A DNA stretch of 64,000 nt. It comes from Spirochaetota bacterium. Lineage in GTDB: Bacteria; Spirochaetota; Spirochaetia; Treponematales; UBA12059. The stretch lies in contig JADFDI010000001.1 in the NCBI GenBank assembly GCA_018262985.1, positions 513,027 to 577,026 of the forward strand, read 5' to 3'. The stretch's first letter is position 1. Each line of letters begins with the position of its first letter. Below are positions 1 through 64,000 of this stretch, piece after piece. A program made the translations under genes and the position numbers. The notes under the pieces are model-generated. The model was not told the origin of the DNA, did not search any database, and saw nothing but the letters and a program-made list of their open reading frames with translations.

Positions 1-370
1 GAAGAGGCGCCCCTTCGTTGGCGTCGACGAGGCGGAGCGCGGGATTCAATGCCACGATGCGCGGGGCGAGCGAACGCTCCGCCTCGAGGCCTTGCAGGAA
101 CCAGACCGAGGCTCGGGAGAGCTCCGCGACCTGGCGCGGGCTCGGCTCGAAGGTGTGCGGATCGGAGCCGGGCGGCACCACGGTCAGGATTTCGGCGCGC
201 TCGCCCGCGACGCGGCGGGCGAAGTAGGCCTGCGGCGGCACCGTGACGGCGACGGAAAGGCCCGCGCCGCCCGGGGCGTCGCGTCCGGGGGAGCTTCCGC
301 TCGAGGGCGAGCACGAACCCGCCAGGATCACAAGGAAGGCGGCCCCGAGGGCCGCCTGAAGGGCTTTCAT
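1..370 (-). CDS. Metal (Zn/Mn) ABC transporter substrate-binding lipoprotein, TroA/ZnuA-like, N-terminal part
   Basis: Only the first 123 residues are visible; the gene runs off the left edge. The start ATG is at 370-368. A hydrophobic signal ends in the lipobox ILAGSC (lipidated Cys20), followed by a Ser/Gly-rich linker and the family opening VAVTVPPQAYFARRVAGERA. The segment GSDPHTFEPSP carries His72, the position of the first metal ligand in TroA/ZnuA-type binding proteins. The family captures Zn2+ or Mn2+ outside the membrane for an ABC importer; which metal cannot be told from this fragment. It lies 32 nt after the MCP stop codon and has its own promoter with an embedded palindrome, suggesting metalloregulator control. 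Confidence 0.85.
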   Translation of the reverse strand, partial: MKALQAALGAAFLVILAGSCSPSSGSSPGRDAPGGAGLSVAVTVPPQAYFARRVAGERAEILTVVPPGSDPHTFEPSPRQVAELSRASVWFLQGLEAERSLAPRIVALNPALRLVDANEGAPL

Positions 371-377
371 GCGGAGA

Positions 378-406
378 AAGGTATTACTAAGTTATACCAA
401 GGTCAA
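378..406 (-). promoter_or_regulatory. Promoter with embedded 19-bp operator-like palindrome before the metal-binding lipoprotein
   Basis: On the minus strand TTGACC (406-401), a 17-nt spacer and TACCTT (383-378) form a sigma-70-like promoter. The spacer is nearly filled by the palindrome GGTATTACTAAGTTATACC (+ strand 380-398), symmetric except at its centre and one position pair. A palindrome between -35 and -10 of a metal-uptake gene is the usual place for a Zur, MntR/TroR or Fur-like repressor; the regulator's identity is inference. The -35 overlaps the stop codon of the MCP gene. Confidence 0.6.
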
Positions 407-2961
407 GCGGGGTCGCGCTTGACCTGGATTTCCGTGGTCTGCGGGGGCTGCGCCGCTCGCGGCTCGCCCGCACCGTCCAAGCCCGCTCCGCCTTCCTTCG
501 GCTCCGGTTCGGCGGATGACTCGAGGAAGTCGGGTTCCTCGATCGACGCCCGTTCCGGGGCCGCCGCGTTTCCCGCGCCTGCAGGGGACCCGGCGCCGAC
601 CGCGGAGACTCCGCCCCCCGCGCGAACGGGCCTTGGCGCCGAGGACTCCCCGGACGAGCCGAGGGGCTGGGCATCCCGGGCCGCGGCTCCCGGCGTGCGG
701 AACCGGTCGACCGAGGCGAGGATGTTCGCCGCCGTATCGGCGTTCTCGCGGGAAAGGTCCGTCAGCTTGGCCGCCGAATCGTCGATCTCGCGGATGCCGA
801 GGGCGATCTCGTCCGCGGCGTTGCGGTTCTCCGCCGAGAGCCTGCGCACGTCCTCCACCGCCCGGGCGATGGCTTCCGAGCCGCGCCCGAGCTCGGCCCC
901 GGCTCCTTCGAGCCGGCCGGCCGTGGAGTTGAGCCGCTCCAGGGCGCCGCGGGCTTCCCGTCCGCGCGAGACCGAGGAGCCGAGGGCGACCGAGGTCTGC
1001 TCGAGCTCCCGCGCGATCTCGGCCAGGCCGTCGACGACCGATCCGATGCCCGCGCCGGTCTCGTCGGAGCCGGCGGCCGCGGCGTGGATCGCGTCGGCCG
1101 TCTCCTTTATCGTGGCGCCGATGCCTTGCGCGTTCTCGGCCACGCTCTCCGAGAGCTTCCGGATTTCCTCCGCGACGACGGCGAAGCCGCGGCCGGCCTC
1201 GCCCGCGTGGGCCGCTTCGATGGCGGCGTTCATGGCCAGCAGGCGGGTCTGCTCGGCGATGCCGTCGATGATGCCGACCAGCTCGAGCGTCTTGGCGGCG
1301 CTCTCCTCCATGCGCCGCATGGAGCTGGATTCGTTCTCGATGCGGTCGCGGCTTTCGGCGCCGAGGGAGCCCACCTTGGCGGCTATCTCGCGCTGCTCGT
1401 CGGCGCGGACCGACAGCCGGTCGAGCTCGGCGACGATGCCCTCGATGACCGCGCCGACCCCTCCCACCGCCGACTCGAGCTCGCGCACGGCGTCGAGCAC
1501 GGTGGTCGAGACCCCGGCGATCGCGTTCTTCGCGCCTTCGGCCTCCCCCGCGGCTCCGTCGAGCCGTTCGGTCTGGTTCCGCATCGAACCGATCGAGGCG
1601 CTCATCTGGGTTATGGTGGCGGCGGTCTCGGCGGCGTGCGCCGCCAGCGATTCGCTGCTCGCGCTCGAGGTCTCCGCTGACCGCCGGATGGCGTCGACGC
1701 TGCCGGTCAGCCGCGCCACGAGCTCCCTGAGCGAGTACTGGATGCCGCCGATCTCCGTGACGCTCGTCACGGGCACTTCGACGGTCAGGTCGCCCGCGCC
1801 GACGCGCTCCATGTCGCGATTGACCGCGCCGACGCCCCGGGTGACGGAGCGAACCACGAAAAGTATGACGGCGATGCCGAGGGCGAAGGCCAGGGCGGCC
1901 ACGACGATCGAGGCCACGAGGCCGCGGACGAAGGTGGACATGGAAGCGGCGAGCGGCACGTAGACGATGATGGTCCAGTCGAGGCCGTGCGCGTCGCCGA
2001 AGGGGCTCGAGCTGACGAAGCTGACTTGGCCGTCGACGACGAGCTCGTCGAACCAGGTGCGCGACTCCGAGGTGCCGCCCGTGCCCGAGGCCGCGCTCGT
2101 GGCGTCTGCGCTCGAATGGGTGGCGGCGGCGGCGAGCACGGGGTCCTGGCAGTTCGCGGCCATGACGCGGACCTGCGTGCCCGAGGCCTGGGCCACGACG
2201 GGTATCTCGTTGGAGACGGCCACCAGAGCGCCGGTATGGTCGATGAGCGCCGCGACCGCGCCGGAGCCTTCGACCGCGCGCTTTATGAGATCCTGCAGCT
2301 TCCCGAGCCCGAGGTCCGCGCCGACCACGCCGATGATCTCGCCCGCTTCGTCGCGCACCGGCGAGTAGGGCGTGACGACGAGCGAACCCGAGACGAAGTC
2401 GATGTAGAGGTCGGTCCATCCCGACTCGCCGCGTTCGAGGGCGCCCGTGTACCAGGGCCGACCGACGGGGCTGAACTCGACCGACTTCTGGACCGGGCCG
2501 ACGGCGCCGCCGGGGAAGAGCTTGCGGTAATCCATGAGTCCGGACGTCGTCGCGTCCCGGATGGTCGCGATGCCGCCTCCTTGCTCGTCGCGCGACACGA
2601 GCACGACGCGTTCGGACGGATCGCCGTAGTATATGGTGGAGACGTCCGGGTTCACCCCGGCGAGCATGTAGAGGGACATCCTGACGCGCTCGGTGCTCGC
2701 GAGGTCCACGTTGCCCGAGCCCGCGAAGGCCGCGAAGCTCAGGAGGATGTTGTGGGCAGCCTCGAAGAAGGAGCGGGAACGCGAATCTATCTCGCCGGCG
2801 GTCTTCCAGGTCAGGGCGACGGAGTTGTCGCGTAGCACCTGGCGCTGCGCGCTGACCGCGCTCATGAACACGAGCCCGATGGCGAGCCCGTAGACAAGGA
2901 CGAAGGGCATGACCAGGATGACCCAGAGCCTCATCTTGATCCTGTTGCGCTTCTCAGGCAT
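403..2961 (-). CDS. Methyl-accepting chemotaxis protein with dCache sensor domain
   Basis: An 852-residue transmembrane chemoreceptor. TM1 is near residues 10-34. The periplasmic part (about 40-340) has a dCache pattern, including [17 protein letters not shown] and the downstream GVVGADL strand. TM2 is near 347-370, then HAMP and a long coiled-coil signalling domain whose hairpin tip reads [20 protein letters not shown] (about 565-584). It should pass ligand signals to CheA/CheW; the ligand is unknown. The C-terminal 70 residues form a Pro/Ala/Glu-rich tail with no CheR-docking pentapeptide. The start is set by GGGAGG 6 nt upstream of ATG 2961. No other che gene is adjacent; cheW lies 17 kb away. 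Confidence 0.95.
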
Positions 2962-2985
2962 GTTCCCTCCCGGGAGTATGGGGAA

Positions 2986-3009
2986 ACGGCGGTCGCGGGC
3001 GACCGCCGT
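2986..3009 (-). terminator. Hairpin between the NlpC/P60-like gene and the MCP gene
   Basis: A perfect 11-bp inverted repeat, ACGGCGGTCGC (2986-2996) and GCGACCGCCGT (2999-3009), lies just after the upstream minus-strand gene. On the minus strand it is followed by TTTCCCC, so it is a plausible but U-poor terminator. Confidence 0.5.
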
Positions 3010-3015
3010 CCTATT

Positions 3016-4455
3016 CTAGTCCGTATCCGGGCGGACCGCCACGGCGGAGTCCGGACTTTCCGGCGCGGGCGGATCGAAGCCCCTGGCGACCGGCAGGCGC
3101 ACGAGGTGGGCGAAATCGGAGCCCGCGCGCGAGACGAGCGCGCCTAGGCCGGTTTCGGCGGCGCTCTCGAAGACCGCCACCCGGAAGACGCCGCCCGGAT
3201 CGAACCAGGGCACGAGCACGGCCACGTGGTACCAGCGCCTCACTCCGGCCGCCTTCGGGTCGGAGCGGCTGATGGCGGCCAGGTACGCGTGGCCCGGTTC
3301 CCTCGAAGCCAGCATGAACAGCAGCGGCGCGAGGCCGTCCACGCGGTAGCCCGCGTCGGGGAAGCGGTCGGGGTAGGCTTCGAAGCCCGAGAGTCCGTTG
3401 ACCGGATTGCCCGGATCGACGAGCAGGGCCGGCGGGGAGGCGAGGACGTCCATCGAAGGCGAGCCCGCCGCCGCGCCGCGCCCGCCGAGGGCGTCGGCGG
3501 CCAGCGCGCCGAGGGCCCGCGTGAAATCGAGCCCGTAGTAGGGCTCCAGCTCGGTCTCGTAGGCGCGGGTGAGGGACGCGCCGCGCGCGGCCGGTCCCTC
3601 TCCCATGGCCGCCATGAGCGACTTGATTTCGGCCACCGAGCTCCACGAGCCGCGCGCGGGGCCGAGCAGGCCGTCGACCACCCATTTCGCGAAGCCCGAG
3701 CAGTTCAGGCCGGGCGCGGGGCCATCCTGGGCGGCGCCGTCGGCCAGGCGCACCCAGGCGCCGTCGGAGTCGATCGCCCCGTCGTACGCGTAGGCGAGGC
3801 CCGGGAGCGCGGCGCGGATTCCGGCCGCCACCGAGGCCAGTTCGCGGTAGAGCGAGGGCTCGGGCGAGAACAGTTCCCACTCGACCAGTTCGGCGCTCAG
3901 CTCCACCAGCGCGGGGAGCGGCGAGGTCATCGCGCGCTCGAAAGGCAGCGGCAGCGGCACCCCGAGCCTGAGCACGCCCCCGTAGGCCACGACGTCGAGC
4001 CTCGTGCGCCCTCCGTCCGGCGTCAGCCGGGCGAAGGTTCCGGGATCGGAGCGGAGGAAGACCTTGGCGGAGACGAGGGACCCGTCGGAAACGCGCCGCT
4101 TGAGGATCCAGGCGCCCTGAGCGTAGACGGGGTAGGCGTCGCCGCGGCGCGGCAGTACGAGCATGTAGAAATGCTCGCGGTCGCGCTCGACGCGGAGTTC
4201 CCACGAGCGGCCCGAATCGCTGACGACGCGCGGCTTCATGGCCAGCGCGGCGTCACGGGGGGCGGTCAGGAAGTCCTCCCAGCGGGCGGCCCTGACCCGG
4301 GCGGAGTCGGGGGCGCGCGCGAGGGGCAGGTCTCCCGGCAGGGGAGGCCAGGCCTGGGCGGCGGCCCCGGGCGCGGCGAGAGGGAGCAGGGCGAGCAAGG
4401 CGGCGATCGGCGCGGAAAAACCGGATCCGCGGCCGCGAGGCTTTCTTCCATACAT
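3016..4455 (-). CDS. Secreted NlpC/P60-like (papain-fold) protein of unknown substrate
   Basis: A 479-residue protein with an N-terminal signal peptide (hydrophobic 14-33, cleavage near AAA-QAW). The segment GLNCSGFAKWVVDGL (Cys252) resembles the catalytic Cys motif DCSGFV of NlpC/P60 peptidases, and RRWYHVAVLVPW (His410) resembles the His strand; about 160 residues separate them, more than in short NlpC/P60 domains. A periplasmic cell-wall hydrolase or amidase-like role is therefore plausible but unproven. A longer open frame reaches 4815 but would overlap the divergent gene and lose the signal peptide, so ATG 4455 is preferred. A GATAAT hexamer (4471-4466) lies 10 nt upstream of the start. 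Confidence 0.7.
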   Translation of the reverse strand: MYGRKPRGRGSGFSAPIAALLALLPLAAPGAAAQAWPPLPGDLPLARAPDSARVRAARWEDFLTAPRDAALAMKPRVVSDSGRSWELRVERDREHFYMLVLPRRGDAYPVYAQGAWILKRRVSDGSLVSAKVFLRSDPGTFARLTPDGGRTRLDVVAYGGVLRLGVPLPLPFERAMTSPLPALVELSAELVEWELFSPEPSLYRELASVAAGIRAALPGLAYAYDGAIDSDGAWVRLADGAAQDGPAPGLNCSGFAKWVVDGLLGPARGSWSSVAEIKSLMAAMGEGPAARGASLTRAYETELEPYYGLDFTRALGALAADALGGRGAAAGSPSMDVLASPPALLVDPGNPVNGLSGFEAYPDRFPDAGYRVDGLAPLLFMLASREPGHAYLAAISRSDPKAAGVRRWYHVAVLVPWFDPGGVFRVAVFESAAETGLGALVSRAGSDFAHLVRLPVARGFDPPAPESPDSAVAVRPDTD

Positions 4456-4465
4456 CGTACCAACG

Positions 4466-4474
4466 ATTATCGGC
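4466..4474 (-). promoter_or_regulatory. -10 element (GCCGATAAT) of the NlpC/P60-like gene
   Basis: On the minus strand GCCGATAAT sits 10 nt before the start codon at 4455. It matches both a sigma-70 -10 (GATAAT) and the sigma-28 -10 consensus GCCGATAA. I see no good -35 for either class. Confidence 0.4.
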
Positions 4475-4576
4475 CTTGAAGCGTCGCGGGTGGAGCGTCG
4501 AGCGCGCCGGAACGCTTTATCCCGGAGGCTTCCCCGCCGATCAGTAAGGGACGACCTCGAACACTTCGGAGTATCC

Positions 4577-5668
4577 ATGCACCCCGCCAGAATCGCAGCC
4601 CGGGCGTTCGCCCTCGCCGTCCTCGTAGCCGTGCCGCTCGCCGCCTCCTCCAGTCCCGGAACCGCGGCGGAGCCGGCCGCCGCGCCCGCCCCGTCCCGTC
4701 CCGCCGCGACGGCGAGCGTGAGCGCCCCTTCGATCCCGGCGTATCGCCTCTTCCCCGCGCTATATCGGAAGGACGCGGGGCGGCTCGGCGAAGGCGACGG
4801 AGCCGCCGTCGGCACCGAATCCGTCTACGGCCCCGCTCCGGCCGCTCCACAGGCCGACGAAACCCCGGAGGAGGCCGCCGACCCGTACGAGCGCATCCCC
4901 CTCGTGGTCGATACGGACATCGTCGCCTTCTACGGCAAACCCGGCGCGGTCCGCATGGGCATACTCGGCGAGTACCGCAAGGAAGAGCTCGCGGTCATGC
5001 TCGACGGCTACGTCCGGCTGTACGACGGCCACAACGGCGAGCGCGGCGCGGTGGGAGCCTTCTACATCATCTACGGCACCGTATGGCCCGAAGGGGAAAT
5101 CGGCATCCTCGCGGATCGCGTCGTGAAGGAATGGGTGGATTTCGCGGCCGAGCGGGGCCTGCTGGTCTTCCTCGACCACCAGATCGGCAAGTACACGGTG
5201 GAGCAGGCCACCGCGAAGCTCCTGCCCTGGCTCAAGTATCCCAACGTGCACCTGGCCCTCGACCCGGAGTGGCGGACCACGGCCCCGATGCAGGAGATCG
5301 GCTCCATCACCGGGGACGAGCTCAACGCCGCGCAGCGCATGGTGGACGATTACCTGCGCGAGAACGGGCTCCCCGGGCTCCGCATGCTGGTGGTCCACCA
5401 GTTCAACCGGAAGATGATTTCCGCGCGGGAGCGCGTGCGGGCCGACTTCGACCGCGTGGTCCTGATCCACAACTCCGACGGATTCGGGTCGCCCGCGCTC
5501 AAGCGACTCTCCTACGCCATGAACGCCGAGGCGACCAACATGCCGCTCAAGGGCTTCAAGCTCTTCTTCAAGTCGAGATGGCCGGGCGCGGGCTACGACG
5601 ATCCGCTGCTCAAGCCCGAGGAAGTGCTCGCGCTGGCCCCGCGACCGGTCCTGATCATGTACCAGTGA
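4577..5668 (+). CDS. Secreted conserved hypothetical protein, possible TIM-barrel fold
   Basis: A 363-residue protein with an N-terminal signal (residues 5-24, cleavage near SSSPGTAAE) and an Ala/Pro-rich linker. The mature part alternates strand-like and helix-like blocks: IPLVVDTDIVAFYGKP, GLLVFLDHQIGKYTVEQA, YPNVHLALDPEW, GLRMLVVHQFNRKMI, VVLIHNSDGFG. This looks like a beta/alpha barrel of glycoside-hydrolase type, but I see no catalytic signature and do not assign a function. GGAG lies 6 nt before ATG 4577. It diverges from the NlpC/P60-like gene across 121 nt. Confidence 0.75.
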   Translation: MHPARIAARAFALAVLVAVPLAASSSPGTAAEPAAAPAPSRPAATASVSAPSIPAYRLFPALYRKDAGRLGEGDGAAVGTESVYGPAPAAPQADETPEEAADPYERIPLVVDTDIVAFYGKPGAVRMGILGEYRKEELAVMLDGYVRLYDGHNGERGAVGAFYIIYGTVWPEGEIGILADRVVKEWVDFAAERGLLVFLDHQIGKYTVEQATAKLLPWLKYPNVHLALDPEWRTTAPMQEIGSITGDELNAAQRMVDDYLRENGLPGLRMLVVHQFNRKMISARERVRADFDRVVLIHNSDGFGSPALKRLSYAMNAEATNMPLKGFKLFFKSRWPGAGYDDPLLKPEEVLALAPRPVLIMYQ

Positions 5669-5677
5669 GCGGTTTTT

Positions 5678-5709
5678 CCCCGCGCGCGTTCCCCCCGCCG
5701 CGCGCGGGG
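5678..5709 (+). terminator. GC hairpin after the TIM-barrel-like gene
   Basis: CCCCGCGCGCG (5678-5688) and CGCGCGCGGGG (5699-5709) form a perfect 11-bp stem just after the stop codon at 5668. No U-tract follows on the + strand, so termination by this hairpin alone is uncertain. Confidence 0.4.
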
Positions 5710-5711
5710 GG

Positions 5712-5717
5712 TATACT
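5712..5717 (+). promoter_or_regulatory. Possible -10 (TATACT) for the giant OmpA-family gene
   Basis: TATACT follows the hairpin directly, about 150 nt upstream of the start at 5872. The -35 at 17 nt is poor (TTCCCC), so support is limited. Confidence 0.35.
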
Positions 5718-5871
5718 TGTACCTCGGGAAGGACGCCGCGACGGAACCGTAACCGGCGCGGCGGCCGTTCGTTTGTGTCGGGGGGGAAGACGCGGCGCCG
5801 TTTCCGGAGCGTCCCGGTCCGCCCCCCGCTCGCGCCGATCATCGATGACGAACCATATGTGGAGGATGCCA

Positions 5872-8800
5872 ATGACCTCGCCACGCCGGGCCTTCGCCCT
5901 TTTCCTGACCATCATGGCCATCGCGACGGGGGCGGCGTACGCCTTCACGCCCCCGACGGGGTCCGAAGCCCCGCCGGTCCTCGCCTCGCCGTTCTCGGCG
6001 GCCTCGGGCGGGCGGATCGCGCAGGAATGGGCGCCCATGGGTTCCTTCCTCAATCCGGCGTCGGCGGCCTGGGCCCAGCGCTCCTTCATCGAGGGCAGCT
6101 ACCTGGCCCTGCCCGGCTTCGGGCCGTCGACGGGGTACGGCAACGGCTTCGACCTGGGCCTTACCCTGCCGCGCGCGTACGGCGTCTGGAGCTTCGGCCT
6201 TTCCTTCCTCCAGTCGCCCTTCGCCTCCATGCCGCTCGGCACGTCGTTCTCGGGGCAGGCCTCCATCGCCAAGGAGCTGTCCGACCGCGTGGCGCTCGGC
6301 CTCGGCCTGGGCGGCTCCGTCGGCGGACCGGCCGGCTGGTCGCTCGACGGCGACCTCGGCTTCCTGGTCCGCCAGGGCACCCTCGGCGTCTTCAAGGATT
6401 TCGCCTGGGGAGCGGCCCTGACCGGCCTCGGCAAGACCGTCGCGCCGAGCCCCTTCACCTTCTCGGCGGGCGCCTCCGGCTACCTGGTGCGCTCGACCTC
6501 CTTCGACCTGGGGCTCGCCGCCGACCTTTCGTTCCCGTCCTTCCAGAACCTCGTGTTCGGTTTCGGCCTCGACCTGGCCATCGGCCGCGTGGCCTTCGTG
6601 AACCTCGGGTGGGACCTGAACCTCCGCGAGGCCTTGAGCGGCGCGGCGGAGAGCATGGTCCCGTCCTTCGGCCTCTCCGCCCTGATCCCGCTCGACCGCA
6701 AGGCGGACGAGTCGTTCATCTCGAAGTCCGGCTGGGACCGCTCCGAGCTGCGTCCGGCCCTCGCCGCCCGCCCGCTCTACGACGGCGTCTGGGGCATCTC
6801 GGTCGGCGCCGGCATGGCGCTCGGCGTCGTGGATGGCAACCCGCCGCGCATCGAGCTCGGCTACCCCGCCACCGAGTACGAGCTCTACTACATGTCGCCC
6901 AACGACGACGGCCGCAACGACGAGATCGTGCTGCCCCTCGCCATCACCGACGAGCGCTACCTGGCCGGCTACACCTTCAAGATCCTCGCCGAGGACGGTT
7001 CGGTCGTGCGCTCGATCGGCAACAAGGAGACGCCGCCCGAGGCGGCGGACGTGAAGAGCGCGCTCAAGAGCCTGCTCTACGTCAAGAAGGGCATACCGGT
7101 GCCGCCGGACCTGACCTGGAACGGCCGCGCCGACTCCGGAGAGACGGTGGGCGACGGCACCTACGTCCTGGTCGTGGAGGCGGTGGACGACAACGGCAAC
7201 GCGGGGCGCTCCGTCGAGCGCAAGGTCGTGGTGGACCGGACGCCTCCCGCGGTGACGGTCAAGGTTCCCGCCGATCCGGCCGGCCTGATCTTCAGCCCCG
7301 ACGGCGACGGCCTCAAGGACGCCTTCGTCCTTCCCCAGGAAGGCTCCGTCGAGGACAAGTGGATCGGCAAGGTGCTCGACTCGGTCGGCAACGTCGTACG
7401 GACCTACGCCTGGGAGAACGCCGCCCCCGCCGACCTATCGTGGGACGGCTCGACCGACTCGGGCGGCATGGCCCCCGACGGCGTCTACTCCTGGACCTTG
7501 CACTCCACGGACCGGGCCCGCAACGAGACCACCCGCCGCGTGGACAACATCCTCGTGAACACCCTTCGCCCGCCGGTCAGCGTCGCCATCGACATGGCGG
7601 CGTTCAGCCCGAACGGCGACGGCTCCAAGGACCGCATCAACCTGCTTCCCTCGGTGCCGGTGCCGAACGGCCTCGCGTCCTGGAGCCTTTCCGTCCTCGA
7701 CAAGACCGACGCCGAGGTCTGGAAGAGCTCCGGCACCGCGGCCGACCTGCCTTCGCGCGTGGCCTTCGACGGCGTCGGAAGCTCGGGGAAGACCCTTCCC
7801 GAGGGTTCCTACAAGGCGCGCTTCGCGGTGGCCTACGTGAACGGCCACGCCCCGAGCGCCGAATCGCCCGCCTTCACCCTCGACGTCACGCCTCCGAAGG
7901 CCACCGTCACCGCGGACCGCACGGCCTTCAACCCGGTCGGCGTCGCGGACCAGGCCTTCGTGGCCTTCAGGCAGTCGGGCAGCTCCGAGGAGACCTGGAC
8001 CGGCGAGCTTTCGGGCCCCGACGGCAAGGCGGTCAGGACCTGGCGCTTCCTCGGCGAGCCGGACGAGCGGCTTTCGTGGGACGGTCGCGACGAGGCCGGG
8101 CGCGTGGCCGCCGACGGCGCCTACCGCTACCGCCTCTCGGCGGTCGACCGCGCGGGCAACTCGTGGACGAGCGCGCCGGTCGAGGTGAAGATCGACACGG
8201 AGAAGAAGGACGCCTTCCTGTCCACCGACCGCCGGGCGTTCAGCCCGAACGGCGACGGCGTCGCGGACGCGCTCAGGCTGCTGCCCGAGATCCGCGCCAC
8301 CGACGCGCCGGCCTCGTGGGAGCTCGGCGTCTACGCGGACCTCGGACCCGCGGCTCCCTCCGGGCAGAAGCCCGTCAAGTCGTGGACCGGCCGCGGCGCC
8401 GCCCCCTCGTCCTTGACCTGGGACGGCAAGACCGACGCGGGCGCGCCGGCCGCCGACGCCGGTTACACGGCCACGCTCGTCGTCCGCTTCGCGAACGGCA
8501 CCGAGAAGACCGCCCAGGCGCCGCTCTTCCGCCTGGACACCAAGGCGCCTTCCATCGAGGTCTCCGCGGCTCCGCTCCTTTTCTCGCCGAACGGGGACGG
8601 TCTCAAGGACGCGCTGGCCGTGACGCAGAGCTCCGCCCCCGGCGACGACTGGGAGGCGGTCATGGTATCCGCCGACAAGCGGACCGTCCGCTCGTGGCGC
8701 TGGAAGGACAAGGTGGCCGCCCTCGAATGGGACGGCACCGACAGCGAGGGGAATCCCGTTCCCGACGGCGCCTACCGCTACGTGGTCAGCTCGACCGACG

Positions 8801-9936
8801 CCGCCGGCAACAAGACGGAGAAGTCGGTGGAGGGCATCAGGATCGACCGGCGGACCGCGCAGGTGTTCCTGACCGCCAGCCGCATGGGCATCTCGCCCAA
8901 CGGCGACGGCGTGGCCGACGACCTCAAGTTCGCCCCCATCGTGCGCCTGGCCGACGGCATCGAGTCCTGGAGCCTCGCCCTGCTCGACGAAACCGGGACG
9001 GCCCGCAAGACCTGGAAGGGAACGGGCGCGACGGTTCCGAAGGAAATTTCCTGGGACGGCAAGCTCGACGACGGCTCCACGCGCGAGGGCCTCATGACCG
9101 CGGTCTTCACGGCGGTCTACGCGAAGGGCGACAAGCCGGAGGCCCGCGTCGGCCTGATCGCGGTCGACGCCGAGGGGCCGCGGCTCCGGGTCACGGCCGC
9201 GCCTTCCATGTTCAGCCCCGACAACGACGGCGTCGACGACGAGCTCGTGTTCGGCATCGAGGCCCGCGACCTCTCGGCCGTCAAGAGCTGGAAGCTCGAC
9301 ATCCTCGAGGAGAACATCGACGACGCCACCAAGCGCCGCGTGTTCGCGGGCTTCGGAGGCGAGGGCTCGCCCAAGGAGCGCCTCGTCTGGGACGGTCGTT
9401 CGTCGAAGGGCGAGCTCGTGGAGGCGGCCACCGATTACCCCTACGTCATCACGGTGACGGACGAGTGGGGCAACACGAGTCGCCACGAAGGCCGCGTCGC
9501 GGTCGACGTGCTCGTGATCCGAGAGGGCGACCGGCTCAAGATCAAGGTGCCCTCGATCGTGTTCCAGTCCAACGGCTCGGGATTCACCGGGCTCGCGGCG
9601 GACACGGTCGACCGCAACACCCAGGTGCTCAAGCGCATCGCCATCATCCTGAACCGTTTCCGCGACTACGAGATCCGCATCGAGGGCCACGCCAACTCGA
9701 TAGCCAAGATGACGGGCGCCGGAGCGGCGGCCATCGAGCGCGAGGAGCGCGAGACGCTGATACCGCTCTCGACCGCGCGCGCCGATTCGGTGCGCCGCCT
9801 GCTCGTCGAGTACGGCGTCGACCCGAGGCGCCTCACGGTGGCCGGCCTGGGTTCCTCGGCGCCCGTCGTGGATTTCCGCGACGCCGAGAACCGCTGGAAG
9901 AACCGCCGCGTGGAATTCATCCTCATCAAGAAATAG
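5872..9936 (+). CDS. Giant OmpA-family surface protein with FlgD/CHU-type Ig-like repeats
   Basis: A 1354-residue protein with signal peptide (residues 1-24, AYA-FTPP). Residues about 25-300 are rich in Gly/aromatic alternation typical of an outer-membrane beta-barrel. Eight FlgD-Ig/CHU-like modules of about 105-130 residues follow, each opening with SPNGDG-type Asp-rich motifs near residues 341, 473, 578, 686 (degenerate), 790, 904, 1007 and 1114 and ending with a WDG-DGxYxY block. The C-terminus (about 1222-1354) is an OmpA-like peptidoglycan-binding domain with IEGHANS and a closing NRRVEFILIKK. The design suggests a barrel-anchored or wall-bound scaffold; the repeat loops may bind Ca2+. 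The start is chosen because GGAGG (5861-5865) lies 6 nt upstream of ATG 5872. Confidence 0.85.
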   Translation: MTSPRRAFALFLTIMAIATGAAYAFTPPTGSEAPPVLASPFSAASGGRIAQEWAPMGSFLNPASAAWAQRSFIEGSYLALPGFGPSTGYGNGFDLGLTLPRAYGVWSFGLSFLQSPFASMPLGTSFSGQASIAKELSDRVALGLGLGGSVGGPAGWSLDGDLGFLVRQGTLGVFKDFAWGAALTGLGKTVAPSPFTFSAGASGYLVRSTSFDLGLAADLSFPSFQNLVFGFGLDLAIGRVAFVNLGWDLNLREALSGAAESMVPSFGLSALIPLDRKADESFISKSGWDRSELRPALAARPLYDGVWGISVGAGMALGVVDGNPPRIELGYPATEYELYYMSPNDDGRNDEIVLPLAITDERYLAGYTFKILAEDGSVVRSIGNKETPPEAADVKSALKSLLYVKKGIPVPPDLTWNGRADSGETVGDGTYVLVVEAVDDNGNAGRSVERKVVVDRTPPAVTVKVPADPAGLIFSPDGDGLKDAFVLPQEGSVEDKWIGKVLDSVGNVVRTYAWENAAPADLSWDGSTDSGGMAPDGVYSWTLHSTDRARNETTRRVDNILVNTLRPPVSVAIDMAAFSPNGDGSKDRINLLPSVPVPNGLASWSLSVLDKTDAEVWKSSGTAADLPSRVAFDGVGSSGKTLPEGSYKARFAVAYVNGHAPSAESPAFTLDVTPPKATVTADRTAFNPVGVADQAFVAFRQSGSSEETWTGELSGPDGKAVRTWRFLGEPDERLSWDGRDEAGRVAADGAYRYRLSAVDRAGNSWTSAPVEVKIDTEKKDAFLSTDRRAFSPNGDGVADALRLLPEIRATDAPASWELGVYADLGPAAPSGQKPVKSWTGRGAAPSSLTWDGKTDAGAPAADAGYTATLVVRFANGTEKTAQAPLFRLDTKAPSIEVSAAPLLFSPNGDGLKDALAVTQSSAPGDDWEAVMVSADKRTVRSWRWKDKVAALEWDGTDSEGNPVPDGAYRYVVSSTDAAGNKTEKSVEGIRIDRRTAQVFLTASRMGISPNGDGVADDLKFAPIVRLADGIESWSLALLDETGTARKTWKGTGATVPKEISWDGKLDDGSTREGLMTAVFTAVYAKGDKPEARVGLIAVDAEGPRLRVTAAPSMFSPDNDGVDDELVFGIEARDLSAVKSWKLDILEENIDDATKRRVFAGFGGEGSPKERLVWDGRSSKGELVEAATDYPYVITVTDEWGNTSRHEGRVAVDVLVIREGDRLKIKVPSIVFQSNGSGFTGLAADTVDRNTQVLKRIAIILNRFRDYEIRIEGHANSIAKMTGAGAAAIEREERETLIPLSTARADSVRRLLVEYGVDPRRLTVAGLGSSAPVVDFRDAENRWKNRRVEFILIKK

Positions 9937-9969
9937 GGCGTCTGTGAAATAGGAACCGCCGATGAGGAC

Positions 9970-10028
9970 GCCCGCGCCAGGCGCGGGCTCCACAATCCTT
10001 CCGCTCCGAAAGCGGAGCGAAGCGACGC
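9970..10028. repeat. Hairpin cluster containing a 23-bp dispersed repeat
   Basis: Two perfect hairpins, GCCCGCGCC/GGCGCGGGC (9970-9988) and GCTCCG/CGGAGC (10003-10018), lie between the OmpA gene and murB. Positions 10006-10028 match 39585-39607 exactly in inverted orientation (23 nt). The second site also has a GCCCGCG hairpin nearby, so the two may be copies of one intergenic element. Confidence 0.5.
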
Positions 10029-10062
10029 AGACGCGGAGACGCCGGGGCGTCGGGAACATTAA

Positions 10063-10099
10063 GGGGGAGGCGGGGTCGATGCCCCGCCTCCCCGCTTTT
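10063..10099 (+). terminator. Intrinsic terminator between the OmpA gene and murB
   Basis: A perfect 12-bp stem, GGGGAGGCGGGG (10064-10075) and CCCCGCCTCCCC (10082-10093) with a 6-nt loop, is followed by GCTTTT on the + strand. It lies between convergent genes and may serve both. Confidence 0.75.
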
Positions 10100-10156
10100 C
10101 ACCAGGTCATCCTGCCCGTTGCCCCGTCCCTGCTTCTCGGCGCCTCGGCGTTGGAT

Positions 10157-11086
10157 TCAGTCGGTGAAGTCGCCGAGGAAGACCACCTCGGGTTCGAGGA
10201 CGAAGCCGTAGGCCTCGAGGGCGGCGGCGCGGGCGGAGTCGACCAGGGCCTTCATGTCGGCGGCGCGCGCGGCACCGAGGTTCACGAATATGTTGGCGTG
10301 CTTCTCCGAGACGGCCGCGTCGCCGATCCTGCGTCCGCGGAAGCCGAGCTCGTCGAGGATCTTGCCCGAGGGCCGCCCGAAGGCCCGGTCGTTCTTGAAC
10401 ATCGAGCCGGCGCACGGATGGTCGAAATGCCCCTTGGCGCGGCGGTCGGACTCGAGCTCCCGCGCGCGGGCCGCGAGCGCCGCGCCGTCGCCGGGTTCGA
10501 GGCGGAACGAGGCGCCGAGCACGACGGAACCTTCCAGCGCGCCGCCGGCCATGAAGGGCGTGCGCTTGTAGGCCCACTCGCCGCGCTCGATCGCCTCCTC
10601 GCGGATCGATCCGTCGGGATCGAGGCGGCGCACGGTCGAAAGAGCGTCGGCGATTTCCCGGTCGTAGCAGCGCGCGTTCATGTACACCGCGCCGCCGACC
10701 GAGCCTGGCAGGCCCGCGGCGAATTCGAGCCCCGCGAGCGAGGAGTCGACGGCCGCGGCCACGAGCTCCGTGACGCGGGTTCCGGCTCCGGCGCGGAGCA
10801 GCTTCCCCTCGCGCCGTATCGAGGCCAGGCCGCGCGTCGAGACCACGACGCCGCGGAAGCCCGAGTCCGAGGCGAGCACGTTGGCGCCGCCGCCCAGCGC
10901 GACCCAGGGCAAGCCGGACCCGCGCAGCGCCGCGACGAGGGCCGCGAGCGCCGCTTCCGTCCGCGGCTCGACCCAGGCGTCCGCCGGTCCGCCGATCAGG
11001 AAGGTGGTGTGGGCGGAGAGCGGTTCGTCGAAGGCGAGCGCCGCGTCGATATTGATTTTCTCGAGGAATTCCCGTACCGTTGCCAT
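10157..11086 (-). CDS. murB: UDP-N-acetylenolpyruvoylglucosamine reductase MurB
   Basis: A cytoplasmic FAD enzyme that reduces UDP-GlcNAc-enolpyruvate to UDP-MurNAc in peptidoglycan synthesis. The 309-residue protein shows the FAD-binding core HTTFLIGGPADAWVEP, WVALGGGANVLASD, the substrate region LEFAAGLPGSVGGAVYMNA and the C-terminal HPCAGSMFKN with the catalytic Ser, then AAVSEKHANIFVN. The start at ATG 11086 is preferred because TTGCGG (11126-11121), an 18-nt spacer and TATGCT (11102-11097) form a promoter 10 nt upstream; an in-frame ATG at 11101 lies inside that -10. There is no Shine-Dalgarno site. It diverges from cysS. Confidence 0.95.
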   Translation of the reverse strand: MATVREFLEKINIDAALAFDEPLSAHTTFLIGGPADAWVEPRTEAALAALVAALRGSGLPWVALGGGANVLASDSGFRGVVVSTRGLASIRREGKLLRAGAGTRVTELVAAAVDSSLAGLEFAAGLPGSVGGAVYMNARCYDREIADALSTVRRLDPDGSIREEAIERGEWAYKRTPFMAGGALEGSVVLGASFRLEPGDGAALAARARELESDRRAKGHFDHPCAGSMFKNDRAFGRPSGKILDELGFRGRRIGDAAVSEKHANIFVNLGAARAADMKALVDSARAAALEAYGFVLEPEVVFLGDFTD

Positions 11087-11096
11087 GGCGTCCGCG

Positions 11097-11126
11097 AGCA
11101 TAGCCCGAAGCCCGCGAGCGCCGCAA
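11097..11126 (-). promoter_or_regulatory. murB promoter, near-leaderless
   Basis: TTGCGG, an 18-nt spacer and TATGCT on the minus strand. The expected transcription start lies about 4 nt before the murB ATG, leaving almost no 5' UTR. Confidence 0.55.
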
Positions 11127-11148
11127 CGCACCGCCCCCCGGAGGCCCA

Positions 11149-12582
11149 ATGCCGCTCAAGCTGTTCAACACCCTCGGGCGCGAGCTCCAGGAGTTCCGCC
11201 CCCTCGTTCCCGGCAAGGTCGGTCTCTACGGCTGCGGCCCCACCGTCTACAAGTACGCCCACCTCGGCAACATGCGCCCCTACGTCGTCCACGACGTGCT
11301 GGTCCGCTTCCTCCGCTCGCTCGGCTACGAGGTGACGCACGTCATGAACGTCACCGACGTGGGCCACCTTTCGGACGACGCCGACGAGGGCGAGGACAAG
11401 ATGGTCAAGAGCGCCGAGGAGCTCCACAAGGGCGTCCTCGAGATCGCCGCCTTCTATACCGAAGCCTTCTTCCGCGACACGCAACGCCTCAACGTCGCTC
11501 GTCCGACCGTCGTCTGCCCGGCCACGGCGCACATCCCCGAGATGATCGAGCTGGTGAGGCGCCTCGAGGCCAAGGGCTACACCTATTCCGCCGGCGGCAA
11601 CCTCTACTTCGACGTCTCGAAATTCCCGCGCTACGGCGAGCTCGCGCGCATCGACCTCGACGAGCTCAAGGCCGGCGCCCGCGTCGAGCTCGACCCGAAC
11701 AAGAAGCACCACGCGGACTTCGTGCTCTGGTTCACCAAGAGCAAGTTCGAGGGGCAGGCCCTGACCTGGGACAGCCCCTGGGGCCGCGGCTATCCCGGCT
11801 GGCACCTCGAGTGCTCGGCCATGAGCATGAAGTACCTGGGCGAAAGCTTCGACATCCACGCCGGCGGCATCGAGCACATCCCCATCCACCACACCAACGA
11901 GATCGCCCAGTCCGAGGCGGCCACCGGGAAGAAGTGGGTGAACTACTGGATCCACAACGAGTGGCTCACCCTCGGCAAGCTCAAGATGTCCAAGTCCTCG
12001 GGGGAAACGCTCACGGTGCAGACCCTCGTCGACAGGGGCTACGACCCGCTCGACTACCGCTACTTCCTGCTCGGCTCGCACTACCGCTCGCAGGCCGCCT
12101 TCACCTGGGAGGCGCTCGACGGCGCCCGCGCCGCCCTCGCGGGGTTGCGCGAGCGCGTCCTGGCCCTGCGCGACAAGGCCGCGGCGCCGGTTCCGGCCGA
12201 CGCCCTCGGCGCCGCGGCGAAGGCCCGGCTCGACGCGTTCCGCGCGGCCATGGAGGACGACCTCTCCACGCCGCGCGCGCTCGCCGAGCTCTGGGGACTG
12301 CTCAAGGACGGCGCCGTCCCGCCCGGGGAGGCGCTCGGCGCCGCGCTCGAAATGGACGCCGTGCTCGGCCTCGCCCTCGCGAGCTTCGAGCGGAAGGCGG
12401 CCGCCGTCGACCCCGCGCTGGCCGCGAAGGTGGATGCCCTCGTCGCCGCCCGCGCCGAGGCCAAGAAGGCGAAGGACTTCGCCCGCGCGGACGCCCTCCG
12501 CGCCGAGATCGCCGGGCTCGGCGTCGAGCTCCGCGATTCGCCCTCCGGCACGACCTGGACCCTGTCCGGCCGGGCGCCGTAA
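11149..12582 (+). CDS. cysS: Cysteinyl-tRNA synthetase
   Basis: A class I aminoacyl-tRNA synthetase charging tRNA-Cys. The 477-residue protein has the zinc/active-site strand [16 protein letters not shown] (HIGH motif as HLGN), the long insert with [15 protein letters not shown] and [15 protein letters not shown], the KMSKS loop [14 protein letters not shown], and a C-terminal helical domain ending in [15 protein letters not shown] lies 5 nt before ATG 11149. Length and motif order are standard. Confidence 0.97.
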
Positions 12583-12598
12583 CCGGGAGGCGGACGGT

Positions 12599-13132
12599 TT
12601 GTTTGCAAGCAGTGAGGGCCTCGGGCCCAGGGAGCTCCGGGAGCTCTACGACCGCAATTTCACGATGCTCTTCAGGGTGGCCTGGCGCATCGTCGGCGAC
12701 GAGGGGAGCGCGGAGGATATCGTGCACGATTCGTTCGCCCGCCTCGTGGAAAAGCGGATACCCTTCCCGAGCCCCGACGACGCCAAATTCTGGCTGATCC
12801 GCGTGGTCAAGAACAACGCGCTCAACGTCGCCAAGCGCCGCGGTCGCGAAGCCCGGGCCTACGAACGCTACTGGCGCGAGTCGCGCGATGATTCCGAATC
12901 CGCCGAAGCCGCGGCCATCAAGGCGGAGGCGGGGGCGGAAGTGAAGGCCATGCTGGCCCGGCTGCCCGAGAAGCTCCGCGCGGTGCTCGTGCTCAAGGAA
13001 TACGCCCTGCTTTCGTACCGGGAGATCGGGCGGGTCCTCGGCATCACCGAGGGCAACGTGAAGGTTCGCGTCTTCAGGGCCCGAGAGGCCCTGCTTTCGC
13101 TCATGACGGAGGACGGCCATGGCGCATCCTGA
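12599..13132 (+). CDS. ECF-type RNA polymerase sigma factor
   Basis: A 177-residue sigma-70 family protein. Region 2 is visible as RELYDRNFTMLFRVAWRIVGDEGSAEDIVHDSFARL and region 4 as LPEKLRAVLVLKEYALLSYREIGRVLGITEGNVKVRVFRARE. I chose the TTG start at 12599 because GGGAGG (12585-12590) lies 8 nt upstream; the first in-frame ATG (12664) would cut region 2.1. It follows cysS by 16 nt. The next gene encodes an anti-sigma factor and overlaps it by 14 nt, the usual sigma/anti-sigma pairing. It probably directs an envelope stress regulon, with the downstream secreted proteins as likely targets. Confidence 0.88.
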   Translation: MFASSEGLGPRELRELYDRNFTMLFRVAWRIVGDEGSAEDIVHDSFARLVEKRIPFPSPDDAKFWLIRVVKNNALNVAKRRGREARAYERYWRESRDDSESAEAAAIKAEAGAEVKAMLARLPEKLRAVLVLKEYALLSYREIGRVLGITEGNVKVRVFRAREALLSLMTEDGHGAS

Positions 13133-13664
13133 TCCATCCATCATCTCGGCTTACGTCGACGGGGAAGTGCCCGCGCCCTGGTCCTCCCGCGTCGCTTCCC
13201 ACCTGGAGTCCTGCCCCGCGTGCGCTGCCTTGGCCGCGCGGATCCGCTCGGCCGGAACCGTCCTCGCCTCCGCGCCCGAACCCGACGTCGACGCGGCCCG
13301 CGAGGCCGTGTGGGCCCGCCTCTCCGCGCGCTCCGCCGAGACGCGGAAGCCGGCGCTGTGGCGCCTCAAGCTCGAGGTGCCGCTCCCCCTCGCGCTCGCC
13401 GCCGCGCTCGCCGTGGCCGTGCTCGGCACCCTGGCCGCCAGCGCCTTCCGCGAGAACGGCCAGCTCCGTATGGCCGCCTTCGCGGCGCAGGAGATCCAGC
13501 CCGCCCTCGCCGAGGGCGCGGGCTTCGATTCCATCATCCGTTACCTCGAAGCGCAGGACGCGTCGCTCTCCATCACCATCCAGCTGCCGCCGAGCGCGGG
13601 CCAGGGCTTGCCGGCCGGCAAGCCGGTGATGATGAAATCGGGCTCGGAAGAGGTGTATCCGTGA
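13119..13664 (+). CDS. Anti-sigma factor with zinc-binding motif (ZAS/RsiW-like)
   Basis: A 181-residue single-pass membrane protein. The N-terminal cytoplasmic part has the ZAS pattern ISAYVDGEVPAPWSS followed by HLESCPAC, giving HxxxCxxC (His28, Cys32, Cys35). One membrane helix spans about residues 88-113 and the C-terminal third is extracytoplasmic. It should hold the overlapping ECF sigma inactive until a signal releases it. ATG 13119 lies inside the sigma gene, indicating translational coupling. Confidence 0.87.
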   Translation: MAHPDPSIISAYVDGEVPAPWSSRVASHLESCPACAALAARIRSAGTVLASAPEPDVDAAREAVWARLSARSAETRKPALWRLKLEVPLPLALAAALAVAVLGTLAASAFRENGQLRMAAFAAQEIQPALAEGAGFDSIIRYLEAQDASLSITIQLPPSAGQGLPAGKPVMMKSGSEEVYP

Positions 13665-14218
13665 GTTTCGCCCGGTCCATCCGCCCCGCGCGCGCCATGG
13701 CGCTGCTGGCCGCCGCCCTTGCGCTCTCGGCTGCCGCGTCCGCCCAGGACTCCATCACCGACATTCCCGAGGCCTTCCGCGACAAGGCTTTGGCGGTCCG
13801 CGTGCACACCACGGTCCTCAGGCCGGACGCCGAGCCCTGGGAGGACCAGTCGGTCAAGTTCACGATACCGGGCACGCCCATCGGCATCCGCCTGGTCTCG
13901 AGCGACCTCATCGTCTACATCCAGCTCACCCCCTACCAGGGCGAGACCGGACGCCTCATGTTGGTGACCCAGGGCCAGGTCTGGATCAAGGACGCCTCCT
14001 CGAGCGTCCGTTACCAGACGACCCTGAACACCTTCCCCGTCGCGTTCGGCGAGAAGATCTGGTTCTACCCCCTCGGCATCGAGGGGAAGGGGCCGGCCCC
14101 CATCTCCGTCGCCATCACGGTCCAGGCGGCCAAGGACGCCGGCGCGACCGGGGACGCCGACGCGTCCAGGAGTCCGGGCTCCGGAACGCCGGCTCCCGAA
14201 GCCAAGCCCTCGCCGTGA
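13661..14218 (+). CDS. Secreted hypothetical protein of the ECF sigma operon
   Basis: A 185-residue protein of unknown function. It starts with GTG at 13661, sharing GTGA with the anti-sigma stop, with GAGG 7 nt upstream. The signal peptide has hydrophobic residues about 12-28 and a cleavage site near ASA-QDS. The mature region looks all-beta (VKFTIPGTPIGIRLVSSDLI, LTPYQGETGRLMLVTQGQVW) and ends in a disordered Pro/Ala/Ser tail. Its position between the anti-sigma and the transglutaminase-like gene suggests an envelope role. Confidence 0.75.
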   Translation: MSFARSIRPARAMALLAAALALSAAASAQDSITDIPEAFRDKALAVRVHTTVLRPDAEPWEDQSVKFTIPGTPIGIRLVSSDLIVYIQLTPYQGETGRLMLVTQGQVWIKDASSSVRYQTTLNTFPVAFGEKIWFYPLGIEGKGPAPISVAITVQAAKDAGATGDADASRSPGSGTPAPEAKPSP

Positions 14219-15888
14219 CGCCCGCCGGCATGGAACCCGTCCGGCAGGGCCGCCGCGGCCGTCGGGTCGCGGCGGCCCTGCTCTCCCTGGCGCTTGTCCT
14301 CGGGGCCGCCGGATTCGTGGCGTGGAGGGAAACCCGCAAGCCCGTCATACTCTCGCTGGATCCCGCCGTGGGCGAGCCCGGCGGCGTCGTGCGGGTGGTC
14401 GGCCGCAACTTCGGCGGCGAGCGGGGCGACGGCCGGCTCGAGATAGCCGGGGTGGCCCCGACGGAGTCGAGCTACCTTTCCTGGAACGACGGGGTCATCG
14501 TCGCCCGCCTGCCGCTCGTCGTGGATTCCGGCCTGGTCCGCGTCGTGACCTCCGACGGCCGCTCGAACGCCCGCTTCTTCATGAACCGCGAACGCCTTCC
14601 CGAACGTCCCGGCGCGGCTTCGGGCGCGGGCACCGCGCCGCGCATCGAGTCGCTCTCCACGGCCGCCGCGCCGATCGGAGGGCTCGTGACCATTCGAGGC
14701 AGCAACTTCGGCGCCGTCCGCGGGACCTCCGAGGTGCTGTTCGCCTGGTCGAGCCCGGTCGCCGCCTCGGACGAAGCGGGAGCCGCGATCGCCGTCTCCG
14801 ACGACGAGGGCGGCTACGAATCCTGGTCAGACCGCGAGATCCGCGTCAGGGTGCCCGACGGCGCGGCTTCAGGCGGCCTGGTCGTGCGGGGGGACTCGGG
14901 CTCGAGCGAACCCCTCTACTTCCAGATAGCCGACATGCCGGGCGTCAAGACCTACGGCGACAAGCGTACCTACGCCCTCTCGTACTTCGTCCAGGTATCG
15001 CGGGTGAAGTCCTCGGGACCGAACGACCTCTGGCTCTGGATACCGCGACCCGTCGAATCCGCTTCGCAGCGACAGGTGCGCATTGTCTCGCGCACGCGGG
15101 AACCGGAAAGCGCCGGTCCCCGAGGCGTCGACCTGGTCCGGCTCAGGGACCTCCAGAGCGGCCGAGTCGAGACCGTCTACCAGGCCTGGAGCCTCCAGGT
15201 CCATTCCGTCGAGGTCGAGGTCAGGCCGGAGCGCATCCGGGAGATTCCTTCGCCCGCCCCGGCCCTGGTGGCGCGCTGGACGGCCCCCGACCGCCTCGTG
15301 GCTTCGGACAGCCCGCGGGCCAGGGCCCTCGCCGGACGGATAGGCTCGGGCGAGCGGAACCCCTACAGGCTGGCCAAGGCCGCCTGGGATCTCGCCGTGG
15401 CCGAATGGAAGCCCGACCCGACCGGCAAGGCGGGTCCCGAGGATCCCCTCGATCTGCTCGACGGCGACAGGGGCGATTCCTACGCCTTCGCGATAGCCAT
15501 GACGGCCCTGCTCAGGGCCTCGGGCGTCCCCGCGCTGCCCGTGTCCGGCTACCTGGTGAGCTCGAGCCAGGCCGCGCGGCACTATTGGGTCGAGTTCTGG
15601 ATACACGGCCTCGGCTGGATCCCCCTCGATCCCTTCCTGGGGGCCGGCGGCAACCTTCCTGGCTTCGCCGTGCCCTTCTCGGACCGTTCCCGCTACTTCT
15701 GCGGCCTCGACAACCGCCACGTCGCCTTCTCGCGCGGCGCCCCCGACTACGCGCCGGTTTCGCCCGGCGGCCGCGTCGCGGTGCGCGAGCGCGTTCACAG
15801 CCTCCAGGACCGCTACGAGGAGGCTTCGGGCGCCATCCAGGAATGGACCTCGTTCTGGAGCGAGCTCGGGGTCACGGGCATTTACTGA
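14215..15888 (+). CDS. Membrane-anchored protein with two IPT/TIG domains and a transglutaminase-like domain lacking the catalytic Cys
   Basis: A 557-residue protein starting with GTG 14215, again overlapping the previous stop (GTGA); ATG 14230 is an alternative. A membrane anchor lies near residues 20-38. Two IPT/TIG Ig-like domains follow, starting at PVILSLDPAVGEPGGVVRVV and at PRIESLSTAAAPIGGLVTIR. The C-terminal half is a transglutaminase-like core: GDSYAFAIAMTALLRASGVPA, then ARHYWVEFWIHGLGWIPLDP. His456 and Asp472 of the triad are in place, but the Cys position holds Ser422, so peptide crosslinking is doubtful. It may bind, or act as a Ser variant. It is the last gene of the sigma/anti-sigma operon. 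Confidence 0.8.
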   Translation: MTPAGMEPVRQGRRGRRVAAALLSLALVLGAAGFVAWRETRKPVILSLDPAVGEPGGVVRVVGRNFGGERGDGRLEIAGVAPTESSYLSWNDGVIVARLPLVVDSGLVRVVTSDGRSNARFFMNRERLPERPGAASGAGTAPRIESLSTAAAPIGGLVTIRGSNFGAVRGTSEVLFAWSSPVAASDEAGAAIAVSDDEGGYESWSDREIRVRVPDGAASGGLVVRGDSGSSEPLYFQIADMPGVKTYGDKRTYALSYFVQVSRVKSSGPNDLWLWIPRPVESASQRQVRIVSRTREPESAGPRGVDLVRLRDLQSGRVETVYQAWSLQVHSVEVEVRPERIREIPSPAPALVARWTAPDRLVASDSPRARALAGRIGSGERNPYRLAKAAWDLAVAEWKPDPTGKAGPEDPLDLLDGDRGDSYAFAIAMTALLRASGVPALPVSGYLVSSSQAARHYWVEFWIHGLGWIPLDPFLGAGGNLPGFAVPFSDRSRYFCGLDNRHVAFSRGAPDYAPVSPGGRVAVRERVHSLQDRYEEASGAIQEWTSFWSELGVTGIY

Positions 15889-16113
15889 GCGCGGAGCGCG
15901 CCGAACGCGCCGGTACCGCGGGGAGCGCCGGAACGCGGAGACCGCGGCGCGGCTGCCCCGGTGCCCGTTTGGCTCTGGCGGGATTCCGGAAATGCCTGTA
16001 AGCTGGAACGGTGAGCCGCGCGCCATCCGCGCGCATCGCGATCGGGAGGCGCCGCGCGCGACGCGCGGAACCTGCCCGACGCGGCAGGCTTCCCACGAAA
16101 ATCTGGAGGAACC
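15889..16113. other. Intergenic region upstream of glyA
   Basis: These 225 nt hold no convincing gene. CCTGCC (16071-16076) and GGCAGG (16083-16088) form a small hairpin just ahead of the GGAGG site of glyA. I found no convincing -35/-10 pair and no glycine riboswitch pattern. Confidence 0.4.
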
Positions 16114-17397
<1,284 letters not shown>

Positions 17398-17434
17398 AGA
17401 GGCGAGGGGAAGGAAGAACCCGGGAAGGAAGGGC

Positions 17435-17486
17435 GCGATGGCGCCTGGCGCCATCGCGGCGACGAACGGCTTTATGCCGTTCGTCG
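17435..17486. repeat. Two perfect tandem hairpins downstream of glyA
   Basis: GCGATGGCGCC/GGCGCCATCGC (17435-17457, 1-nt apparent loop) is followed after 2 nt by CGACGAACGGC/GCCGTTCGTCG (17460-17486, 5-nt loop). Both stems are 11 bp and perfect. Neither has a U-tract, so they may be a Rho-type or mRNA-stabilising structure, or a palindromic intergenic repeat. Confidence 0.6.
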
Positions 17487-17536
17487 AGCATCCGAAGCCC
17501 GCTTTCGTCTCGGAGGGTCCCGGCCCGGGGGCGACG

Positions 17537-17566
17537 TTGACAGGGGGCGAGGGCCGCCCCTATACT
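17537..17566 (+). promoter_or_regulatory. Promoter of the cyclic-nucleotide-binding regulator
   Basis: A consensus TTGACA (17537-17542), an 18-nt spacer and TATACT (17561-17566), about 30 nt upstream of the gene. This is the best sigma-70-type match in the window. Confidence 0.75.
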
Positions 17567-17603
17567 TCGGGACAAGTCCGCAGCTCTCTCGACGGGAAAG
17601 AGG

Positions 17604-18836
17604 ATGGAAGCGCCGCTCCAGCTGACCTTCGTCACCTTCAAGAAAGACACCTACATCATCGTCGAAGGCAAGCAGAGCGCCGACCGGTTCTTCATTATCC
17701 GCGAGGGCAAGGTCCGGGTGGCCAAGGAAGTCGAGGTGGTCGAGGAGGAGGGCGGCAACGTCCTCGGGCCCGGCGACTTCTTCGGCGTCGTCTCGACCAT
17801 GTCGAACCACAGCCACATCGAGACCGCCCAGGCCCTTACCGACTGCGTGCTCATCTCCGTCCACCGCGACAACTACGGCCTGCTGATCGAGAAGAACACC
17901 CCGGTGGCCATGAAGATCATCATGGCATTCAGCCGCCGCATGCGCTTCCTCGACGAGGCCCTGACCCGCCTGACGCTCAAGAGCACCGCCGAGGCCGACC
18001 CCTCGCACCTGTTCCGCGTCGGCGAGTACTACGCGCGCCAGAACCAGTTCAACCAGGCCTACTACGCCTACTACCAGTACCTCAAATTCTGCCCGACCGG
18101 CCAGCACGTCGCGCTCGCCAAGGAGCGCCTGGCCAAGATCAAGCCCTTCGCCAAGGCGGTCTACCTGGACGGGCCCGCCGAGGAGTTCAACCGCTTCTAC
18201 CCGAAGGACACCATGGTGTTCTCCGAGGGCATGACCGGCGGCGAGCTCTACATCATCCAGAAGGGCTCGGTGAAGATCACCAAGATCGTGGACAACAACG
18301 AGGTGCTGCTTGCCGTGCTCAAGGCCGGCGACATCTTCGGCGAGATGGCCATCCTCGAGAACAAGCCGCGCTCGGCGAGCGCCATCGCCTACGAGGACGC
18401 CTACCTGCTGGCGGTGAACAAGGCCAACTTCGAGCGCATGGTCCGCACGCAGCCGCAGATCGTCACCCGGCTCACCACCCTGCTCGCGGAACGCATCTGG
18501 TTCATCTACAAGCAATTGGCCAACACCCTCATCTCCGACCCGCTCGGCCGCATGTACGACGCGCTGCTCATCCAGCTCGAGAAGAACCGCGTGCCGCTCC
18601 GTCAGGGCGCCAGCCACGTGTTCGACTTCGGCCCGAAGGAGCTGATCAACATGGTCGGCCTGCCCCTCGGCGAGGGCAACCTGGTGGTCCACAAGCTGCT
18701 CGAGAACCAGAAGTTCCGAGTCATCGAGAACAAGCTCAACGTGATCGACGTCAGCGAGATCGAGAAGCAGACCGAGTACTACCGGAAGATGCAGAAGATC
18801 GAGCGCTCGCGCCGCGAGGGCATGCCGGTCCGCTAG
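17604..18836 (+). CDS. Double cyclic-nucleotide-binding-domain protein, Crp/Fnr-like
   Basis: A 410-residue cytoplasmic protein with two cNMP-binding beta-rolls. The first is about residues 10-110 (YIIVEGKQSADRFFIIREG, LGPGDFFGVVS); the second about 205-310 (MVFSEGMTGGELYIIQKGSV, LKAGDIFGEMAILENKPRSA). A helical linker resembling a TPR hairpin (PSHLFRVGEYYARQNQFNQA) joins them, and a C-terminal part (about 325-400) could be a diverged winged helix. Only the second roll has the phosphate-cassette-like FGEMAILENKPRSA, so probably only it binds nucleotide. AAAGAGG abuts the ATG. The usual Crp has one roll and about 220 residues. Confidence 0.85.
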   Translation: MEAPLQLTFVTFKKDTYIIVEGKQSADRFFIIREGKVRVAKEVEVVEEEGGNVLGPGDFFGVVSTMSNHSHIETAQALTDCVLISVHRDNYGLLIEKNTPVAMKIIMAFSRRMRFLDEALTRLTLKSTAEADPSHLFRVGEYYARQNQFNQAYYAYYQYLKFCPTGQHVALAKERLAKIKPFAKAVYLDGPAEEFNRFYPKDTMVFSEGMTGGELYIIQKGSVKITKIVDNNEVLLAVLKAGDIFGEMAILENKPRSASAIAYEDAYLLAVNKANFERMVRTQPQIVTRLTTLLAERIWFIYKQLANTLISDPLGRMYDALLIQLEKNRVPLRQGASHVFDFGPKELINMVGLPLGEGNLVVHKLLENQKFRVIENKLNVIDVSEIEKQTEYYRKMQKIERSRREGMPVR

Positions 18837-18854
18837 CGCGGCCGGGGCCGGTCC

Positions 18855-19886
18855 GTGGACGCGAAATCCGAAGACATCCGGAGCTTCCTCTCCGAATCCC
18901 TGGCGGCCGAAGGCTTCGCCGGGGCGGACGCCCGCGTCGAGGCCGCGCCCGGCGCGCCGGGGCTCTGGGGGCCGATAGGAGCCGGCGAACTCGCAGCGTG
19001 GACGGCGCGGCTTACGCCGGAAACCCGCGCGCGCTACGGGGCGGCGGAGGCGAAGGGAGCCGCGGCCTGCGCGCTGGCCTACGCCGATTCGGGCGAGGCG
19101 GAGCCGTTCGCGGAGCCGCCGGCCGCCTCGGTGGGACGCTTCGCGCGCGACGATTCCTACGCCGAACTGGCCGCGCGCCTCGCGCGCGTGCGCGACTCCC
19201 TCCGCGCCCGCTTCGGGTGGCCCAAATCCGCGGTCCGGGTGCTCGTGAACTCGCGGGCGCCGGAAAAGCCGCTCGCCGCGCTGGCGGGCCTGGGCCCGGT
19301 CGGGCGGAACTCGCTCGTGCTGGTCCATGGCCTGGGACCCGGCGTGGTGCTCGGAGCCCTGCTCCTGCCCTTCGATCCGCTCGCGGACGCGGGGAGCGGG
19401 GAAGAGAGCGGCGGACTGACGCGACCGGAGGCCGCCGATTTCGAGCCGGGCGCGCGCTGCGGATCCTGCCGCGCCTGCGTCGAAGCCTGCCCCACGGGCG
19501 CCGTGCTCGAGTCGGGCGGCATCGACGCGGCGCGCTGCGCCCAGGCCGCGGCCAGCTCCGAGGACGAGGTTCCGGGCGGAGTCGCGGCGGCCTGGCCCTC
19601 CATCCTCTACGGCTGCGACCGTTGCCTCGCCGCCTGTCCCTTCTTCGTCCCGGGCGCGCCGGGTTGGCAGGGCGGAGCGGCGGCGCGGACCACGGGGCCG
19701 GGCCCGGCGGTCCCGCTCGACTTCCTCCTCGGCGCCTCCGACGGGGAGCTCGAGAGGGCCTTCCGGGGAACGGCGCTCGGGCTGGGATGGATGAAGCCGT
19801 CGCTCTGGCGCCGGAACGCCGCGCTCGCCGACGCTTCGCGGGTCCGCGACCTCGCGTCGTTTGACGCGAGACGCCCGCTCCACTAG
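18855..19886 (+). CDS. QueG-like double 4Fe-4S cluster protein
   Basis: A 343-residue protein starting with GTG 18855. It carries two ferredoxin-type cluster motifs, CGSCRACVEACPTGAV (about residue 202) and YGCDRCLAACPFF (about 255), the arrangement seen in epoxyqueuosine reductase QueG. The region ALAGLGPVGRNSLVLVHGLG matches the cobalamin-dependent reductase core only loosely, and the sequence is shorter and diverged. It may make queuosine from epoxyqueuosine in tRNA wobble positions, or be a related reductase. It lies between the cNMP regulator (18 nt) and cheW (27 nt). Confidence 0.7.
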   Translation: MDAKSEDIRSFLSESLAAEGFAGADARVEAAPGAPGLWGPIGAGELAAWTARLTPETRARYGAAEAKGAAACALAYADSGEAEPFAEPPAASVGRFARDDSYAELAARLARVRDSLRARFGWPKSAVRVLVNSRAPEKPLAALAGLGPVGRNSLVLVHGLGPGVVLGALLLPFDPLADAGSGEESGGLTRPEAADFEPGARCGSCRACVEACPTGAVLESGGIDAARCAQAAASSEDEVPGGVAAAWPSILYGCDRCLAACPFFVPGAPGWQGGAAARTTGPGPAVPLDFLLGASDGELERAFRGTALGLGWMKPSLWRRNAALADASRVRDLASFDARRPLH

Positions 19887-19900
19887 ACTCGTTACGTAAC
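19861..19900 (+). promoter_or_regulatory. cheW promoter with palindrome at the start region
   Basis: TTGACG (19861-19866), a 17-nt spacer and TAGACT (19884-19889); the -10 overlaps the stop codon of the QueG-like gene. The perfect 10-bp palindrome GTTACGTAAC (19891-19900) covers the expected transcription start, a typical operator position. Confidence 0.6.
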
Positions 19901-19913
19901 AGAGGAGGTCCCG

Positions 19914-20417
19914 ATGGAAGACTCCACCGTCAACCAGTTCCTCACCTTCACGCTCGACAACGACAGCTACGCCGTGGGCGTCGGGAAGGTGCGCGAGGTG
20001 CTCGAGCACACCAAGATCACCAAGCTGCCCAAGACCGCGGCCTACATGAAGGGCATCATCAACCTGCGCGGCGCCGGCGTGCCGGTGATCGACCTCAGGC
20101 TCAAGTTCGGCCTGCCCGAGACGCCCATCACCAAGGACACGTCCATCATCGTCATGGAGGTGGAGGGCGGCGACGGCACGGTGGTGGTCGGCGCCCTGGC
20201 GGACGCGGTGCACGAGGTGGTGGACATCGACACCCGGAACATCGAGCCGGCCCCCCGCTTCGGCACCAAGCTGGCGGCGGAATTCATACTCGGCGTCGGC
20301 AAGAAGGACGATGAGTTCATCATAATCCTCGACATCGACCGCATCTTCAACTCCGAGGACGTGAACCTGCTCCGCGCGGCGGGCGACGCCAAGACCGCCG
20401 AGACCGCCCCGGCCTGA
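19914..20417 (+). CDS. cheW: Chemotaxis coupling protein CheW
   Basis: A 167-residue SH3-like adaptor linking receptors to the CheA kinase. It shows the family pattern: QFLTFTLDNDSYAVGVGKVREVL, MKGIINLRGAGVPVIDLRLKFGLP, VVVGALADAVHEVVDI and FIIILDIDRIF. GAGGAGGT lies 6 nt before ATG 19914. It has its own promoter, so it can be expressed apart from the upstream gene. Its likely receptor partner in this window is the MCP at the left end. Confidence 0.95.
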   Translation: MEDSTVNQFLTFTLDNDSYAVGVGKVREVLEHTKITKLPKTAAYMKGIINLRGAGVPVIDLRLKFGLPETPITKDTSIIVMEVEGGDGTVVVGALADAVHEVVDIDTRNIEPAPRFGTKLAAEFILGVGKKDDEFIIILDIDRIFNSEDVNLLRAAGDAKTAETAPA

Positions 20418-20446
20418 GCTCCGCGCCCGGAGGCGCGTTCTCCGTC

Positions 20447-21664
20447 ATGGACACCGACTCTTACGTGACGCGGACCGTCCGCCTCCGGGCGGGCGGCCGC
20501 GATCTCGTTTTCGACCTCTCGCACGCCCTCTTCTCGAGCGCCGACATCGACGTCGGGAGCAGGCTCCTCCTCAAGGCGGTCGCCGAAGGCGGCTGGGCGA
20601 AGGGTGCCCGGCGCGGGCTCGACCTCGGCTGCGGCGTCGGAACGCTCGCCCTGGCCCTGACGGCCACGGAGGAAGGCCTCTCGTTCCTCTGCCGCGACCG
20701 CGACGCCCTGGCGCGCGATTTCGCGCTGCGGAACGCCGCGCGCAACGGCATCGAACTCCTCGGCGCGGAGCGCGCCCTGTTCCTCCAAGGGTTGGAAGGC
20801 GCCGGGCAGGGCTTCGACCTGATCGTTTCGAACGTGCCGGCCAAGGCGGGAGCTCCCGTGCTGGCCGACCTCGTGGCGCGCTCGTCCGGGGCGCTCGCCG
20901 AGGGCGGCAAGGCGGTCTGGGTCGTCGTGAACCCGCTGGCCGCCGACTTCCGCCGCTGGGCGGCGGAGGCCGGCGCGCCGCTGCTCGGAACCGTGGAGGG
21001 GGCGGGGCACACGGTCTACGCGACGGGGAAGGGGCCTTCGCTCCCTCCCGCCGCCGACCCGCTGGCGATCTACCTCCGTACCTCGATCCGGAGCGCCATG
21101 GAAGACCGGGAGTATCCCTTCGAAGGCCGCTGGGGGCTCCCAGAATTCGACGCCCCCTCGTGGGACACCGAGCTGGCCGCCTGGGCCGCCGAGCGGGCGT
21201 CCGCGGGGCGCCTGGTCGGCGCCGCCTGCCTCGTCGAGCCCGGGGCGGGTCATCTGGCCGCGTTCCTGCCGGGTTTCCTGAGGCCGGGCGCGCTCGCGCT
21301 CGTGACGCGCGACGCGCTCGCCGCCGCCTCCGCCGCGCGGAACGCGGCCGCGGCGGCGCGGGAGGCGGGATGGGACGGCCCGACCATCATGGCCAGCGAC
21401 GACGGGTCCGAGCTGGGCGCCGCGAGCTTCGACCTGCTGGTCGAGCTGGCCGTTCCCGTCCCCGGCCGGGACTGGACGGTTCACGCCTGGGAACGGGCCG
21501 GGCGCCTGCTCAAGGAAGGCGGCGCCTTCGTCGCGGCGGGTTCGGCAACGGAGCTCTCGAGGCTCGATCGGCGCAAGGGGCCCGGCTTCCGCAGGCTCTT
21601 CGAGCGGAAGCGGAAGGGGCTCGCGGTACACGCCTTCGAACGGAACGCCGCGACTCCGGTCTGA
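20447..21664 (+). CDS. Two-domain class I SAM-dependent methyltransferase, RsmC/RlmG-like
   Basis: A 405-residue protein. The first domain (about 1-200) has a full SAM site, GLDLGCGVGTLALALTATE, followed by CRDRDALARDFALRNAARNG and FDLIVSNVPAKAG at the place of the NPPF catalytic motif. The second domain (about 220-400) is a degenerate Rossmann-like copy (ACLVEPGAGHLAAFLPGFLR, FDLLVELAVPVPGRDW). RsmC and RlmG are also tandem methyltransferases modifying rRNA guanines, but their active domain is C-terminal. The NPP motif here reads NVPA, so the target nucleotide is uncertain. Confidence 0.72.
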   Translation: MDTDSYVTRTVRLRAGGRDLVFDLSHALFSSADIDVGSRLLLKAVAEGGWAKGARRGLDLGCGVGTLALALTATEEGLSFLCRDRDALARDFALRNAARNGIELLGAERALFLQGLEGAGQGFDLIVSNVPAKAGAPVLADLVARSSGALAEGGKAVWVVVNPLAADFRRWAAEAGAPLLGTVEGAGHTVYATGKGPSLPPAADPLAIYLRTSIRSAMEDREYPFEGRWGLPEFDAPSWDTELAAWAAERASAGRLVGAACLVEPGAGHLAAFLPGFLRPGALALVTRDALAAASAARNAAAAAREAGWDGPTIMASDDGSELGAASFDLLVELAVPVPGRDWTVHAWERAGRLLKEGGAFVAAGSATELSRLDRRKGPGFRRLFERKRKGLAVHAFERNAATPV

Positions 21665-21724
21665 GCCGGAGCCCCGGGATCCGTCCGTCGCATCCCTTCC
21701 CGATCTCGAAGCGCGAATAAAGGT

Positions 21725-21752
21725 TTGCATTTTCAAGCGGCATCCATAACAT
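21725..21752 (+). promoter_or_regulatory. Leaderless promoter of the gene at 21760
   Basis: TTGCAT (21725-21730), a 16-nt spacer and TAACAT (21747-21752). The ATG follows 7 nt after the -10, so transcription is expected to begin at or next to the start codon. Confidence 0.5.
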
Positions 21753-21759
21753 TCAAGGC

Positions 21760-22329
21760 ATGGACAACGATGAACAAATAGAGAGGATCGCGGCTTCGGC
21801 TACGCCCGAGGAGTACATCGAGAACAGCCTGCGTTCCGGGCTGCCTCCCCGCCTCAAGGCCCGCGCGGCCCGGCTCTGGATGGAGCGCACGGGGCGCACG
21901 AGCGACGACATCGTGCGGGCGCGGAACCGCCACCCGTACTGGAAAGCCCAGAAATCGCGGAACGCCGCCGAGCGAGCGCGCCGGCGCATGCTGGCCTACG
22001 ATTTCGCGTCGGGCGCCGTGCGCGACTGGAATCCGGGGCTCCTCGCGCGCTTCCTCGAGCTGAACGGCCGCGGCCGGGACGGACGCTTCGTCCACAAGGA
22101 CCGCGAGCTGGCCGAGACCTTCGGCACCACCATACCCTCGATCCAGTACCTGCGCCGGAAGCACGCGGCCATACTGCGCGCCTTCGGGGCCGACGTGCCC
22201 CGCGACCTGGCGACCGATTGCATGGCCCTGGCGGAGACCGTGCTCAAGCGGGGGCCGCGGGCGATCGAGGAGGCGCTTTCGCAACGAACGCGCGGCCACT
22301 CGGGCGGCGCGGGGCGGCAGGAAGCGTAG
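21760..22329 (+). CDS. Hypothetical basic, helical protein with a possible HTH
   Basis: A 189-residue protein I do not recognise. It is rich in Arg and helices. The segment VHKDRELAETFGTTIPSIQY resembles a helix-turn-helix (a helix, then FGTT, then a recognition-like helix), so DNA binding is possible but unproven. It has no signal peptide or membrane segment. The start is supported by the promoter 7 nt upstream; no Shine-Dalgarno site is present. It converges on recG. Confidence 0.65.
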   Translation: MDNDEQIERIAASATPEEYIENSLRSGLPPRLKARAARLWMERTGRTSDDIVRARNRHPYWKAQKSRNAAERARRRMLAYDFASGAVRDWNPGLLARFLELNGRGRDGRFVHKDRELAETFGTTIPSIQYLRRKHAAILRAFGADVPRDLATDCMALAETVLKRGPRAIEEALSQRTRGHSGGAGRQEA

Positions 22330-22338
22330 CGGGGGGAG

Positions 22339-22374
22339 CGGGACGGGCCCGGCGGCCAGAGGCCGCTTGTCCCG
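22339..22374. terminator. Hairpin between convergent genes (21760 gene and recG)
   Basis: Nested inverted repeats, CGGGAC...GTCCCG around GCGGCC-AGA-GGCCGC, span 22339-22374. There is no U-tract on either strand, so this is a tentative shared terminator. Confidence 0.4.
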
Positions 22375-22414
22375 GTAGCCCGGCCCCGATCAGCTCAGAC
22401 CCACTCAGCTCAGC

Positions 22415-24478
22415 TCAGCTCCGCGAAGCCCGCTCGCCGCGAAGGCCCCCTCCCGAAGCCACGACGCCGCGCAACGCCGCGTGCTCGCTCCTGAGCAGGT
22501 TCGGATCGGCGTCGACGATGGCCGCGGCTTCCGCGCGCGCTTCCTCGAGCAAGGCGGCGTCCCGGATGGGATCGGCGACGGCCAGGCGGAAGGCGCCCGA
22601 TTGTGCGGTGCCCACGAGGTCGCCGGGGCCGCGGATGCGGAGGTCCTCCTCCGCGAGCTCGAAGCCGTCGCCGGATTCCTTGAGGGCCATGAGGCGGCGC
22701 TTGGAGTCCTCCGCGAGCGGCGCGGCGTACACGAGGAAGCAGTACGAGGCGAGCGACGAACGGCCGACGCGGCCGCGGAGCTGGTGCAGGGCGGCCAGCC
22801 CGAAGCGCTCCGCGTGCTCGATGACCATGCAGGTGGCGTTCGGCACGTCGACGCCGACCTCGACCACGCTGGTGGCGACGAGGACGTCGAGCGCTCCCGC
22901 GCGGAAGGCTTCCATGGCGTCGCGCTTCTCGGCGTCGCCCACGCGCGAATGGACGATGCCCACCTTCCGGTCGGGATAGACCTCGCTCGCCAGGCGCTCG
23001 CGCATGGCGACCGCGTCCTTGAGCTCCGACTCGCCGTCGCCCTCGATGGCCGGATACACGAAGTAGGCCTGATGACCCGCCTCGAGCTCGCGGCGCACGA
23101 AGTCGTAGACCTTGCCCTCGTTGCCCATGCGCGCCAGATGGGTCGCCACGGGCGCGCGGCCGGGCGGCATGCTGCGGATGACCGACACCGCGAGGTCGCC
23201 GTACACGGTGAGGGCCAGCGTGCGCGGGATCGGGGTGGCGGACATGAGGAGCAGGTCCGGCGAGCGCCCCTTGCGCGCGAGGGCCGCGCGCTGGACGACG
23301 CCGAAGCGGTGCTGCTCGTCCACCACCACCAGGGACAGGTTCCGGTACTCCACGTCCTCGGAGAAGAGCGCCTGGGTGCCGATGACGAGGTCGACCTCGC
23401 CGGAGGCGAGCGCCCCGAGGAGCGGCCGCCGAGCCGCGTCGCGGGCGTTGCCGGAGAGGAAAGCCAGGCGCGCGCCGACGGGCTCGAGGAGCCGCGCGGC
23501 GCTCTCCGCGTGCTGGCGCGCGAGCAGTTCCGTCGGCGCCATGACGGCGACCTGCCCCCCCGCCTCGATGACGTCCAGCGCGGCCAGGAAGGCCGCCAGG
23601 GTCTTGCCGGAACCCACGTCCCCCTGGAGGAGCCTCGCCATGGGTTCGGGCGAGGCGAGGTCCGCCTCGATCTCCGCGACGACCTTGAGCTGGTCGGCGG
23701 TCGGCTCGAAGGGCAGGCGCTCCAGGAGGCGGCGCTTGAGCTCCCCCGCGAAGGGGCGGCGCTCGACCCGGCGCTCGCGGCGGGCGGCGGCGCGCTTCCG
23801 CACCAGCAGCTGGAAGAAGAAGAGCTCGGCCCAGGCCAGCGAGCGGCGCGCCTCCTCGAGGGCGGCGCGGCTTTCGGGAAAGTGGAGCCCCCTGAGCGCC
23901 TTCGAGGCCGGGAGGAGCCGCCGCCGTTCGCGGAGCGGCGGAGGCAGCTCGTCCTCGAGCCGATCGCCGTACATCGACAGCGCGCGGGCCACGAAGGACC
24001 GGACGGAAGCTTGCGAAAGGCCTTCGGTGAGGGCGTAGACGGGCAGTATCCCGTCGGAGGGCCCCTCGCCCTCCTCCGCGGGCTCCAGGATCGCGCCGGG
24101 GCCCTGCAGTTCGCCGTACTTCGGGACGAAGGCGCCCAGCACCTTCGCCGACGAGCCTTCCGGATGCCGGTCCGCGAGGAAGGGACGGTTGAAGCAGGGC
24201 ACGACGGCCCGCGCGCTTCCGTCGTCGAGCACGAGCTTCAGGGTCCGCGTGCGGCCGTAGCCGAACCATTCGTGCGCGGCCACGCGGGCCACCGTGTTGA
24301 CGCGGCCCGCCGCCCAATCGCGGAAGGGACGCGCCTCGGTGCGGTCGTCGTAGTCGCGGGGAAAGCGGACGAGCAGGTCGGCGATCGAGTAGACGCCGAG
24401 GCGGGCGAGCCGGGCGGCCGCGGCCTTGCCGACGCCGCTCAGGGTCTCGACGGACTGCTCGAGCTCGCGGAGCGTCAC
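22415..24478 (-). CDS. recG: ATP-dependent DNA helicase RecG
   Basis: A 687-residue helicase that remodels stalled replication forks and Holliday junctions. An N-terminal wedge/OB domain (about 60-150, RVNTVARVAAHEWFGYGRTR) precedes the SF2 core: Walker A GDVGSGKT (286-293), MAPTELLARQHAE, motif II DEQHRFGV, SATPIPRTLALT, and motif VI QLRGRVGRSS. Length is normal. Translation starts at GTG 24478, which shares GTGA with the stop of the upstream lipoprotein gene, so recG is coupled to an envelope operon rather than to DNA repair genes. Confidence 0.96.
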   Translation of the reverse strand: MTLRELEQSVETLSGVGKAAAARLARLGVYSIADLLVRFPRDYDDRTEARPFRDWAAGRVNTVARVAAHEWFGYGRTRTLKLVLDDGSARAVVPCFNRPFLADRHPEGSSAKVLGAFVPKYGELQGPGAILEPAEEGEGPSDGILPVYALTEGLSQASVRSFVARALSMYGDRLEDELPPPLRERRRLLPASKALRGLHFPESRAALEEARRSLAWAELFFFQLLVRKRAAARRERRVERRPFAGELKRRLLERLPFEPTADQLKVVAEIEADLASPEPMARLLQGDVGSGKTLAAFLAALDVIEAGGQVAVMAPTELLARQHAESAARLLEPVGARLAFLSGNARDAARRPLLGALASGEVDLVIGTQALFSEDVEYRNLSLVVVDEQHRFGVVQRAALARKGRSPDLLLMSATPIPRTLALTVYGDLAVSVIRSMPPGRAPVATHLARMGNEGKVYDFVRRELEAGHQAYFVYPAIEGDGESELKDAVAMRERLASEVYPDRKVGIVHSRVGDAEKRDAMEAFRAGALDVLVATSVVEVGVDVPNATCMVIEHAERFGLAALHQLRGRVGRSSLASYCFLVYAAPLAEDSKRRLMALKESGDGFELAEEDLRIRGPGDLVGTAQSGAFRLAVADPIRDAALLEEARAEAAAIVDADPNLLRSEHAALRGVVASGGGLRGERASRS

Positions 24479-25713
24479 GGGGCGGCGGCCTTGTCGGCGG
24501 CTCGTATCCAGCGGTCGAGGTCGTAGCCGGACGGATAGGCGTCCGGGATGAAGTCGCGGCCGTCGGGCAGCTCCACGACCTCGAGCTCGACGAGGCCGAG
24601 CACCGCGTCGAAGGACGGGTGGCCCGCCGGCACGTCCCCGATGGGGCTTTTGCGGCCCGCGTAGCGCTTCGAGTAGCGGTCGAGCTGCTCGGGCCGGGTG
24701 CGCATGACGAGGCGCCACAGGACGAAGGCGGCCTCGGCGCGGGTGGGCGGCTCGGCGGAGGCGGATCGGACGGCGACCGGGTCGAGCCCGGAGGGCAGCA
24801 TGCCCGCTTTGCCGAGGGCGTCGAGCGCGGCGGCATCCGACTTTTCCGCGCCGGGGAAGGCGTCGAGCAGGGTCGAGCGTTCGCGGAGGAGGGCGGCGAA
24901 GGCGGGCCAGGTCGAAGGTCCGTCTCCGAGGGCGGCCAGGGCGCCGCCGCCGGCCGGACCTTCGCGGAGGGCCCAGGCCCGGTCCCGTTCGGGCATCCGG
25001 AGCCTGGCCCAGGGTTCCGGCAGGAAGGGAAGCGAGGAGTCGAAGGCCGCCAGGGCTTCCGCGCCCCGGCCGAGCGCGAGCAGGGCGGAACCGCGCTCGA
25101 CCTCGAGGCGGAAGGCGCCGTCCGCGATCGGCAAGGCCTTCTCCAGGGCCACGAGGCGGGCTTCGGGATCGGCGGCGAGGCGCGAGCGCAGGAGGAGGGC
25201 GAGCTCCGAGTCCGGAGCCAGGGCGAGGGCCGCCTGCAAGGCCGCCTCGGCGGTCTTGCGGTCGGCCGCGAGCAAGGCGCGCTCGCCGCGCAGCGCCTCG
25301 AGCGCGCCGTACCACGCCGGGGAGGCGCCGCGGACGGCGGCCGCCTCGCCGCTCTTCGGTTCGAGGGCGGCCAGGCGCCGCCGCGAAGCGTCGAGCAGGT
25401 TCGCCAGCTCGAGGTTGAGGCGTTCGAGCTCGGCGGCGTCCGAACCAGCGGCGGGGACGGTCGCGCCCGAAACCGCGGGAATGCCGGTCGCCCCTCGGAG
25501 CCGCTCGATGCGTTCCGCGACGATGCGGGCTTCGAGCAGCTCGAGCTCGAGCTCGACCAGGTCGGCGCGCGCCTGGGCCGACACGGCCTCGACGCGGAGC
25601 GGCGCCTGCACGGAGGCGCAGCCCGAGGCGAGCAGCGCGGACAGCGCGAGGAGGACGGCCGCCGGGGCGAGGGCCGGGCGGCGGAACGTGCTACGGGGTC
25701 GTGCTCGCGTCAT
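24475..25713 (-). CDS. Lipoprotein with TPR-like middle and SLH-like C-terminus
   Basis: A 412-residue protein with signal peptide and lipobox LLASGC (Cys near 32). The middle (about 50-290) is Ala/Leu-rich and helical with TPR-like spacing (AALQAALALAPDSELALLLR). The C-terminal 110 residues resemble one to two S-layer homology modules: PTRAEAAFVLWRLV, then SPIGDVPAGHPSFDAVLGLV and FIPDAYPSGYDLDRWI. This suggests an envelope protein that binds the cell wall. ATG overlaps the upstream stop (ATGA) and its stop overlaps the recG start, so all three genes are translationally coupled. Confidence 0.75.
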   Translation of the reverse strand: MTRARPRSTFRRPALAPAAVLLALSALLASGCASVQAPLRVEAVSAQARADLVELELELLEARIVAERIERLRGATGIPAVSGATVPAAGSDAAELERLNLELANLLDASRRRLAALEPKSGEAAAVRGASPAWYGALEALRGERALLAADRKTAEAALQAALALAPDSELALLLRSRLAADPEARLVALEKALPIADGAFRLEVERGSALLALGRGAEALAAFDSSLPFLPEPWARLRMPERDRAWALREGPAGGGALAALGDGPSTWPAFAALLRERSTLLDAFPGAEKSDAAALDALGKAGMLPSGLDPVAVRSASAEPPTRAEAAFVLWRLVMRTRPEQLDRYSKRYAGRKSPIGDVPAGHPSFDAVLGLVELEVVELPDGRDFIPDAYPSGYDLDRWIRAADKAAAP

Positions 25714-28688
25714 TTCGGGAACCTCCAGGCTCTGATCGCGCCGTCGAAGCCCGCGGCGACGAGCTCGACGCGGCCGTCACCGTCGAGGTCCGCGAAGGCC
25801 GGCTCGCGGCCGCCGGGCAGGGGGAAGCCCGCGAGCGGCGAAAGGTCGTGGTCGATGCCGCCCACCGCTCCGCCCGCGCCGTAGACGAAGGCTTCCTCCA
25901 TACCGTCGCCGTCGATGTCGCGGAGGACGATCCGGGCTTCCTTGCCGCGCGGGAAACGCGCGCCGGAGCCCGCCTCGGCGTCGTCGGCGGCGAGCGAGGA
26001 GACTCCTCCGTCGGGATCGACGCGCCAGACGCGGCCGTCTTCCGCGACCGCCCAGATGGAACCCGAGAGCGGCGCGTGGACCGCGCCGGCGTAGAAAACC
26101 CCGTCGAGGGTCCAGGAGCGCGCGCCGGGAACGTCCCGCGCCGCGCCGGTCCACGCCGCGCCCGACGGATCCGGCGCGGCGGCGCCGGGCTCCCGGACGA
26201 AGCCTGCATGGGGCCACACGACGAGGTCCCCGGACTGCGAAAGGAAGCCGACCCCGTAGGATTTCCCCGAGGGCGCGAAGAAGGGCGAGCCGTAGCCGAT
26301 GCCCGGCGCTTCGAGGGGCCAGCCGGAGAATTCGACGCCGTCGGGGCCGGTCAGGTGCACGAGGCCGTCGAAGCGTTTCGGGTAGAAGGCCATGGCGTCA
26401 GCGCGGACCGCGGGCGGCGAGAGCAGGCTCGCCTCGAGCCAGGGGGCGAGCAGGACCGTGCCGCCGGAGCGGTCGACCGCGAGGATGCCGTCGGGATTCC
26501 TGACGGGCAGGAGCAGGCCCCCGGGTCCGACGGACGGCGCGGCCGAGGGTTCGACGCCCGTGGCGACGGGAAAGCCCTCCGCGGCCTTCAGGCCCGGAAG
26601 GAAGCGGTAGACCGCGCCCCGCGCGCTGACGGCCCAGACCGCCGCTCCCTTCTCCACGACCAGGCTGGACCTGTCGTCGAGCGAGGCCTCGAGGCGCCCG
26701 CCGTCCGCGGGCGTGTATTCGACGAGCGTGTCGCCGTCCTCGATCCAGTAGAGCCGCGAAGGGCCGCCGGGCGCGGAGAGGGCGAGGGCGGCGGAGTCGA
26801 GGCGTCCCTCGGCCTGCACGGGGAAGCCGGGCACGGCCGTGACGCCGCGCCCCCCTCCCGCGCGCGCGGCCAGCGCGACCTTGATGGTTCCGCCGTCGAA
26901 GCGCGCCGTCGCGACGCCGTCGCCGTAGCGGCGCAGGGCGTCGGCCGCGGGACCGGAGGCCCTCAGGAAGAAGGGCACGGCGTCCTCGAGCGAGTAGACC
27001 ACCTGGACGGCGGCGGCCGCGGGGACGGCGCCTCCCGAGCGCTTCCAGCGCTCGGTCCGGACCAGCAGCTCGCCGGAGCGGATGGACCGGCCGAGCTCCC
27101 CGAGCGGCTCGGGGCTGGTGGACAGGAAGAGGAAGCCCTTGTCGACGAAGAACCAGGGCTCCGGCAAGCGCGCCCCCGCCGCGGCGACGATGGACTCCAG
27201 GTACCAGGGCAGGTCGACGCGCGTCAGCTCGACCTCGTTGACCACCGCCTTCGAGCCTTCGTTCGCCAGCAGCGAGCCGAAGACGGCGTCGAAGGCGCGC
27301 TTCCGCTCGCGTTCGTCCGCGACCCGGAGGAAATAGACCGGCGCGGCTCCTTCCCCGACGCCGAGCGCGCCGAGCTCGCCGCCGGCCCAGGAGAAGAGCA
27401 GCTCGTCGAGGTTCTTGCCGAAAGCCAGCTTGAGGGCTCCGTCGGCCTGCGCGAGCGTATCGGCGAAGGAGGGACCGAGCCGGGGACCCGCGATGTCGAG
27501 CAGGGCCTCGGGCGTGCCGAGCGCGACGACGCTGGCCCAGCGCAACGAGGACGGATAGAGCGAGGCGATGGCGGGGGCAGCCGAGCGGGACTCCACGAGC
27601 GCGGCGAGGGCGGCGTCGTCGGAGCGCACGGGCGCCGCCGCCGAGATTTCGATGGAGGCGTTGGTGACGGTGAAGTCCACGCTCGCGTAATCGGGGAAGG
27701 ACAGCGCCGCGAGCATGAGCGCGAGCGGGTCCTTCGAGCCCCTGAGGCCCGCGAGCCAGGCCTCGGAGCGCGCGAGGAAGCGGATGGAGCCTTCCGCGGG
27801 GCGCTCGAGCGCCTCCTCGAGCTCCTTCTGGCCGACCAGGCGCCGCGACCCGTCGAGCGCGCGCTCGAGCAGCGCGGCGCTGGAGGCCACCACGAGGAGG
27901 TCCCCGCGTCCCGCCGCGTGGAGGGTGATCGCGGCCTTGCCGCCGGGTCCCTGGGGAGCGTAGACGAAGCGGGGCGGTCCGTCCGCGCGCGTGAACGAGA
28001 GCCCCTCGACGTCGGCGAGCTCGGCCGCGCGCGCGACGAGGGGGCCGGCCGCCAGCGCGAGCCGCGTGAGCGCCGAGCGCCATCCGAGCCGGGCGACCGC
28101 CAGGAAGGCGCCGCGTTCGTAGAGCGCCGCGTCGAGGCGGACCGCGGCCAGGGAGAGCGCGAGCGGCGAGTCGAGGACGCCGGAGCTCCTGAGCGCCGTC
28201 ACCGCCGAGCGGGCGGCGGCCAGTTCGCGCGAAGCCAGCACCAGGTCGGCCACCTCGAGCTCGACGAGTTCGGTGAGCAGCTTGGAGGCCGATTCGACCC
28301 TGACGTAGGCGTCGAAGGAGTCCGGAAGCGCGGAAAGCGGGTCCTTGCGGTCGACGGCCGACCAGGCCGCCAGGATGGCTGCGGCGGCGACGAGGACCAG
28401 CGCGAGGATCAGCATGGCCTTGGCGAGGCCGAATGCCAGGCGAAGCGGGAAGGGCAGGCGGCGCCTCGCCTTCCGGGACTTTCCCGCCGCTTCCGGCTCG
28501 ATGGCGGAGCCCTCGGGAACCGGGCCGGCCTCGGGCTCGGCCGCCGGCGCGTCTCCGGGCTTCGCGCCCTCGGGGAGGGTTTCCGCGTCGCGCGGATCCG
28601 CTGCGCCCATCGCGTCCGCGGCCGGTTCGTCGATCTTCCCGTTTTCATCCATGATTGGCCAAGCCCCCGTCCGTCGCTCGATGTTCAT
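25710..28688 (-). CDS. Large single-pass membrane protein with C-terminal FG-GAP/VCBS-like repeats
   Basis: A 992-residue protein. The first about 80 residues are acidic and cytoplasmic; one TM helix spans about 88-112. A long extracytoplasmic part follows, beginning PLSALPDSFDAYVRVES, which resembles DUF3352-type proteins. The C-terminal 330 residues look like a beta-propeller with calcium-loop motifs (IVLRDIDGDGMEEAFVYGAG, EPAFADLDGDGRVELVAAGF), as in FG-GAP/VCBS repeats. Function is unknown; a surface-binding role is plausible. A second in-frame ATG at 28652 (MDENGK) is an alternative start; GAGGG directly before 28688 is too close for a normal site. Confidence 0.75.
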   Translation of the reverse strand: MNIERRTGAWPIMDENGKIDEPAADAMGAADPRDAETLPEGAKPGDAPAAEPEAGPVPEGSAIEPEAAGKSRKARRRLPFPLRLAFGLAKAMLILALVLVAAAAILAAWSAVDRKDPLSALPDSFDAYVRVESASKLLTELVELEVADLVLASRELAAARSAVTALRSSGVLDSPLALSLAAVRLDAALYERGAFLAVARLGWRSALTRLALAAGPLVARAAELADVEGLSFTRADGPPRFVYAPQGPGGKAAITLHAAGRGDLLVVASSAALLERALDGSRRLVGQKELEEALERPAEGSIRFLARSEAWLAGLRGSKDPLALMLAALSFPDYASVDFTVTNASIEISAAAPVRSDDAALAALVESRSAAPAIASLYPSSLRWASVVALGTPEALLDIAGPRLGPSFADTLAQADGALKLAFGKNLDELLFSWAGGELGALGVGEGAAPVYFLRVADERERKRAFDAVFGSLLANEGSKAVVNEVELTRVDLPWYLESIVAAAGARLPEPWFFVDKGFLFLSTSPEPLGELGRSIRSGELLVRTERWKRSGGAVPAAAAVQVVYSLEDAVPFFLRASGPAADALRRYGDGVATARFDGGTIKVALAARAGGGRGVTAVPGFPVQAEGRLDSAALALSAPGGPSRLYWIEDGDTLVEYTPADGGRLEASLDDRSSLVVEKGAAVWAVSARGAVYRFLPGLKAAEGFPVATGVEPSAAPSVGPGGLLLPVRNPDGILAVDRSGGTVLLAPWLEASLLSPPAVRADAMAFYPKRFDGLVHLTGPDGVEFSGWPLEAPGIGYGSPFFAPSGKSYGVGFLSQSGDLVVWPHAGFVREPGAAAPDPSGAAWTGAARDVPGARSWTLDGVFYAGAVHAPLSGSIWAVAEDGRVWRVDPDGGVSSLAADDAEAGSGARFPRGKEARIVLRDIDGDGMEEAFVYGAGGAVGGIDHDLSPLAGFPLPGGREPAFADLDGDGRVELVAAGFDGAIRAWRFPK

Positions 28689-28814
28689 CCCTCAGGCCGC
28701 CATTCTGGCCTTGCCGCTCGCCTTGCGTCAACGCCGGAATCGGTTTACCATTTCCGGCGCGCCGTCGCGCCGGGGCCTTCCCCGCGACCGGCGCGGAATC
28801 CCGAAGGAGACCCC

Positions 28815-30338
28815 ATGCACGACAAATTGGAACGCCTCCGCTCGCTCGACCGCGAGCGCAATCTCGTGGCGCGCATCGGCGCCGTGCTCGGTTGGGACCA
28901 GGAAACCTACATGCCTCCCGCAGGCGTGGCCGAGCGCGCGGAGCAGCTGGCCCTGGTCGAAGGCCTGGCCCACGAAAAGGGAACGGTCCCGGAGATCGGC
29001 GAGCTGCTCGCCTCCCTCGGCTCGACCGACGAGAATCCCATGGGCGATCCCTCGCTGCCCGCGATGGACCGAGCCTACCTGCGCGTCGTCCGCCGCGCTT
29101 ACGGCCGCGCCGTCAAGATCCCGAAGGCCCTGGTCGAAGAGCTCGCGCGCGCGGGCAGCCTCGCCCAGGCCGCCTGGGCCGAGGCGCGGCGGAAGTCGGA
29201 CTTCAAGGCCTTCGCCCCCCACCTCTCGAAGATGCTCGAGCTCCGCCTCAAGGTCGCCGCCTGCATCGATCCCGCCAAGAAACCCTACGACGTCTTCCTC
29301 GACGACTTCGAGCCGGGCTCGACCGAGGAATCGATCGCGAGGGTCTTCGGCGAGCTGCGGACCGAGCTCGTCGCCCTGCTCGGCGAGATTCGCTCGAAGC
29401 CCCAGGTCGACGATTCGCCGATCCGGCGGCATTGCCCGGAGGCCGCGCAGGTGGCGCTCTCGGAATGGGTGCTCGACGAGCTTTCGTTCCCGCGCGACCG
29501 CGCGCGCCTCGACAAGTCGGCGCACCCCTTCACCACGACGCTCGGCGCCGACGACGTCCGCATCACCTCGCGCTACCACGAGGACTTCTTCGTCTCGAGC
29601 CTCTTCAGCGCGATGCACGAGTGCGGGCACGCCCTCTACGAGCTCGGCATGGCGCCCGCGCCCGAGTACGCGCGCACCTCGCTCGCCGACTCGGCCAGCT
29701 TCGGCGTCCACGAATCGCAGTCGCGCATGTGGGAGAACGTCGTCGGCCGCTCCGAGGCCTTCTGGAAGAGCCGCTGGCCGAAGCTGCAGGCCACGCTCGG
29801 CGAGACCCTGCGCGGCGCCACGGTCGAGGACTTCACGCGCGCCATCAACAAGGTCGAACCCTCGCTGATCCGCGTCGAGGCCGACGAGGTGACCTACGGC
29901 CTCCACATCATCCTGCGCTTCGAGATCGAGTCCGCGCTGGTCTCGGGAAGGCTCAAGGTCGAGGACGTGCCCGCCGCCTGGAACGCCAAGTGCAAGGAGC
30001 TGCTCGGCGTCGAACCCGCGAACGACGCCGAAGGCTGCCTCCAGGACGTCCACTGGAGCTTCGGCGGCTTCGGCTACTTCCCCTCGTACTCGCTCGGCAA
30101 CCTCTACGCCGCGCAGTTCTGGGAGGCGATGCGGAAGGACCTCCCCGGCCTCGACGCCTCCGTGTCGACCAAGGCCGGCCTCGAGGCCATCCTGGCCTGG
30201 TTGCGGAAGAACATCCACTCGAAGGCCGCGACCCTGCTGCCCGACGAGCTCGTGAAGTCCGTCTCGGGCGAGGAGCTCTCGCCGCGGCATTTCGTGAAGT
30301 ACCTCCGGGAGAAGTACGGCCGCGTCTATGGGTTCTGA
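28815..30338 (+). CDS. M32 family metallocarboxypeptidase
   Basis: A 507-residue cytoplasmic zinc carboxypeptidase that trims C-terminal residues. Diagnostic M32 motifs are in order: VLGWDQETYMP, AHPFTTTLGADDVRITSRY, the zinc motif HECGH (268-272), GVHESQSRMWEN, and the C-terminal LGNLYAAQFWEAM. The residue between the zinc ligands (ECG) is normal for M32. AAGGAGA lies 4 nt before ATG 28815. It diverges from the envelope operon across 126 nt and overlaps the next gene by 11 nt. Confidence 0.95.
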   Translation: MHDKLERLRSLDRERNLVARIGAVLGWDQETYMPPAGVAERAEQLALVEGLAHEKGTVPEIGELLASLGSTDENPMGDPSLPAMDRAYLRVVRRAYGRAVKIPKALVEELARAGSLAQAAWAEARRKSDFKAFAPHLSKMLELRLKVAACIDPAKKPYDVFLDDFEPGSTEESIARVFGELRTELVALLGEIRSKPQVDDSPIRRHCPEAAQVALSEWVLDELSFPRDRARLDKSAHPFTTTLGADDVRITSRYHEDFFVSSLFSAMHECGHALYELGMAPAPEYARTSLADSASFGVHESQSRMWENVVGRSEAFWKSRWPKLQATLGETLRGATVEDFTRAINKVEPSLIRVEADEVTYGLHIILRFEIESALVSGRLKVEDVPAAWNAKCKELLGVEPANDAEGCLQDVHWSFGGFGYFPSYSLGNLYAAQFWEAMRKDLPGLDASVSTKAGLEAILAWLRKNIHSKAATLLPDELVKSVSGEELSPRHFVKYLREKYGRVYGF

Positions 30339-31158
30339 GGCCTGGCTCGCCGCGGGAGGGTCAACGGCCCTCCCGTGGTGGCTCGACCCCTGGGTCGCCG
30401 CGGCCCTCGCGGCGCTCGGCGCGGCTCTGGCGCTCGGGCAGGGAATCCGCGCCCTGGCGGCCCTGGCCCGTCACGAGGAGGCGCCGGCCCGCCGCGGCGT
30501 GCTCGCCAGCGTCTCGATGTCCCTCGCGGCGGCCTTCGCCGCGGTGCTGCTGGCCGGTCCGGGTTCCGCGCGTCTCGCCGAGCCGGGGCTGCCGGCCTGG
30601 ACCCTGGCCGTCGCGGCGGCGGCCTTCCTCGGCTCGGTGTTTCCGCGCGCCGCGGGGCTGCCGCTCCTGACCCTCCTGTCGCTCGGGGCCGTCGCGCTCG
30701 CCCTGCTCGTGTTGCCCCTGCACCCGGCCTCCGGCCCGACCGCGCTCGCGAGCGCCCTGCCGGTCTCGGTGCGCGGGGACGGGGTTCGCCTGAGCTTCGA
30801 GACGCCGGGACCGAACGCCGTGCCCGTCGTCGGCGCGATCGACCTGCCGCCCGGCGCCTTCGGCCTCTCCATCGAGCTCGTTCGCTTCGAGGGACCGCTC
30901 GCGGCTTTCCTCGGCCCCGCGCGGTGGCGGCTCCGTTCCATCGTGGGCGCGGACGGCGTCGAGCTGCACCGCTTTCCGTCGCACGTGACGCTTTTCGACG
31001 CGCCGTTCCTGCGGGCGGCCCTCGCGACGGGGTCGGCGCGGCTGCCGTTCCTGACGGCCGCGCGCGTCGCTTCGCCCCTCGCCGAGCCCCGGGCCTTGGA
31101 TCGCCGCGCCTGGAGCCTCGACGGTTCCGGCGCCCTCTCGGATTCGCGCGCGCCCTGA
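30328..31158 (+). CDS. Hypothetical membrane protein, three to four TM helices
   Basis: A 276-residue protein of unknown function. ATG 30328 lies inside the end of the M32 gene, so the two are probably co-translated. Hydrophobic helices lie about residues 20-45, 60-83, 90-110 and 112-132. The rest is a soluble beta-rich domain (VRLSFETPGPNAVPVVGAID). No motif is recognised. Confidence 0.7.
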   Translation: MGSEAWLAAGGSTALPWWLDPWVAAALAALGAALALGQGIRALAALARHEEAPARRGVLASVSMSLAAAFAAVLLAGPGSARLAEPGLPAWTLAVAAAAFLGSVFPRAAGLPLLTLLSLGAVALALLVLPLHPASGPTALASALPVSVRGDGVRLSFETPGPNAVPVVGAIDLPPGAFGLSIELVRFEGPLAAFLGPARWRLRSIVGADGVELHRFPSHVTLFDAPFLRAALATGSARLPFLTAARVASPLAEPRALDRRAWSLDGSGALSDSRAP

Positions 31159-31177
31159 CGGCCTTGCCGACCGGTCC

Positions 31178-31519
31178 TCAGGCCTTCTTCCAGTCGTGGA
31201 TGCCGCCCGAGGGGCAGTTGGCGCGCTCGGGGGCGGCGGCCGTCTCGACGCGCGCGCCGCAGCGCTTGCAGGCCCAGGCGTTCGGACCGGCCTCGCCGAG
31301 GAAGGTCCATTCGTGGTAGGCCCCTTCCGGACAGCCGAAATCCGCGGGCTTAGCGAAGGTTTTGACGAGTATCCGGCACTTCGAGCAGAGGTGGTACTTC
31401 GGACCGGTTTCGGCGATGTAGGTGTAGTCGTGCATGCCGCCGGCCGGACAGCCCTTGCCGTCCGGCGTTCCGCCTCCCTCGACCACCGCCTTGCACTTCT
31501 TGCACAGGTGCATTTTCAC
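31178..31519 (-). CDS. Small protein of three tandem zinc-ribbon repeats
   Basis: A 113-residue protein made of three near-identical modules of about 35 residues. Each has CxxC (LCKKC, LCSKC, ACKRC), then C-P-x-G followed by H-x-[WY] (GCPAGGMHDYTY, GCPEGAYHEWTF, NCPSGGIHDW). Each module likely binds one zinc through three Cys and one His. Function is unknown; nucleic-acid or protein binding is possible. The GTG start at 31519 is chosen because GGAGG lies 6 nt upstream; ATG 31513 is an alternative. A promoter and terminator-like unit lie upstream on the same strand. Confidence 0.8.
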   Translation of the reverse strand: MKMHLCKKCKAVVEGGGTPDGKGCPAGGMHDYTYIAETGPKYHLCSKCRILVKTFAKPADFGCPEGAYHEWTFLGEAGPNAWACKRCGARVETAAAPERANCPSGGIHDWKKA

Positions 31520-31651
31520 GTTTTGCCTCCGTTCGATCCTCCGGTCGCGAGGCTGGAGGACCAAGGGAGAGGGTACCCCGCGCGCGCCGACGCGACCAGC
31601 CGCGGCGCGGTAAAAGGGGAGGGCCCGCCGCCCGGACCGGCGCGCGGGCAA

Positions 31652-31687
31652 AAAAAACAGGAACGCGGCCGGCGGTCCGCGTTCCCG
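31652..31687 (-). terminator. Intrinsic terminator of the candidate sRNA
   Basis: Perfect 9-bp stem GGAACGCGG/CCGCGTTCC (+ strand 31662-31670 and 31679-31687) followed on the minus strand by TG and eight T (31659-31652). Confidence 0.8.
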
Positions 31688-31764
31688 TCCCGGGGAGCGA
31701 AACGCTCCCCACGACTTTTGCCTATCGTTCTGATTGTTTTTGATATGCCGGAGTCTTTCCGGAC
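31652..31764 (-). ncRNA. Candidate small RNA (or attenuated leader of the zinc-ribbon gene)
   Basis: On the minus strand TTGCCC (31799-31794), a 17-nt spacer and TAGGAT (31776-31771) form a good promoter. About 113 nt later comes a strong intrinsic terminator: a 9-bp stem (31687-31679 with 31670-31662) followed by eight T. Between them are the hairpins CCGGA-AAGAC-TCCGG and GGGGAGCG-TTT-CGCTCCCC (31712-31694) separated by an A-rich single strand. No credible peptide is encoded. It could be a free sRNA, or a leader that terminates before the zinc-ribbon gene 130 nt downstream. No known family is recognised. Confidence 0.5.
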
Positions 31765-31770
31765 GCGTGC

Positions 31771-31799
31771 ATCCTACCCGGGTCCGCCGGGAGGGGCAA
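31771..31799 (-). promoter_or_regulatory. Promoter of the candidate sRNA
   Basis: TTGCCC - 17 nt - TAGGAT on the minus strand. It does not precede any start codon directly and runs opposite to the downstream membrane-protein gene. Confidence 0.55.
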
Positions 31800-31867
31800 C
31801 CCGACGATTTCGCAAGGACTCCGTGAGGATCCGCAAGCCGGGCGTGCGGATTCGCCGTCGACGGCAC

Positions 31868-31895
31868 TTGATCGCGGTCCGCGCCCCGCTATAGT
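31868..31895 (+). promoter_or_regulatory. Leaderless promoter of the membrane protein at 31902
   Basis: TTGATC (31868-31873), a 16-nt spacer and TATAGT (31890-31895), then 6 nt to ATG 31902. There is no Shine-Dalgarno site. Confidence 0.6.
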
Positions 31896-31901
31896 CATGG
31901 C

Positions 31902-32555
31902 ATGGATCGACCCAGCCTCGCCGCCCGGCTCCGCGCCCCGCTTCCCGCGGCCGTCCTCGCCCTCGTCGCGCTTCCCTTGGCCAATATCGCCCTCAACCGG
32001 CTGGTACTGTTCACCAGCGTGCCACTCTTCCTCGACAGCATCGGGACCGCGCTCTCGGCCGCCGTCCTGGGCCTGCCCTGGGGGCTCGGCACCGCGCTGC
32101 TGACCAACGCCTACCAGGAGCTGTTCGAGGGCTTCGCCTTGCGGCACCTTCCTTTCGCGATCTGCGGGATGGCGACGGCCCTGCTCGCCTGGCTGGAGAC
32201 GAGGCGGCGCCGCGAGCCGCTGATCGGGCGCTTCATGCTGCTCACCGTTTCCGTGGCCTTCGCCAACTCCCTGCTCGGGGCGATCGTGGCGACCTTCGTG
32301 TACGGCGGCGGCACGGGCGCGAACATCGACGTCATCGTGGCGGGCTTCGCGCTCGCCTTCAAAGGCATTTTCTCGGCCGCCTTCCTGGCGCGCGTCCCGG
32401 TCAACCTGGTGGACAAGGCCCCGGCCGCGCTCGCGGCCCTGCTGGCGGCCCGGGCGCTCGGAAGCGCGGAGGAAACCCCGCTCGGCCCGGGCTCCGCCAA
32501 GCGCGGGACCCCGCGTCGGGTCCGCCCGAATCCGGTCGCCGGACTCAGGCCTTGA
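31902..32555 (+). CDS. Multi-pass membrane protein, ECF-transporter S-component-like
   Basis: A 217-residue protein with about five to six hydrophobic helices in the first 190 residues. The segment PLFLDSIGTALSAAVLGLPWG and the following LLTNAYQELFEG resemble S-components of energy-coupling-factor importers and similar 5TM sensor domains; the substrate is unknown. No ECF ATPase lies nearby. The basic C-terminal tail is probably cytoplasmic. It overlaps the response regulator gene tail-to-tail by 11 nt. The start is supported by a promoter ending 6 nt upstream. Confidence 0.65.
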   Translation: MDRPSLAARLRAPLPAAVLALVALPLANIALNRLVLFTSVPLFLDSIGTALSAAVLGLPWGLGTALLTNAYQELFEGFALRHLPFAICGMATALLAWLETRRRREPLIGRFMLLTVSVAFANSLLGAIVATFVYGGGTGANIDVIVAGFALAFKGIFSAAFLARVPVNLVDKAPAALAALLAARALGSAEETPLGPGSAKRGTPRRVRPNPVAGLRP

Positions 32556-33213
32556 TCAGGCCCGCGCGAATGGCCAGGCGCGCGACCGCGGCGGCCGACT
32601 GGATCTCCAGCTTCCGGTAGATGGCGGAACGGTAATTCTCCGCGGAGCGGAGGCTCACCCCCAGCGAGGACGCGAGTTCCTTCGCGCCGCGCCCCTCGGC
32701 GATGAGAAGGAAGGCTTCGCGCTCGCGCGCCGATAGGCCCGCTATCGATTCCAGCGCCGCGGCCTCCTCGTCCTCCCGGGGCGAGCGGTAGGTGAGCAGA
32801 TCGCGCAGGATCTCGGCTTCCACGAAGCTCTGGCCCGCGCGCACGAGCCGGAGCGCCAGGACCAGGGCCTCCAGGGGGATTTCCTTCGAGGCGTAGCCCT
32901 CCGCGCCGGAACGGAGCGCCTTCAGCGCCACGGCGCGCTCGCGGTGCATGGAAAGCATGAAGAAGCGAGGTTCGCCGGGGAGGCCCGAGTGCCGTTCCAG
33001 CAGCTCGAAGCCGGGGGAGTCGGGGAGCCCGATGTCGAGCACGACCAGGGCCGGTTTCGGAAGCTCCGTCGTTTCCGTCGCGTCGAGCACGGCGCGGGCC
33101 TCGCCCACCGAACCCGCCTCGCGGAAGGGCCCGAAGCCTCCGGCGGACTCGAGGGCCGCCCTGAGCCCCTGCCGGAAGAGCGGGTGGTCATCGACGATGA
33201 GCGTGCCTTTCAT
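32545..33213 (-). CDS. NarL/FixJ-family response regulator
   Basis: A 222-residue two-component regulator. The receiver domain (1-120) has the acidic pocket VDDHP, the phospho-acceptor Asp60 (ALVVLDIGLPD) and the switch Lys in YASKEIP. The LuxR-type HTH (about 158-215) reads GLSAREREAFLLIAEGRGAK and SLRSAENYRSAIYRKLEI. It should dimerise on DNA when phosphorylated by the adjacent kinase. ATG overlaps the kinase stop (ATGA). Confidence 0.93.
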   Translation of the reverse strand: MKGTLIVDDHPLFRQGLRAALESAGGFGPFREAGSVGEARAVLDATETTELPKPALVVLDIGLPDSPGFELLERHSGLPGEPRFFMLSMHRERAVALKALRSGAEGYASKEIPLEALVLALRLVRAGQSFVEAEILRDLLTYRSPREDEEAAALESIAGLSAREREAFLLIAEGRGAKELASSLGVSLRSAENYRSAIYRKLEIQSAAAVARLAIRAGLIKA

Positions 33214-34460
33214 GCGCCGGACTCCTCGCGGTCCGCGGACCGCGCGTCGAGCGAGGCCTTTATGAGGATCCTCGAGCCCGCGGGATCGATATCCACGTCC
33301 AGCTCGAGGCCGGCCGCGCGGGCGCGCTCCCTCATGACGCCGAGCCCGTAGCCGGAGGAGGCGCCGTCGGCGCGCGGCTCAGGCCTCGACGCGTGGCCTC
33401 CGTCGGCCACCTCGACCTCCATCCTGGGTCCGCGCGGCGATTCCGTCACCCTCGCCGCCACGCGGATGCCGCCGCGCGAGTGTTTCGCGGCGTTCGAGAG
33501 CGCCTCGCGGACGATGCGCCAGAGCGCGAGCTCGGCCTCGGGCTCGAGGCGGGGCAGCTCATCCGGAAGCTCGCGGGCGACCGGCCGGTCGGAGCGCCTG
33601 GCGATTTCTTCGCAGAGCGAGGCGATGGCGCCGGAGAGCCCGAGGTCGTGAAGCTCCGTCGGCCTGAGCTCCGTGCAGATGAGCCGGATCTTGGCGCTCG
33701 CGGCGGAAATCGTGGCGGCGGCGAGGCCCGGCAGCGAATCGCGGCCCCCCGAGCCGGCGGCCGCCCGTTCGCACTGCATGCGGGCCGCGACCAGGTCCTG
33801 GGCGATGTCGTCGTGCAGCTCCATGGCGATGCCGGCGCGGACGCGTTCCTCCGCGGCCAGCGCCATGCGGAAGGCCCGTTCGGCCAGGTCCCTGCGCAGT
33901 TCGTGGGACTTGGCGACCGACCAGTAGCCGACCGCGCCTGCGGACCCGAGGCTCAGCGTGAGGCCGAACAGGATCATGGTCAGGTCGAAGGACGAACCGA
34001 TGCCGCTCGCGTAGCTCCGGACCTCCTCCCGGGCGGACTCGAAGGCCGAGAGGAGCGCGACGTCGTCCTCCGCCCCGCCTGTTCCGGCCGAGCGCGCGGC
34101 GAGCCAGTCGGCCCAGGTCCGTTCGAGCGAGAGCGCCTCGTCAGAGAGCCTGAGGAGGCGCGCGATCGGGGCGAAGCGTTCGACCGTCGCGGCCATGCGC
34201 TCCAGGTCGCCGGGATCCAGAGGATCCGCGACGGGATCGCCGTGCGCGTGGAGCCGGGCCAGGAGCAGGCGTTCGACCCCGAGCTCGATCGCGAGCGAGA
34301 GCTCGCGGAGCGAGGCGTCCGAGCGGCGCGAGACGAGGTGCACGGAGAAGTACAAGCCGAACGCGAGGACGAACACCAGCACGCCGGCGAGGGCCGGCAT
34401 GGACGGCCCGGTCCTCCCCGCCCGTTCCGGCGGCGAGCCGTCCGGCTCCCGTCCGGTCAT
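33210..34460 (-). CDS. NarX/DesK-like sensor histidine kinase (HisKA_3)
   Basis: A 416-residue membrane kinase. TM1 is about 23-43 and TM2 about 160-181, with a periplasmic sensing domain of about 115 residues between. The HisKA_3 box is RAGIAMELHDDIAQDLVAAR with phospho-acceptor His216; the ATPase domain has NAAKHSRGG and SGYGLGVMRERA. It phosphorylates the response regulator that follows. Its ATG overlaps the stop of the ridA-like gene, so sensor and RidA are co-translated. Confidence 0.93.
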   Translation of the reverse strand: MTGREPDGSPPERAGRTGPSMPALAGVLVFVLAFGLYFSVHLVSRRSDASLRELSLAIELGVERLLLARLHAHGDPVADPLDPGDLERMAATVERFAPIARLLRLSDEALSLERTWADWLAARSAGTGGAEDDVALLSAFESAREEVRSYASGIGSSFDLTMILFGLTLSLGSAGAVGYWSVAKSHELRRDLAERAFRMALAAEERVRAGIAMELHDDIAQDLVAARMQCERAAAGSGGRDSLPGLAAATISAASAKIRLICTELRPTELHDLGLSGAIASLCEEIARRSDRPVARELPDELPRLEPEAELALWRIVREALSNAAKHSRGGIRVAARVTESPRGPRMEVEVADGGHASRPEPRADGASSGYGLGVMRERARAAGLELDVDIDPAGSRILIKASLDARSADREESGA

Positions 34461-34837
34461 GCCAGGGCGATGGCCTCGATCTCCACGAGGCCCGCCTTGG
34501 GCAGGCCGGCGACGGCGATCGTGGAGCGCGCGGGGTGCGGCTGGGAGAAGGCGAGGCCGTAGACCTCGTTCACCGTCGCGAAGTCCGCCATGTCCGCGAG
34601 GAAGATCGTGGTCTTGACCACCTTTTCGGGAGACGAGCCGGCGGCGGCGAGCACCGCCTTCAGGTTGCGGAGCGCCTGCTCGGCCTGCGCCTTGACTCCG
34701 CCCGGAACGAGATCGCCGGAGGCAGGATCAAGCCCGAGCTGGCCGGAGCAGAATACGAAGCCGCCGGCCTTGATGGCCTGCGAGTAGGGGCCGATGGCCT
34801 TGGGCGCGCGTTCGCTGGCGACGACGGTCTTGTCCAT
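34457..34837 (-). CDS. ridA: RidA/YjgF/UK114-family enamine/imine deaminase
   Basis: A 126-residue cytoplasmic protein. RidA hydrolyses reactive enamines such as 2-aminoacrylate released by PLP enzymes. Family hallmarks are present: ERAPKAIGPYSQAIKAGGFV, FCSGQLGLDPASGDLVPGGV, NLKAVLAAAGSSPEKVVKTT and the closing RSTIAVAGLPKAGLVEIEAI with the substrate-binding Arg. GGAGG lies 8 nt before ATG 34837. It is the first gene of a tightly coupled ridA-kinase-regulator operon. Confidence 0.95.
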   Translation of the reverse strand: MDKTVVASERAPKAIGPYSQAIKAGGFVFCSGQLGLDPASGDLVPGGVKAQAEQALRNLKAVLAAAGSSPEKVVKTTIFLADMADFATVNEVYGLAFSQPHPARSTIAVAGLPKAGLVEIEAIALA

Positions 34838-34913
34838 GGGTAGTGCCTCCGCTGCTCGTGTCGTGCGTGGGTCCTTCAGGCGAGCCTTCCGCCCCGCGGT
34901 CCCATCGGGGGCC

Positions 34914-34942
34914 AGTATCCCCCGGCCCCGCCGGACCGTCAA
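34914..34942 (-). promoter_or_regulatory. Promoter of the ridA-kinase-regulator operon
   Basis: TTGACG (34942-34937), a 17-nt spacer and GATACT (34919-34914) on the minus strand. The 5' UTR to the ridA start would be about 70 nt. Confidence 0.65.
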
Positions 34943-35089
34943 GCGCGGGGCGTTCCGCCGTCGGGCGGGGCGGCGCATGGGGTCGAGCGGCGTGGATGCG
35001 GCGGGCCGGACTTGGACGGGCCAGGCGCGGGGCGTTCCGGCGCCGGCCCGGGTCCGACGGAGGCTCGCGCCGGGCGGGGCGGTCGAGGC

Positions 35090-36295
35090 TCAGGCGCGGG
35101 AGGCGCGCGCCCAGCGGGGCAGCTGGAACGCCGGGTAATCGGATACGCGCCCTTCGAGCAGGTCCACCAGGTCGCGGTCGAGGCCTTCGGCGCGCATGAT
35201 GGAGAACGCCTCGGCGAGCTCGATGCGGGAACGGTAGGGCCGTTCGCCGGTCAGGGCCTCGAAGACGTCCGCGACGGCGATGATGCGGCTTTCCAGGGGG
35301 ATCTCGTCGCCCGCGAGGCCGCCGGGGTAGCCCGAGCCGTCCCCGCGCTCGTGGTGCCTGAGCACGTAGTCGCGGAGGTGCGAGAGCTCCCAGAAATTGT
35401 CGAGGATGCGCGCGCCGGCCACCGGGTGCTCGCGGACCGTCTCGGTCTCGCCGGCGTCGAGCGAGCGGGGCTTCTGCAAGAGGTCGGTGGGAACGGAAAT
35501 CTTGCCGATGTCGTGGAGGAGGGCCGCCGAATATAGATCCCTGAGCCGCTTGCCCCGCAGTCCCGCTCGCTTGCCGATGAACAGCGCGAGGGCGCCGACG
35601 TTCCGGGAATGGTGGGCGGAGAAGCGGTCCGATTGCTCGAACAGGAAGATGATGGTCTCGAGCCCCTTCGACTCGTAGAAGAAGCGCGCGTGGCGCCGCG
35701 CGGCCATGCCGACCGGAGCGGCGACGGCGACGCCGATCAGCGCCGACAACAGGATGTCCAGGGCCTGCAGGGGCAGGGGCATCACCCGGGCGGAAAGGCC
35801 GAAGGCGAAATCGCGCCCGCCCGAGGCGACCAGCGTCACCTCGCCGCCTGGCGCCGCCTCGGCCAGCATGCGCGCGGCGTCGAGCTCGACCACGCCGGCC
35901 AGACCCTCGGCGCGCGCGCCGCCGTCGGAGTCCCTGAGGGGGAAGCGGACGCGGAGCTCCGTTCCCTCCGCGACGAATTCCCAGGCGCCCGAAGGCGGGG
36001 TTCCCGCCTCCACCCGGCCGGAAAGCGCGTAGCGGAAGCCGTCGTCGAGGTCGGCCAGCAAGGCGTTCGCGGCGTCGAGCTCGCCCGAGGCGGCGAGGTC
36101 GCGCAGCTCGTCCCACTGGAAATATCCGGCGGATATCCCCTCGGCGCTGATTTCCGCGGCCCGCTCGAAGCCGGATCGGGAGACCTCGAGGAAGCGGTCG
36201 CGCGAAGAGGCGCGGATTTCGGCGGCGAGCGCGAGGGTCGCGACGGACACGACCAGGAAGACGGCGAGCGGAACCGCCATCGTGCTGCGTTTCAT
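35090..36295 (-). CDS. Membrane HD-GYP domain protein, probable cyclic-di-GMP phosphodiesterase
   Basis: A 401-residue protein. TM1 is about 7-25, a periplasmic sensor region about 26-172, TM2 about 177-198, then an HD-GYP domain with ALLHDIGKIS (His261, Asp262), HHERGDGSGYPGGL and IIAVADVFEALTGERPYR. All catalytic metal ligands typical of active HD-GYP enzymes appear present. It should lower c-di-GMP in response to an external signal, affecting motility or attachment. ATG 36295 is chosen over a TTG at 36364; GGGAAG lies 9 nt upstream. The motif GCCGATAA occurs about 170 nt upstream, so flagellar-sigma control is possible. Confidence 0.9.
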   Translation of the reverse strand: MKRSTMAVPLAVFLVVSVATLALAAEIRASSRDRFLEVSRSGFERAAEISAEGISAGYFQWDELRDLAASGELDAANALLADLDDGFRYALSGRVEAGTPPSGAWEFVAEGTELRVRFPLRDSDGGARAEGLAGVVELDAARMLAEAAPGGEVTLVASGGRDFAFGLSARVMPLPLQALDILLSALIGVAVAAPVGMAARRHARFFYESKGLETIIFLFEQSDRFSAHHSRNVGALALFIGKRAGLRGKRLRDLYSAALLHDIGKISVPTDLLQKPRSLDAGETETVREHPVAGARILDNFWELSHLRDYVLRHHERGDGSGYPGGLAGDEIPLESRIIAVADVFEALTGERPYRSRIELAEAFSIMRAEGLDRDLVDLLEGRVSDYPAFQLPRWARASRA

Positions 36296-36471
36296 GCGGA
36301 TGCACTTCCCGACTCCGCGGCGGGCGCCCGTCGGAGGCGAGGCGTCGCGGAAAACTTCTTTCAATCCGACCGGCCGTCGGACGGCGGTCGGGCGTCCACC
36401 TTACACCGCCCCGGACCTCGCGGCAAGCGCGAAACCTCGGCGGGTTCAGGCGATCCGCTCCGGCCTTCTGA

Positions 36472-36479
36472 TTATCGGC
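36472..36479 (-). promoter_or_regulatory. Sigma-28-like -10 (GCCGATAA) upstream of the HD-GYP gene
   Basis: An exact GCCGATAA on the minus strand, next to the stop codon of the VF530-family gene. No clear TAAA -35 at the expected distance, so this is a partial match. Confidence 0.35.
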
Positions 36480-36752
36480 TTACTTTCCGGGTTTTCCGCG
36501 GCGCTTCCAGAGGCTCGGCGGCTTCTTGACGCCGTGGAAGGCGTAGAGGTAGAGATCCTGCACCTTCTCCCGCGCCCACGGGGTGCGCCGGAGGAAGTTG
36601 AGGCTCGAGGCGACGCTCGGATCGCTCTCGAAGCAGCGGATCCTGATGCGCTTCGCGAGCCCCGGCCAACCGTACTTTTCGAGCAGGCGCTCGAGCATCA
36701 TCTGGAGCGTCACCCCGTGGAGCGGGTCCGGCTTCTTCGCTTCCTCGTCCAT
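36480..36752 (-). CDS. VF530 family (DUF2132) small protein
   Basis: A 90-residue cytoplasmic protein matching the VF530/DUF2132 family along its length: DPLHGVTLQMMLERLLEKYG, IRIRCFESDPSVASSLNFLR and TPWAREKVQDLYLYAF. The family has a compact helical fold and a proposed DNA-binding role. The start at ATG 36752 is preferred because TTGACA, 18 nt and GATGCT place the transcription start at this codon; ATG 36764 lies within the -10. Confidence 0.88.
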   Translation of the reverse strand: MDEEAKKPDPLHGVTLQMMLERLLEKYGWPGLAKRIRIRCFESDPSVASSLNFLRRTPWAREKVQDLYLYAFHGVKKPPSLWKRRGKPGK

Positions 36753-36759
36753 GCGGGGG

Positions 36760-36789
36760 AGCATCCGCCGCGCGGTCGGGGGCTGTCAA
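36760..36789 (-). promoter_or_regulatory. Leaderless promoter of the VF530-family gene
   Basis: TTGACA (36789-36784), an 18-nt spacer and GATGCT (36765-36760), then 7 nt to ATG 36752 on the minus strand. Confidence 0.5.
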
Positions 36790-36915
36790 GCGCGCCTCCC
36801 CGTTCCGCGGGAACCGTCCGGGGGGAACGGAAGGGGGGACCCCTTCCTTTCCCTCCCGGACCCCCCATTCCATCCCCCGTTCCGCCGCGGACGACGGCGA
36901 AGGGCGGCGGCGAGC

Positions 36916-37389
36916 CTACTCGAAGGCTTCCTTGATGCCTTCCATGATGTTGTCCGCGATCTTGTTCCAGTACTCGTCCGACGCGCGCGAGAAGGTGAAG
37001 TCCATGTCGCGGATGTCCATGCCCCGCTCGTCGTCGTACGAGATCAGGATGCCGTCGCCCGAGGAGTTCATGGTCAGGGTGACCGTCCCCTTCGCGAAGT
37101 CCGAGCGGTCGGAGTTCACCATGATGAACTGGCCCCGGAGCGTCGAATAGTTGACCACCTTGCCTTCGAGGTAGTAGAGGTCGTAGTCCGTGCGGCCGGA
37201 GTTCCAGGCCGTGCGGAGGGCCGCCGTGAAGGCGCCGGACTCCGTGTCGTAGTAGAACATCATGAGGCCCGACGCCCAGGTGCTCATGGACCAGACCGTG
37301 GCCGTCCAGTTCTCCGCCGCCAGGGGCGCGGCCGCGAGGGCGAGCATCGCCAGCACGAGGAATCCTGCCACCGTCCGTCTCGCCGCCAT
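36916..37389 (-). CDS. Small secreted hypothetical protein
   Basis: A 157-residue protein with a clear signal peptide (residues 1-25, PLAAE-NWT). The mature part appears all-beta (FTAALRTAWNSGRTDYDLYY, TVTLTMNSSGDGILISYDDE) and ends in a helix (YWNKIADNIMEGIKEAFE). No family is recognised. GGGAGG lies 6 nt before ATG 37389. It stands alone on the minus strand; the 112 nt upstream hold nothing recognised. Confidence 0.75.
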   Translation of the reverse strand: MAARRTVAGFLVLAMLALAAAPLAAENWTATVWSMSTWASGLMMFYYDTESGAFTAALRTAWNSGRTDYDLYYLEGKVVNYSTLRGQFIMVNSDRSDFAKGTVTLTMNSSGDGILISYDDERGMDIRDMDFTFSRASDEYWNKIADNIMEGIKEAFE

Positions 37390-37501
37390 GTCCACCTCCC
37401 GCGGGCGCCCGTCCGCCACCCTTACGAATCCTTCACGTCCGAGTGTAGCCGGAGGCGGCGGGCTTGCAAGCAAGGGCGGCGGACGGAGGCTCCGCGCGGT
37501 C

Positions 37502-38038
37502 TCAGGCTCCCCGGCACTCCATATCGAGTCGTTGCATGAGCGCGTCGACCCGCGCCGTTCCGGGACCGCGCGCTTCCATCTCCGCGAGGACGCGTCGGAC
37601 CTCCGTCGGGACCGCCGCGAGCGCGCGGGCGATTTCCGCGTCGCCCGAGGCCGCGTCGTTTCCCGCGGCGAGCTCGAGCGCCAGCGCGGCATACGCAGCC
37701 GCTCCCACGACGTGCTTGGTTTGCGCCGCGTCGCGTAGCGGGTGCGTGTACGCGCTCGAAGCCGCGAGCCCGGCGGCCCGAGCGGCCGCCTTGGCCGCCG
37801 GATCCGGCGCCTCGCGCGCGGCGGCGAAGGCCGCGAGCGAAAGGACGCGGAGCCGCGCGGTCCGCTTTCCGCCCGCGGCGAATTCGCGGATGCCCGCGAT
37901 GGCCTCGCGCGGCCGCGCGTCGCCCGGCGCGCGCGACTCGAAGATCGGCAGCGCCCGTTCCGCAGAGTCGGCGGCCCAGGCGCCGAGCGCGCGGAGCGAA
38001 TCGAGGGGTAGGTCGAAATACCTGCTTTCGGTCGTCAT
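37502..38038 (-). CDS. Imm5-like putative immunity protein
   Basis: A 178-residue, Ala-rich all-helical protein. The pattern LRALGAWAADSAERALPIFE, REAIAGIREFAAG and the later TKHVVGAAAYAALALELA resembles the Imm5 family of polymorphic-toxin immunity proteins. No toxin gene is visible beside it, so it may be an orphan immunity gene or a member of the family with another role. CGGAG lies 6 nt before ATG 38038. It adjoins the repeat-rich mazEF region. Confidence 0.65.
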   Translation of the reverse strand: MTTESRYFDLPLDSLRALGAWAADSAERALPIFESRAPGDARPREAIAGIREFAAGGKRTARLRVLSLAAFAAAREAPDPAAKAAARAAGLAASSAYTHPLRDAAQTKHVVGAAAYAALALELAAGNDAASGDAEIARALAAVPTEVRRVLAEMEARGPGTARVDALMQRLDMECRGA

Positions 38039-38723
38039 CGGCGGCTCCGGGCCTCTCCGCTTGTAGCGCGTCGACCGGTTCGCTCCGAAGGTACAGCGTA
38101 TCCCACGACAGGTCGAGCCCGCCCGGCCCGTCGCGCTCCCGTCCCACACGGTGCCGCGCGATCATCCCGGGCGGACGCGGCGACGAAGCATGAAGGTGCG
38201 TGGCACCTTCATGGCGACGAAGCCGCGGAACGGCCTCGTCGATCTCCCGAAGGCTTCGGCGATTTCTCGAAGCACCCCACGCCGGCATCGCCCGGCCGAG
38301 AAGCCCCCCGACCCGAAGAGGGGGTAGCGGAAGCCACCGCAGGCGCGCGCGAACGCGCGCGACGACGAGGTTGCCCGCGGTAGCGGGCACTACAATAATT
38401 TCCTTACCGAAACGCCCCGGAGGGGCGAGGAGGCTGCAGCGAGGGGGGGCCGCATCGTCGCGACTCGCACCGATTCCGGAAATGCGCCGAGCGCCCCGCA
38501 CCCCCGGCACCGCAATCGCCCAAGGAAGAAGGCGGAGCGCAAACGGGCGGCGACGTGGTAGGGCGGAACCCGGTGAAGCGCCCATCACGGAACGGCGACG
38601 CGGGGGGTGGCACGGAAAAGCGCGCCCCTGAACGACCGTGAAGGGGTGTGCTTTCCCGTGACAGGACCCCCGCTCAGCGGTTCAGATGACGCCCCTCGTC
38701 GCCGTGCGGGGCGCTCCGTGGCC
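38039..38723. other. 685-nt gene-free region holding repeat A and an IR/DR motif
   Basis: I see no credible gene here. It contains an inverted repeat ATGAAGGTGC/GCACCTTCAT (38190-38212) flanked by direct repeats GCGACGAAGC (38180-38189, 38214-38223), an AGAGGGGGTAGCGGA block near 38318 that recurs near 39455, hairpins of GCGCGCGCG type, and palindromic repeat A (38489-38716). Confidence 0.6.
38489..38716. repeat. Palindromic repeat A downstream of mazF
   Basis: A 228-bp element ending in a perfect 13-bp terminal inverted repeat (GAGCGCCCCGCAC and GTGCGGGGCGCTC). It aligns along its length with repeat B (39688-39924): both share CCCCGGCACCGCAATCGCCC and GGAAGAAGGCGGAGCG. Inside is a long hairpin with arms CACGGAAAAGC (38611-38621) and GCTTTCCCGTG (38650-38660), extended by GCGCGCCCC/GGGGTGTGC. 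Arm sequence differs from repeat B while pairing is kept. Confidence 0.7.
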
Positions 38724-39059
38724 TTACTTGATCAGCAGCTCCAGCTTCGCGATGACCTCGTCTATCACCGGTTCGGGGCATTTTTCGATGAACTCGATGT
38801 TCCTTTCTAACCAATCGAGGCTCTTCACCTGATCGCTCAAGACGAACCCTTGGATTTTTCCGCCCGGGAGCTCCACTTCGAAGGGATAGCCCTTTCCCTT
38901 GCCGGTGACGGGACAGAAGATGGCGAGGCCGACTTTCCGGTTGTACGCCTGCTTCGACAGTACCACGGCGGGTCGCCGGCCGCGTTGCTCATGTCCTGCC
39001 TGTGGGTTGAAATCGAGCCAGACGAGGTCTCCCTGCTCGGGTACGTAGCCCTCTACCAT
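38724..39059 (-). CDS. mazF: MazF-family endoribonuclease toxin
   Basis: A 111-residue toxin of the MazF/PemK fold that cuts mRNA. It shows YVPEQGDLVWLDFNPQAGHE, RGRRPAVVLSKQAYN, GLAIFCPVTGKGKGYPFEV and GFVLSDQVKSLDW, the standard order. ATG 39059 overlaps the end of the antitoxin gene by 7 nt, as usual for mazEF. The codons and AT-rich promoter of the pair differ somewhat from neighbouring genes, in line with acquisition by transfer. Confidence 0.93.
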   Translation of the reverse strand: MVEGYVPEQGDLVWLDFNPQAGHEQRGRRPAVVLSKQAYNRKVGLAIFCPVTGKGKGYPFEVELPGGKIQGFVLSDQVKSLDWLERNIEFIEKCPEPVIDEVIAKLELLIK

Positions 39060-39286
39060 TCTTCCCTGCCCGCGGGCGAACCGGTCTCGACCGATGCATG
39101 CCGGTTTTCTTCCGTCACCAGCGAGAGCAGATCCTCCAGCGCGTCCCGCTTGGGCACGATGACCAAGCGGCCTTCCTCTTCCAGGATTTCCACCGCGCTG
39201 CCGTTCTTCAGGTCGAACTCGCGGGCGTAGAGCGCCGGTATCCTGACGCCCAGGCTGTTGCCCCATTTCTGGATGACGGTCTGCAT
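39053..39286 (-). CDS. mazE: MazE-family antitoxin
   Basis: A 77-residue AbrB/MazE-type DNA-binding antitoxin. The N-terminal swapped-hairpin motif is QTVIQKWGNSLGVRIPALYA, followed by VEILEEEGRLVIVPKR; the C-terminal tail should neutralise MazF. GGAGG lies 7 nt before ATG 39286. It probably represses its own promoter together with MazF; a TATAC-TTT-GTATA palindrome lies upstream of the -35. Confidence 0.93.
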   Translation of the reverse strand: MQTVIQKWGNSLGVRIPALYAREFDLKNGSAVEILEEEGRLVIVPKRDALEDLLSLVTEENRHASVETGSPAGREEW

Positions 39287-39303
39287 GCGGAGCCTCCAGA
39301 TTA

Positions 39304-39350
39304 AGGATACACTATGTTTATCCGTTAATCAATTATACTTTGTATATACA
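39304..39350 (-). promoter_or_regulatory. mazEF promoter and operator-like palindromes
   Basis: On the minus strand TTGATT (39332-39327), a 17-nt spacer and TATCCT (39309-39304). Just upstream are TATAC-TTT-GTATA (39334-39346) and TGTATATACA (39341-39350), likely autoregulatory sites. The stretch is strikingly AT-rich compared with its surroundings. Confidence 0.65.
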
Positions 39351-39956
39351 TGCACGCTTCGAGACGCCCTTCGGGAGATATGGGCTGCAAGTCCGTCGCT
39401 GGCGCCGCATCGCCGGTGCCGCAGCCGCCCCGCCGTACCGCTACCCGACAAAAAGAGGGGGTAGCGGAGAAGACCGGAGCCCGCGCCCACGCGCGGGCGA
39501 GGACTTCGGAGCGAGGGGTGGTCGTCGTCCATGACGTACCCGTTCCTCGCTTCGCTCGTCACGGGCTTAGGTGTGGGCGCGCATGCGTCGCTTCGCTCCG
39601 CTTTCGGCAAGGAATGATTGAAACAGTCGCGCTCCGCGCGACAACCTCATCCATGCGCGCCAGCTTCATCCGAACCGGAACGGCGCCGAGCGCCCCGCCC
39701 CCCGGCACCGCAATCGCCCCAGGGAAGAAGGCGGAGCGTCCGCGAACGGCGCGGCGTGCTGGGGTTGAATCCGGCGAAGCGCCCCGCGGAGCCGGCCAGG
39801 ACGGCGGGTGGCGAAGAAACGCGTGCCCCCGAACGGTCCCGAGTGAGGGGGTATGCGTTTCTTCGTCAGGCCCCGCGCTGGGAGGCCCCGAAAAAGCCCT
39901 TCGCCGCGCCCGCCCTGGGCGCTCCGGCTTTTCCCGGTTCGGTGCCCCCCCTTGCC
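39351..39956. other. Gene-free region between mazEF and the next gene, holding repeat B
   Basis: No credible gene. It contains the hairpin CCGCTACCC/GGGTAGCGG with the AGAGGGGGTAGCGGA block shared with the other side of mazEF, a GCCCGCG.../CGCGGGC hairpin near 39480, the 23-bp dispersed repeat (39585-39607) and palindromic repeat B. Confidence 0.6.
39688..39924. repeat. Palindromic repeat B upstream of mazEF
   Basis: A 237-bp element homologous to repeat A and in the same orientation. Its ends pair (GAGCGCCC and GGGCGCTC), and its inner hairpin has perfect 11-bp arms CGAAGAAACGC (39812-39822) and GCGTTTCTTCG (39855-39865), extended by CCCCC/GGGGG. Confidence 0.7.
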
Positions 39957-40742
39957 CTACATGTTTTTCCAGAACTTGTAGAACTTCCGCTCCACTTCCT
40001 CGAGGCCGAGGAGGGGGTAGAACTTGTTGCCCTTCTGGCTGGCGAACATGAAGCCGTGGCGGAGGACCTTGTACGACATGCGGTCGATGGGGCAGTCGAG
40101 CGAGATGCCCTTGACGTTCTTGCCGGGCGTGTTGCGGACTTCGAGGATGCCGGCCTTGAGCCGCGCGGGGTGGATGCCGGGCACGAAGCAGCGGATGAAG
40201 GGGTTCTCGTCGAACTCCTTCAGGAAGTCGTCGGCGTTGAACTCGAGCTGCGACATGAACATGACGGGGGCGCCCTTGGGCTGGTGGGGGTCGGTGATGT
40301 ACTTCGAGTAGTCCACCAGGTTGAAGCGCGTCAGGACCATCATCTTGATGGGGTTGATCTCGAGGATGATGCGCATCTCGTCGCCGCGGGCGCGCGGATC
40401 GTCGTCGTGCGCCTCGAGCTCCACGAGGTCGCCGACGGAGTTGCAGTAGTAGAGCTTGCCGATGGCGGCGAAGTCCATGTGCTCGAGCACGCGGTAGCTC
40501 TTGATGAACTTGGTGGCCTTCGGGCGGCCGTCCTCGTGGGGGGCGAGCTGCTTGTAGGCCTCGTCGATCTCGAAGTAGGGGTGGCGGAAGGCCGGGTCGA
40601 TCTCGGCGAAGATGAGGCGGCCCTCGAAGTAGCGGGTCGAGCCCTGGGTGTAGTGCCGGGCGAAGCGCTCCGGGTCGAGCTGGCTGGCGATCAGCGAGTG
40701 GTTCGGGTGGAGCACCATGTAGAGGTGGCGTTCGTCGTTCAT
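39957..40742 (-). CDS. Conserved hypothetical protein in the hppA operon
   Basis: A 261-residue soluble protein without signal or membrane segment; I do not recognise the family. It has a mixed alpha/beta look (LHPNHSLIASQLDPERFARH, GRLIFAEIDPAFRHPYFEID, EMRIILEINPIKMMVLTRFN). It starts 4 nt after the hppA stop, so it is surely co-transcribed with the pyrophosphatase. Repeat B follows it directly. No function is assigned. Confidence 0.75.
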   Translation of the reverse strand: MNDERHLYMVLHPNHSLIASQLDPERFARHYTQGSTRYFEGRLIFAEIDPAFRHPYFEIDEAYKQLAPHEDGRPKATKFIKSYRVLEHMDFAAIGKLYYCNSVGDLVELEAHDDDPRARGDEMRIILEINPIKMMVLTRFNLVDYSKYITDPHQPKGAPVMFMSQLEFNADDFLKEFDENPFIRCFVPGIHPARLKAGILEVRNTPGKNVKGISLDCPIDRMSYKVLRHGFMFASQKGNKFYPLLGLEEVERKFYKFWKNM

Positions 40743-40746
40743 CCTG

Positions 40747-42825
<2,079 letters not shown>

Positions 42826-42872
42826 GGAACCTCCTGGTCGCTGTCCCCGTTCCCGAACGGGGGAGCGACGAA

Positions 42873-42900
42873 AGTATAAACGCAGGAAGCCGGCGCGCAA
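42873..42900 (-). promoter_or_regulatory. hppA promoter
   Basis: TTGCGC (42900-42895), a 16-nt spacer and TATACT (42878-42873) on the minus strand. The leader of about 40 nt contains the hairpin CCCCGTTC-GG-GAACGGGG. Confidence 0.65.
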
Positions 42901-42960
42901 GCGCGAATCCTCAAGGCGTCGGCGCCGGGGTCGCCCCCGGCGGGCGGCGGAAGCGCGGCA

Positions 42961-42989
42961 TTGCGGGAAGGGCTTTAGCCTTGTATCCT
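42961..42989 (+). promoter_or_regulatory. Leaderless promoter of the radical SAM gene
   Basis: TTGCGG (42961-42966), a 17-nt spacer and TATCCT (42984-42989), then 6 nt to ATG 42996. There is no Shine-Dalgarno site. Confidence 0.6.
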
Positions 42990-42995
42990 GTAAGC

Positions 42996-43871
42996 ATGCC
43001 AAGCGAAGCGCCGCTTTCGCCCGTCCTGCACCACCGCGCCGAACGCCTCGTCTATCCGGCGCTCTCGCGGCGCGCGGGAGGGCTCTCCATCGGGGTCAAC
43101 CTGTTTCCCGAGGGCAAGGTGTGCGACTTCGACTGCCCCTACTGCGAAGTGCCGCCGGCGCGCGCTCCGATGACCAACGGCACGGGTGAAGTACCGGGCG
43201 TGCCGCCCGCCGGCCGCGTCGACCTGGCCGAGCTGCGCGCCGCCCTCGATTCGACGCTGGCCCGCGCGCCCGGGCGCTTCGGGGTTCCGGTCATCGACGT
43301 CTGTTTTTCGGGCGACGGCGAGCCGACCCTCTCGCCCGACCTCGTCCCGGCGCTCGCCATCGCGGCGGAGGCGCGCGACCGCCTGGCGCCGACGGCGAGC
43401 CTCGTGCTCATCACCAATGCCGCCTCGCTCGGCGACGCGAAACTCGCGCTCGCGCTCGCGGACGCCGTCGACCGTTTCGGCCTCGACGTCTGGGCCAAGC
43501 TCGACGCCTACGACGAGGCCCGCTACCGCGCCATCAACGCGGGCGCGCGGAGCTTCGACAAGGTGGCGCTCGCCCTCCGCGACTTCTCGCGCGAGCGGCC
43601 GGTCACCCTGCAGTCCATGTTCTGCTCGATAGACGGCAAGGCGCCGACCGCGCGCGACATCGAGGGCCTGCTTTCGCTGGCGGCGCGGCTCCGGGAATCG
43701 GGCAGCCGCTTCCGGGAATTCCACATCTACACGCAGGCGCGGCCGGCCTTCTCCGGCCGCACCGCGCCGCTCGCAGACCAGGACCTGCTCGTCATCGGCG
43801 AGCGCGCGGCCGAGGTCCTGCCGGGCCTAAGGGTGCGCGTGTTCGGGGAGTTGTCGGAACTCCTGCCCTGA
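42996..43871 (+). CDS. Radical SAM domain protein
   Basis: A 291-residue protein with the radical SAM cluster motif CDFDCPYC (CxxxCxxC, about residues 43-50) in [20 protein letters not shown] and a SAM-site-like [15 protein letters not shown]. This arrangement resembles the small wyosine-/anaerobic-activase-like radical SAM proteins seen in many anaerobes. No substrate can be named. The start at ATG 42996 is supported by the promoter; a TTG at 42981 lies upstream within it. It diverges from hppA. Confidence 0.88.
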
Positions 43872-43915
43872 GGCCGGGCGGGCCGTCCGGCGTCGCCCTT
43901 CGGGGCCCCGCCGCG

Positions 43916-45277
43916 CTACAGCCTCCCTTCCGCCGCGAGCGCGTGGGCTTCGAGGCCCTCGAGCCGGGCGAGGGTCGCCGCGTCGCGGGCGAGTCCCGCC
44001 GCCCCGGCGCGATGGTCGAGGCGCAGCCAGGAGCGTTGCCTGAGGAAGTCCGCCACCGAGAGCCCGCCCGAGCGCCGCGCCGCGCCGCCCGTGGGCAGGC
44101 AGTGGTTCGGCCCCGCGCCGTAGTCCGCGAGCGCCTCCGCCGCGAGGCCGCCCTCGAAGACGGCGCCCGCGTGGCGGATCCGCGCGCGGAGCGAGGCGGC
44201 GTCGCGGGCGTGGATGGCCAGGTGCTCCGGGGCGAGGGCGTCGGCGAGGGCGCCGAGCGCGTCGACCGATCCCGGGACGCAGGCGAAGCCGCCTTCGAGG
44301 GCCGCGCGGGCCGCCGTCGCGTCGGCGGTCGCGAGGCGGGCGAGCGCGTCGTCCAGTTCCCGTTCCACCGCCTCCACGAAGCGCTCCGAGGCGCAGGCGA
44401 GCCAGACGCGGGCGTCGCCGTCGTGCTCCGCCTGGGCGGCCAGGTCGAGCGCGACGAGGCGCGGGTCGGCCGCGTCGTCGGCCAGGACGAGGAGCTCGCT
44501 CGGACCCGCGATCGAGTCGATCCGGACCCGCGCGGCGGCGAGGCGTTTGGCCGCCGCCACCCAGCGGTTGCCAGGCCCGGCCACGGCGTCGCGCGGGGCG
44601 AGGCGTCCGCAGCCGAGGGCGAGCGCGGCGATTGCGTGGGCGCCGCCCGCCGCGACCAGGGCGTCCGCGCCCGCGAGCGCGCAGGCCGCCAGGGTGGCCG
44701 GGGCGGGCCGGGGCGAGGCGACCAGCACCTCGCGGACGCCGGCCGCGCGCGCGGGGATGACGGTCATGAGGGCGGTGGAGGGCAGGGGGTGGCGGCCGCC
44801 GGGCACGTAGCAGCCCGCCTTTTCCACCGCGAGCCAGTCCCAGCCGGCCCGGCCGCCGGGCACCGCCACGGAGCCGGGGACGAAGGCGGCGTGCTGGGCG
44901 CGCGCGAAAGCCTCGACGCGGGCGGCCGCGGCCTCGAGGGCCGCGCGGACGGGCGGCGCGAGCGAAGCGAGCGCGCGGGAGAAATCCCCGGGGCCGTAGA
45001 CGACGAGGCCGTCTTCCCCGCGCGGGGCGTCCGGCGCCGCGTCGCCGAAGCGCGCGACCGCGGCCGCGAGCGCGGCGCTGCCCCCCTCCGCGATTTCCCG
45101 GAACGCCGTGGCGGCGAAGGCGTCCGCCTCGGGGTCGCTCCGGCCGCCGTCGGCCGCGGACAGGGCTTCTTCGAGGCCGACGCGGCTGAACCTGAACGGC
45201 GCCGTTCCGGCCGCGGCGGAGGCGGAGCCGTCGCGCCGCGCCCGCTTCGCGCCGCCTAGTGGATTCCCGCCGGACAT
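43916..45277 (-). CDS. hisD: Histidinol dehydrogenase
   Basis: A 453-residue NAD+/Zn enzyme for the last two steps of histidine synthesis. Key motifs: KAGCYVPGGRHPLPSTALMT, VAGPGNRWVAAAKRLAA, DSIAGPSELLVLADD, AQAEHDGDARVWL, APEHLAIHARD and GAGPNHCLPTGGAARRSGGL, holding the zinc and catalytic His residues. It is the last gene of the operon; its ATG lies 22 nt inside the end of the hisA-I-E fusion gene. Confidence 0.97.
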   Translation of the reverse strand: MSGGNPLGGAKRARRDGSASAAAGTAPFRFSRVGLEEALSAADGGRSDPEADAFAATAFREIAEGGSAALAAAVARFGDAAPDAPRGEDGLVVYGPGDFSRALASLAPPVRAALEAAAARVEAFARAQHAAFVPGSVAVPGGRAGWDWLAVEKAGCYVPGGRHPLPSTALMTVIPARAAGVREVLVASPRPAPATLAACALAGADALVAAGGAHAIAALALGCGRLAPRDAVAGPGNRWVAAAKRLAAARVRIDSIAGPSELLVLADDAADPRLVALDLAAQAEHDGDARVWLACASERFVEAVERELDDALARLATADATAARAALEGGFACVPGSVDALGALADALAPEHLAIHARDAASLRARIRHAGAVFEGGLAAEALADYGAGPNHCLPTGGAARRSGGLSVADFLRQRSWLRLDHRAGAAGLARDAATLARLEGLEAHALAAEGRL

Positions 45278-46566
45278 GCCGCCTCCCTTCCCGCCGGGGC
45301 GGGTTTCGCGTCGCCGGGGCGGCGCGTGAGCTTCCGGGCGCGACGGTCGAGGACGCGCTCCACGTCGGAGAGGCGGGCGCCCGCGGCCGCGAGCGCGACC
45401 AGGGCGAAGTAGAAGAGGTCGGCCGCCTCCTCGGCGGCGCGCTCCGCGCCTTCGGCCTCGGCGAGCTCTGCCGCCTCCTCCGCGAGCTTGGCCGCGAGGA
45501 GGCCTTCTTCCTCGAGGAGCCTCCGCGTGTAGGAACCTTCGGGCGCGGCGGCCGTCCTGCCGATGACGGTCCGCTCGAGGAGGGACAGGCCCCCGTCGCC
45601 GCCGAAGCAGCTCCTCGTGCCCAGGTGGCAGAATCCCGTCCCCTCCTGCCGCACCGTGAACGCGAGCGCGTCGCGGTCGCAGTCGGCCTCGACGCGGACG
45701 AGGACCTGCCGGTCGCCGGAGGATTCGCCCTTGCGCCAGAGCCCGCGCCTCCGCGAACGGTAGACCCCCGCGCCCGTCTCGAGGGCCTCGCGGAGGCTCT
45801 CGGCGTCGGACCAGGCGAGGCCGAGGGACAGACCCCGTTCGTCGCGCACCACGGTCGGCCAGAGCCCGTCCGGGCGATCCGAGACGAGGGGGGTGGCGAA
45901 GGCTTCCGCGAGGCCGAGCTTTCCGGTATAGAGGGCCATGCCGACCTGGGCGTCCGCGCCCAGCCGGTCGAGCGCGGCGATCTCGGCGCCCGTCGCGACG
46001 CCGCCCGCGAAGACGAGCCGTCCTTCGAAGCCGGCGTCGCGCGCGGCCGCGACGAGCGTTCCGCAGCGCCCGAGGTCGATGCCGCCCATGCGGCCCTCGC
46101 GCTCGACCATCGTGAGGAGGAAGCCGCCTGAGTACGGCGCGAGGCGGCGGAGCCGTTCCTCGACCGTCTCGCCCGTGCCGCGCGTCCAGCCGGAGTCGAG
46201 CACCTCGCCTTCGCGGGCGTCGAGGGCGACCACGACGCGTTCGCGCGGCAATCGCGCGAGGAAGCCCTCGCCGGCGGCGGTGCCGATGACGACTCGCAGC
46301 GCGCCCGAGTCCAGCAGGGCGACCGCGTCCTCGAGGGAACGGATGCCGCCGCCGACCGCGCAGTCGTGGCGCCTGGCGAGCTCGAGCACGAGGGGGCGGT
46401 TCGAGCCGCGCCCGAGGGCCGCGTCGAGGTCGACGACGGCGAGGGGGCCGACGCGCGAGAAGCGCTCGGCGATTTCGAGCGGGTCGCCGCAGTCGAGCGG
46501 CGCGCCCGCGCCGCCGACCAGCTGGACGGCGCGGCCGCCCATGATGTCGATGGAAGGAATCAGCAT
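45256..46566 (-). CDS. HisA-HisI-HisE fusion: ProFAR isomerase, PR-AMP cyclohydrolase and PR-ATP pyrophosphohydrolase
   Basis: A 436-residue trifunctional protein. HisA barrel, about 1-222: MLIPSIDIMGGRAVQL (catalytic Asp7), VGGGIRSLEDAVALL, VALDAREGEV, FAGGVATGAEI. HisI, about 230-322: GLWRKGESSG, EADCDRDALAF, zinc residues Cys296, Cys313 and Cys320 in CHLGTRSCF. HisE, about 330-412: YTRRLLEEEGLLAAKLAEEA and the metal-binding EEAADLFYFALVAL. HisI-HisE fusions are common; adding HisA at the N-terminus is rare. The frame is open throughout, with no internal stop. ATG 46566 overlaps the hisF end by 7 nt. Confidence 0.93.
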   Translation of the reverse strand: MLIPSIDIMGGRAVQLVGGAGAPLDCGDPLEIAERFSRVGPLAVVDLDAALGRGSNRPLVLELARRHDCAVGGGIRSLEDAVALLDSGALRVVIGTAAGEGFLARLPRERVVVALDAREGEVLDSGWTRGTGETVEERLRRLAPYSGGFLLTMVEREGRMGGIDLGRCGTLVAAARDAGFEGRLVFAGGVATGAEIAALDRLGADAQVGMALYTGKLGLAEAFATPLVSDRPDGLWPTVVRDERGLSLGLAWSDAESLREALETGAGVYRSRRRGLWRKGESSGDRQVLVRVEADCDRDALAFTVRQEGTGFCHLGTRSCFGGDGGLSLLERTVIGRTAAAPEGSYTRRLLEEEGLLAAKLAEEAAELAEAEGAERAAEEAADLFYFALVALAAAGARLSDVERVLDRRARKLTRRPGDAKPAPAGREAACPAGIH

Positions 46567-47447
46567 GGCCTTAGCTCCAGACCGCCCGCCATGAGCGAGC
46601 GTTTGAGGTCGCGGATCGTGAGCCGACCCGCGTGGAAGACGCCGGCCGCGAGCAGGGCCCGGGCCCCGGCGCGCGCGCCCGCGAGGAAGTGCTCCGCGGT
46701 TTCCGCGCCGCCCGAGGCGACGAGCGGCACCGGGAGGATGCGGGCCGCGGCGGCTACGAGCTCGAGCTCGTAGCCCGAGGCCGTGCCGTCGCGGTCGACG
46801 GAGGTGAGGAGGATCTCGCCCGCGCCGAGCGCCGCTCCGGCGAGCGCCCAGGCGAGGGCCGGGACGCCGGTCGCGAGGGTACCCGCGTCGGCGACCGCTT
46901 CCCAGGCGGCGGACGCGCGCAGGGCTTCCGCCGCGGCGGCTCCAGCGGCCAGGCGCTCCAGTGCGCGGCCGGCGATATCGCGCGCGGCTCCGAAGCCGGG
47001 CGAAAGCTTTCCGGGCCGCGCGGCATCGGTTTCGGGGAAGCGCGGGGCGCGGAGGGCGTCGACCGCGAGCACGCAGCACTGGCTGCCGAAGCGCGCGGCG
47101 ATTTCCTGGATCAAGGCCGGGTTCCTCAGCGCGGCCGAGTTGACGGCCACCTTGTCGGCCCCGGCTTCGAGGAGGTGGGCCGCGTCGCCGGCGGAACGCA
47201 GGCCGCCGCCGACGCAGAGCGGGATGCCGACAGCCGCGCGCGTCGCCCGGACCGCGCCCAGCGCCGCCTTCCGGTCCTCGAGCGTCGCGGACACGTCGAG
47301 CAGGACGAGCTCGTCGGCGCCTGCTTCCTCGTAGCGCGCGGCGAGCGCGGCGGGGTCGCCCGAGTCGGCGAGATCGCGGAAGCGGACGCCCTTCACGACG
47401 CGGCCCGCCTTGACGTCGAGGCAGGGGATGATCCGTAGGGCGCTCAT
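46560..47447 (-). CDS. hisF: Imidazole glycerol phosphate synthase cyclase subunit HisF
   Basis: A 295-residue beta/alpha barrel that with HisH makes imidazole-glycerol phosphate and AICAR. Catalytic Asp11 (IIPCLDVKAGRVVKG) and Asp130 (CCVLAVDA) are present, with VGGGLRS, DKVAVNS and SVDRDGTASGYELEL. It is about 40 residues longer than usual: between Asp130 and GAGEILLTSVDRDG lies an Ala-rich insertion (about 134-196). Start ATGA overlaps the hisH stop. Confidence 0.95.
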   Translation of the reverse strand: MSALRIIPCLDVKAGRVVKGVRFRDLADSGDPAALAARYEEAGADELVLLDVSATLEDRKAALGAVRATRAAVGIPLCVGGGLRSAGDAAHLLEAGADKVAVNSAALRNPALIQEIAARFGSQCCVLAVDALRAPRFPETDAARPGKLSPGFGAARDIAGRALERLAAGAAAAEALRASAAWEAVADAGTLATGVPALAWALAGAALGAGEILLTSVDRDGTASGYELELVAAAARILPVPLVASGGAETAEHFLAGARAGARALLAAGVFHAGRLTIRDLKRSLMAGGLELRPC

Positions 47448-48169
47448 CGCGCGCCTCCGGCCGCGGCCGTAGGCCACCGCCCTTCGAGCTCTGTCCCCCG
47501 CGCGGTCGCCACGGCCGCGTCGGCGCGCTCGAGCCAACGCCGGAGCAGGGCCGCGCCCCAGGCGCCCGACAGCTCGGGGTGGAACTGGCAGGCGAGCGAG
47601 GGGCCGCGCTCGAGGGTCGCGACGAAGGCGCCGCCGTACTCCGCGGAGGCGGGGCGCCAGCCGGCGGCGCGCGCGAGGGCGGCTTCCCCCGAACCGAGCC
47701 GGTACGAGTTCGCGAAGCAGGCCCAGCCCTCCTCCACGAGCCCCACCCCGCTCCCGGCATCCGGGACCACGCGGTTCCAGCCGAGCTGGGGAATCGGCAC
47801 CCCCGCGCCGAAGCGGCGCGCGACGCCCGGCACGAGGCCGAGGCCCGGGACGCCCGGCGCTTCCTCGCTTCCTTCGAGGAGGAGCTGGAAGCCCAGGCAG
47901 ATGGCCAGGGTCGGGCGGCCGGCTTCCACCCGTTCCCGCACGGCGAGATCCAGTTCCGAGGCCCTGAGCGCATCCATGGCGGGACCGAAGGCGCCGACGC
48001 CGGGCAGCACCGCGAGCGGGGCGCGCGCGAAGGCCACCGGGTCGGACGCGGGCGCCGTGACGCGACCGAGCCGGGCGAAGGCGGCGCGGACGCTGGCCAG
48101 GTTGGCCACCCCGGTGCGCGCCACGGCGATCGGGGCGGAACCCCGAGGGATGGATTTGTCGTTCTTCAC
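47444..48169 (-). CDS. hisH: Imidazole glycerol phosphate synthase glutaminase subunit HisH
   Basis: A 241-residue class I glutamine amidotransferase that feeds ammonia to HisF. It shows VLPGVGAFGPAMDALR, the nucleophile loop LAICLGFQLLLEGS, PQLGWNRV and the catalytic CQFHPELSG. The start is GTG 48169, sharing GTGA with the hisB stop. The N-terminal strand reads ARTGVANLASV rather than the usual YGxGNLxSV, a small deviation. Confidence 0.94.
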   Translation of the reverse strand: MKNDKSIPRGSAPIAVARTGVANLASVRAAFARLGRVTAPASDPVAFARAPLAVLPGVGAFGPAMDALRASELDLAVRERVEAGRPTLAICLGFQLLLEGSEEAPGVPGLGLVPGVARRFGAGVPIPQLGWNRVVPDAGSGVGLVEEGWACFANSYRLGSGEAALARAAGWRPASAEYGGAFVATLERGPSLACQFHPELSGAWGAALLRRWLERADAAVATARGTELEGRWPTAAAGGAR

Positions 48170-48807
48170 GCGAGCGTTCCTTTCAGGCTGGGGACGCGCG
48201 CCGCGCCTTCCGCGGCGCCGTCCATGGAGTCGAAGGCGACCGCCTCGCGCAGGGCGAGGGCGAGCGCCTTGAAGGCCGCCTCGGCCTTGTGGTGGTCGTT
48301 GCCGCCGCGGAGCACGTCGAGGTGGACGGCCGCGCGCGCGGCGCTCGCGAAGCTCCGGACGACGTGCGAGACGTTCTCGGCGGCCAGGGCGCCCAAGGCC
48401 GGGCGGACGAGGGCGAGCGAAACCTCGCACCAGGGCCGCCCTCCGAGGTCGACCGCCGCGCGCGCGAGCGCGTCGTCGAGGCAGGCGTGGGCCGACCCGA
48501 AGCGGCGGATGCCCGCCCGGTCGCCGAGGGCGCGGTCGAGCAGGGTCCCGAGGACGAGGGCGGAGTCCTCCGCCGTATGGTGCTCGTCGACGTGGAGGTC
48601 GCCGTCCGCGCGGAGCTCGAGGGTCCAGCGCGCGTGGAAGGCCAGGGTGGAAAGGAGGTGGTCGAGGAAGCCGACGCCGGTACTCACGTTCACTGCTCCG
48701 GGCTCGAGGGCGAGCGAGGCGACGACGCGCGTCTCGCTCGTGACCCGCTCGAGCGCGGCGAAGCGCGCCGCGGCTCTGGGCGTCGCCGTTGCTTCGGCAG
48801 GGCTCAC
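48166..48807 (-). CDS. hisB: Imidazoleglycerol-phosphate dehydratase
   Basis: A 213-residue Mn-dependent dehydratase (stand-alone HisB, no phosphatase domain). Metal motifs: GVGFLDHLLSTLAFHA, HVDEHHTAED and GGNDHHKAEAAFKALALA. It starts with GTG 48807, overlapping the hisC stop (GTGA). A separate histidinol phosphatase gene is not present in this operon. Confidence 0.95.
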   Translation of the reverse strand: MSPAEATATPRAAARFAALERVTSETRVVASLALEPGAVNVSTGVGFLDHLLSTLAFHARWTLELRADGDLHVDEHHTAEDSALVLGTLLDRALGDRAGIRRFGSAHACLDDALARAAVDLGGRPWCEVSLALVRPALGALAAENVSHVVRSFASAARAAVHLDVLRGGNDHHKAEAAFKALALALREAVAFDSMDGAAEGAARVPSLKGTLA

Positions 48808-49955
48808 GCGAAGCCTCCCGCCGCGGCGATGGCGGCCTCGAGCCGTGCGAGCGAGGCGGCGTCCGGCGGGCAGCCGACGCGCGCCGCGTCCGCGAGCTCG
48901 CTTCCCGCGGGCCAGGTCCGGACGGCGATGCCGCGGCCGGCGAGCGCGGACGCGAAGCCGCGCGCGTCGCGGAACCGCGCGAACACGAAATTCGCCTCCG
49001 AGGGACGGACCTTCGCGCCGGCCGCCGCGAGCGATGAGAGGATCCGTCCCCGAGCCTCCCGGGCGAAGGCGACCGAGCGGGCGAGCGCGGCCTCGTTCCC
49101 CAGGGCCTCGAGCGCGATGGCCGCCGCGAGGCCGCCGACGGGGTAGGGCAAGCCCGCCGCGCGGAGCGCCCCGATCGTGGACGGCGCCGCGAGCGCGTAG
49201 CCGACGCGGAGCCCCGCGAGGCCGTAGGCCTTCGAGAAGGTGCCGAGCGCCACCACGTCATCGCGGCCGGAGCGGATCAGGCGGGCCGCGGCGGCCCTGA
49301 TGTCGAAGCGCGCGAACTCCGCGTAGGCGCCGTCCGCCACGAGCAGGCGGCCCCGGCAGAGCGCCGCGAGCGCGTCGAAAGCTTCTTCCGTGACGGCCGC
49401 TCCCGTCGGGTTGGCGGGGCTCGCGACGCAGAGGGCGCCGATGCCGGGTTCGTCGCGGAGGGCCTCGGCCACCGCCTCGAGCGGAAAGTCCGTCCCTTCG
49501 GGCCAAGGGACGGAGCTCGCTTCCGCGCCCGCGAGCTTCGCGTGGACGCGGAACATGGCGAAGCCCGGCTCGAGGACGAGCGCCTTCGAGCCCGGCCGCG
49601 CGAAGGCGCGGAGCGCGCGTGAAAGCGCGTCGTCGGAGCCGCAGCACGCCAGGCTGGATCCCGGAGCGAGGCCGAAGCGCCGGGCGAGCGCGCCTTCGAG
49701 CACCCGCGCGTCGGGGTAGCGGCGGGCGAGCTCCAGGACCGCTTCCGTCCAGGCTCCTTCCGCCCGCGCGCCCTCGCCCGCGAGGCCGTCGAGCAGGGAA
49801 GCGAGCGCCTCCGACGGCGAGCCTTCGTTCGCGTCGAGCGCCAGGTCGACGCCGGCCGCGCGGAGGGGCGGCTCGTAAGGTTCGGGGAGGTCCGCGCGCG
49901 GGGCGAAGGCGGCGCCGGCGGCGGGCGCGCGGGCGCCGCTCACGGCACGATCCAT
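48804..49955 (-). CDS. hisC: Histidinol-phosphate aminotransferase
   Basis: A 383-residue PLP aminotransferase. It has LALDANEGSPSEAL, CCGSDDALSRALRAF, VASPANPTGAAVTEEAF, the PLP-lysine motif LGTFSKAYGLAGLRVGYAL and a C-terminal Arg region. The N-terminal 25 residues are Ala-rich. ATG 49955 overlaps the end of hisG by 16 nt; a longer open frame exists upstream but would lie deep inside hisG. Confidence 0.94.
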   Translation of the reverse strand: MDRAVSGARAPAAGAAFAPRADLPEPYEPPLRAAGVDLALDANEGSPSEALASLLDGLAGEGARAEGAWTEAVLELARRYPDARVLEGALARRFGLAPGSSLACCGSDDALSRALRAFARPGSKALVLEPGFAMFRVHAKLAGAEASSVPWPEGTDFPLEAVAEALRDEPGIGALCVASPANPTGAAVTEEAFDALAALCRGRLLVADGAYAEFARFDIRAAAARLIRSGRDDVVALGTFSKAYGLAGLRVGYALAAPSTIGALRAAGLPYPVGGLAAAIALEALGNEAALARSVAFAREARGRILSSLAAAGAKVRPSEANFVFARFRDARGFASALAGRGIAVRTWPAGSELADAARVGCPPDAASLARLEAAIAAAGGFA

Positions 49956-50809
49956 GACGGTTCGGTGACGACGATGTCCGTGCCGCCGCGCGCGCGGATT
50001 TCCTGGATCAGGGTCGGCAGGGCCTCGCGCGGCGCGGCCACCTTGACCGCCCAGCCCCCGCCGCCGCGCAGCGCCGACACGGTGGGCTCGCGCATGCACG
50101 GCAGCGCCGCCACCACGGCGTCGAGCGCGTCGGAGCCCACGTTGACCTCGAGCATCACGCGGCTTCGCGCCGCCAGCACGGAGCGGCAGAGCAGCGCCAC
50201 CCGCTCGACGCCGCGCGCCTTCTCCGGATCGGCCATGGCCTCGCGGCTCGCGTAGAGCCGCGTCGTGCTCCGCATGAGCTCGTCGACCACCGCGAGCCGG
50301 TTGGCGCGGAGCGTGGAGCCGGTCGCCACGTTGTCGATGATGAGGTCCGCGTCCTCGGGCGGGAAGGCCTCGGTCGCCCCGTAGGAGCGCACGAACACTG
50401 CCTCGAGGCCGCGCTTGGCGATCCAGGCGCGGGCTATCGCCTCGTACTCGCTCGCGACGACGAGGGTCTTGCGCGGCAGCTCGCCCGAGGGCCCGAGCGA
50501 GGCCGCCGGGGCCGCGGCCGCCAGGGTGACCGGGTCGAAGCCCGTGTCGAGCACCTCCACGAGGTCGGCACCGAGCTCGCGGACCCAGTCGGCGCCCGCA
50601 AAGCCGAGGTCGCGCGTGCCCGTCGCGAGCATCTCGACGATGTTCTGGCTCTTGAGCAGCTTCGCGTCGAAGCCGCCCCCGGCCACCGTCGGCCGGTAGT
50701 CCCGTTCGCCTAGCCTGACCGCGAGGCCCGCCTCCTGAAGCAGCGCGAGCACCGCCTCCTGCATCCTGCCTTTCGGCAGGCCGATGCGGAGCTTCGTTCC
50801 CGTTTCCAT
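49940..50809 (-). CDS. hisG: ATP phosphoribosyltransferase, long form
   Basis: The committed step of histidine synthesis. The 289-residue length and the C-terminal ACT-like regulatory region (about 215-289, MLEVNVGSDALDAVVAALPC) identify the long, HisZ-independent form, likely feedback-inhibited by histidine. Catalytic-domain motifs: LRIGLPKGRMQEAVLALLQE, GFAGADWVRELG, ADLIIDNVATGSTLRANRL. GGGGAG lies 5 nt before ATG 50809. It is the first gene of the operon, downstream of the his leader. Confidence 0.96.
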   Translation of the reverse strand: METGTKLRIGLPKGRMQEAVLALLQEAGLAVRLGERDYRPTVAGGGFDAKLLKSQNIVEMLATGTRDLGFAGADWVRELGADLVEVLDTGFDPVTLAAAAPAASLGPSGELPRKTLVVASEYEAIARAWIAKRGLEAVFVRSYGATEAFPPEDADLIIDNVATGSTLRANRLAVVDELMRSTTRLYASREAMADPEKARGVERVALLCRSVLAARSRVMLEVNVGSDALDAVVAALPCMREPTVSALRGGGGWAVKVAAPREALPTLIQEIRARGGTDIVVTEPSWIVP

Positions 50810-50860
50810 CCGTCTCCCCTTTTTTCAGGCGCCGGAAGCCCGGTCCGAGGGACGGAACCG

Positions 50861-50898
50861 AAAAAACGGCGCAGGCCTCGTACGAAGCCGGCGCCGTT
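50861..50898 (-). terminator. his leader terminator T2 (proximal to hisG)
   Basis: On the minus strand AACGGCGC...GCGCCGTT with an inner GGC/GCC stem-loop, followed by TTTTTT (50866-50861). It ends about 50 nt before the hisG start and can block operon transcription. Confidence 0.75.
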
Positions 50899-50912
50899 TC
50901 GATAAGGAAACG

Positions 50913-50936
50913 AAAACGCCGGCCTTCCGGCCGGCG
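50913..50936 (-). terminator. his leader terminator T1
   Basis: On the minus strand CGCCGGCC-GGAA-GGCCGGCG (50936-50917) followed by TTTTCGTTT. It begins 22 nt after the leader-peptide stop codon, the normal position for an attenuator terminator. Confidence 0.75.
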
Positions 50937-50958
50937 CTCTGGTCTGAGTCGCGTCCCG

Positions 50959-51054
50959 CTAGTCCCGGAACGCGCCGACCCGCATCGCGGCCGCGCTGTG
51001 GTGGCCGTGATGATGGAGGAGGGCTGCGCCGAGGGCGAAACGTCGTTCGTTCAC
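50959..51054 (-). CDS. hisL: his operon leader peptide
   Basis: A 31-codon reading frame, GTG 51054 to TAG 50959, reading (with GTG as Met) MNERRFALGAALLHHHGHHS then AAAMRVGAFRD. Residues 14-19 are H-H-H-G-H-H. A His-rich peptide just ahead of two terminators and the complete his operon is the hallmark of ribosome-mediated attenuation: low His-tRNA stalls the ribosome at the His codons and favours an antiterminator. The alternative pairing was not computed. A promoter ends 10 nt upstream of the GTG. Confidence 0.85.
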   Translation of the reverse strand: MNERRFALGAALLHHHGHHSAAAMRVGAFRD

Positions 51055-51064
51055 GATGCTCGGG

Positions 51065-51094
51065 ATAGAAACACGGCTCCGTCGCCCGTGTCAA
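51065..51094 (-). promoter_or_regulatory. his operon promoter
   Basis: A consensus TTGACA (51094-51089), an 18-nt spacer and TTCTAT (51070-51065) on the minus strand, 10 nt upstream of the leader-peptide GTG. The leader mRNA would start only about 4 nt before the peptide. Confidence 0.7.
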
Positions 51095-51109
51095 GCGTTT
51101 TTCGCAGCG

Positions 51110-51204
51110 CCCGGAAGCTTCGTGACACCGGGGCCCGGCTCGCCGCCCGGAAGCTTCGTGACACCGGAGGCCGATTTCTCCGCCCGGAAGCTTCATGACC
51201 CAGG
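51110..51204. repeat. Three tandem copies of a 22-bp repeat upstream of the his promoter
   Basis: CCCGGAAGCTTCGTGACACCGG occurs exactly at 51110-51131 and 51146-51167, with a third, 3-mismatch copy at 51183-51204. The period is 36-37 bp. The cluster fills the space between the his promoter and the PHP gene promoter and may be an operator or a spreading repeat. Confidence 0.65.
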
Positions 51205-51211
51205 ACGCGGC

Positions 51212-51240
51212 GAGACACGGAAGCCCTCCGCGGGTATGCT
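51212..51240 (+). promoter_or_regulatory. Leaderless promoter of the PHP-domain gene
   Basis: GAGACA (51212-51217), a 17-nt spacer and TATGCT (51235-51240), then 7 nt to GTG 51248. The -35 matches consensus at four of six positions. Confidence 0.45.
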
Positions 51241-51247
51241 TGGGCCC

Positions 51248-52072
51248 GTGATCGACCTGCATTCCCACTCCACCGCGAGCGACGGCTCCCTCACCCCCGC
51301 GGACCTCGTCGCGCGCGCCGCGAAGGAAGGCGTCTCGGCGCTCGCCCTGACCGACCACGACACGGTGGCCGGCATAGACGAGGCGCTCGCCGCCGCGTCT
51401 TCCGCGGGCATCCGCCTCGTGCCCGGCGTCGAGCTCGAGATCTCCTTCGCGCCCGGCGAATTCCACCTGCTCGGCCTCGAGCTCCGCGACTGGAAGGGCG
51501 CCCTCGCCGCGACCTGCGCGGGCCTCGCCGACTCGCGGCACGAACGCAACGAGCGCATCTTCGACCGCATGCGCGAGGCGGGCATCGAGGGCGACTACGG
51601 CGAGCTCCGCGACGCCTCCGGCGGCGTGGTGGGTCGGCCGCACATCGCCGACTGGCTCGTCGCCCGCAAGGCCGCGAAGAACCGCCAGGACGCCTTCGAC
51701 AAGTACCTGGGCAAGCACCGGCCCTTCTGGTCGCCCAAGACCTGCCTGCCCCTCGACGAGGCCGTCGCGGCGGTCAAGCGCGCTGGCGGGCTCGCGTTCG
51801 TCGCCCACCCCATGTCGCTCTTCGTGTCGTGGGCGCGGCTCAGGCTGCTCTTCGGCGAGTGGAAGGAGTACGGGGTCGACGGCATCGAGGCCTGGCACCC
51901 CGGCGCCCGCGAGGGCGCCTGCGCGCGCCTCGAGAAGCTCGCGCGCGAGTTCGGCTTCCGGGTGAGCGCGGGCTCGGACTTCCACGGCCCCGGCCGCCCC
52001 GAGCGCCGCCTCGGCCGCACGGCCGGCGGGCGGAAGATCGACGACGCTTACCTCGCCTGCCTCGAGCGCTGA
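51248..52072 (+). CDS. PHP-domain phosphoesterase, RNase AM/YciV-like
   Basis: A 274-residue metal-dependent phosphoesterase. PHP metal motifs are complete: IDLHSHSTASDGSLTP, ALTDHDTVAGIDEAL, PGVELEISF, FVAHPMSL and SAGSDFHG. The family includes 5'-3' exoribonuclease RNase AM and nucleoside-bisphosphate phosphatases; which applies is unknown. The GTG start at 51248 gives the usual N-terminus and fits the promoter; an in-frame ATG at 51236 lies inside the -10. Confidence 0.9.
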   Translation: MIDLHSHSTASDGSLTPADLVARAAKEGVSALALTDHDTVAGIDEALAAASSAGIRLVPGVELEISFAPGEFHLLGLELRDWKGALAATCAGLADSRHERNERIFDRMREAGIEGDYGELRDASGGVVGRPHIADWLVARKAAKNRQDAFDKYLGKHRPFWSPKTCLPLDEAVAAVKRAGGLAFVAHPMSLFVSWARLRLLFGEWKEYGVDGIEAWHPGAREGACARLEKLAREFGFRVSAGSDFHGPGRPERRLGRTAGGRKIDDAYLACLER

Positions 52073-52115
52073 GGATCCCGGCCCGAGCCCGGGCCCGAGC
52101 CCGGGTCCGCGGCCT

Positions 52116-53321
52116 TCAGGCCTTCGGGTCCCGTTCCCCGCCGCCCTCCGCCTCCGCCCCGGGCGTCGCCCGCCCGTCCCCCCCGCCGTTCCCGTCCCCG
52201 TCGCCGGCCTCGGCGCCCTCGCCGTCGCGCCGTCGCGTGCGGCCGTACGCGCGCGCGTACATGTCGACCCCGGCGAAGAAGAGAACCAGCACGAGGGGCC
52301 CGAGGATCAGGCCGTCGAAGCCGAAGAGGCGCAGCCCCCCGACGATGGAGAAGAAGATCAGGAGCGGGTGCATCTTGATGCGCGACTGCAGCAGCAGGGG
52401 GCGGATCAGGTTGTCCAGCATCGACACGAACACCGCGCACAGGGCGATCAGCAGGATTCCCGACCCGAGCTGTCCCGAGGCGAGGCGCCCGATCCCGACG
52501 GGAAGCCAGACGAGGCCCGTCCCGACGATCGGGATGAAGCTCGCGATCGCGGTCAGCACGCCGAGCGGGAGGGGGCCGGGCACTCCCATCGCGAGGTAGA
52601 TGACGAAGGCGACGGCGCCCTGGAAGAGCGCGACGAGGAGATAGCCCACCACGAGGTCGCGGCCGGTATCGCGGAATTTTCGCATGAAGGCCACCGTGTC
52701 CGCGTTGCGGAGCGGGATGGCGTCGACGATGACGAGCAGGAGCTGCCTGCCGTCGACCAGCAGGAAGTAGAGCGTGAAGGTGAAGAAGGCGAAGGCGAGC
52801 ACGAGCGAGAGCGCGTTGCGCAGCAGGCCCGCGGACAGAGAAACCGCCTGGTTCCCGAGCGACTGGAGGACCCGGCCGAGCTCCGCCTTCAGGTCGAGCG
52901 AGGAAAGGTCGACGGCGCCGCCGGTGAGCCCGGACACGCGCTCCGCGAGCTCGGCGAGCCGCGGGCCGGAGAGCCAGTCGGTCCCGCGCGACAGGGCCTC
53001 CGAGAGGTAGCCGGTCAGCTCCCGCACCTGGACGAGCAGGACGACTGCCACCAGGGCCAGCGGCGCCGCGACGAGCAGGAGGGTGCCGAGCGCGAAGGCC
53101 GCGGCCAGGCCCGAGCGGAGCCATAGCGGGCGCTCGGCGCCGGACGGAAGCGTCGCCGCCCGGCGGTAGAGCGGCTGGACTATGCCGTAGGCGACCGCCG
53201 ACCACACCAGCACCGAGAGGAAGGGGCTGAAGAGACGCCCCACCAGGAGGAAGAGGGCCGCGAACAGGATCAGGAAGACGATGCGCTGGATCCGGGCGCC
53301 TTCGGCCCTGTGCTCTGCCAT
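52116..53321 (-). CDS. AI-2E family transporter (PerM-like permease)
   Basis: A 401-residue membrane protein with about seven to eight TM helices and a soluble loop of about 90 residues in the middle. Family marks are SPFLSVLVWSAVAYGIVQPL, FAFFTFTLYFLLVDG, ALFQGAVAFVIYLAMGVPGP and the diagnostic ASFIPIVGTGLVWLPVGI. Members export autoinducer-2 or act as Na+/H+ antiporters; the substrate is undetermined. The tail is a long Gly/Asp/Glu-rich stretch. AGGAGA lies about 8 nt before ATG 53321; an upstream ATG at 53351 lacks a ribosome site. Confidence 0.9.
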   Translation of the reverse strand: MAEHRAEGARIQRIVFLILFAALFLLVGRLFSPFLSVLVWSAVAYGIVQPLYRRAATLPSGAERPLWLRSGLAAAFALGTLLLVAAPLALVAVVLLVQVRELTGYLSEALSRGTDWLSGPRLAELAERVSGLTGGAVDLSSLDLKAELGRVLQSLGNQAVSLSAGLLRNALSLVLAFAFFTFTLYFLLVDGRQLLLVIVDAIPLRNADTVAFMRKFRDTGRDLVVGYLLVALFQGAVAFVIYLAMGVPGPLPLGVLTAIASFIPIVGTGLVWLPVGIGRLASGQLGSGILLIALCAVFVSMLDNLIRPLLLQSRIKMHPLLIFFSIVGGLRLFGFDGLILGPLVLVLFFAGVDMYARAYGRTRRRDGEGAEAGDGDGNGGGDGRATPGAEAEGGGERDPKA

Positions 53322-53412
53322 GGTTCGCTCTCCTCGGGTACGGTTCCGCATACTGTACCGGAAAACCGCGGCGCGCGGCAGCCGGTCGCGGAGCGCTCCG
53401 CGGCCCGGAGGG

Positions 53413-53883
53413 TCAGGTCGCCGCGCGCGGTCCCCTGCAGCCCGTGCAGCCGAGCACGTGGACGTGCCGCGAGCCGCCGGGGCGCTCGAAGAGCCGCGCC
53501 ACGAGGTAGCCTTCGCGCGGCACTTCCTTCTCGCAGACCGGGCAGACCCGCGCGTTGAGGACGTTCGCCGGCCAGCAGCGCGGGCAGCCGTACACGTGCA
53601 TGATGCGGTCGCCCTTGGGCGTGAACACCCGCGAGTGGACGCGCTCGCCCGGCTTGAGCGACGAGCCGCACACGGGGCAGGTCCGGGGCGCCACGACCCC
53701 GCCGGCTCCGACTCGGGCCTTCGAGCGATTCGCGCGCGGAGAAGCGCCGTCGCTTCCCTGCCCGGCGCCGTCCCGGGGCCCGCGCGATCCCGCCCCGCCC
53801 GGCAACCTGAAAAGGAAGAGCGCCAGGGCGAGCAGGGTGACGGCGACGGCGGCGTACGCGACGACGCGGATGGCGAGCGGCAT
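53413..53883 (-). CDS. Single-pass membrane protein with two zinc-ribbon modules
   Basis: A 156-residue protein. A TM helix covers about residues 5-28, then a disordered Gly/Ser/Arg linker (about 30-65). Two zinc ribbons follow: CPVCGSSLKPGERVHSRVF with YGCPRCWP, and CPVCEKEVPREGYLVARLF with LGCTGC, each giving four Cys ligands. Function is unknown. The start at ATG 53883 is fixed by a strong promoter 7 nt upstream; the longer open frame reads into the 15-bp tandem repeats. Confidence 0.8.
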   Translation of the reverse strand: MPLAIRVVAYAAVAVTLLALALFLFRLPGGAGSRGPRDGAGQGSDGASPRANRSKARVGAGGVVAPRTCPVCGSSLKPGERVHSRVFTPKGDRIMHVYGCPRCWPANVLNARVCPVCEKEVPREGYLVARLFERPGGSRHVHVLGCTGCRGPRAAT

Positions 53884-53890
53884 GGCGCGC

Positions 53891-53919
53891 AGTATAGACG
53901 GCGCCCGGTCAGCGGGCAA
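53891..53919 (-). promoter_or_regulatory. Leaderless promoter of the zinc-ribbon membrane protein
   Basis: TTGCCC (53919-53914), a 17-nt spacer and TATACT (53896-53891), then 7 nt to ATG 53883 on the minus strand. This is one of the clearest leaderless starts in the window. Confidence 0.65.
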
Positions 53920-53934
53920 GGCGGGGCCGTTCAT

Positions 53935-53988
53935 CCCTTCCGGATCGGTCCCTTCCGGATCGGTCCCTTGCGGATCGGTCCCTTCGGG
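53935..53988. repeat. 15-bp tandem repeat, about 3.6 copies
   Basis: The unit CCCTTCCGGATCGGT is repeated at 53935, 53950 and 53965 (one mismatch) with a partial fourth copy at 53980. It lies about 16 bp upstream of the -35 of the zinc-ribbon gene. Confidence 0.8.
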
Positions 53989-54080
53989 AAAGGGCAACTC
54001 GGGCGCCCCGCGCGGTCCGGGCGACGGGGTTTTCCGTCGGCGCCGGGAAGCTCGCTTCGCCCTCCCGCCGTCCCCCGCGC

Positions 54081-54110
54081 TTGACCCTCCCGGCTCACGG
54101 CGGCGATACT
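54081..54110 (+). promoter_or_regulatory. Leaderless promoter of rsmI
   Basis: TTGACC (54081-54086), an 18-nt spacer and GATACT (54105-54110), then 6 nt to ATG 54117; no Shine-Dalgarno site. Confidence 0.6.
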
Positions 54111-54116
54111 TCGCCC

Positions 54117-54797
54117 ATGGCCACCCTGTACATGGTAGCGACGCCCATCGGCAACCTCGAGGACGTCACGCTGCGCGCCCTGCGAGTCCTCCGCGAGGTC
54201 GACGTGGTGGCCTGCGAGGACACGCGCCACACCCTCAAGCTCCTCAGCCACTACGAGATACGGAAACCCCTCGTCGCGTGCTACGCCTACGAGGAGGAGA
54301 AGGGCGCGGCCCGCATCGTCGGCCTCCTCGGCGAGGGCAAGGCCGTGGCCTACTGCTCCGACGCCGGCACGCCCGCGCTCTCGGACCCGGGCGCCGTGGC
54401 CGCGCTCCGCGCCCGCGAGGCCGGCCACGAGGTGGTGCCCGTACCCGGCGCCTCGGCCTTCGCCACGCTGCTCTCGGCCGCGGGCCTGCCCGGCCGCGAG
54501 ACCCTCTTCGAGGGCTTCCTCTCGCCGAAGCCCGGCCGCCGGCGCTCGCGGCTCGCGGAGCTGCTCGCGCGCGAGGAAGCCTTCCTCGTCTACGAGTCGC
54601 CGCACCGCATCCTCAAGCTGCTCGAGGACCTGGCCGCCCTCGAACCCGGGCGCGAGCTCCGGATCGGCCGCGAGCTCACGAAGCTCCACGAGGAGATCCT
54701 CGCCGATACGGCCGCCGGGGCCCTCGCGACGCTCTCCGCGCGGAAGGAGCAGCTCGGCGAATTCTCGGTGCTTGTAAGCGGACGCAAAAAGGCATAA
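54117..54797 (+). CDS. rsmI: 16S rRNA (cytidine-1402-2'-O)-methyltransferase RsmI
   Basis: A 226-residue SAM-dependent enzyme of the tetrapyrrole-methylase fold that modifies 16S rRNA C1402. The family signature is complete: YMVATPIGNLEDVTLRALRV, VVACEDTRHTLKLLSHY, YCSDAGTPALSDPG, VPVPGASAFATLLSAAGLPG, FEGFLSPKPGRR and FLVYESPHRILKLLEDL. The open frame extends to a TTG at 54081, but that TTG is the -35 hexamer, so ATG 54117 is the start. It is about 50 residues shorter than E. coli RsmI, lacking the C-terminal extension. Confidence 0.95.
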   Translation: MATLYMVATPIGNLEDVTLRALRVLREVDVVACEDTRHTLKLLSHYEIRKPLVACYAYEEEKGAARIVGLLGEGKAVAYCSDAGTPALSDPGAVAALRAREAGHEVVPVPGASAFATLLSAAGLPGRETLFEGFLSPKPGRRRSRLAELLAREEAFLVYESPHRILKLLEDLAALEPGRELRIGRELTKLHEEILADTAAGALATLSARKEQLGEFSVLVSGRKKA

Positions 54798-54822
54798 GAT
54801 AAACGGCGGTCGCTGCCGATAA
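54795..54822 (+). promoter_or_regulatory. Sigma-28 (FliA)-type promoter of flgM
   Basis: An exact sigma-28 -10 consensus GCCGATAA (54815-54822) with TAAG at 54795-54798 (16-nt spacer). A TAAA at 54800-54803 gives only 11 nt. It overlaps the rsmI stop codon and lies 28 nt upstream of flgM. Confidence 0.6.
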
Positions 54823-54850
54823 TCGGTACAGCGAAAGGCGGGGGTGCCCC

Positions 54851-55132
54851 ATGACTATCGACAGACTGAACGCGACGGATCCCATCCAGAACCCGAAGAA
54901 GCCGACGAACGTCGGTCGGGCCAAGGACGTCCGGAGCGGCGACTCGATCGCCCTGTCCGCCGAGGCCAGGGAGAAGGCCGAGCTCTTCGCGGGCATCGAG
55001 ATCGCCAAGGCGGCTCCCGAGGTCCGCGCGGATCGCGTGGCCGAGCTCAAGGCCAAGCTGGACGATCCGCGCTGGATCGACCAGGCCGTGATCGAGGCGA
55101 CCGCGGACCGCATCCTCGACCAGCTGCTCTAG
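54851..55132 (+). CDS. flgM: Anti-sigma-28 factor FlgM
   Basis: A 93-residue, largely disordered protein that binds and inhibits sigma-28 (FliA) until it is exported through the flagellar hook-basal body. It shows the FlgM pattern: IDRLNATDPIQN at the start, the Ser/Arg linker, then DSIALSAEAREKAELF and the C-terminal helices VRADRVAELKAKLDD, ATADRILDQLL. No other flagellar gene is adjacent. A sigma-28-type promoter precedes it, giving the classical feedback loop. Confidence 0.92.
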   Translation: MTIDRLNATDPIQNPKKPTNVGRAKDVRSGDSIALSAEAREKAELFAGIEIAKAAPEVRADRVAELKAKLDDPRWIDQAVIEATADRILDQLL

Positions 55133-55166
55133 GCCTTTCTCGAGGCCTTCACCGGACGGCGTTCAC

Positions 55167-55193
55167 GGGCGGAAGCGGGCTTCCGCCCTTTTT
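55167..55193 (+). terminator. Intrinsic terminator of flgM
   Basis: A perfect 9-bp stem GGGCGGAAG (55167-55175) and CTTCCGCCC (55180-55188) followed by TTTTTATT. Confidence 0.88.
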
Positions 55194-55239
55194 ATTGGCC
55201 TCGGGGACGGCCGGCCGCCCGAGGCGGAGGCTCGAAGCG

Positions 55240-56388
55240 ATGGCGGATTTCCGTTTGCGTATCGGCGCCGAGATCCAGCTCGGCCCGGATTCCATCCTCA
55301 AGCTCCCGCTGCTCCTCGGCGACAAGGCCGAGCGGGTCCTGCTCGTGGTCGACCCGGCCCTGTCGGAGTCGCGGGCCGTCGCCCGCGCGCGCGCCCTCTT
55401 CGAGGAGCGCGGCCTCAAGGCCATAGCCTGGGAGGAGGGCGGCGCCCGCGCCACCAGCGCCCGCGCCGAGGAATGCCTCGCCCTGGCCCGCGGTTCGAGG
55501 CCGAAGGCAGTCATCGGCATCGGCGGCGTCCGCACCCTGTCCCTCGCCCGCGTGGCGGCCGCCCTGGCCAACGGGGGACGGAGCATCGACCAGCTGATGG
55601 ACGGCGCCCCGCCGGACAAGGAGGGCGTGCCCTTCATCGCCGTCCCCACCTCGTACCGCGACCCCTTCCTGCTCTCCGAGCTGGCAGTGCTGGCCGACGC
55701 CCGCGACGGCTCCGCCCGCCTCGTGAGCGCCCCCTGCGCGCGCGGCTCGGCCGCCGTGCTCGACCCGAACGTCATGGAAGGGCTTTCGCCCAAGCTCGCC
55801 GCCTCCTGCGTCCTCGACGCGCTCATGCACGCGGTCGAGGGCTACGTGAGCGCCCGCTCGGACTTCTTCTCGGACCTGGTCCTCGAGCGCGCCGCCGTGT
55901 CGCTCGTCGCGGCCCTGGACGCCATCATCGCCCGCCCCGACGACCCCGCGGTACGGCAGGACGCGGTGCAGGGCGGTTTGCTCTCCGCGCTCGGGCTCGC
56001 CTCGAGCTCGGCCGGGCTAGGCACCGCGGTCGCCTTCGCCGTCAACGCGCGCTTCGGCGTCCCGAAGTCGAGCCTCGCGGCCGTGCTGCTGCCCTGGACC
56101 CTCGAGAACGCAGCCCGCGGGCGCCTCGAGAAGGTGGCCTCCCTCGCCTCCGCCTTCGGCGGAGCCGAACCCGACGCGCCCGCCGCCGAGCGCGCCGACG
56201 CGACCGTCGAGGGCCTCAGGATGCGGCTCGGCAAGCTCAAGATCCCGAGCCGGCTCAAGGACTTCGACCTGCAGCTCGACCGGCTGGTCGAAACCGCCGC
56301 CAACGCGCGCGCGCTCGACTTCGTGAATTACCTGCCGAGGCTCGTCTCCACCGACGACGTGTTCGACTTCATCAAGGCAGCGTACTGA
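55240..56388 (+). CDS. Iron-containing alcohol dehydrogenase/glycerol dehydrogenase-fold protein with lost metal ligands
   Basis: A 382-residue protein of the Fe-ADH/sn-glycerol-1-phosphate dehydrogenase superfamily. The nucleotide-binding half has VLLVVDPALSE, AVIGIGGVRTLSLARVAA and VPFIAVPTSYRDPF; the helical half begins ASCVLDALMHAVEGYVSARS. Two of the four usual metal ligands are present (Asp193, His197). The other two are not: the HALAH-like strand reads GLGTAVAFAVNARF and the VPHG loop reads VPKS (Lys276). The cofactor motif GGG[ST] is GGVRT. Dehydrogenase activity is therefore doubtful. GGAGG lies 9 nt before ATG 55240. Confidence 0.8.
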   Translation: MADFRLRIGAEIQLGPDSILKLPLLLGDKAERVLLVVDPALSESRAVARARALFEERGLKAIAWEEGGARATSARAEECLALARGSRPKAVIGIGGVRTLSLARVAAALANGGRSIDQLMDGAPPDKEGVPFIAVPTSYRDPFLLSELAVLADARDGSARLVSAPCARGSAAVLDPNVMEGLSPKLAASCVLDALMHAVEGYVSARSDFFSDLVLERAAVSLVAALDAIIARPDDPAVRQDAVQGGLLSALGLASSSAGLGTAVAFAVNARFGVPKSSLAAVLLPWTLENAARGRLEKVASLASAFGGAEPDAPAAERADATVEGLRMRLGKLKIPSRLKDFDLQLDRLVETAANARALDFVNYLPRLVSTDDVFDFIKAAY

Positions 56389-56419
56389 GCTGTCCTCGGG
56401 CGGATCGGACGGCGCGCGC

Positions 56420-57271
56420 ATGATAGCCCTCCGCAAGCTCGCCTCCTTGAGCCCCGGGCACCGCCGCCGCAAGGCCGCGACCACCCTGGAAGCCCTCGAG
56501 CGCTCGCTCCGGGCCGGGCTCCCGATCGACGCGGCCTACGCCGCCGCCCTGCTCGAGCTGCTCGCCGCCGACGAAGGGCTCTCCCCGGCGCTCCGCGCGG
56601 AACTGGAGCGCGACCGCGCCGTCCTCGCGGCGACGCCGGAGGGCCGCGACGCCGCGACCGGATCCGTCGTGGCGGTCCTTGGCGCCGGCGCCGCGCCCGC
56701 GATCGCCGCGTTGAACCGGGCCCGCCGCGACCTGGGCGCCGAGCTCGACCTGCCCTGCGCCGACTGGGACCTCCTGCCGCCGCCCGGCGCGGAAGGACGC
56801 CTCGCGCCTGACCCGGCCGCGCGCCGGAACCGGGGCGGCATGCGCGCCTACCTCGAGGACCTCCGCTCGCCCTTCAACGTCGGGGCCGCCTTCCGCAGCG
56901 CCGACGCCTTCGGCGTCGAGGAGCTCCTCCTTTCTCCCTTCTGCGCCGACCCCCTCCACCCGCGAGCGCTCCGCTCCGCCATGGGCGCGGTCGGGCTCGT
57001 ACCCTGGCGCCGCGCCTCGCTCGACGACCTGGGCGGCCTCGGCACGGTCTTCGTCCTGGAGCTCGGCGGCGCGGACATCGAAGATTTCGAGTTTCCCGAG
57101 CGCGGCGTGGTCATCCTCGGCTCCGAGGAGCTCGGCGCCAGCCCCGAGGCGCTCGCGCGGGCCGAAAAGCGCGTCTCCATCCCGATGCACGGCGTAAAGG
57201 GCAGCCTCAACGCGGGAGTCGCCTTCGGCATCCTGCTCCACGCCTGGCGCCGCTCGCTCGCTCGGGCGTAA
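56420..57271 (+). CDS. TrmH/SpoU-family RNA 2'-O-methyltransferase
   Basis: A 283-residue knotted (SPOUT) methyltransferase. The C-terminal domain has the three SpoU motifs: YLEDLRSPFNVGAAFRSADA, GVVILGSEELGASPEAL and RVSIPMHGVKGSLNAGVAFG. The N-terminal 130 residues are helical and probably bind RNA. It should methylate a ribose in tRNA or rRNA; the site is unknown. It follows the dehydrogenase-fold gene by 31 nt, so they may share a transcript. Confidence 0.9.
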   Translation: MIALRKLASLSPGHRRRKAATTLEALERSLRAGLPIDAAYAAALLELLAADEGLSPALRAELERDRAVLAATPEGRDAATGSVVAVLGAGAAPAIAALNRARRDLGAELDLPCADWDLLPPPGAEGRLAPDPAARRNRGGMRAYLEDLRSPFNVGAAFRSADAFGVEELLLSPFCADPLHPRALRSAMGAVGLVPWRRASLDDLGGLGTVFVLELGGADIEDFEFPERGVVILGSEELGASPEALARAEKRVSIPMHGVKGSLNAGVAFGILLHAWRRSLARA

Positions 57272-57303
57272 AAAAAAACGCCGGAGCCTCGGGGACTCCG
57301 GCG
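57270..57303 (-). terminator. Distal terminator of the acyl-CoA synthetase gene
   Basis: On the minus strand the stem CGCCGGAG/CTCCGGCG (57303-57279) is followed by nine T. A perfect 14-nt tandem duplication GCGCGGTCGACGCG (57301-57328) adjoins it. Confidence 0.8.
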
Positions 57304-57349
57304 CGGTCGACGCGGCGCGGTCGACGCGCGGATCAGGGTTCGCGCCCAG

Positions 57350-57382
57350 AAAAAGCGCCGGCCCCCGCGCGGGTTCCGGCGC
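57350..57382 (-). terminator. Proximal terminator of the acyl-CoA synthetase gene
   Basis: On the minus strand the stem GCGCCGG/CCGGCGC (57382-57355) is followed by TTTTT. It lies about 20 nt after the stop codon at 57401. Confidence 0.8.
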
Positions 57383-57400
57383 CTCCGACGGCGGCTCGGC

Positions 57401-59053
57401 CTACTTGCCGGCGGCCGCGTCGTCCTTCTTCCCCGGATAGAGGAAGCGCTTGATCTTCTGGGTCGGGGTCTTCTCGAAGGGCTCCGGCTGCAGCTTCACC
57501 TTGCCGATGCGCGAGAAGGCGCCGAGCCGGGCGTTGACTTCCTTGCGGATGGACTCAAGGACGTGCGAGGCGGCGTGCTCGAGGTCGGCCACGCGGTCCT
57601 TGAAGCCCTTCGCGATGTCCTCGAGGATCTCCGGCTTGAGGTGCACCAAGGCCACGAGGCCGCCCTTCTCGCCGTATACGAGCGACTCGGCCACCGGGGC
57701 GTGCTGGTTGATCAGGGCCTCGATCTCCTCGGGGTAGATGTTCTCGCCCGAGGCGCCGAGTATCATGGTCTTGAGGCGGCCCTTGATGAAGAGCCGTCCC
57801 TTCGCGTCGAAGGTGCCCGTGTCGCCGGTGCGGAACCAGCCGTCCTCGGTGAAGACCTCGGCGGTCCTCGCCGCGTCCTTGTAGTAGCCCTTCATCACGT
57901 TCGGCCCGCGCGCCTGGATCTCGCCCTCGCCGGTCTGCGGGTTGGCGTCGGCCAGGCGGAGCTCCACGCCCTTGAGGCGGGGGCCGATGGCGCGGAGCTT
58001 GGTGCGGAAGGGAGCGCTGCCGGCGAGCATCGGGGCGGTCTCGGTCAGGCCGTAGCCGATGGCGTAGGGGAATTTGGCGTCCGCGAGGAACTTCTCCACG
58101 TCGGGCGCCAGGGCCGCCCCGCCGACGCCGAAGAAGCGCAGGCGGCCGCCGAACTTGCGGTAGAGCTTCTTTCCGGCGATGCGGTGGAAGAGGGGCTTGA
58201 GCCACTCGTGCTTGTAGAGGCCGATCTTCGCGAGCTCCGGCGCCACCGAGTTCCGGTAGACCTTCTCCATGACGAGCGGCACAGTGAGCATGATGCTCGG
58301 CTTGAGTTTCGCGAGGGCGGGCAGCAGGACGGAGGCCACGGGCGGCTTGTCCAGGTAGGCCACCCGCGCGCCCTGCATCATGGGGAACACGAGGCCGAGC
58401 GTGCACTCGTAGGTGTGCGCCAGCGGCAGCACCGAAAGGAAGGAGTCCGTCCGGCCCACGGTGATGATGTCCATGCAGGCCCAGGCGTTCCAGGCTATGT
58501 TCCGGTGGCTGAGCATGACGCCCTTCGAGCTGCCCGTGGTGCCCGAGGTGTAGATGATGGCCGCGAGCGAGTCCTCGGGCAGCGGCGGGAAGGCCTTCTC
58601 CGCCTCGGCGTCGCTCAGGGTTCCCGCGGGACCGACGGCGAGATCCTCGACCGGCACCTGCTCGAGGTCGAGCGCGCGGGGGCCGAGCTTGGCGCGGGTT
58701 TTCTGGCTGGCCACCATGGCCTTGCACTCCGCGTGGGTGACGATGTTGTCGACCTGCTCGGTGCCGAAGTCGGTCAGGATGGGCACCACCACGTAGCCCG
58801 CGGCCGCGATGCCGAAGTAGGCGACGCCCCATTCGGGACGGTTCTCGGCGAAAAGGGCGACCTTGTCGCCCTTCGCGAGCCCGAAGCCGGCCAGGCGCTC
58901 GGCGAGCGCTCGGGCGCGGTAGAGCAGGGCGGCGTAACTCATGCCGCCGCCGGAGGCGATCTCGTCCACCCAGCCGAGGGCGGGCGTCGAGCCGAAAGCC
59001 TTCGCCGATCCGACCAGGATCTCGCGGAGGGTGTGGGTGGTCAACTCTGTCAT
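57401..59053 (-). CDS. Long-chain acyl-CoA synthetase (AMP-binding)
   Basis: A 550-residue adenylate-forming enzyme activating long-chain fatty acids to acyl-CoA. Motifs in order: the P-loop-like IIYTSGTTGSSKGVMLSHRN (A3), PLAHTYE, YGLTETAPMLAGS (A5), WFRTGDTGTFDAKGRLFIKG (A7-A8) and the catalytic Lys in KTPTQKIKRFLYP (A10). It is cytoplasmic or membrane-associated. GAGG lies 7 nt before ATG 59053. It follows the lipoprotein gene by 112 nt and ends in two terminators. Confidence 0.94.
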   Translation of the reverse strand: MTELTTHTLREILVGSAKAFGSTPALGWVDEIASGGGMSYAALLYRARALAERLAGFGLAKGDKVALFAENRPEWGVAYFGIAAAGYVVVPILTDFGTEQVDNIVTHAECKAMVASQKTRAKLGPRALDLEQVPVEDLAVGPAGTLSDAEAEKAFPPLPEDSLAAIIYTSGTTGSSKGVMLSHRNIAWNAWACMDIITVGRTDSFLSVLPLAHTYECTLGLVFPMMQGARVAYLDKPPVASVLLPALAKLKPSIMLTVPLVMEKVYRNSVAPELAKIGLYKHEWLKPLFHRIAGKKLYRKFGGRLRFFGVGGAALAPDVEKFLADAKFPYAIGYGLTETAPMLAGSAPFRTKLRAIGPRLKGVELRLADANPQTGEGEIQARGPNVMKGYYKDAARTAEVFTEDGWFRTGDTGTFDAKGRLFIKGRLKTMILGASGENIYPEEIEALINQHAPVAESLVYGEKGGLVALVHLKPEILEDIAKGFKDRVADLEHAASHVLESIRKEVNARLGAFSRIGKVKLQPEPFEKTPTQKIKRFLYPGKKDDAAAGK

Positions 59054-59165
59054 CTGGAAGCCTCGCGCGCGGCCGGCCCTCCGGGGGCCTTCGCCGCTTC
59101 CGTGTTTCGACGCGGCATCATACCCCGAAGTTGCGGATCGCGCGCGGATTTCGGCGAGCGGCCGT

Positions 59166-61238
59166 TCAGTAATCCGGCATGCCGGCCAGCACCAGGACCT
59201 CGGAGCAGGCCGCGGCCAGGGCGCGGGCGCCGATGAACGCGGCGCGGGAGAGGGCGGTGAGCGCCGCTTCGTCCTCGGTGCCGAAAACGGCGTCGACGGC
59301 CGGCGCCGTCCCTTCGCCGGGCCGGACCAAGGCAAGGGCGCCCGTCGCCGCCACGGCCAGGAAGGACCCGTCCGGCGACCAGGCCAGGGTCGGCGTTCCC
59401 TCCGCGAGGAAGGGCGCGGTCGCCGGCCCCAACGCCCCGACCGGGATCGGCGCGGCCGAACAGTCGATGAAGGCCACCGAGTCCGATACCGGACAGGCGA
59501 CCGCGAGCAGGGTGCCCTCGGGCGCGAATTCGAGGTCCGCGGGCCCGTCGAGGGCCGGAAACGCCGCCTTCCGGATTTCGCCGCGCCAGGCGAGCCCCGC
59601 GACGGAAGCCTCGAGCAGGACCACCGCGTCGGAATCGGCGGCCGACAGCGCCGCGAGCGAACCGTCCGCGGAGACCGCGAGGTCCTTGAGCGAGGCCAGG
59701 GTGCCCGACGGCGTCGCGTCGAGGGCGAGCGTCGCGTCGGGGAACCAGGCCCCGCCCGAGCGGGCGAAACGGTAGACGACGCGGTCGGCGGCCGAGAGCG
59801 CGTAGAGCGACTCGCCGTCCGGCGCGAAGGCGAGGCCGCGGACGTAGCCGAAGCCGGGAGGCGCTCCCGTGGAGCCGTCGACGCTCCAGGGCGTCCCGAA
59901 CGACCCGTCCGGGAGGATCTCGCAGGCCCAGAGCCAGGAACCCTGCTCGTTGCCGGCCGCCAGGAAGCGCCCGTCCGGCGAGAGGGCCAGCGCGGTCGCC
60001 TTGCGGGCCGTGCCCGCGGCGCGGAGCGGCAGGACGGCGCCCGGCCGCGGCTCGCCGTCGCCCGAATCCACCCAGATTTCCAGGGTCGTCGCGATGGCCC
60101 CCGCGCCCAGGGCCAGGAGCCGGCCCTCGGCGCCCGACGCCGCCAGCGCGAGGTCCGGGAACGCCGCGCTCCCGGGCTCCGTGAAGGCATCCGCGCGGGC
60201 GCGCAAGGCCCACGCGCCGCTCCGCGCCGGCAGGAAGATGGAATAGGGCAGGGTGCCCGCGCCGGCCGCGTCCTCCGCGAACGCCGCGAGGTCGAGCGCG
60301 CCGGAGGCGGACAAACCGCGAAGGTCGATGGAGGCGGGCGTGCCCTCGGCCACCCGGGCGCCGCGTTCGTACCAGAGAGCGCGCGCGACCGCGCCGCCGA
60401 GGCCCGCGTCCACCACGAAGGGGAAGCCGAGCGCCGCGCCCCGCGAGCGCGCGAACGGCGCGACGGGCAAGGGATCGCGGGGGCGCAGCGCCAGGACGAG
60501 GGTGCAGGCGGCCGAGGCGACGTCCACCGAGACCGCGGCGGAACTCGTCCTCCCCGCCAGTATCCTCACCACGTGCGCGCCGCCCCCGACGCGGATATCC
60601 CCGCTCACGAGGGTCAACGAGAGCAGATAGTAGCCCGCTTCGAGAGGCGCGGCGGAGACCGGCGGCGTCCCGAGCGGCAGTTCCCACGCGGCGGCCGCAA
60701 GACCGGCCGGATCCGTCAGCGCGACCGACCAGACGGAGCCCGGAGCCGTCTCGGGCGGGGCCTCCAGCGCGAGCTCGAAGGCGCCCGGGCCCGGCGGCGG
60801 CGACAGCTCGATGGCGACCGTCGCCCCCGCCACCGGGTCCACGGACGCCTCGCCCGAACCCGAAAGGAACTCGAGGCCTTCCGCGTCGAAGGCTCGCGCC
60901 GTGAACGACCAGGCCCCCGCGGCGAGCGACGCCGTCAGGGACGAGCCCGAGCTTTCCCCGGAATAGCGCGCGGTCCCCGGCCCTAGTCCCTCCACGAGCA
61001 CCCGCGCCACAGCCGGCTCGGGCCCGTACACCGCGCCGCGCGACGCGGCCAAGGCCGCCCCGTCGGCCTCCGTCGCGATTTCCACGTCGAAAGGCGATTT
61101 TTCCTCGAACGCGAAGCGCACCGCCGCGCGGGCCTCCTCGAGGGCCGGCCCTCCGCAGGATCCGAACAGGACGCCCGCCGCCGCCAGCGCGGCCCGGATC
61201 GCGGGATTCCGCCCCGCCCTTCGTGAAAACAGGTGCAT
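59166..61238 (-). CDS. Lipoprotein with C-terminal beta-propeller-like repeats
   Basis: A 690-residue protein with signal peptide and lipobox VLFGSC (Cys near 29). The first half (about 40-400) is made of Ig-like beta-sandwich blocks. The second half has repeated WD40/YVTN-like strands: ATALALSPDGRFLAAGNEQG, VRGLAFAPDGESLYALSAAD, LKDLAVSADGSLAALSAADS, DLEFAPEGTLLAVACPVSDS and TLAWSPDGSFLAVAATGALA. It is probably surface-displayed and binding; no ligand is known. GGGAGG lies 5 nt before ATG 61238. It diverges from the large surface protein gene. Confidence 0.8.
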   Translation of the reverse strand: MHLFSRRAGRNPAIRAALAAAGVLFGSCGGPALEEARAAVRFAFEEKSPFDVEIATEADGAALAASRGAVYGPEPAVARVLVEGLGPGTARYSGESSGSSLTASLAAGAWSFTARAFDAEGLEFLSGSGEASVDPVAGATVAIELSPPPGPGAFELALEAPPETAPGSVWSVALTDPAGLAAAAWELPLGTPPVSAAPLEAGYYLLSLTLVSGDIRVGGGAHVVRILAGRTSSAAVSVDVASAACTLVLALRPRDPLPVAPFARSRGAALGFPFVVDAGLGGAVARALWYERGARVAEGTPASIDLRGLSASGALDLAAFAEDAAGAGTLPYSIFLPARSGAWALRARADAFTEPGSAAFPDLALAASGAEGRLLALGAGAIATTLEIWVDSGDGEPRPGAVLPLRAAGTARKATALALSPDGRFLAAGNEQGSWLWACEILPDGSFGTPWSVDGSTGAPPGFGYVRGLAFAPDGESLYALSAADRVVYRFARSGGAWFPDATLALDATPSGTLASLKDLAVSADGSLAALSAADSDAVVLLEASVAGLAWRGEIRKAAFPALDGPADLEFAPEGTLLAVACPVSDSVAFIDCSAAPIPVGALGPATAPFLAEGTPTLAWSPDGSFLAVAATGALALVRPGEGTAPAVDAVFGTEDEAALTALSRAAFIGARALAAACSEVLVLAGMPDY

Positions 61239-61436
61239 GCCCACCTCCCTTTTCCGTCCCACCGCCGGAGAAGCGGCGCCGCGCTTGCGCCGCGCCTTCG
61301 CAAAACCCGCGATTCGTCGGCGGCAGCCTTGAGACCTCCCTCCGGTCCGCCGAAATTCGAGGAGCGTCCCCCCGTCCGATCGCCCGGGAGGGGACCGCAT
61401 TCCGGTCCGCCCCGTGGAAGTCCGCCAGCCGGGCTA

Positions 61437-61442
61437 TATAAT
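61437..61442 (+). promoter_or_regulatory. -10 (TATAAT) of the large surface protein gene
   Basis: A perfect TATAAT 24 nt upstream of ATG 61467. The -35 region (about 61414-61420) is poor. Confidence 0.5.
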
Positions 61443-61466
61443 GTAGGAACCAGAGGAGTATCCCGC

Positions 61467-64000
61467 ATGTTCCGACCCCTCCCCGCCCGCCGGGCAGACA
61501 CGACCACGACGATCGCGATCTCGGGTAGGGATTGGGGGGAAAAGGCAACTCGGTCGCCTTCGCGCGCGCGGAACGGAGCCTTCCGGAGTCCGGCGGCCTC
61601 CGCCGTCGCCAGGGCCTTGCTCGCGTTGACCATCGTCGCCGCATCGACCGCGGTCGGCGTCCAGGCGCAGAGCGTCACCCGCTACCCCGCGCAACCGGCG
61701 GGCTTCGCCGAGGGCACGCCGTCCACCATGAACTGGCTCGCGAACGCCAACACCGCCGGTTCCGGAGACCAGGACCGGGTCAACGTCGTCTTCTTCGAAA
61801 TTCCGGCCTCGTTCGCCGGCACCCTCTACTTCGCCGTCAAGGATCCGGGAGCCAACGGCTTGGCCAACGACCCCGACTACAACACCTCGGGCACGGCGGT
61901 CGCGACGACCTTCGGGCTCTACGGAGGGTCGGAGGCGCTGAGCGGCGACACGGTCCGCGACGCCATCTACGCCGCGGTCGCGGACGCCAAGCAGGGGACC
62001 CTGCTCGCCTCCTTCTCGCGGACCAACGAGGCCGACCCCACCACGGCGCCGAGCTACGGCTGGGTGTACTTTCCCGGCGTGGGCGCCGACCAGGGCGAGC
62101 TGATCGGGAACAAGCGCTATTTCAAGGTAGTCGTCGACGTCGGCACGGGCGGCACGGTCTACAAGAACGGCTTCCAGCTCGACGTCTCGACCACGAATTC
62201 CGGCGTCCCGACGGGCGTCGAAGGCGCGTACTCCTTCTCGTACGGCGTCTGCCTGATCCTCGAGGACAAGGCCGCCGCGCCCGACGGCACCATCGACTGG
62301 CAGTTCTGGCCCTTCGTGCCCGAGGCGGCGAGCGGCTACGTCGGCGGCCACAACTTCGACGTCGATCCCTTTATAGCCGGCCGGGAGATCGGCCTGTACG
62401 GCTACAACGGCGTGCCGACCTACCTCGGACCCATGACCGCGTCGGGTGACAACGTCCAGGAGGACTCGTACGCGCCCCTGCCCGGGTCTGGGGCCGGCAA
62501 CGTCACCTGGCGGCTCGACGTCGACGAGGGGGATTCGAACGTCACCGGCTCGAACCTCGCCGAATTCTACTACACCCTCTCTCCGGACAACGTCTGGGAC
62601 AACGGCAACGACACCTTCCTCCGCGTCTATTCCGCGTACTACGCGCCGCCGCCGCCGCGCGTGGTCCTCGTGACTCCCGCCGACGGGCAGGCCTTCGCCG
62701 ACGCCTCGGCGCCCTACGACACCGAGCGCGTCACCTTCCAGGTCGCGGACTCGAACGGCGCGCCGCTGCCCTACGTCCGCGACGTCTACGTGACGGTCGA
62801 CAACGGGGCGCTCATCACCGGGACCAGCTCCGGCGCCATCGTCTCGGGCACCGTGCTCATGAGCACCGACGCGGACGGCGCGGGCTGGATCACGATACGC
62901 AGGCCGACGGTCGGCACGGTCAACGTCGCGGCCTACTGGGACGGCACGGGCGGCTCCGACAGCTTCGGCACCGCCTCGATGGCCACCGCGCAGGTGGTAT
63001 TCGTCGCGGAGCCCGCCCCGAGCGCGACGCCGACCCTGTCCTCGAGCGCCGACGCCTCCTTCGTGGTGGGCGACCCGTCGACTCCGATACCGACCCTGTC
63101 CATCGCCGAGGGCAGCGTCGCCACCATCACCGCCGCGTCAGGCATCCGACTGGTGTTGCCGGCGGGGCTCGCCGCGGCCGCCGACTTCGACGCGTCGGTC
63201 ACGACCTTCACGAAGAGCGGAACGGCAGCCGCGAAGGTAGGGGCCCTCTCGGTGGCCGCCGACGTAGCGACCATCACGGTCACGTCGAACTTCGCCGCGG
63301 GCGACACGCTCGTCATCTCCGGCCTCAGGCTGACCAACTTCACGGCCGCGGCCTCGGGCTCGCTCGGGCTCTCGTGGAACGGCGACGCGGTCGCGGACGC
63401 CTCCGATTCCAAAACCTGGACCATCCGCACGGCCGCCCCGTACATCGTCGCGCGCGAGACCTACGACCTCGACGGCGACGGCTTCGTCGACGCGGTCCGC
63501 GTCCTCTTCAACGAGACCGTCAAGGATTCGACCATCGCCGCGGGCGCCGCCGGCTTCACGGTCGAGGGCGCTGGCGCGCTCTCGTTCTCGTCGACCACGA
63601 ACGGCGACGTCGCGGACGACACGGACATCTACCTCGCCTTCGCGGACGGCGTCATCCCCGGCGGCGCGACCCCGCTCGTCTCGTATTCGGCGCTGTACGG
63701 CGACGTCACCGACAACGACGGGACGCCGAACGAGCTGCCCGACCAGGCGCCGGTCCCCGCGGCCGACAAGGTCGCCCCGCGCATCGCGAGCGCCAGGACC
63801 CTCACCACCCAGTCGGTGGAGGTGACCTTCTCCGAACCCGTGGACGATACGAGCCTCGCGACCGCCGATTTCACGCTCGCCGGACTCACCGTCAACACGA
63901 TCGCTTCGGTGAACTCGGGCGCCTCTCCGAACGACGCGGTCGTCATCCTCGCCCTCACGGGCGCGAACCCCGTCACCGCGAGCGGTACCGTCGCCCTCTC
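61467..64000 (+). CDS. Large secreted surface protein with Ig-like/SbsA-like domains, 3' end outside the window
   Basis: The frame is open from ATG 61467 to the window end (about 844 residues visible). GAGGAG lies 8 nt upstream. The signal peptide is unusually long: about 45 polar residues, then a hydrophobic core ALLALTIVAASTAVGVQAQS. A beta-rich domain follows (about 75-390), then a PPPPRVVLVTPADGQAFADA linker, an Ig-like block, and SbsA/bacterial-Ig-like units such as LDGDGFVDAVRVLFNETVKD and TLTTQSVEVTFSEPVDDTSL. These resemble adhesin or S-layer-associated repeats with Ca2+-type DxDxDG loops. Function is not assigned. Confidence 0.8.
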   Translation, partial: MFRPLPARRADTTTTIAISGRDWGEKATRSPSRARNGAFRSPAASAVARALLALTIVAASTAVGVQAQSVTRYPAQPAGFAEGTPSTMNWLANANTAGSGDQDRVNVVFFEIPASFAGTLYFAVKDPGANGLANDPDYNTSGTAVATTFGLYGGSEALSGDTVRDAIYAAVADAKQGTLLASFSRTNEADPTTAPSYGWVYFPGVGADQGELIGNKRYFKVVVDVGTGGTVYKNGFQLDVSTTNSGVPTGVEGAYSFSYGVCLILEDKAAAPDGTIDWQFWPFVPEAASGYVGGHNFDVDPFIAGREIGLYGYNGVPTYLGPMTASGDNVQEDSYAPLPGSGAGNVTWRLDVDEGDSNVTGSNLAEFYYTLSPDNVWDNGNDTFLRVYSAYYAPPPPRVVLVTPADGQAFADASAPYDTERVTFQVADSNGAPLPYVRDVYVTVDNGALITGTSSGAIVSGTVLMSTDADGAGWITIRRPTVGTVNVAAYWDGTGGSDSFGTASMATAQVVFVAEPAPSATPTLSSSADASFVVGDPSTPIPTLSIAEGSVATITAASGIRLVLPAGLAAAADFDASVTTFTKSGTAAAKVGALSVAADVATITVTSNFAAGDTLVISGLRLTNFTAAASGSLGLSWNGDAVADASDSKTWTIRTAAPYIVARETYDLDGDGFVDAVRVLFNETVKDSTIAAGAAGFTVEGAGALSFSSTTNGDVADDTDIYLAFADGVIPGGATPLVSYSALYGDVTDNDGTPNELPDQAPVPAADKVAPRIASARTLTTQSVEVTFSEPVDDTSLATADFTLAGLTVNTIASVNSGASPNDAVVILALTGANPVTASGTVAL

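Follow-up and report, generated by a model that had tools for sequence, protein, structure and literature searches.

A predicted leaderless, sometimes double-terminator form of classical his attenuation ahead of hisG in Spirochaetota and one wider HisG clade

Can a translating ribosome decide whether the his operon of a spirochaete is transcribed, as in enteric bacteria? The question is raised by a locus in a 64,000-nucleotide stretch of a Spirochaetota genome (hereafter the window), in which a promoter with a TTGACA −35 box is followed on the minus strand by a 31-codon frame encoding HHHGHH, two U-tailed hairpins, hisG and a complete his operon (Table 1). The original prediction had proposed a classical his attenuator from these parts, and the frame, both hairpins, hisG and the complete operon were each re-found on the minus strand at base level, as were, exactly, the five His codons in six positions. 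On sequence and comparative grounds we consider it highly likely that this leader controls transcription of the his operon by ribosome-mediated attenuation. Our best reading is that it represents a leaderless, sometimes double-terminator form of classical his attenuation, common to one HisG clade across six phyla; we found no description of it for Spirochaetota in the open-licence literature. The operon also contains a hisA-hisIE fusion, a single frame (45,256–46,566, minus strand) with His_biosynth, PRA-CH and PRA-PH domains.

Table 1. Features of the his leader and operon, in window coordinates
Feature	Positions	Strand	Description	Basis or remark
Promoter	51065..51094	minus	−35 TTGACA 51094-51089, 18-nt spacer, −10 TTCTAT 51070-51065	predicted RNA start about 51058
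Leader peptide ORF	50959..51054	minus	GTG start at 51054, 31 codons MNERRFALGAALLHHHGHHSAAAMRVGAFRD, TAG 50961-50959	kept in relatives
Regulatory codons	50998..51015	minus	CAT CAT CAC GGC CAC CAC (HHHGHH)	sequence
Strand 1	51003..51012	minus	CAUCACGGCC; predicted partner strand 2 (anti-antiterminator 1:2)	fold and swap test
Strand 2	50983..50996	minus	GCGCGGCCGCGAUG; predicted partner strand 1 or T1 5' arm (antiterminator 2:3)	nascent-RNA folds with stalled ribosome and swap test
Further complement beside strand 2	50980-50972	minus	GGUCGGCGC	
Stop-codon hairpin	50950..50974	minus	enclosed by 2:3	post-stop hairpin in most relatives inspected
Terminator T1	50905..50938	minus	hairpin 50938-50917; strand 3 is the 5' arm and GGAA loop, strand 4 the 3' arm; U-rich tail UUUUCGUUUCCU	
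Terminator T2	50861..50898	minus	hairpin 50898-50865; strands 5 and 6; six-U tail	possible 4:5 pairing, including the U tail behind strand 4
hisG	49940..50809	minus	long form with HisG_C domain; ATG at 50809	TIGR00070, TIGR03455, PF01634, PF08029
Rest of his operon	43916..49955	minus	hisC, hisB, hisH, hisF, hisA-hisIE fusion, hisD	overlapping

Among the open reading frames of up to 45 codons in the window, the leader was the sole case with five His in six codons, and no such frame occurred in 40 Markov-random windows. That a chance ORF merely precedes ordinary intergenic terminators draws some credit from the ease with which stable hairpins arise at high GC, but the random windows, together with the presence of the leader in all 38 hisG loci read from the window's family and its sister family, make such a coincidence extremely improbable. 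The Rfam His_leader model (RF00514) had no match in the window at its gathering score, nor at E values up to 10 in positions 50,700–51,150, and a T-box covariance model matched neither the window nor any of 20 relatives that lack the leader.

In the enteric his leader, helices A:B, C:D and E:F form in alternation with B:C and D:E, and the leader peptide has a Shine-Dalgarno-led start. Strands 1 to 6 of the spirochaete leader match this A–F logic, and the attenuators of Escherichia coli and Salmonella (RF00514) likewise combine a short leader peptide containing a run of His codons with mutually exclusive helices and a terminator before hisG. The spirochaete leader differs from them in its near-leaderless start, in a C:D-like hairpin that is itself U-tailed, in its phylum and in the lack of an Rfam match.

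The mechanism that we propose is as follows. RNA polymerase would begin a few bases ahead of the leader GTG, and ribosome loading at the 5' end would need no Shine-Dalgarno site. When His-tRNA is charged, the ribosome would reach the stop codon and cover strand 2, allowing T1 (3:4) and T2 (5:6) to form and transcription to end ahead of hisG. When charged His-tRNA is scarce, the ribosome would stall on the His codons and cover strand 1, strand 2 would pair with strand 3 before strand 4 is synthesized and T1 would fail; strand 4, left free, could then pair with strand 5, so that T2 would fail too. The operon would very probably be switched on only under histidine shortage, through the stalled ribosome.

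The start of this pathway depends on the promoter. The original prediction had called it a consensus promoter, and this held for the TTGACA −35 box and for the conserved distance from TTGAC to the start codon but not for the −10 box, which agrees with TATAAT at only 3 of 6 positions; because of this weak box, a strict promoter scan misses the promoter. Across the leader loci, TTGAC lies 35–41 nt ahead of the leader start in 63 of 72, a count partly favoured by the choice among alternative start codons. Restricting the count to the 32 loci that offer a single possible start codon removes this bias: 31 of them carry TTGAC 34–41 nt ahead of it, whereas the background sequence further upstream predicts 0.5%. 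Given ordinary promoter geometry, transcription would then begin 0–5 nt from the start codon. For the window, whose −10-like box ends 10 nt ahead of the GTG, the predicted 5' UTR is about 4 nt, the distance originally proposed, and there is no room for a Shine-Dalgarno site. The promoter spacing strongly indicates that the leader peptide begins at a leaderless or near-leaderless 5' end in most loci, the exact end being predicted from the promoter.

Leader peptides likewise start at or near the RNA 5' end in the attenuators of S. meliloti trpL (PMC7298713) and C. glutamicum ilvBNC (PMC11857589) and in the leaderless poly-Cys leaders of mycobacteria (Canestrari 2020, as cited in PMC13236596), all of which concern other amino acids and other phyla; the mycobacterial Cys leaders revealed no obvious conserved terminator (PMC1262725).

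Just upstream of the his promoter, the minus strand also carries three direct repeats of TCAYGAAGCTTCCGGGCG (51,108–51,125, 51,144–51,161 and 51,181–51,198). The genome contains 33 copies with at most one mismatch, compared with none of the reversed pattern; they are mostly intergenic, form arrays with periods of about 18, 21, 35 or 48 bp, show no consistent orientation to genes and occur in each of the three genomes from this genus.

Attenuation requires that the segment following the His codons choose between partners. A subgroup alignment revealed a common plan: the His codons and the GGC behind them form strand 1, a complement of it located directly after them is strand 2, and a hairpin at or past the stop codon precedes T1. 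Strand 2 has two possible partners, strand 1 and a stretch made up of the T1 loop and the 3' half of the T1 5' arm. The sequences of the second pairing vary among loci: UCGCGGUCG with CGACCGCGA in L007–L009, GGAGCCG with CGGCUCC in several loci of the sister family (f4) and ACUCGGGCCG with CGGCCCGAGU in L014. In 45 loci picked to cover genera, cognate 2:3 duplexes outperformed swapped ones by 3.0 kcal/mol (z −7.5, 0 of 5,000 swaps), where swaps preserve composition and not full relatedness, and the genera have common ancestry. Swapping the T1 loop alone, whose bases are unpaired in the terminator and have no role there, cost 1.4 kcal/mol in the same loci (z −5.2, 0 of 5,000). Within the window's family (f1) and f4 alone, the swap tests gave z −5.5 and −4.8 (the −5.5 being that of antiterminator 2:3 in f1 and f4 together); f5 loci alone gave no significant result, and the other phyla alone reached significance for 2:3 only. 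The 1:2 pairing yielded z −2.5.

For the window by itself the 2:3 pairing is modestly above chance: in this GC-rich RNA it was equalled by 98 of 2,000 shuffles and 46 of 2,000 synonymous recodings, and 14 foreign T1 arms among the 45 loci outdo its own arm in pairing with its strand 2. The alternative pairing between the post-His segment and a T1 arm on which the original prediction depended thus exists and is cognate-specific across the 45 loci, while modest in the window alone. The predicted antiterminator starts after the regulatory codons and would exclude the terminator.

We also modelled nascent folds by cutting the RNA ahead of strand 4 and masking up to 11 nt past the stalled His codon; the absence of strand 3 pairing with a ribosome at the stop codon is built into this mask. 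Strand 3 paired with the ORF segment in most loci, over 6–9 bases in the two loci of the window's genus, and the best nascent fold of the window placed the 2:3 helix around the post-stop hairpin. The 2:3 helix also forms in the naked RNA of many loci. Folding energies are unreliable for GC-rich RNA, but at equilibrium T1 and T2 are favoured over 2:3 and 4:5 in the window by 10–23 kcal/mol, which means that the switch, like that of other attenuators, must work kinetically. When the full leader was folded at equilibrium, both terminators formed whatever the ribosome position, so this calculation is uninformative on a kinetic switch.

A U-tailed hairpin like T1 was found, by sequence, in 66 of the 70 leader loci modelled. 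T2 accompanies it in 19 of the 66, including both hisG-bearing genomes of the window's genus. A terminator scan of the window reported T1 and not T2; the T2 stem contains a single internal C-U mismatch here, and in the sister genome it pairs throughout. The upstream gene, encoding a PHP-domain protein, lies on the opposite strand and diverges from his, and T1 and T2 can for this reason act on the his leader transcript only. The hairpins could instead be mere mRNA structure ahead of hisG under translational or Rho-dependent control, for hisG has its own Shine-Dalgarno-like AGGGGAG (50,820–50,814) near the structured leader; with both hairpins U-tailed, 50–130 nt ahead of hisG, and the antiterminator complementarity aimed at T1, we regard such control as very unlikely.

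How T2 is controlled is a separate matter. In the window, the T1 3' arm and U tail (GGCCGGCG...CGUUUC) can pair with the T2 5' arm (GAAACGGCGCCGGCU) at −24.5 kcal/mol, and in 12 loci matched arms paired better than swapped ones (z −3.1, 11 of 5,000). Pairing of 2:3 and 4:5 would disarm T1 and T2 together. A simpler three-strand attenuator (1:2, 2:3 and 3:4), with T1 alone deciding and T2 a back-up terminator without its own antiterminator, is a possibility that we rate somewhat below even: T1 alone suffices in the 47 of 66 loci from which T2 is missing, and the GCCGGC arms are palindromic, so that 4:5 complementarity comes partly free. Yet 4:5 pairing is better for cognate than for swapped arms and reaches into the T1 U tail, and an unrelieved T2 would block readthrough once T1 is disarmed. 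A search of the open-licence literature for tandem terminators together with attenuation and a leader peptide returned no match.

To determine how far the leader extends, we searched for HisG in 119 relatives and in public genomes and read the DNA upstream. A His-rich short frame precedes hisG at 14 of 14 loci in f1, at all 24 examined in f4, at 10 of 23 in f5 and at 2 of 9 in f3, a tally that omits one weak, chance-like frame (L077). As a negative control for the leader finder, 40 hisG upstream regions sampled elsewhere in the phylum, outside the order, yielded 2 leaders, both from one family. The hisG upstream regions of L080–L093, L098, L101 and L103–L105 (f3 and f5) lack a His leader and contain no Rfam element, T-boxes included.

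Every close relative retains the His run along with its frame and the hairpin; the His-rich leaders foreseen ahead of hisG are thus present at every same-family locus, and the run and frame are not lost while hairpins stay. Together with the pairing tests, these comparisons support the proposal that classical his attenuation logic works here, with T2 as a part in only 19 of the 66 loci. HHHGHH is kept at the protein level across genera, which would also be expected if the His-rich peptide were itself active, as a metal- or histidine-binding product or a nascent-chain arrest peptide, with RNA pairing secondary; leader peptides can work in trans, as does peTrpL of S. meliloti (PMC7298713). Between distant genera, however, conservation of the peptide is limited to the His run, whereas the encoding RNA keeps its pairing; the AVAMIV stretch that one genus conserves at the C terminus is accounted for by strands 1:2 and 2:3. 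We therefore consider an active peptide highly improbable and retain the attenuator.

The leader also precedes hisG in metagenome-assembled genomes assigned in their records to Phycisphaerales, Pirellulaceae, Thermoanaerobaculales, Gemmatimonadota, Bacteroidota and Polyangia. In a HisG tree, the rows from other phyla and the window's lineage group in a single clade (51 rows, starred support) whose members nearly all have the leader; because the tree is midpoint rooted, transfer and inheritance are not separable in it. The fullest reading, to which we give about even credence, is a leaderless his attenuator belonging to one HisG clade and carried along with it, whether inherited or transferred, through Spirochaetota, Planctomycetota, Gemmatimonadota, Acidobacteriota, Bacteroidota and Myxococcota, which in some spirochaete lineages would be a domino of two serial terminators disarmed together.

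Within the window's own genome, a pattern search for further leaderless His leaders returned the his leader and one other match, which is the level of the reversed-pattern control and so gives no evidence of a wider regulon. A search for trp and ilv attenuators for comparison turned up no chorismate-binding (trpE) hit in this genome and, for IlvB, just a distant paralogue; despite the complete his operon, this points to a probable auxotroph for several amino acids.

Outside the enteric bacteria, leader peptides of bacilli hisZ/hisS* were reported in 2010 as the first beyond Proteobacteria and Actinobacteria, to which leader-peptide systems had been thought confined (PMC2965389). A 2013 survey found the Rfam amino-acid attenuators, including the His leader, essentially in gamma-Proteobacteria (PMC3766115), and his attenuators were described in several Firmicutes groups in 2022 (PMC9413887). 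The Firmicutes leaders likewise place His codons, a terminator and an antiterminator ahead of his genes outside Proteobacteria, a likeness of architecture in a different lineage. For transcription attenuation with a leader peptide in spirochaetes, we found nothing in the open-licence literature beyond a general survey of non-coding RNA.

The distribution drawn in 2010 and 2013 would need revision if a his attenuator is indeed conserved within one HisG clade that spans six other phyla. Its start without a Shine-Dalgarno site makes it testable whether leaderless initiation loads a ribosome early enough to set the switch, and the double terminator would be a natural case of two terminators under one stalled ribosome.
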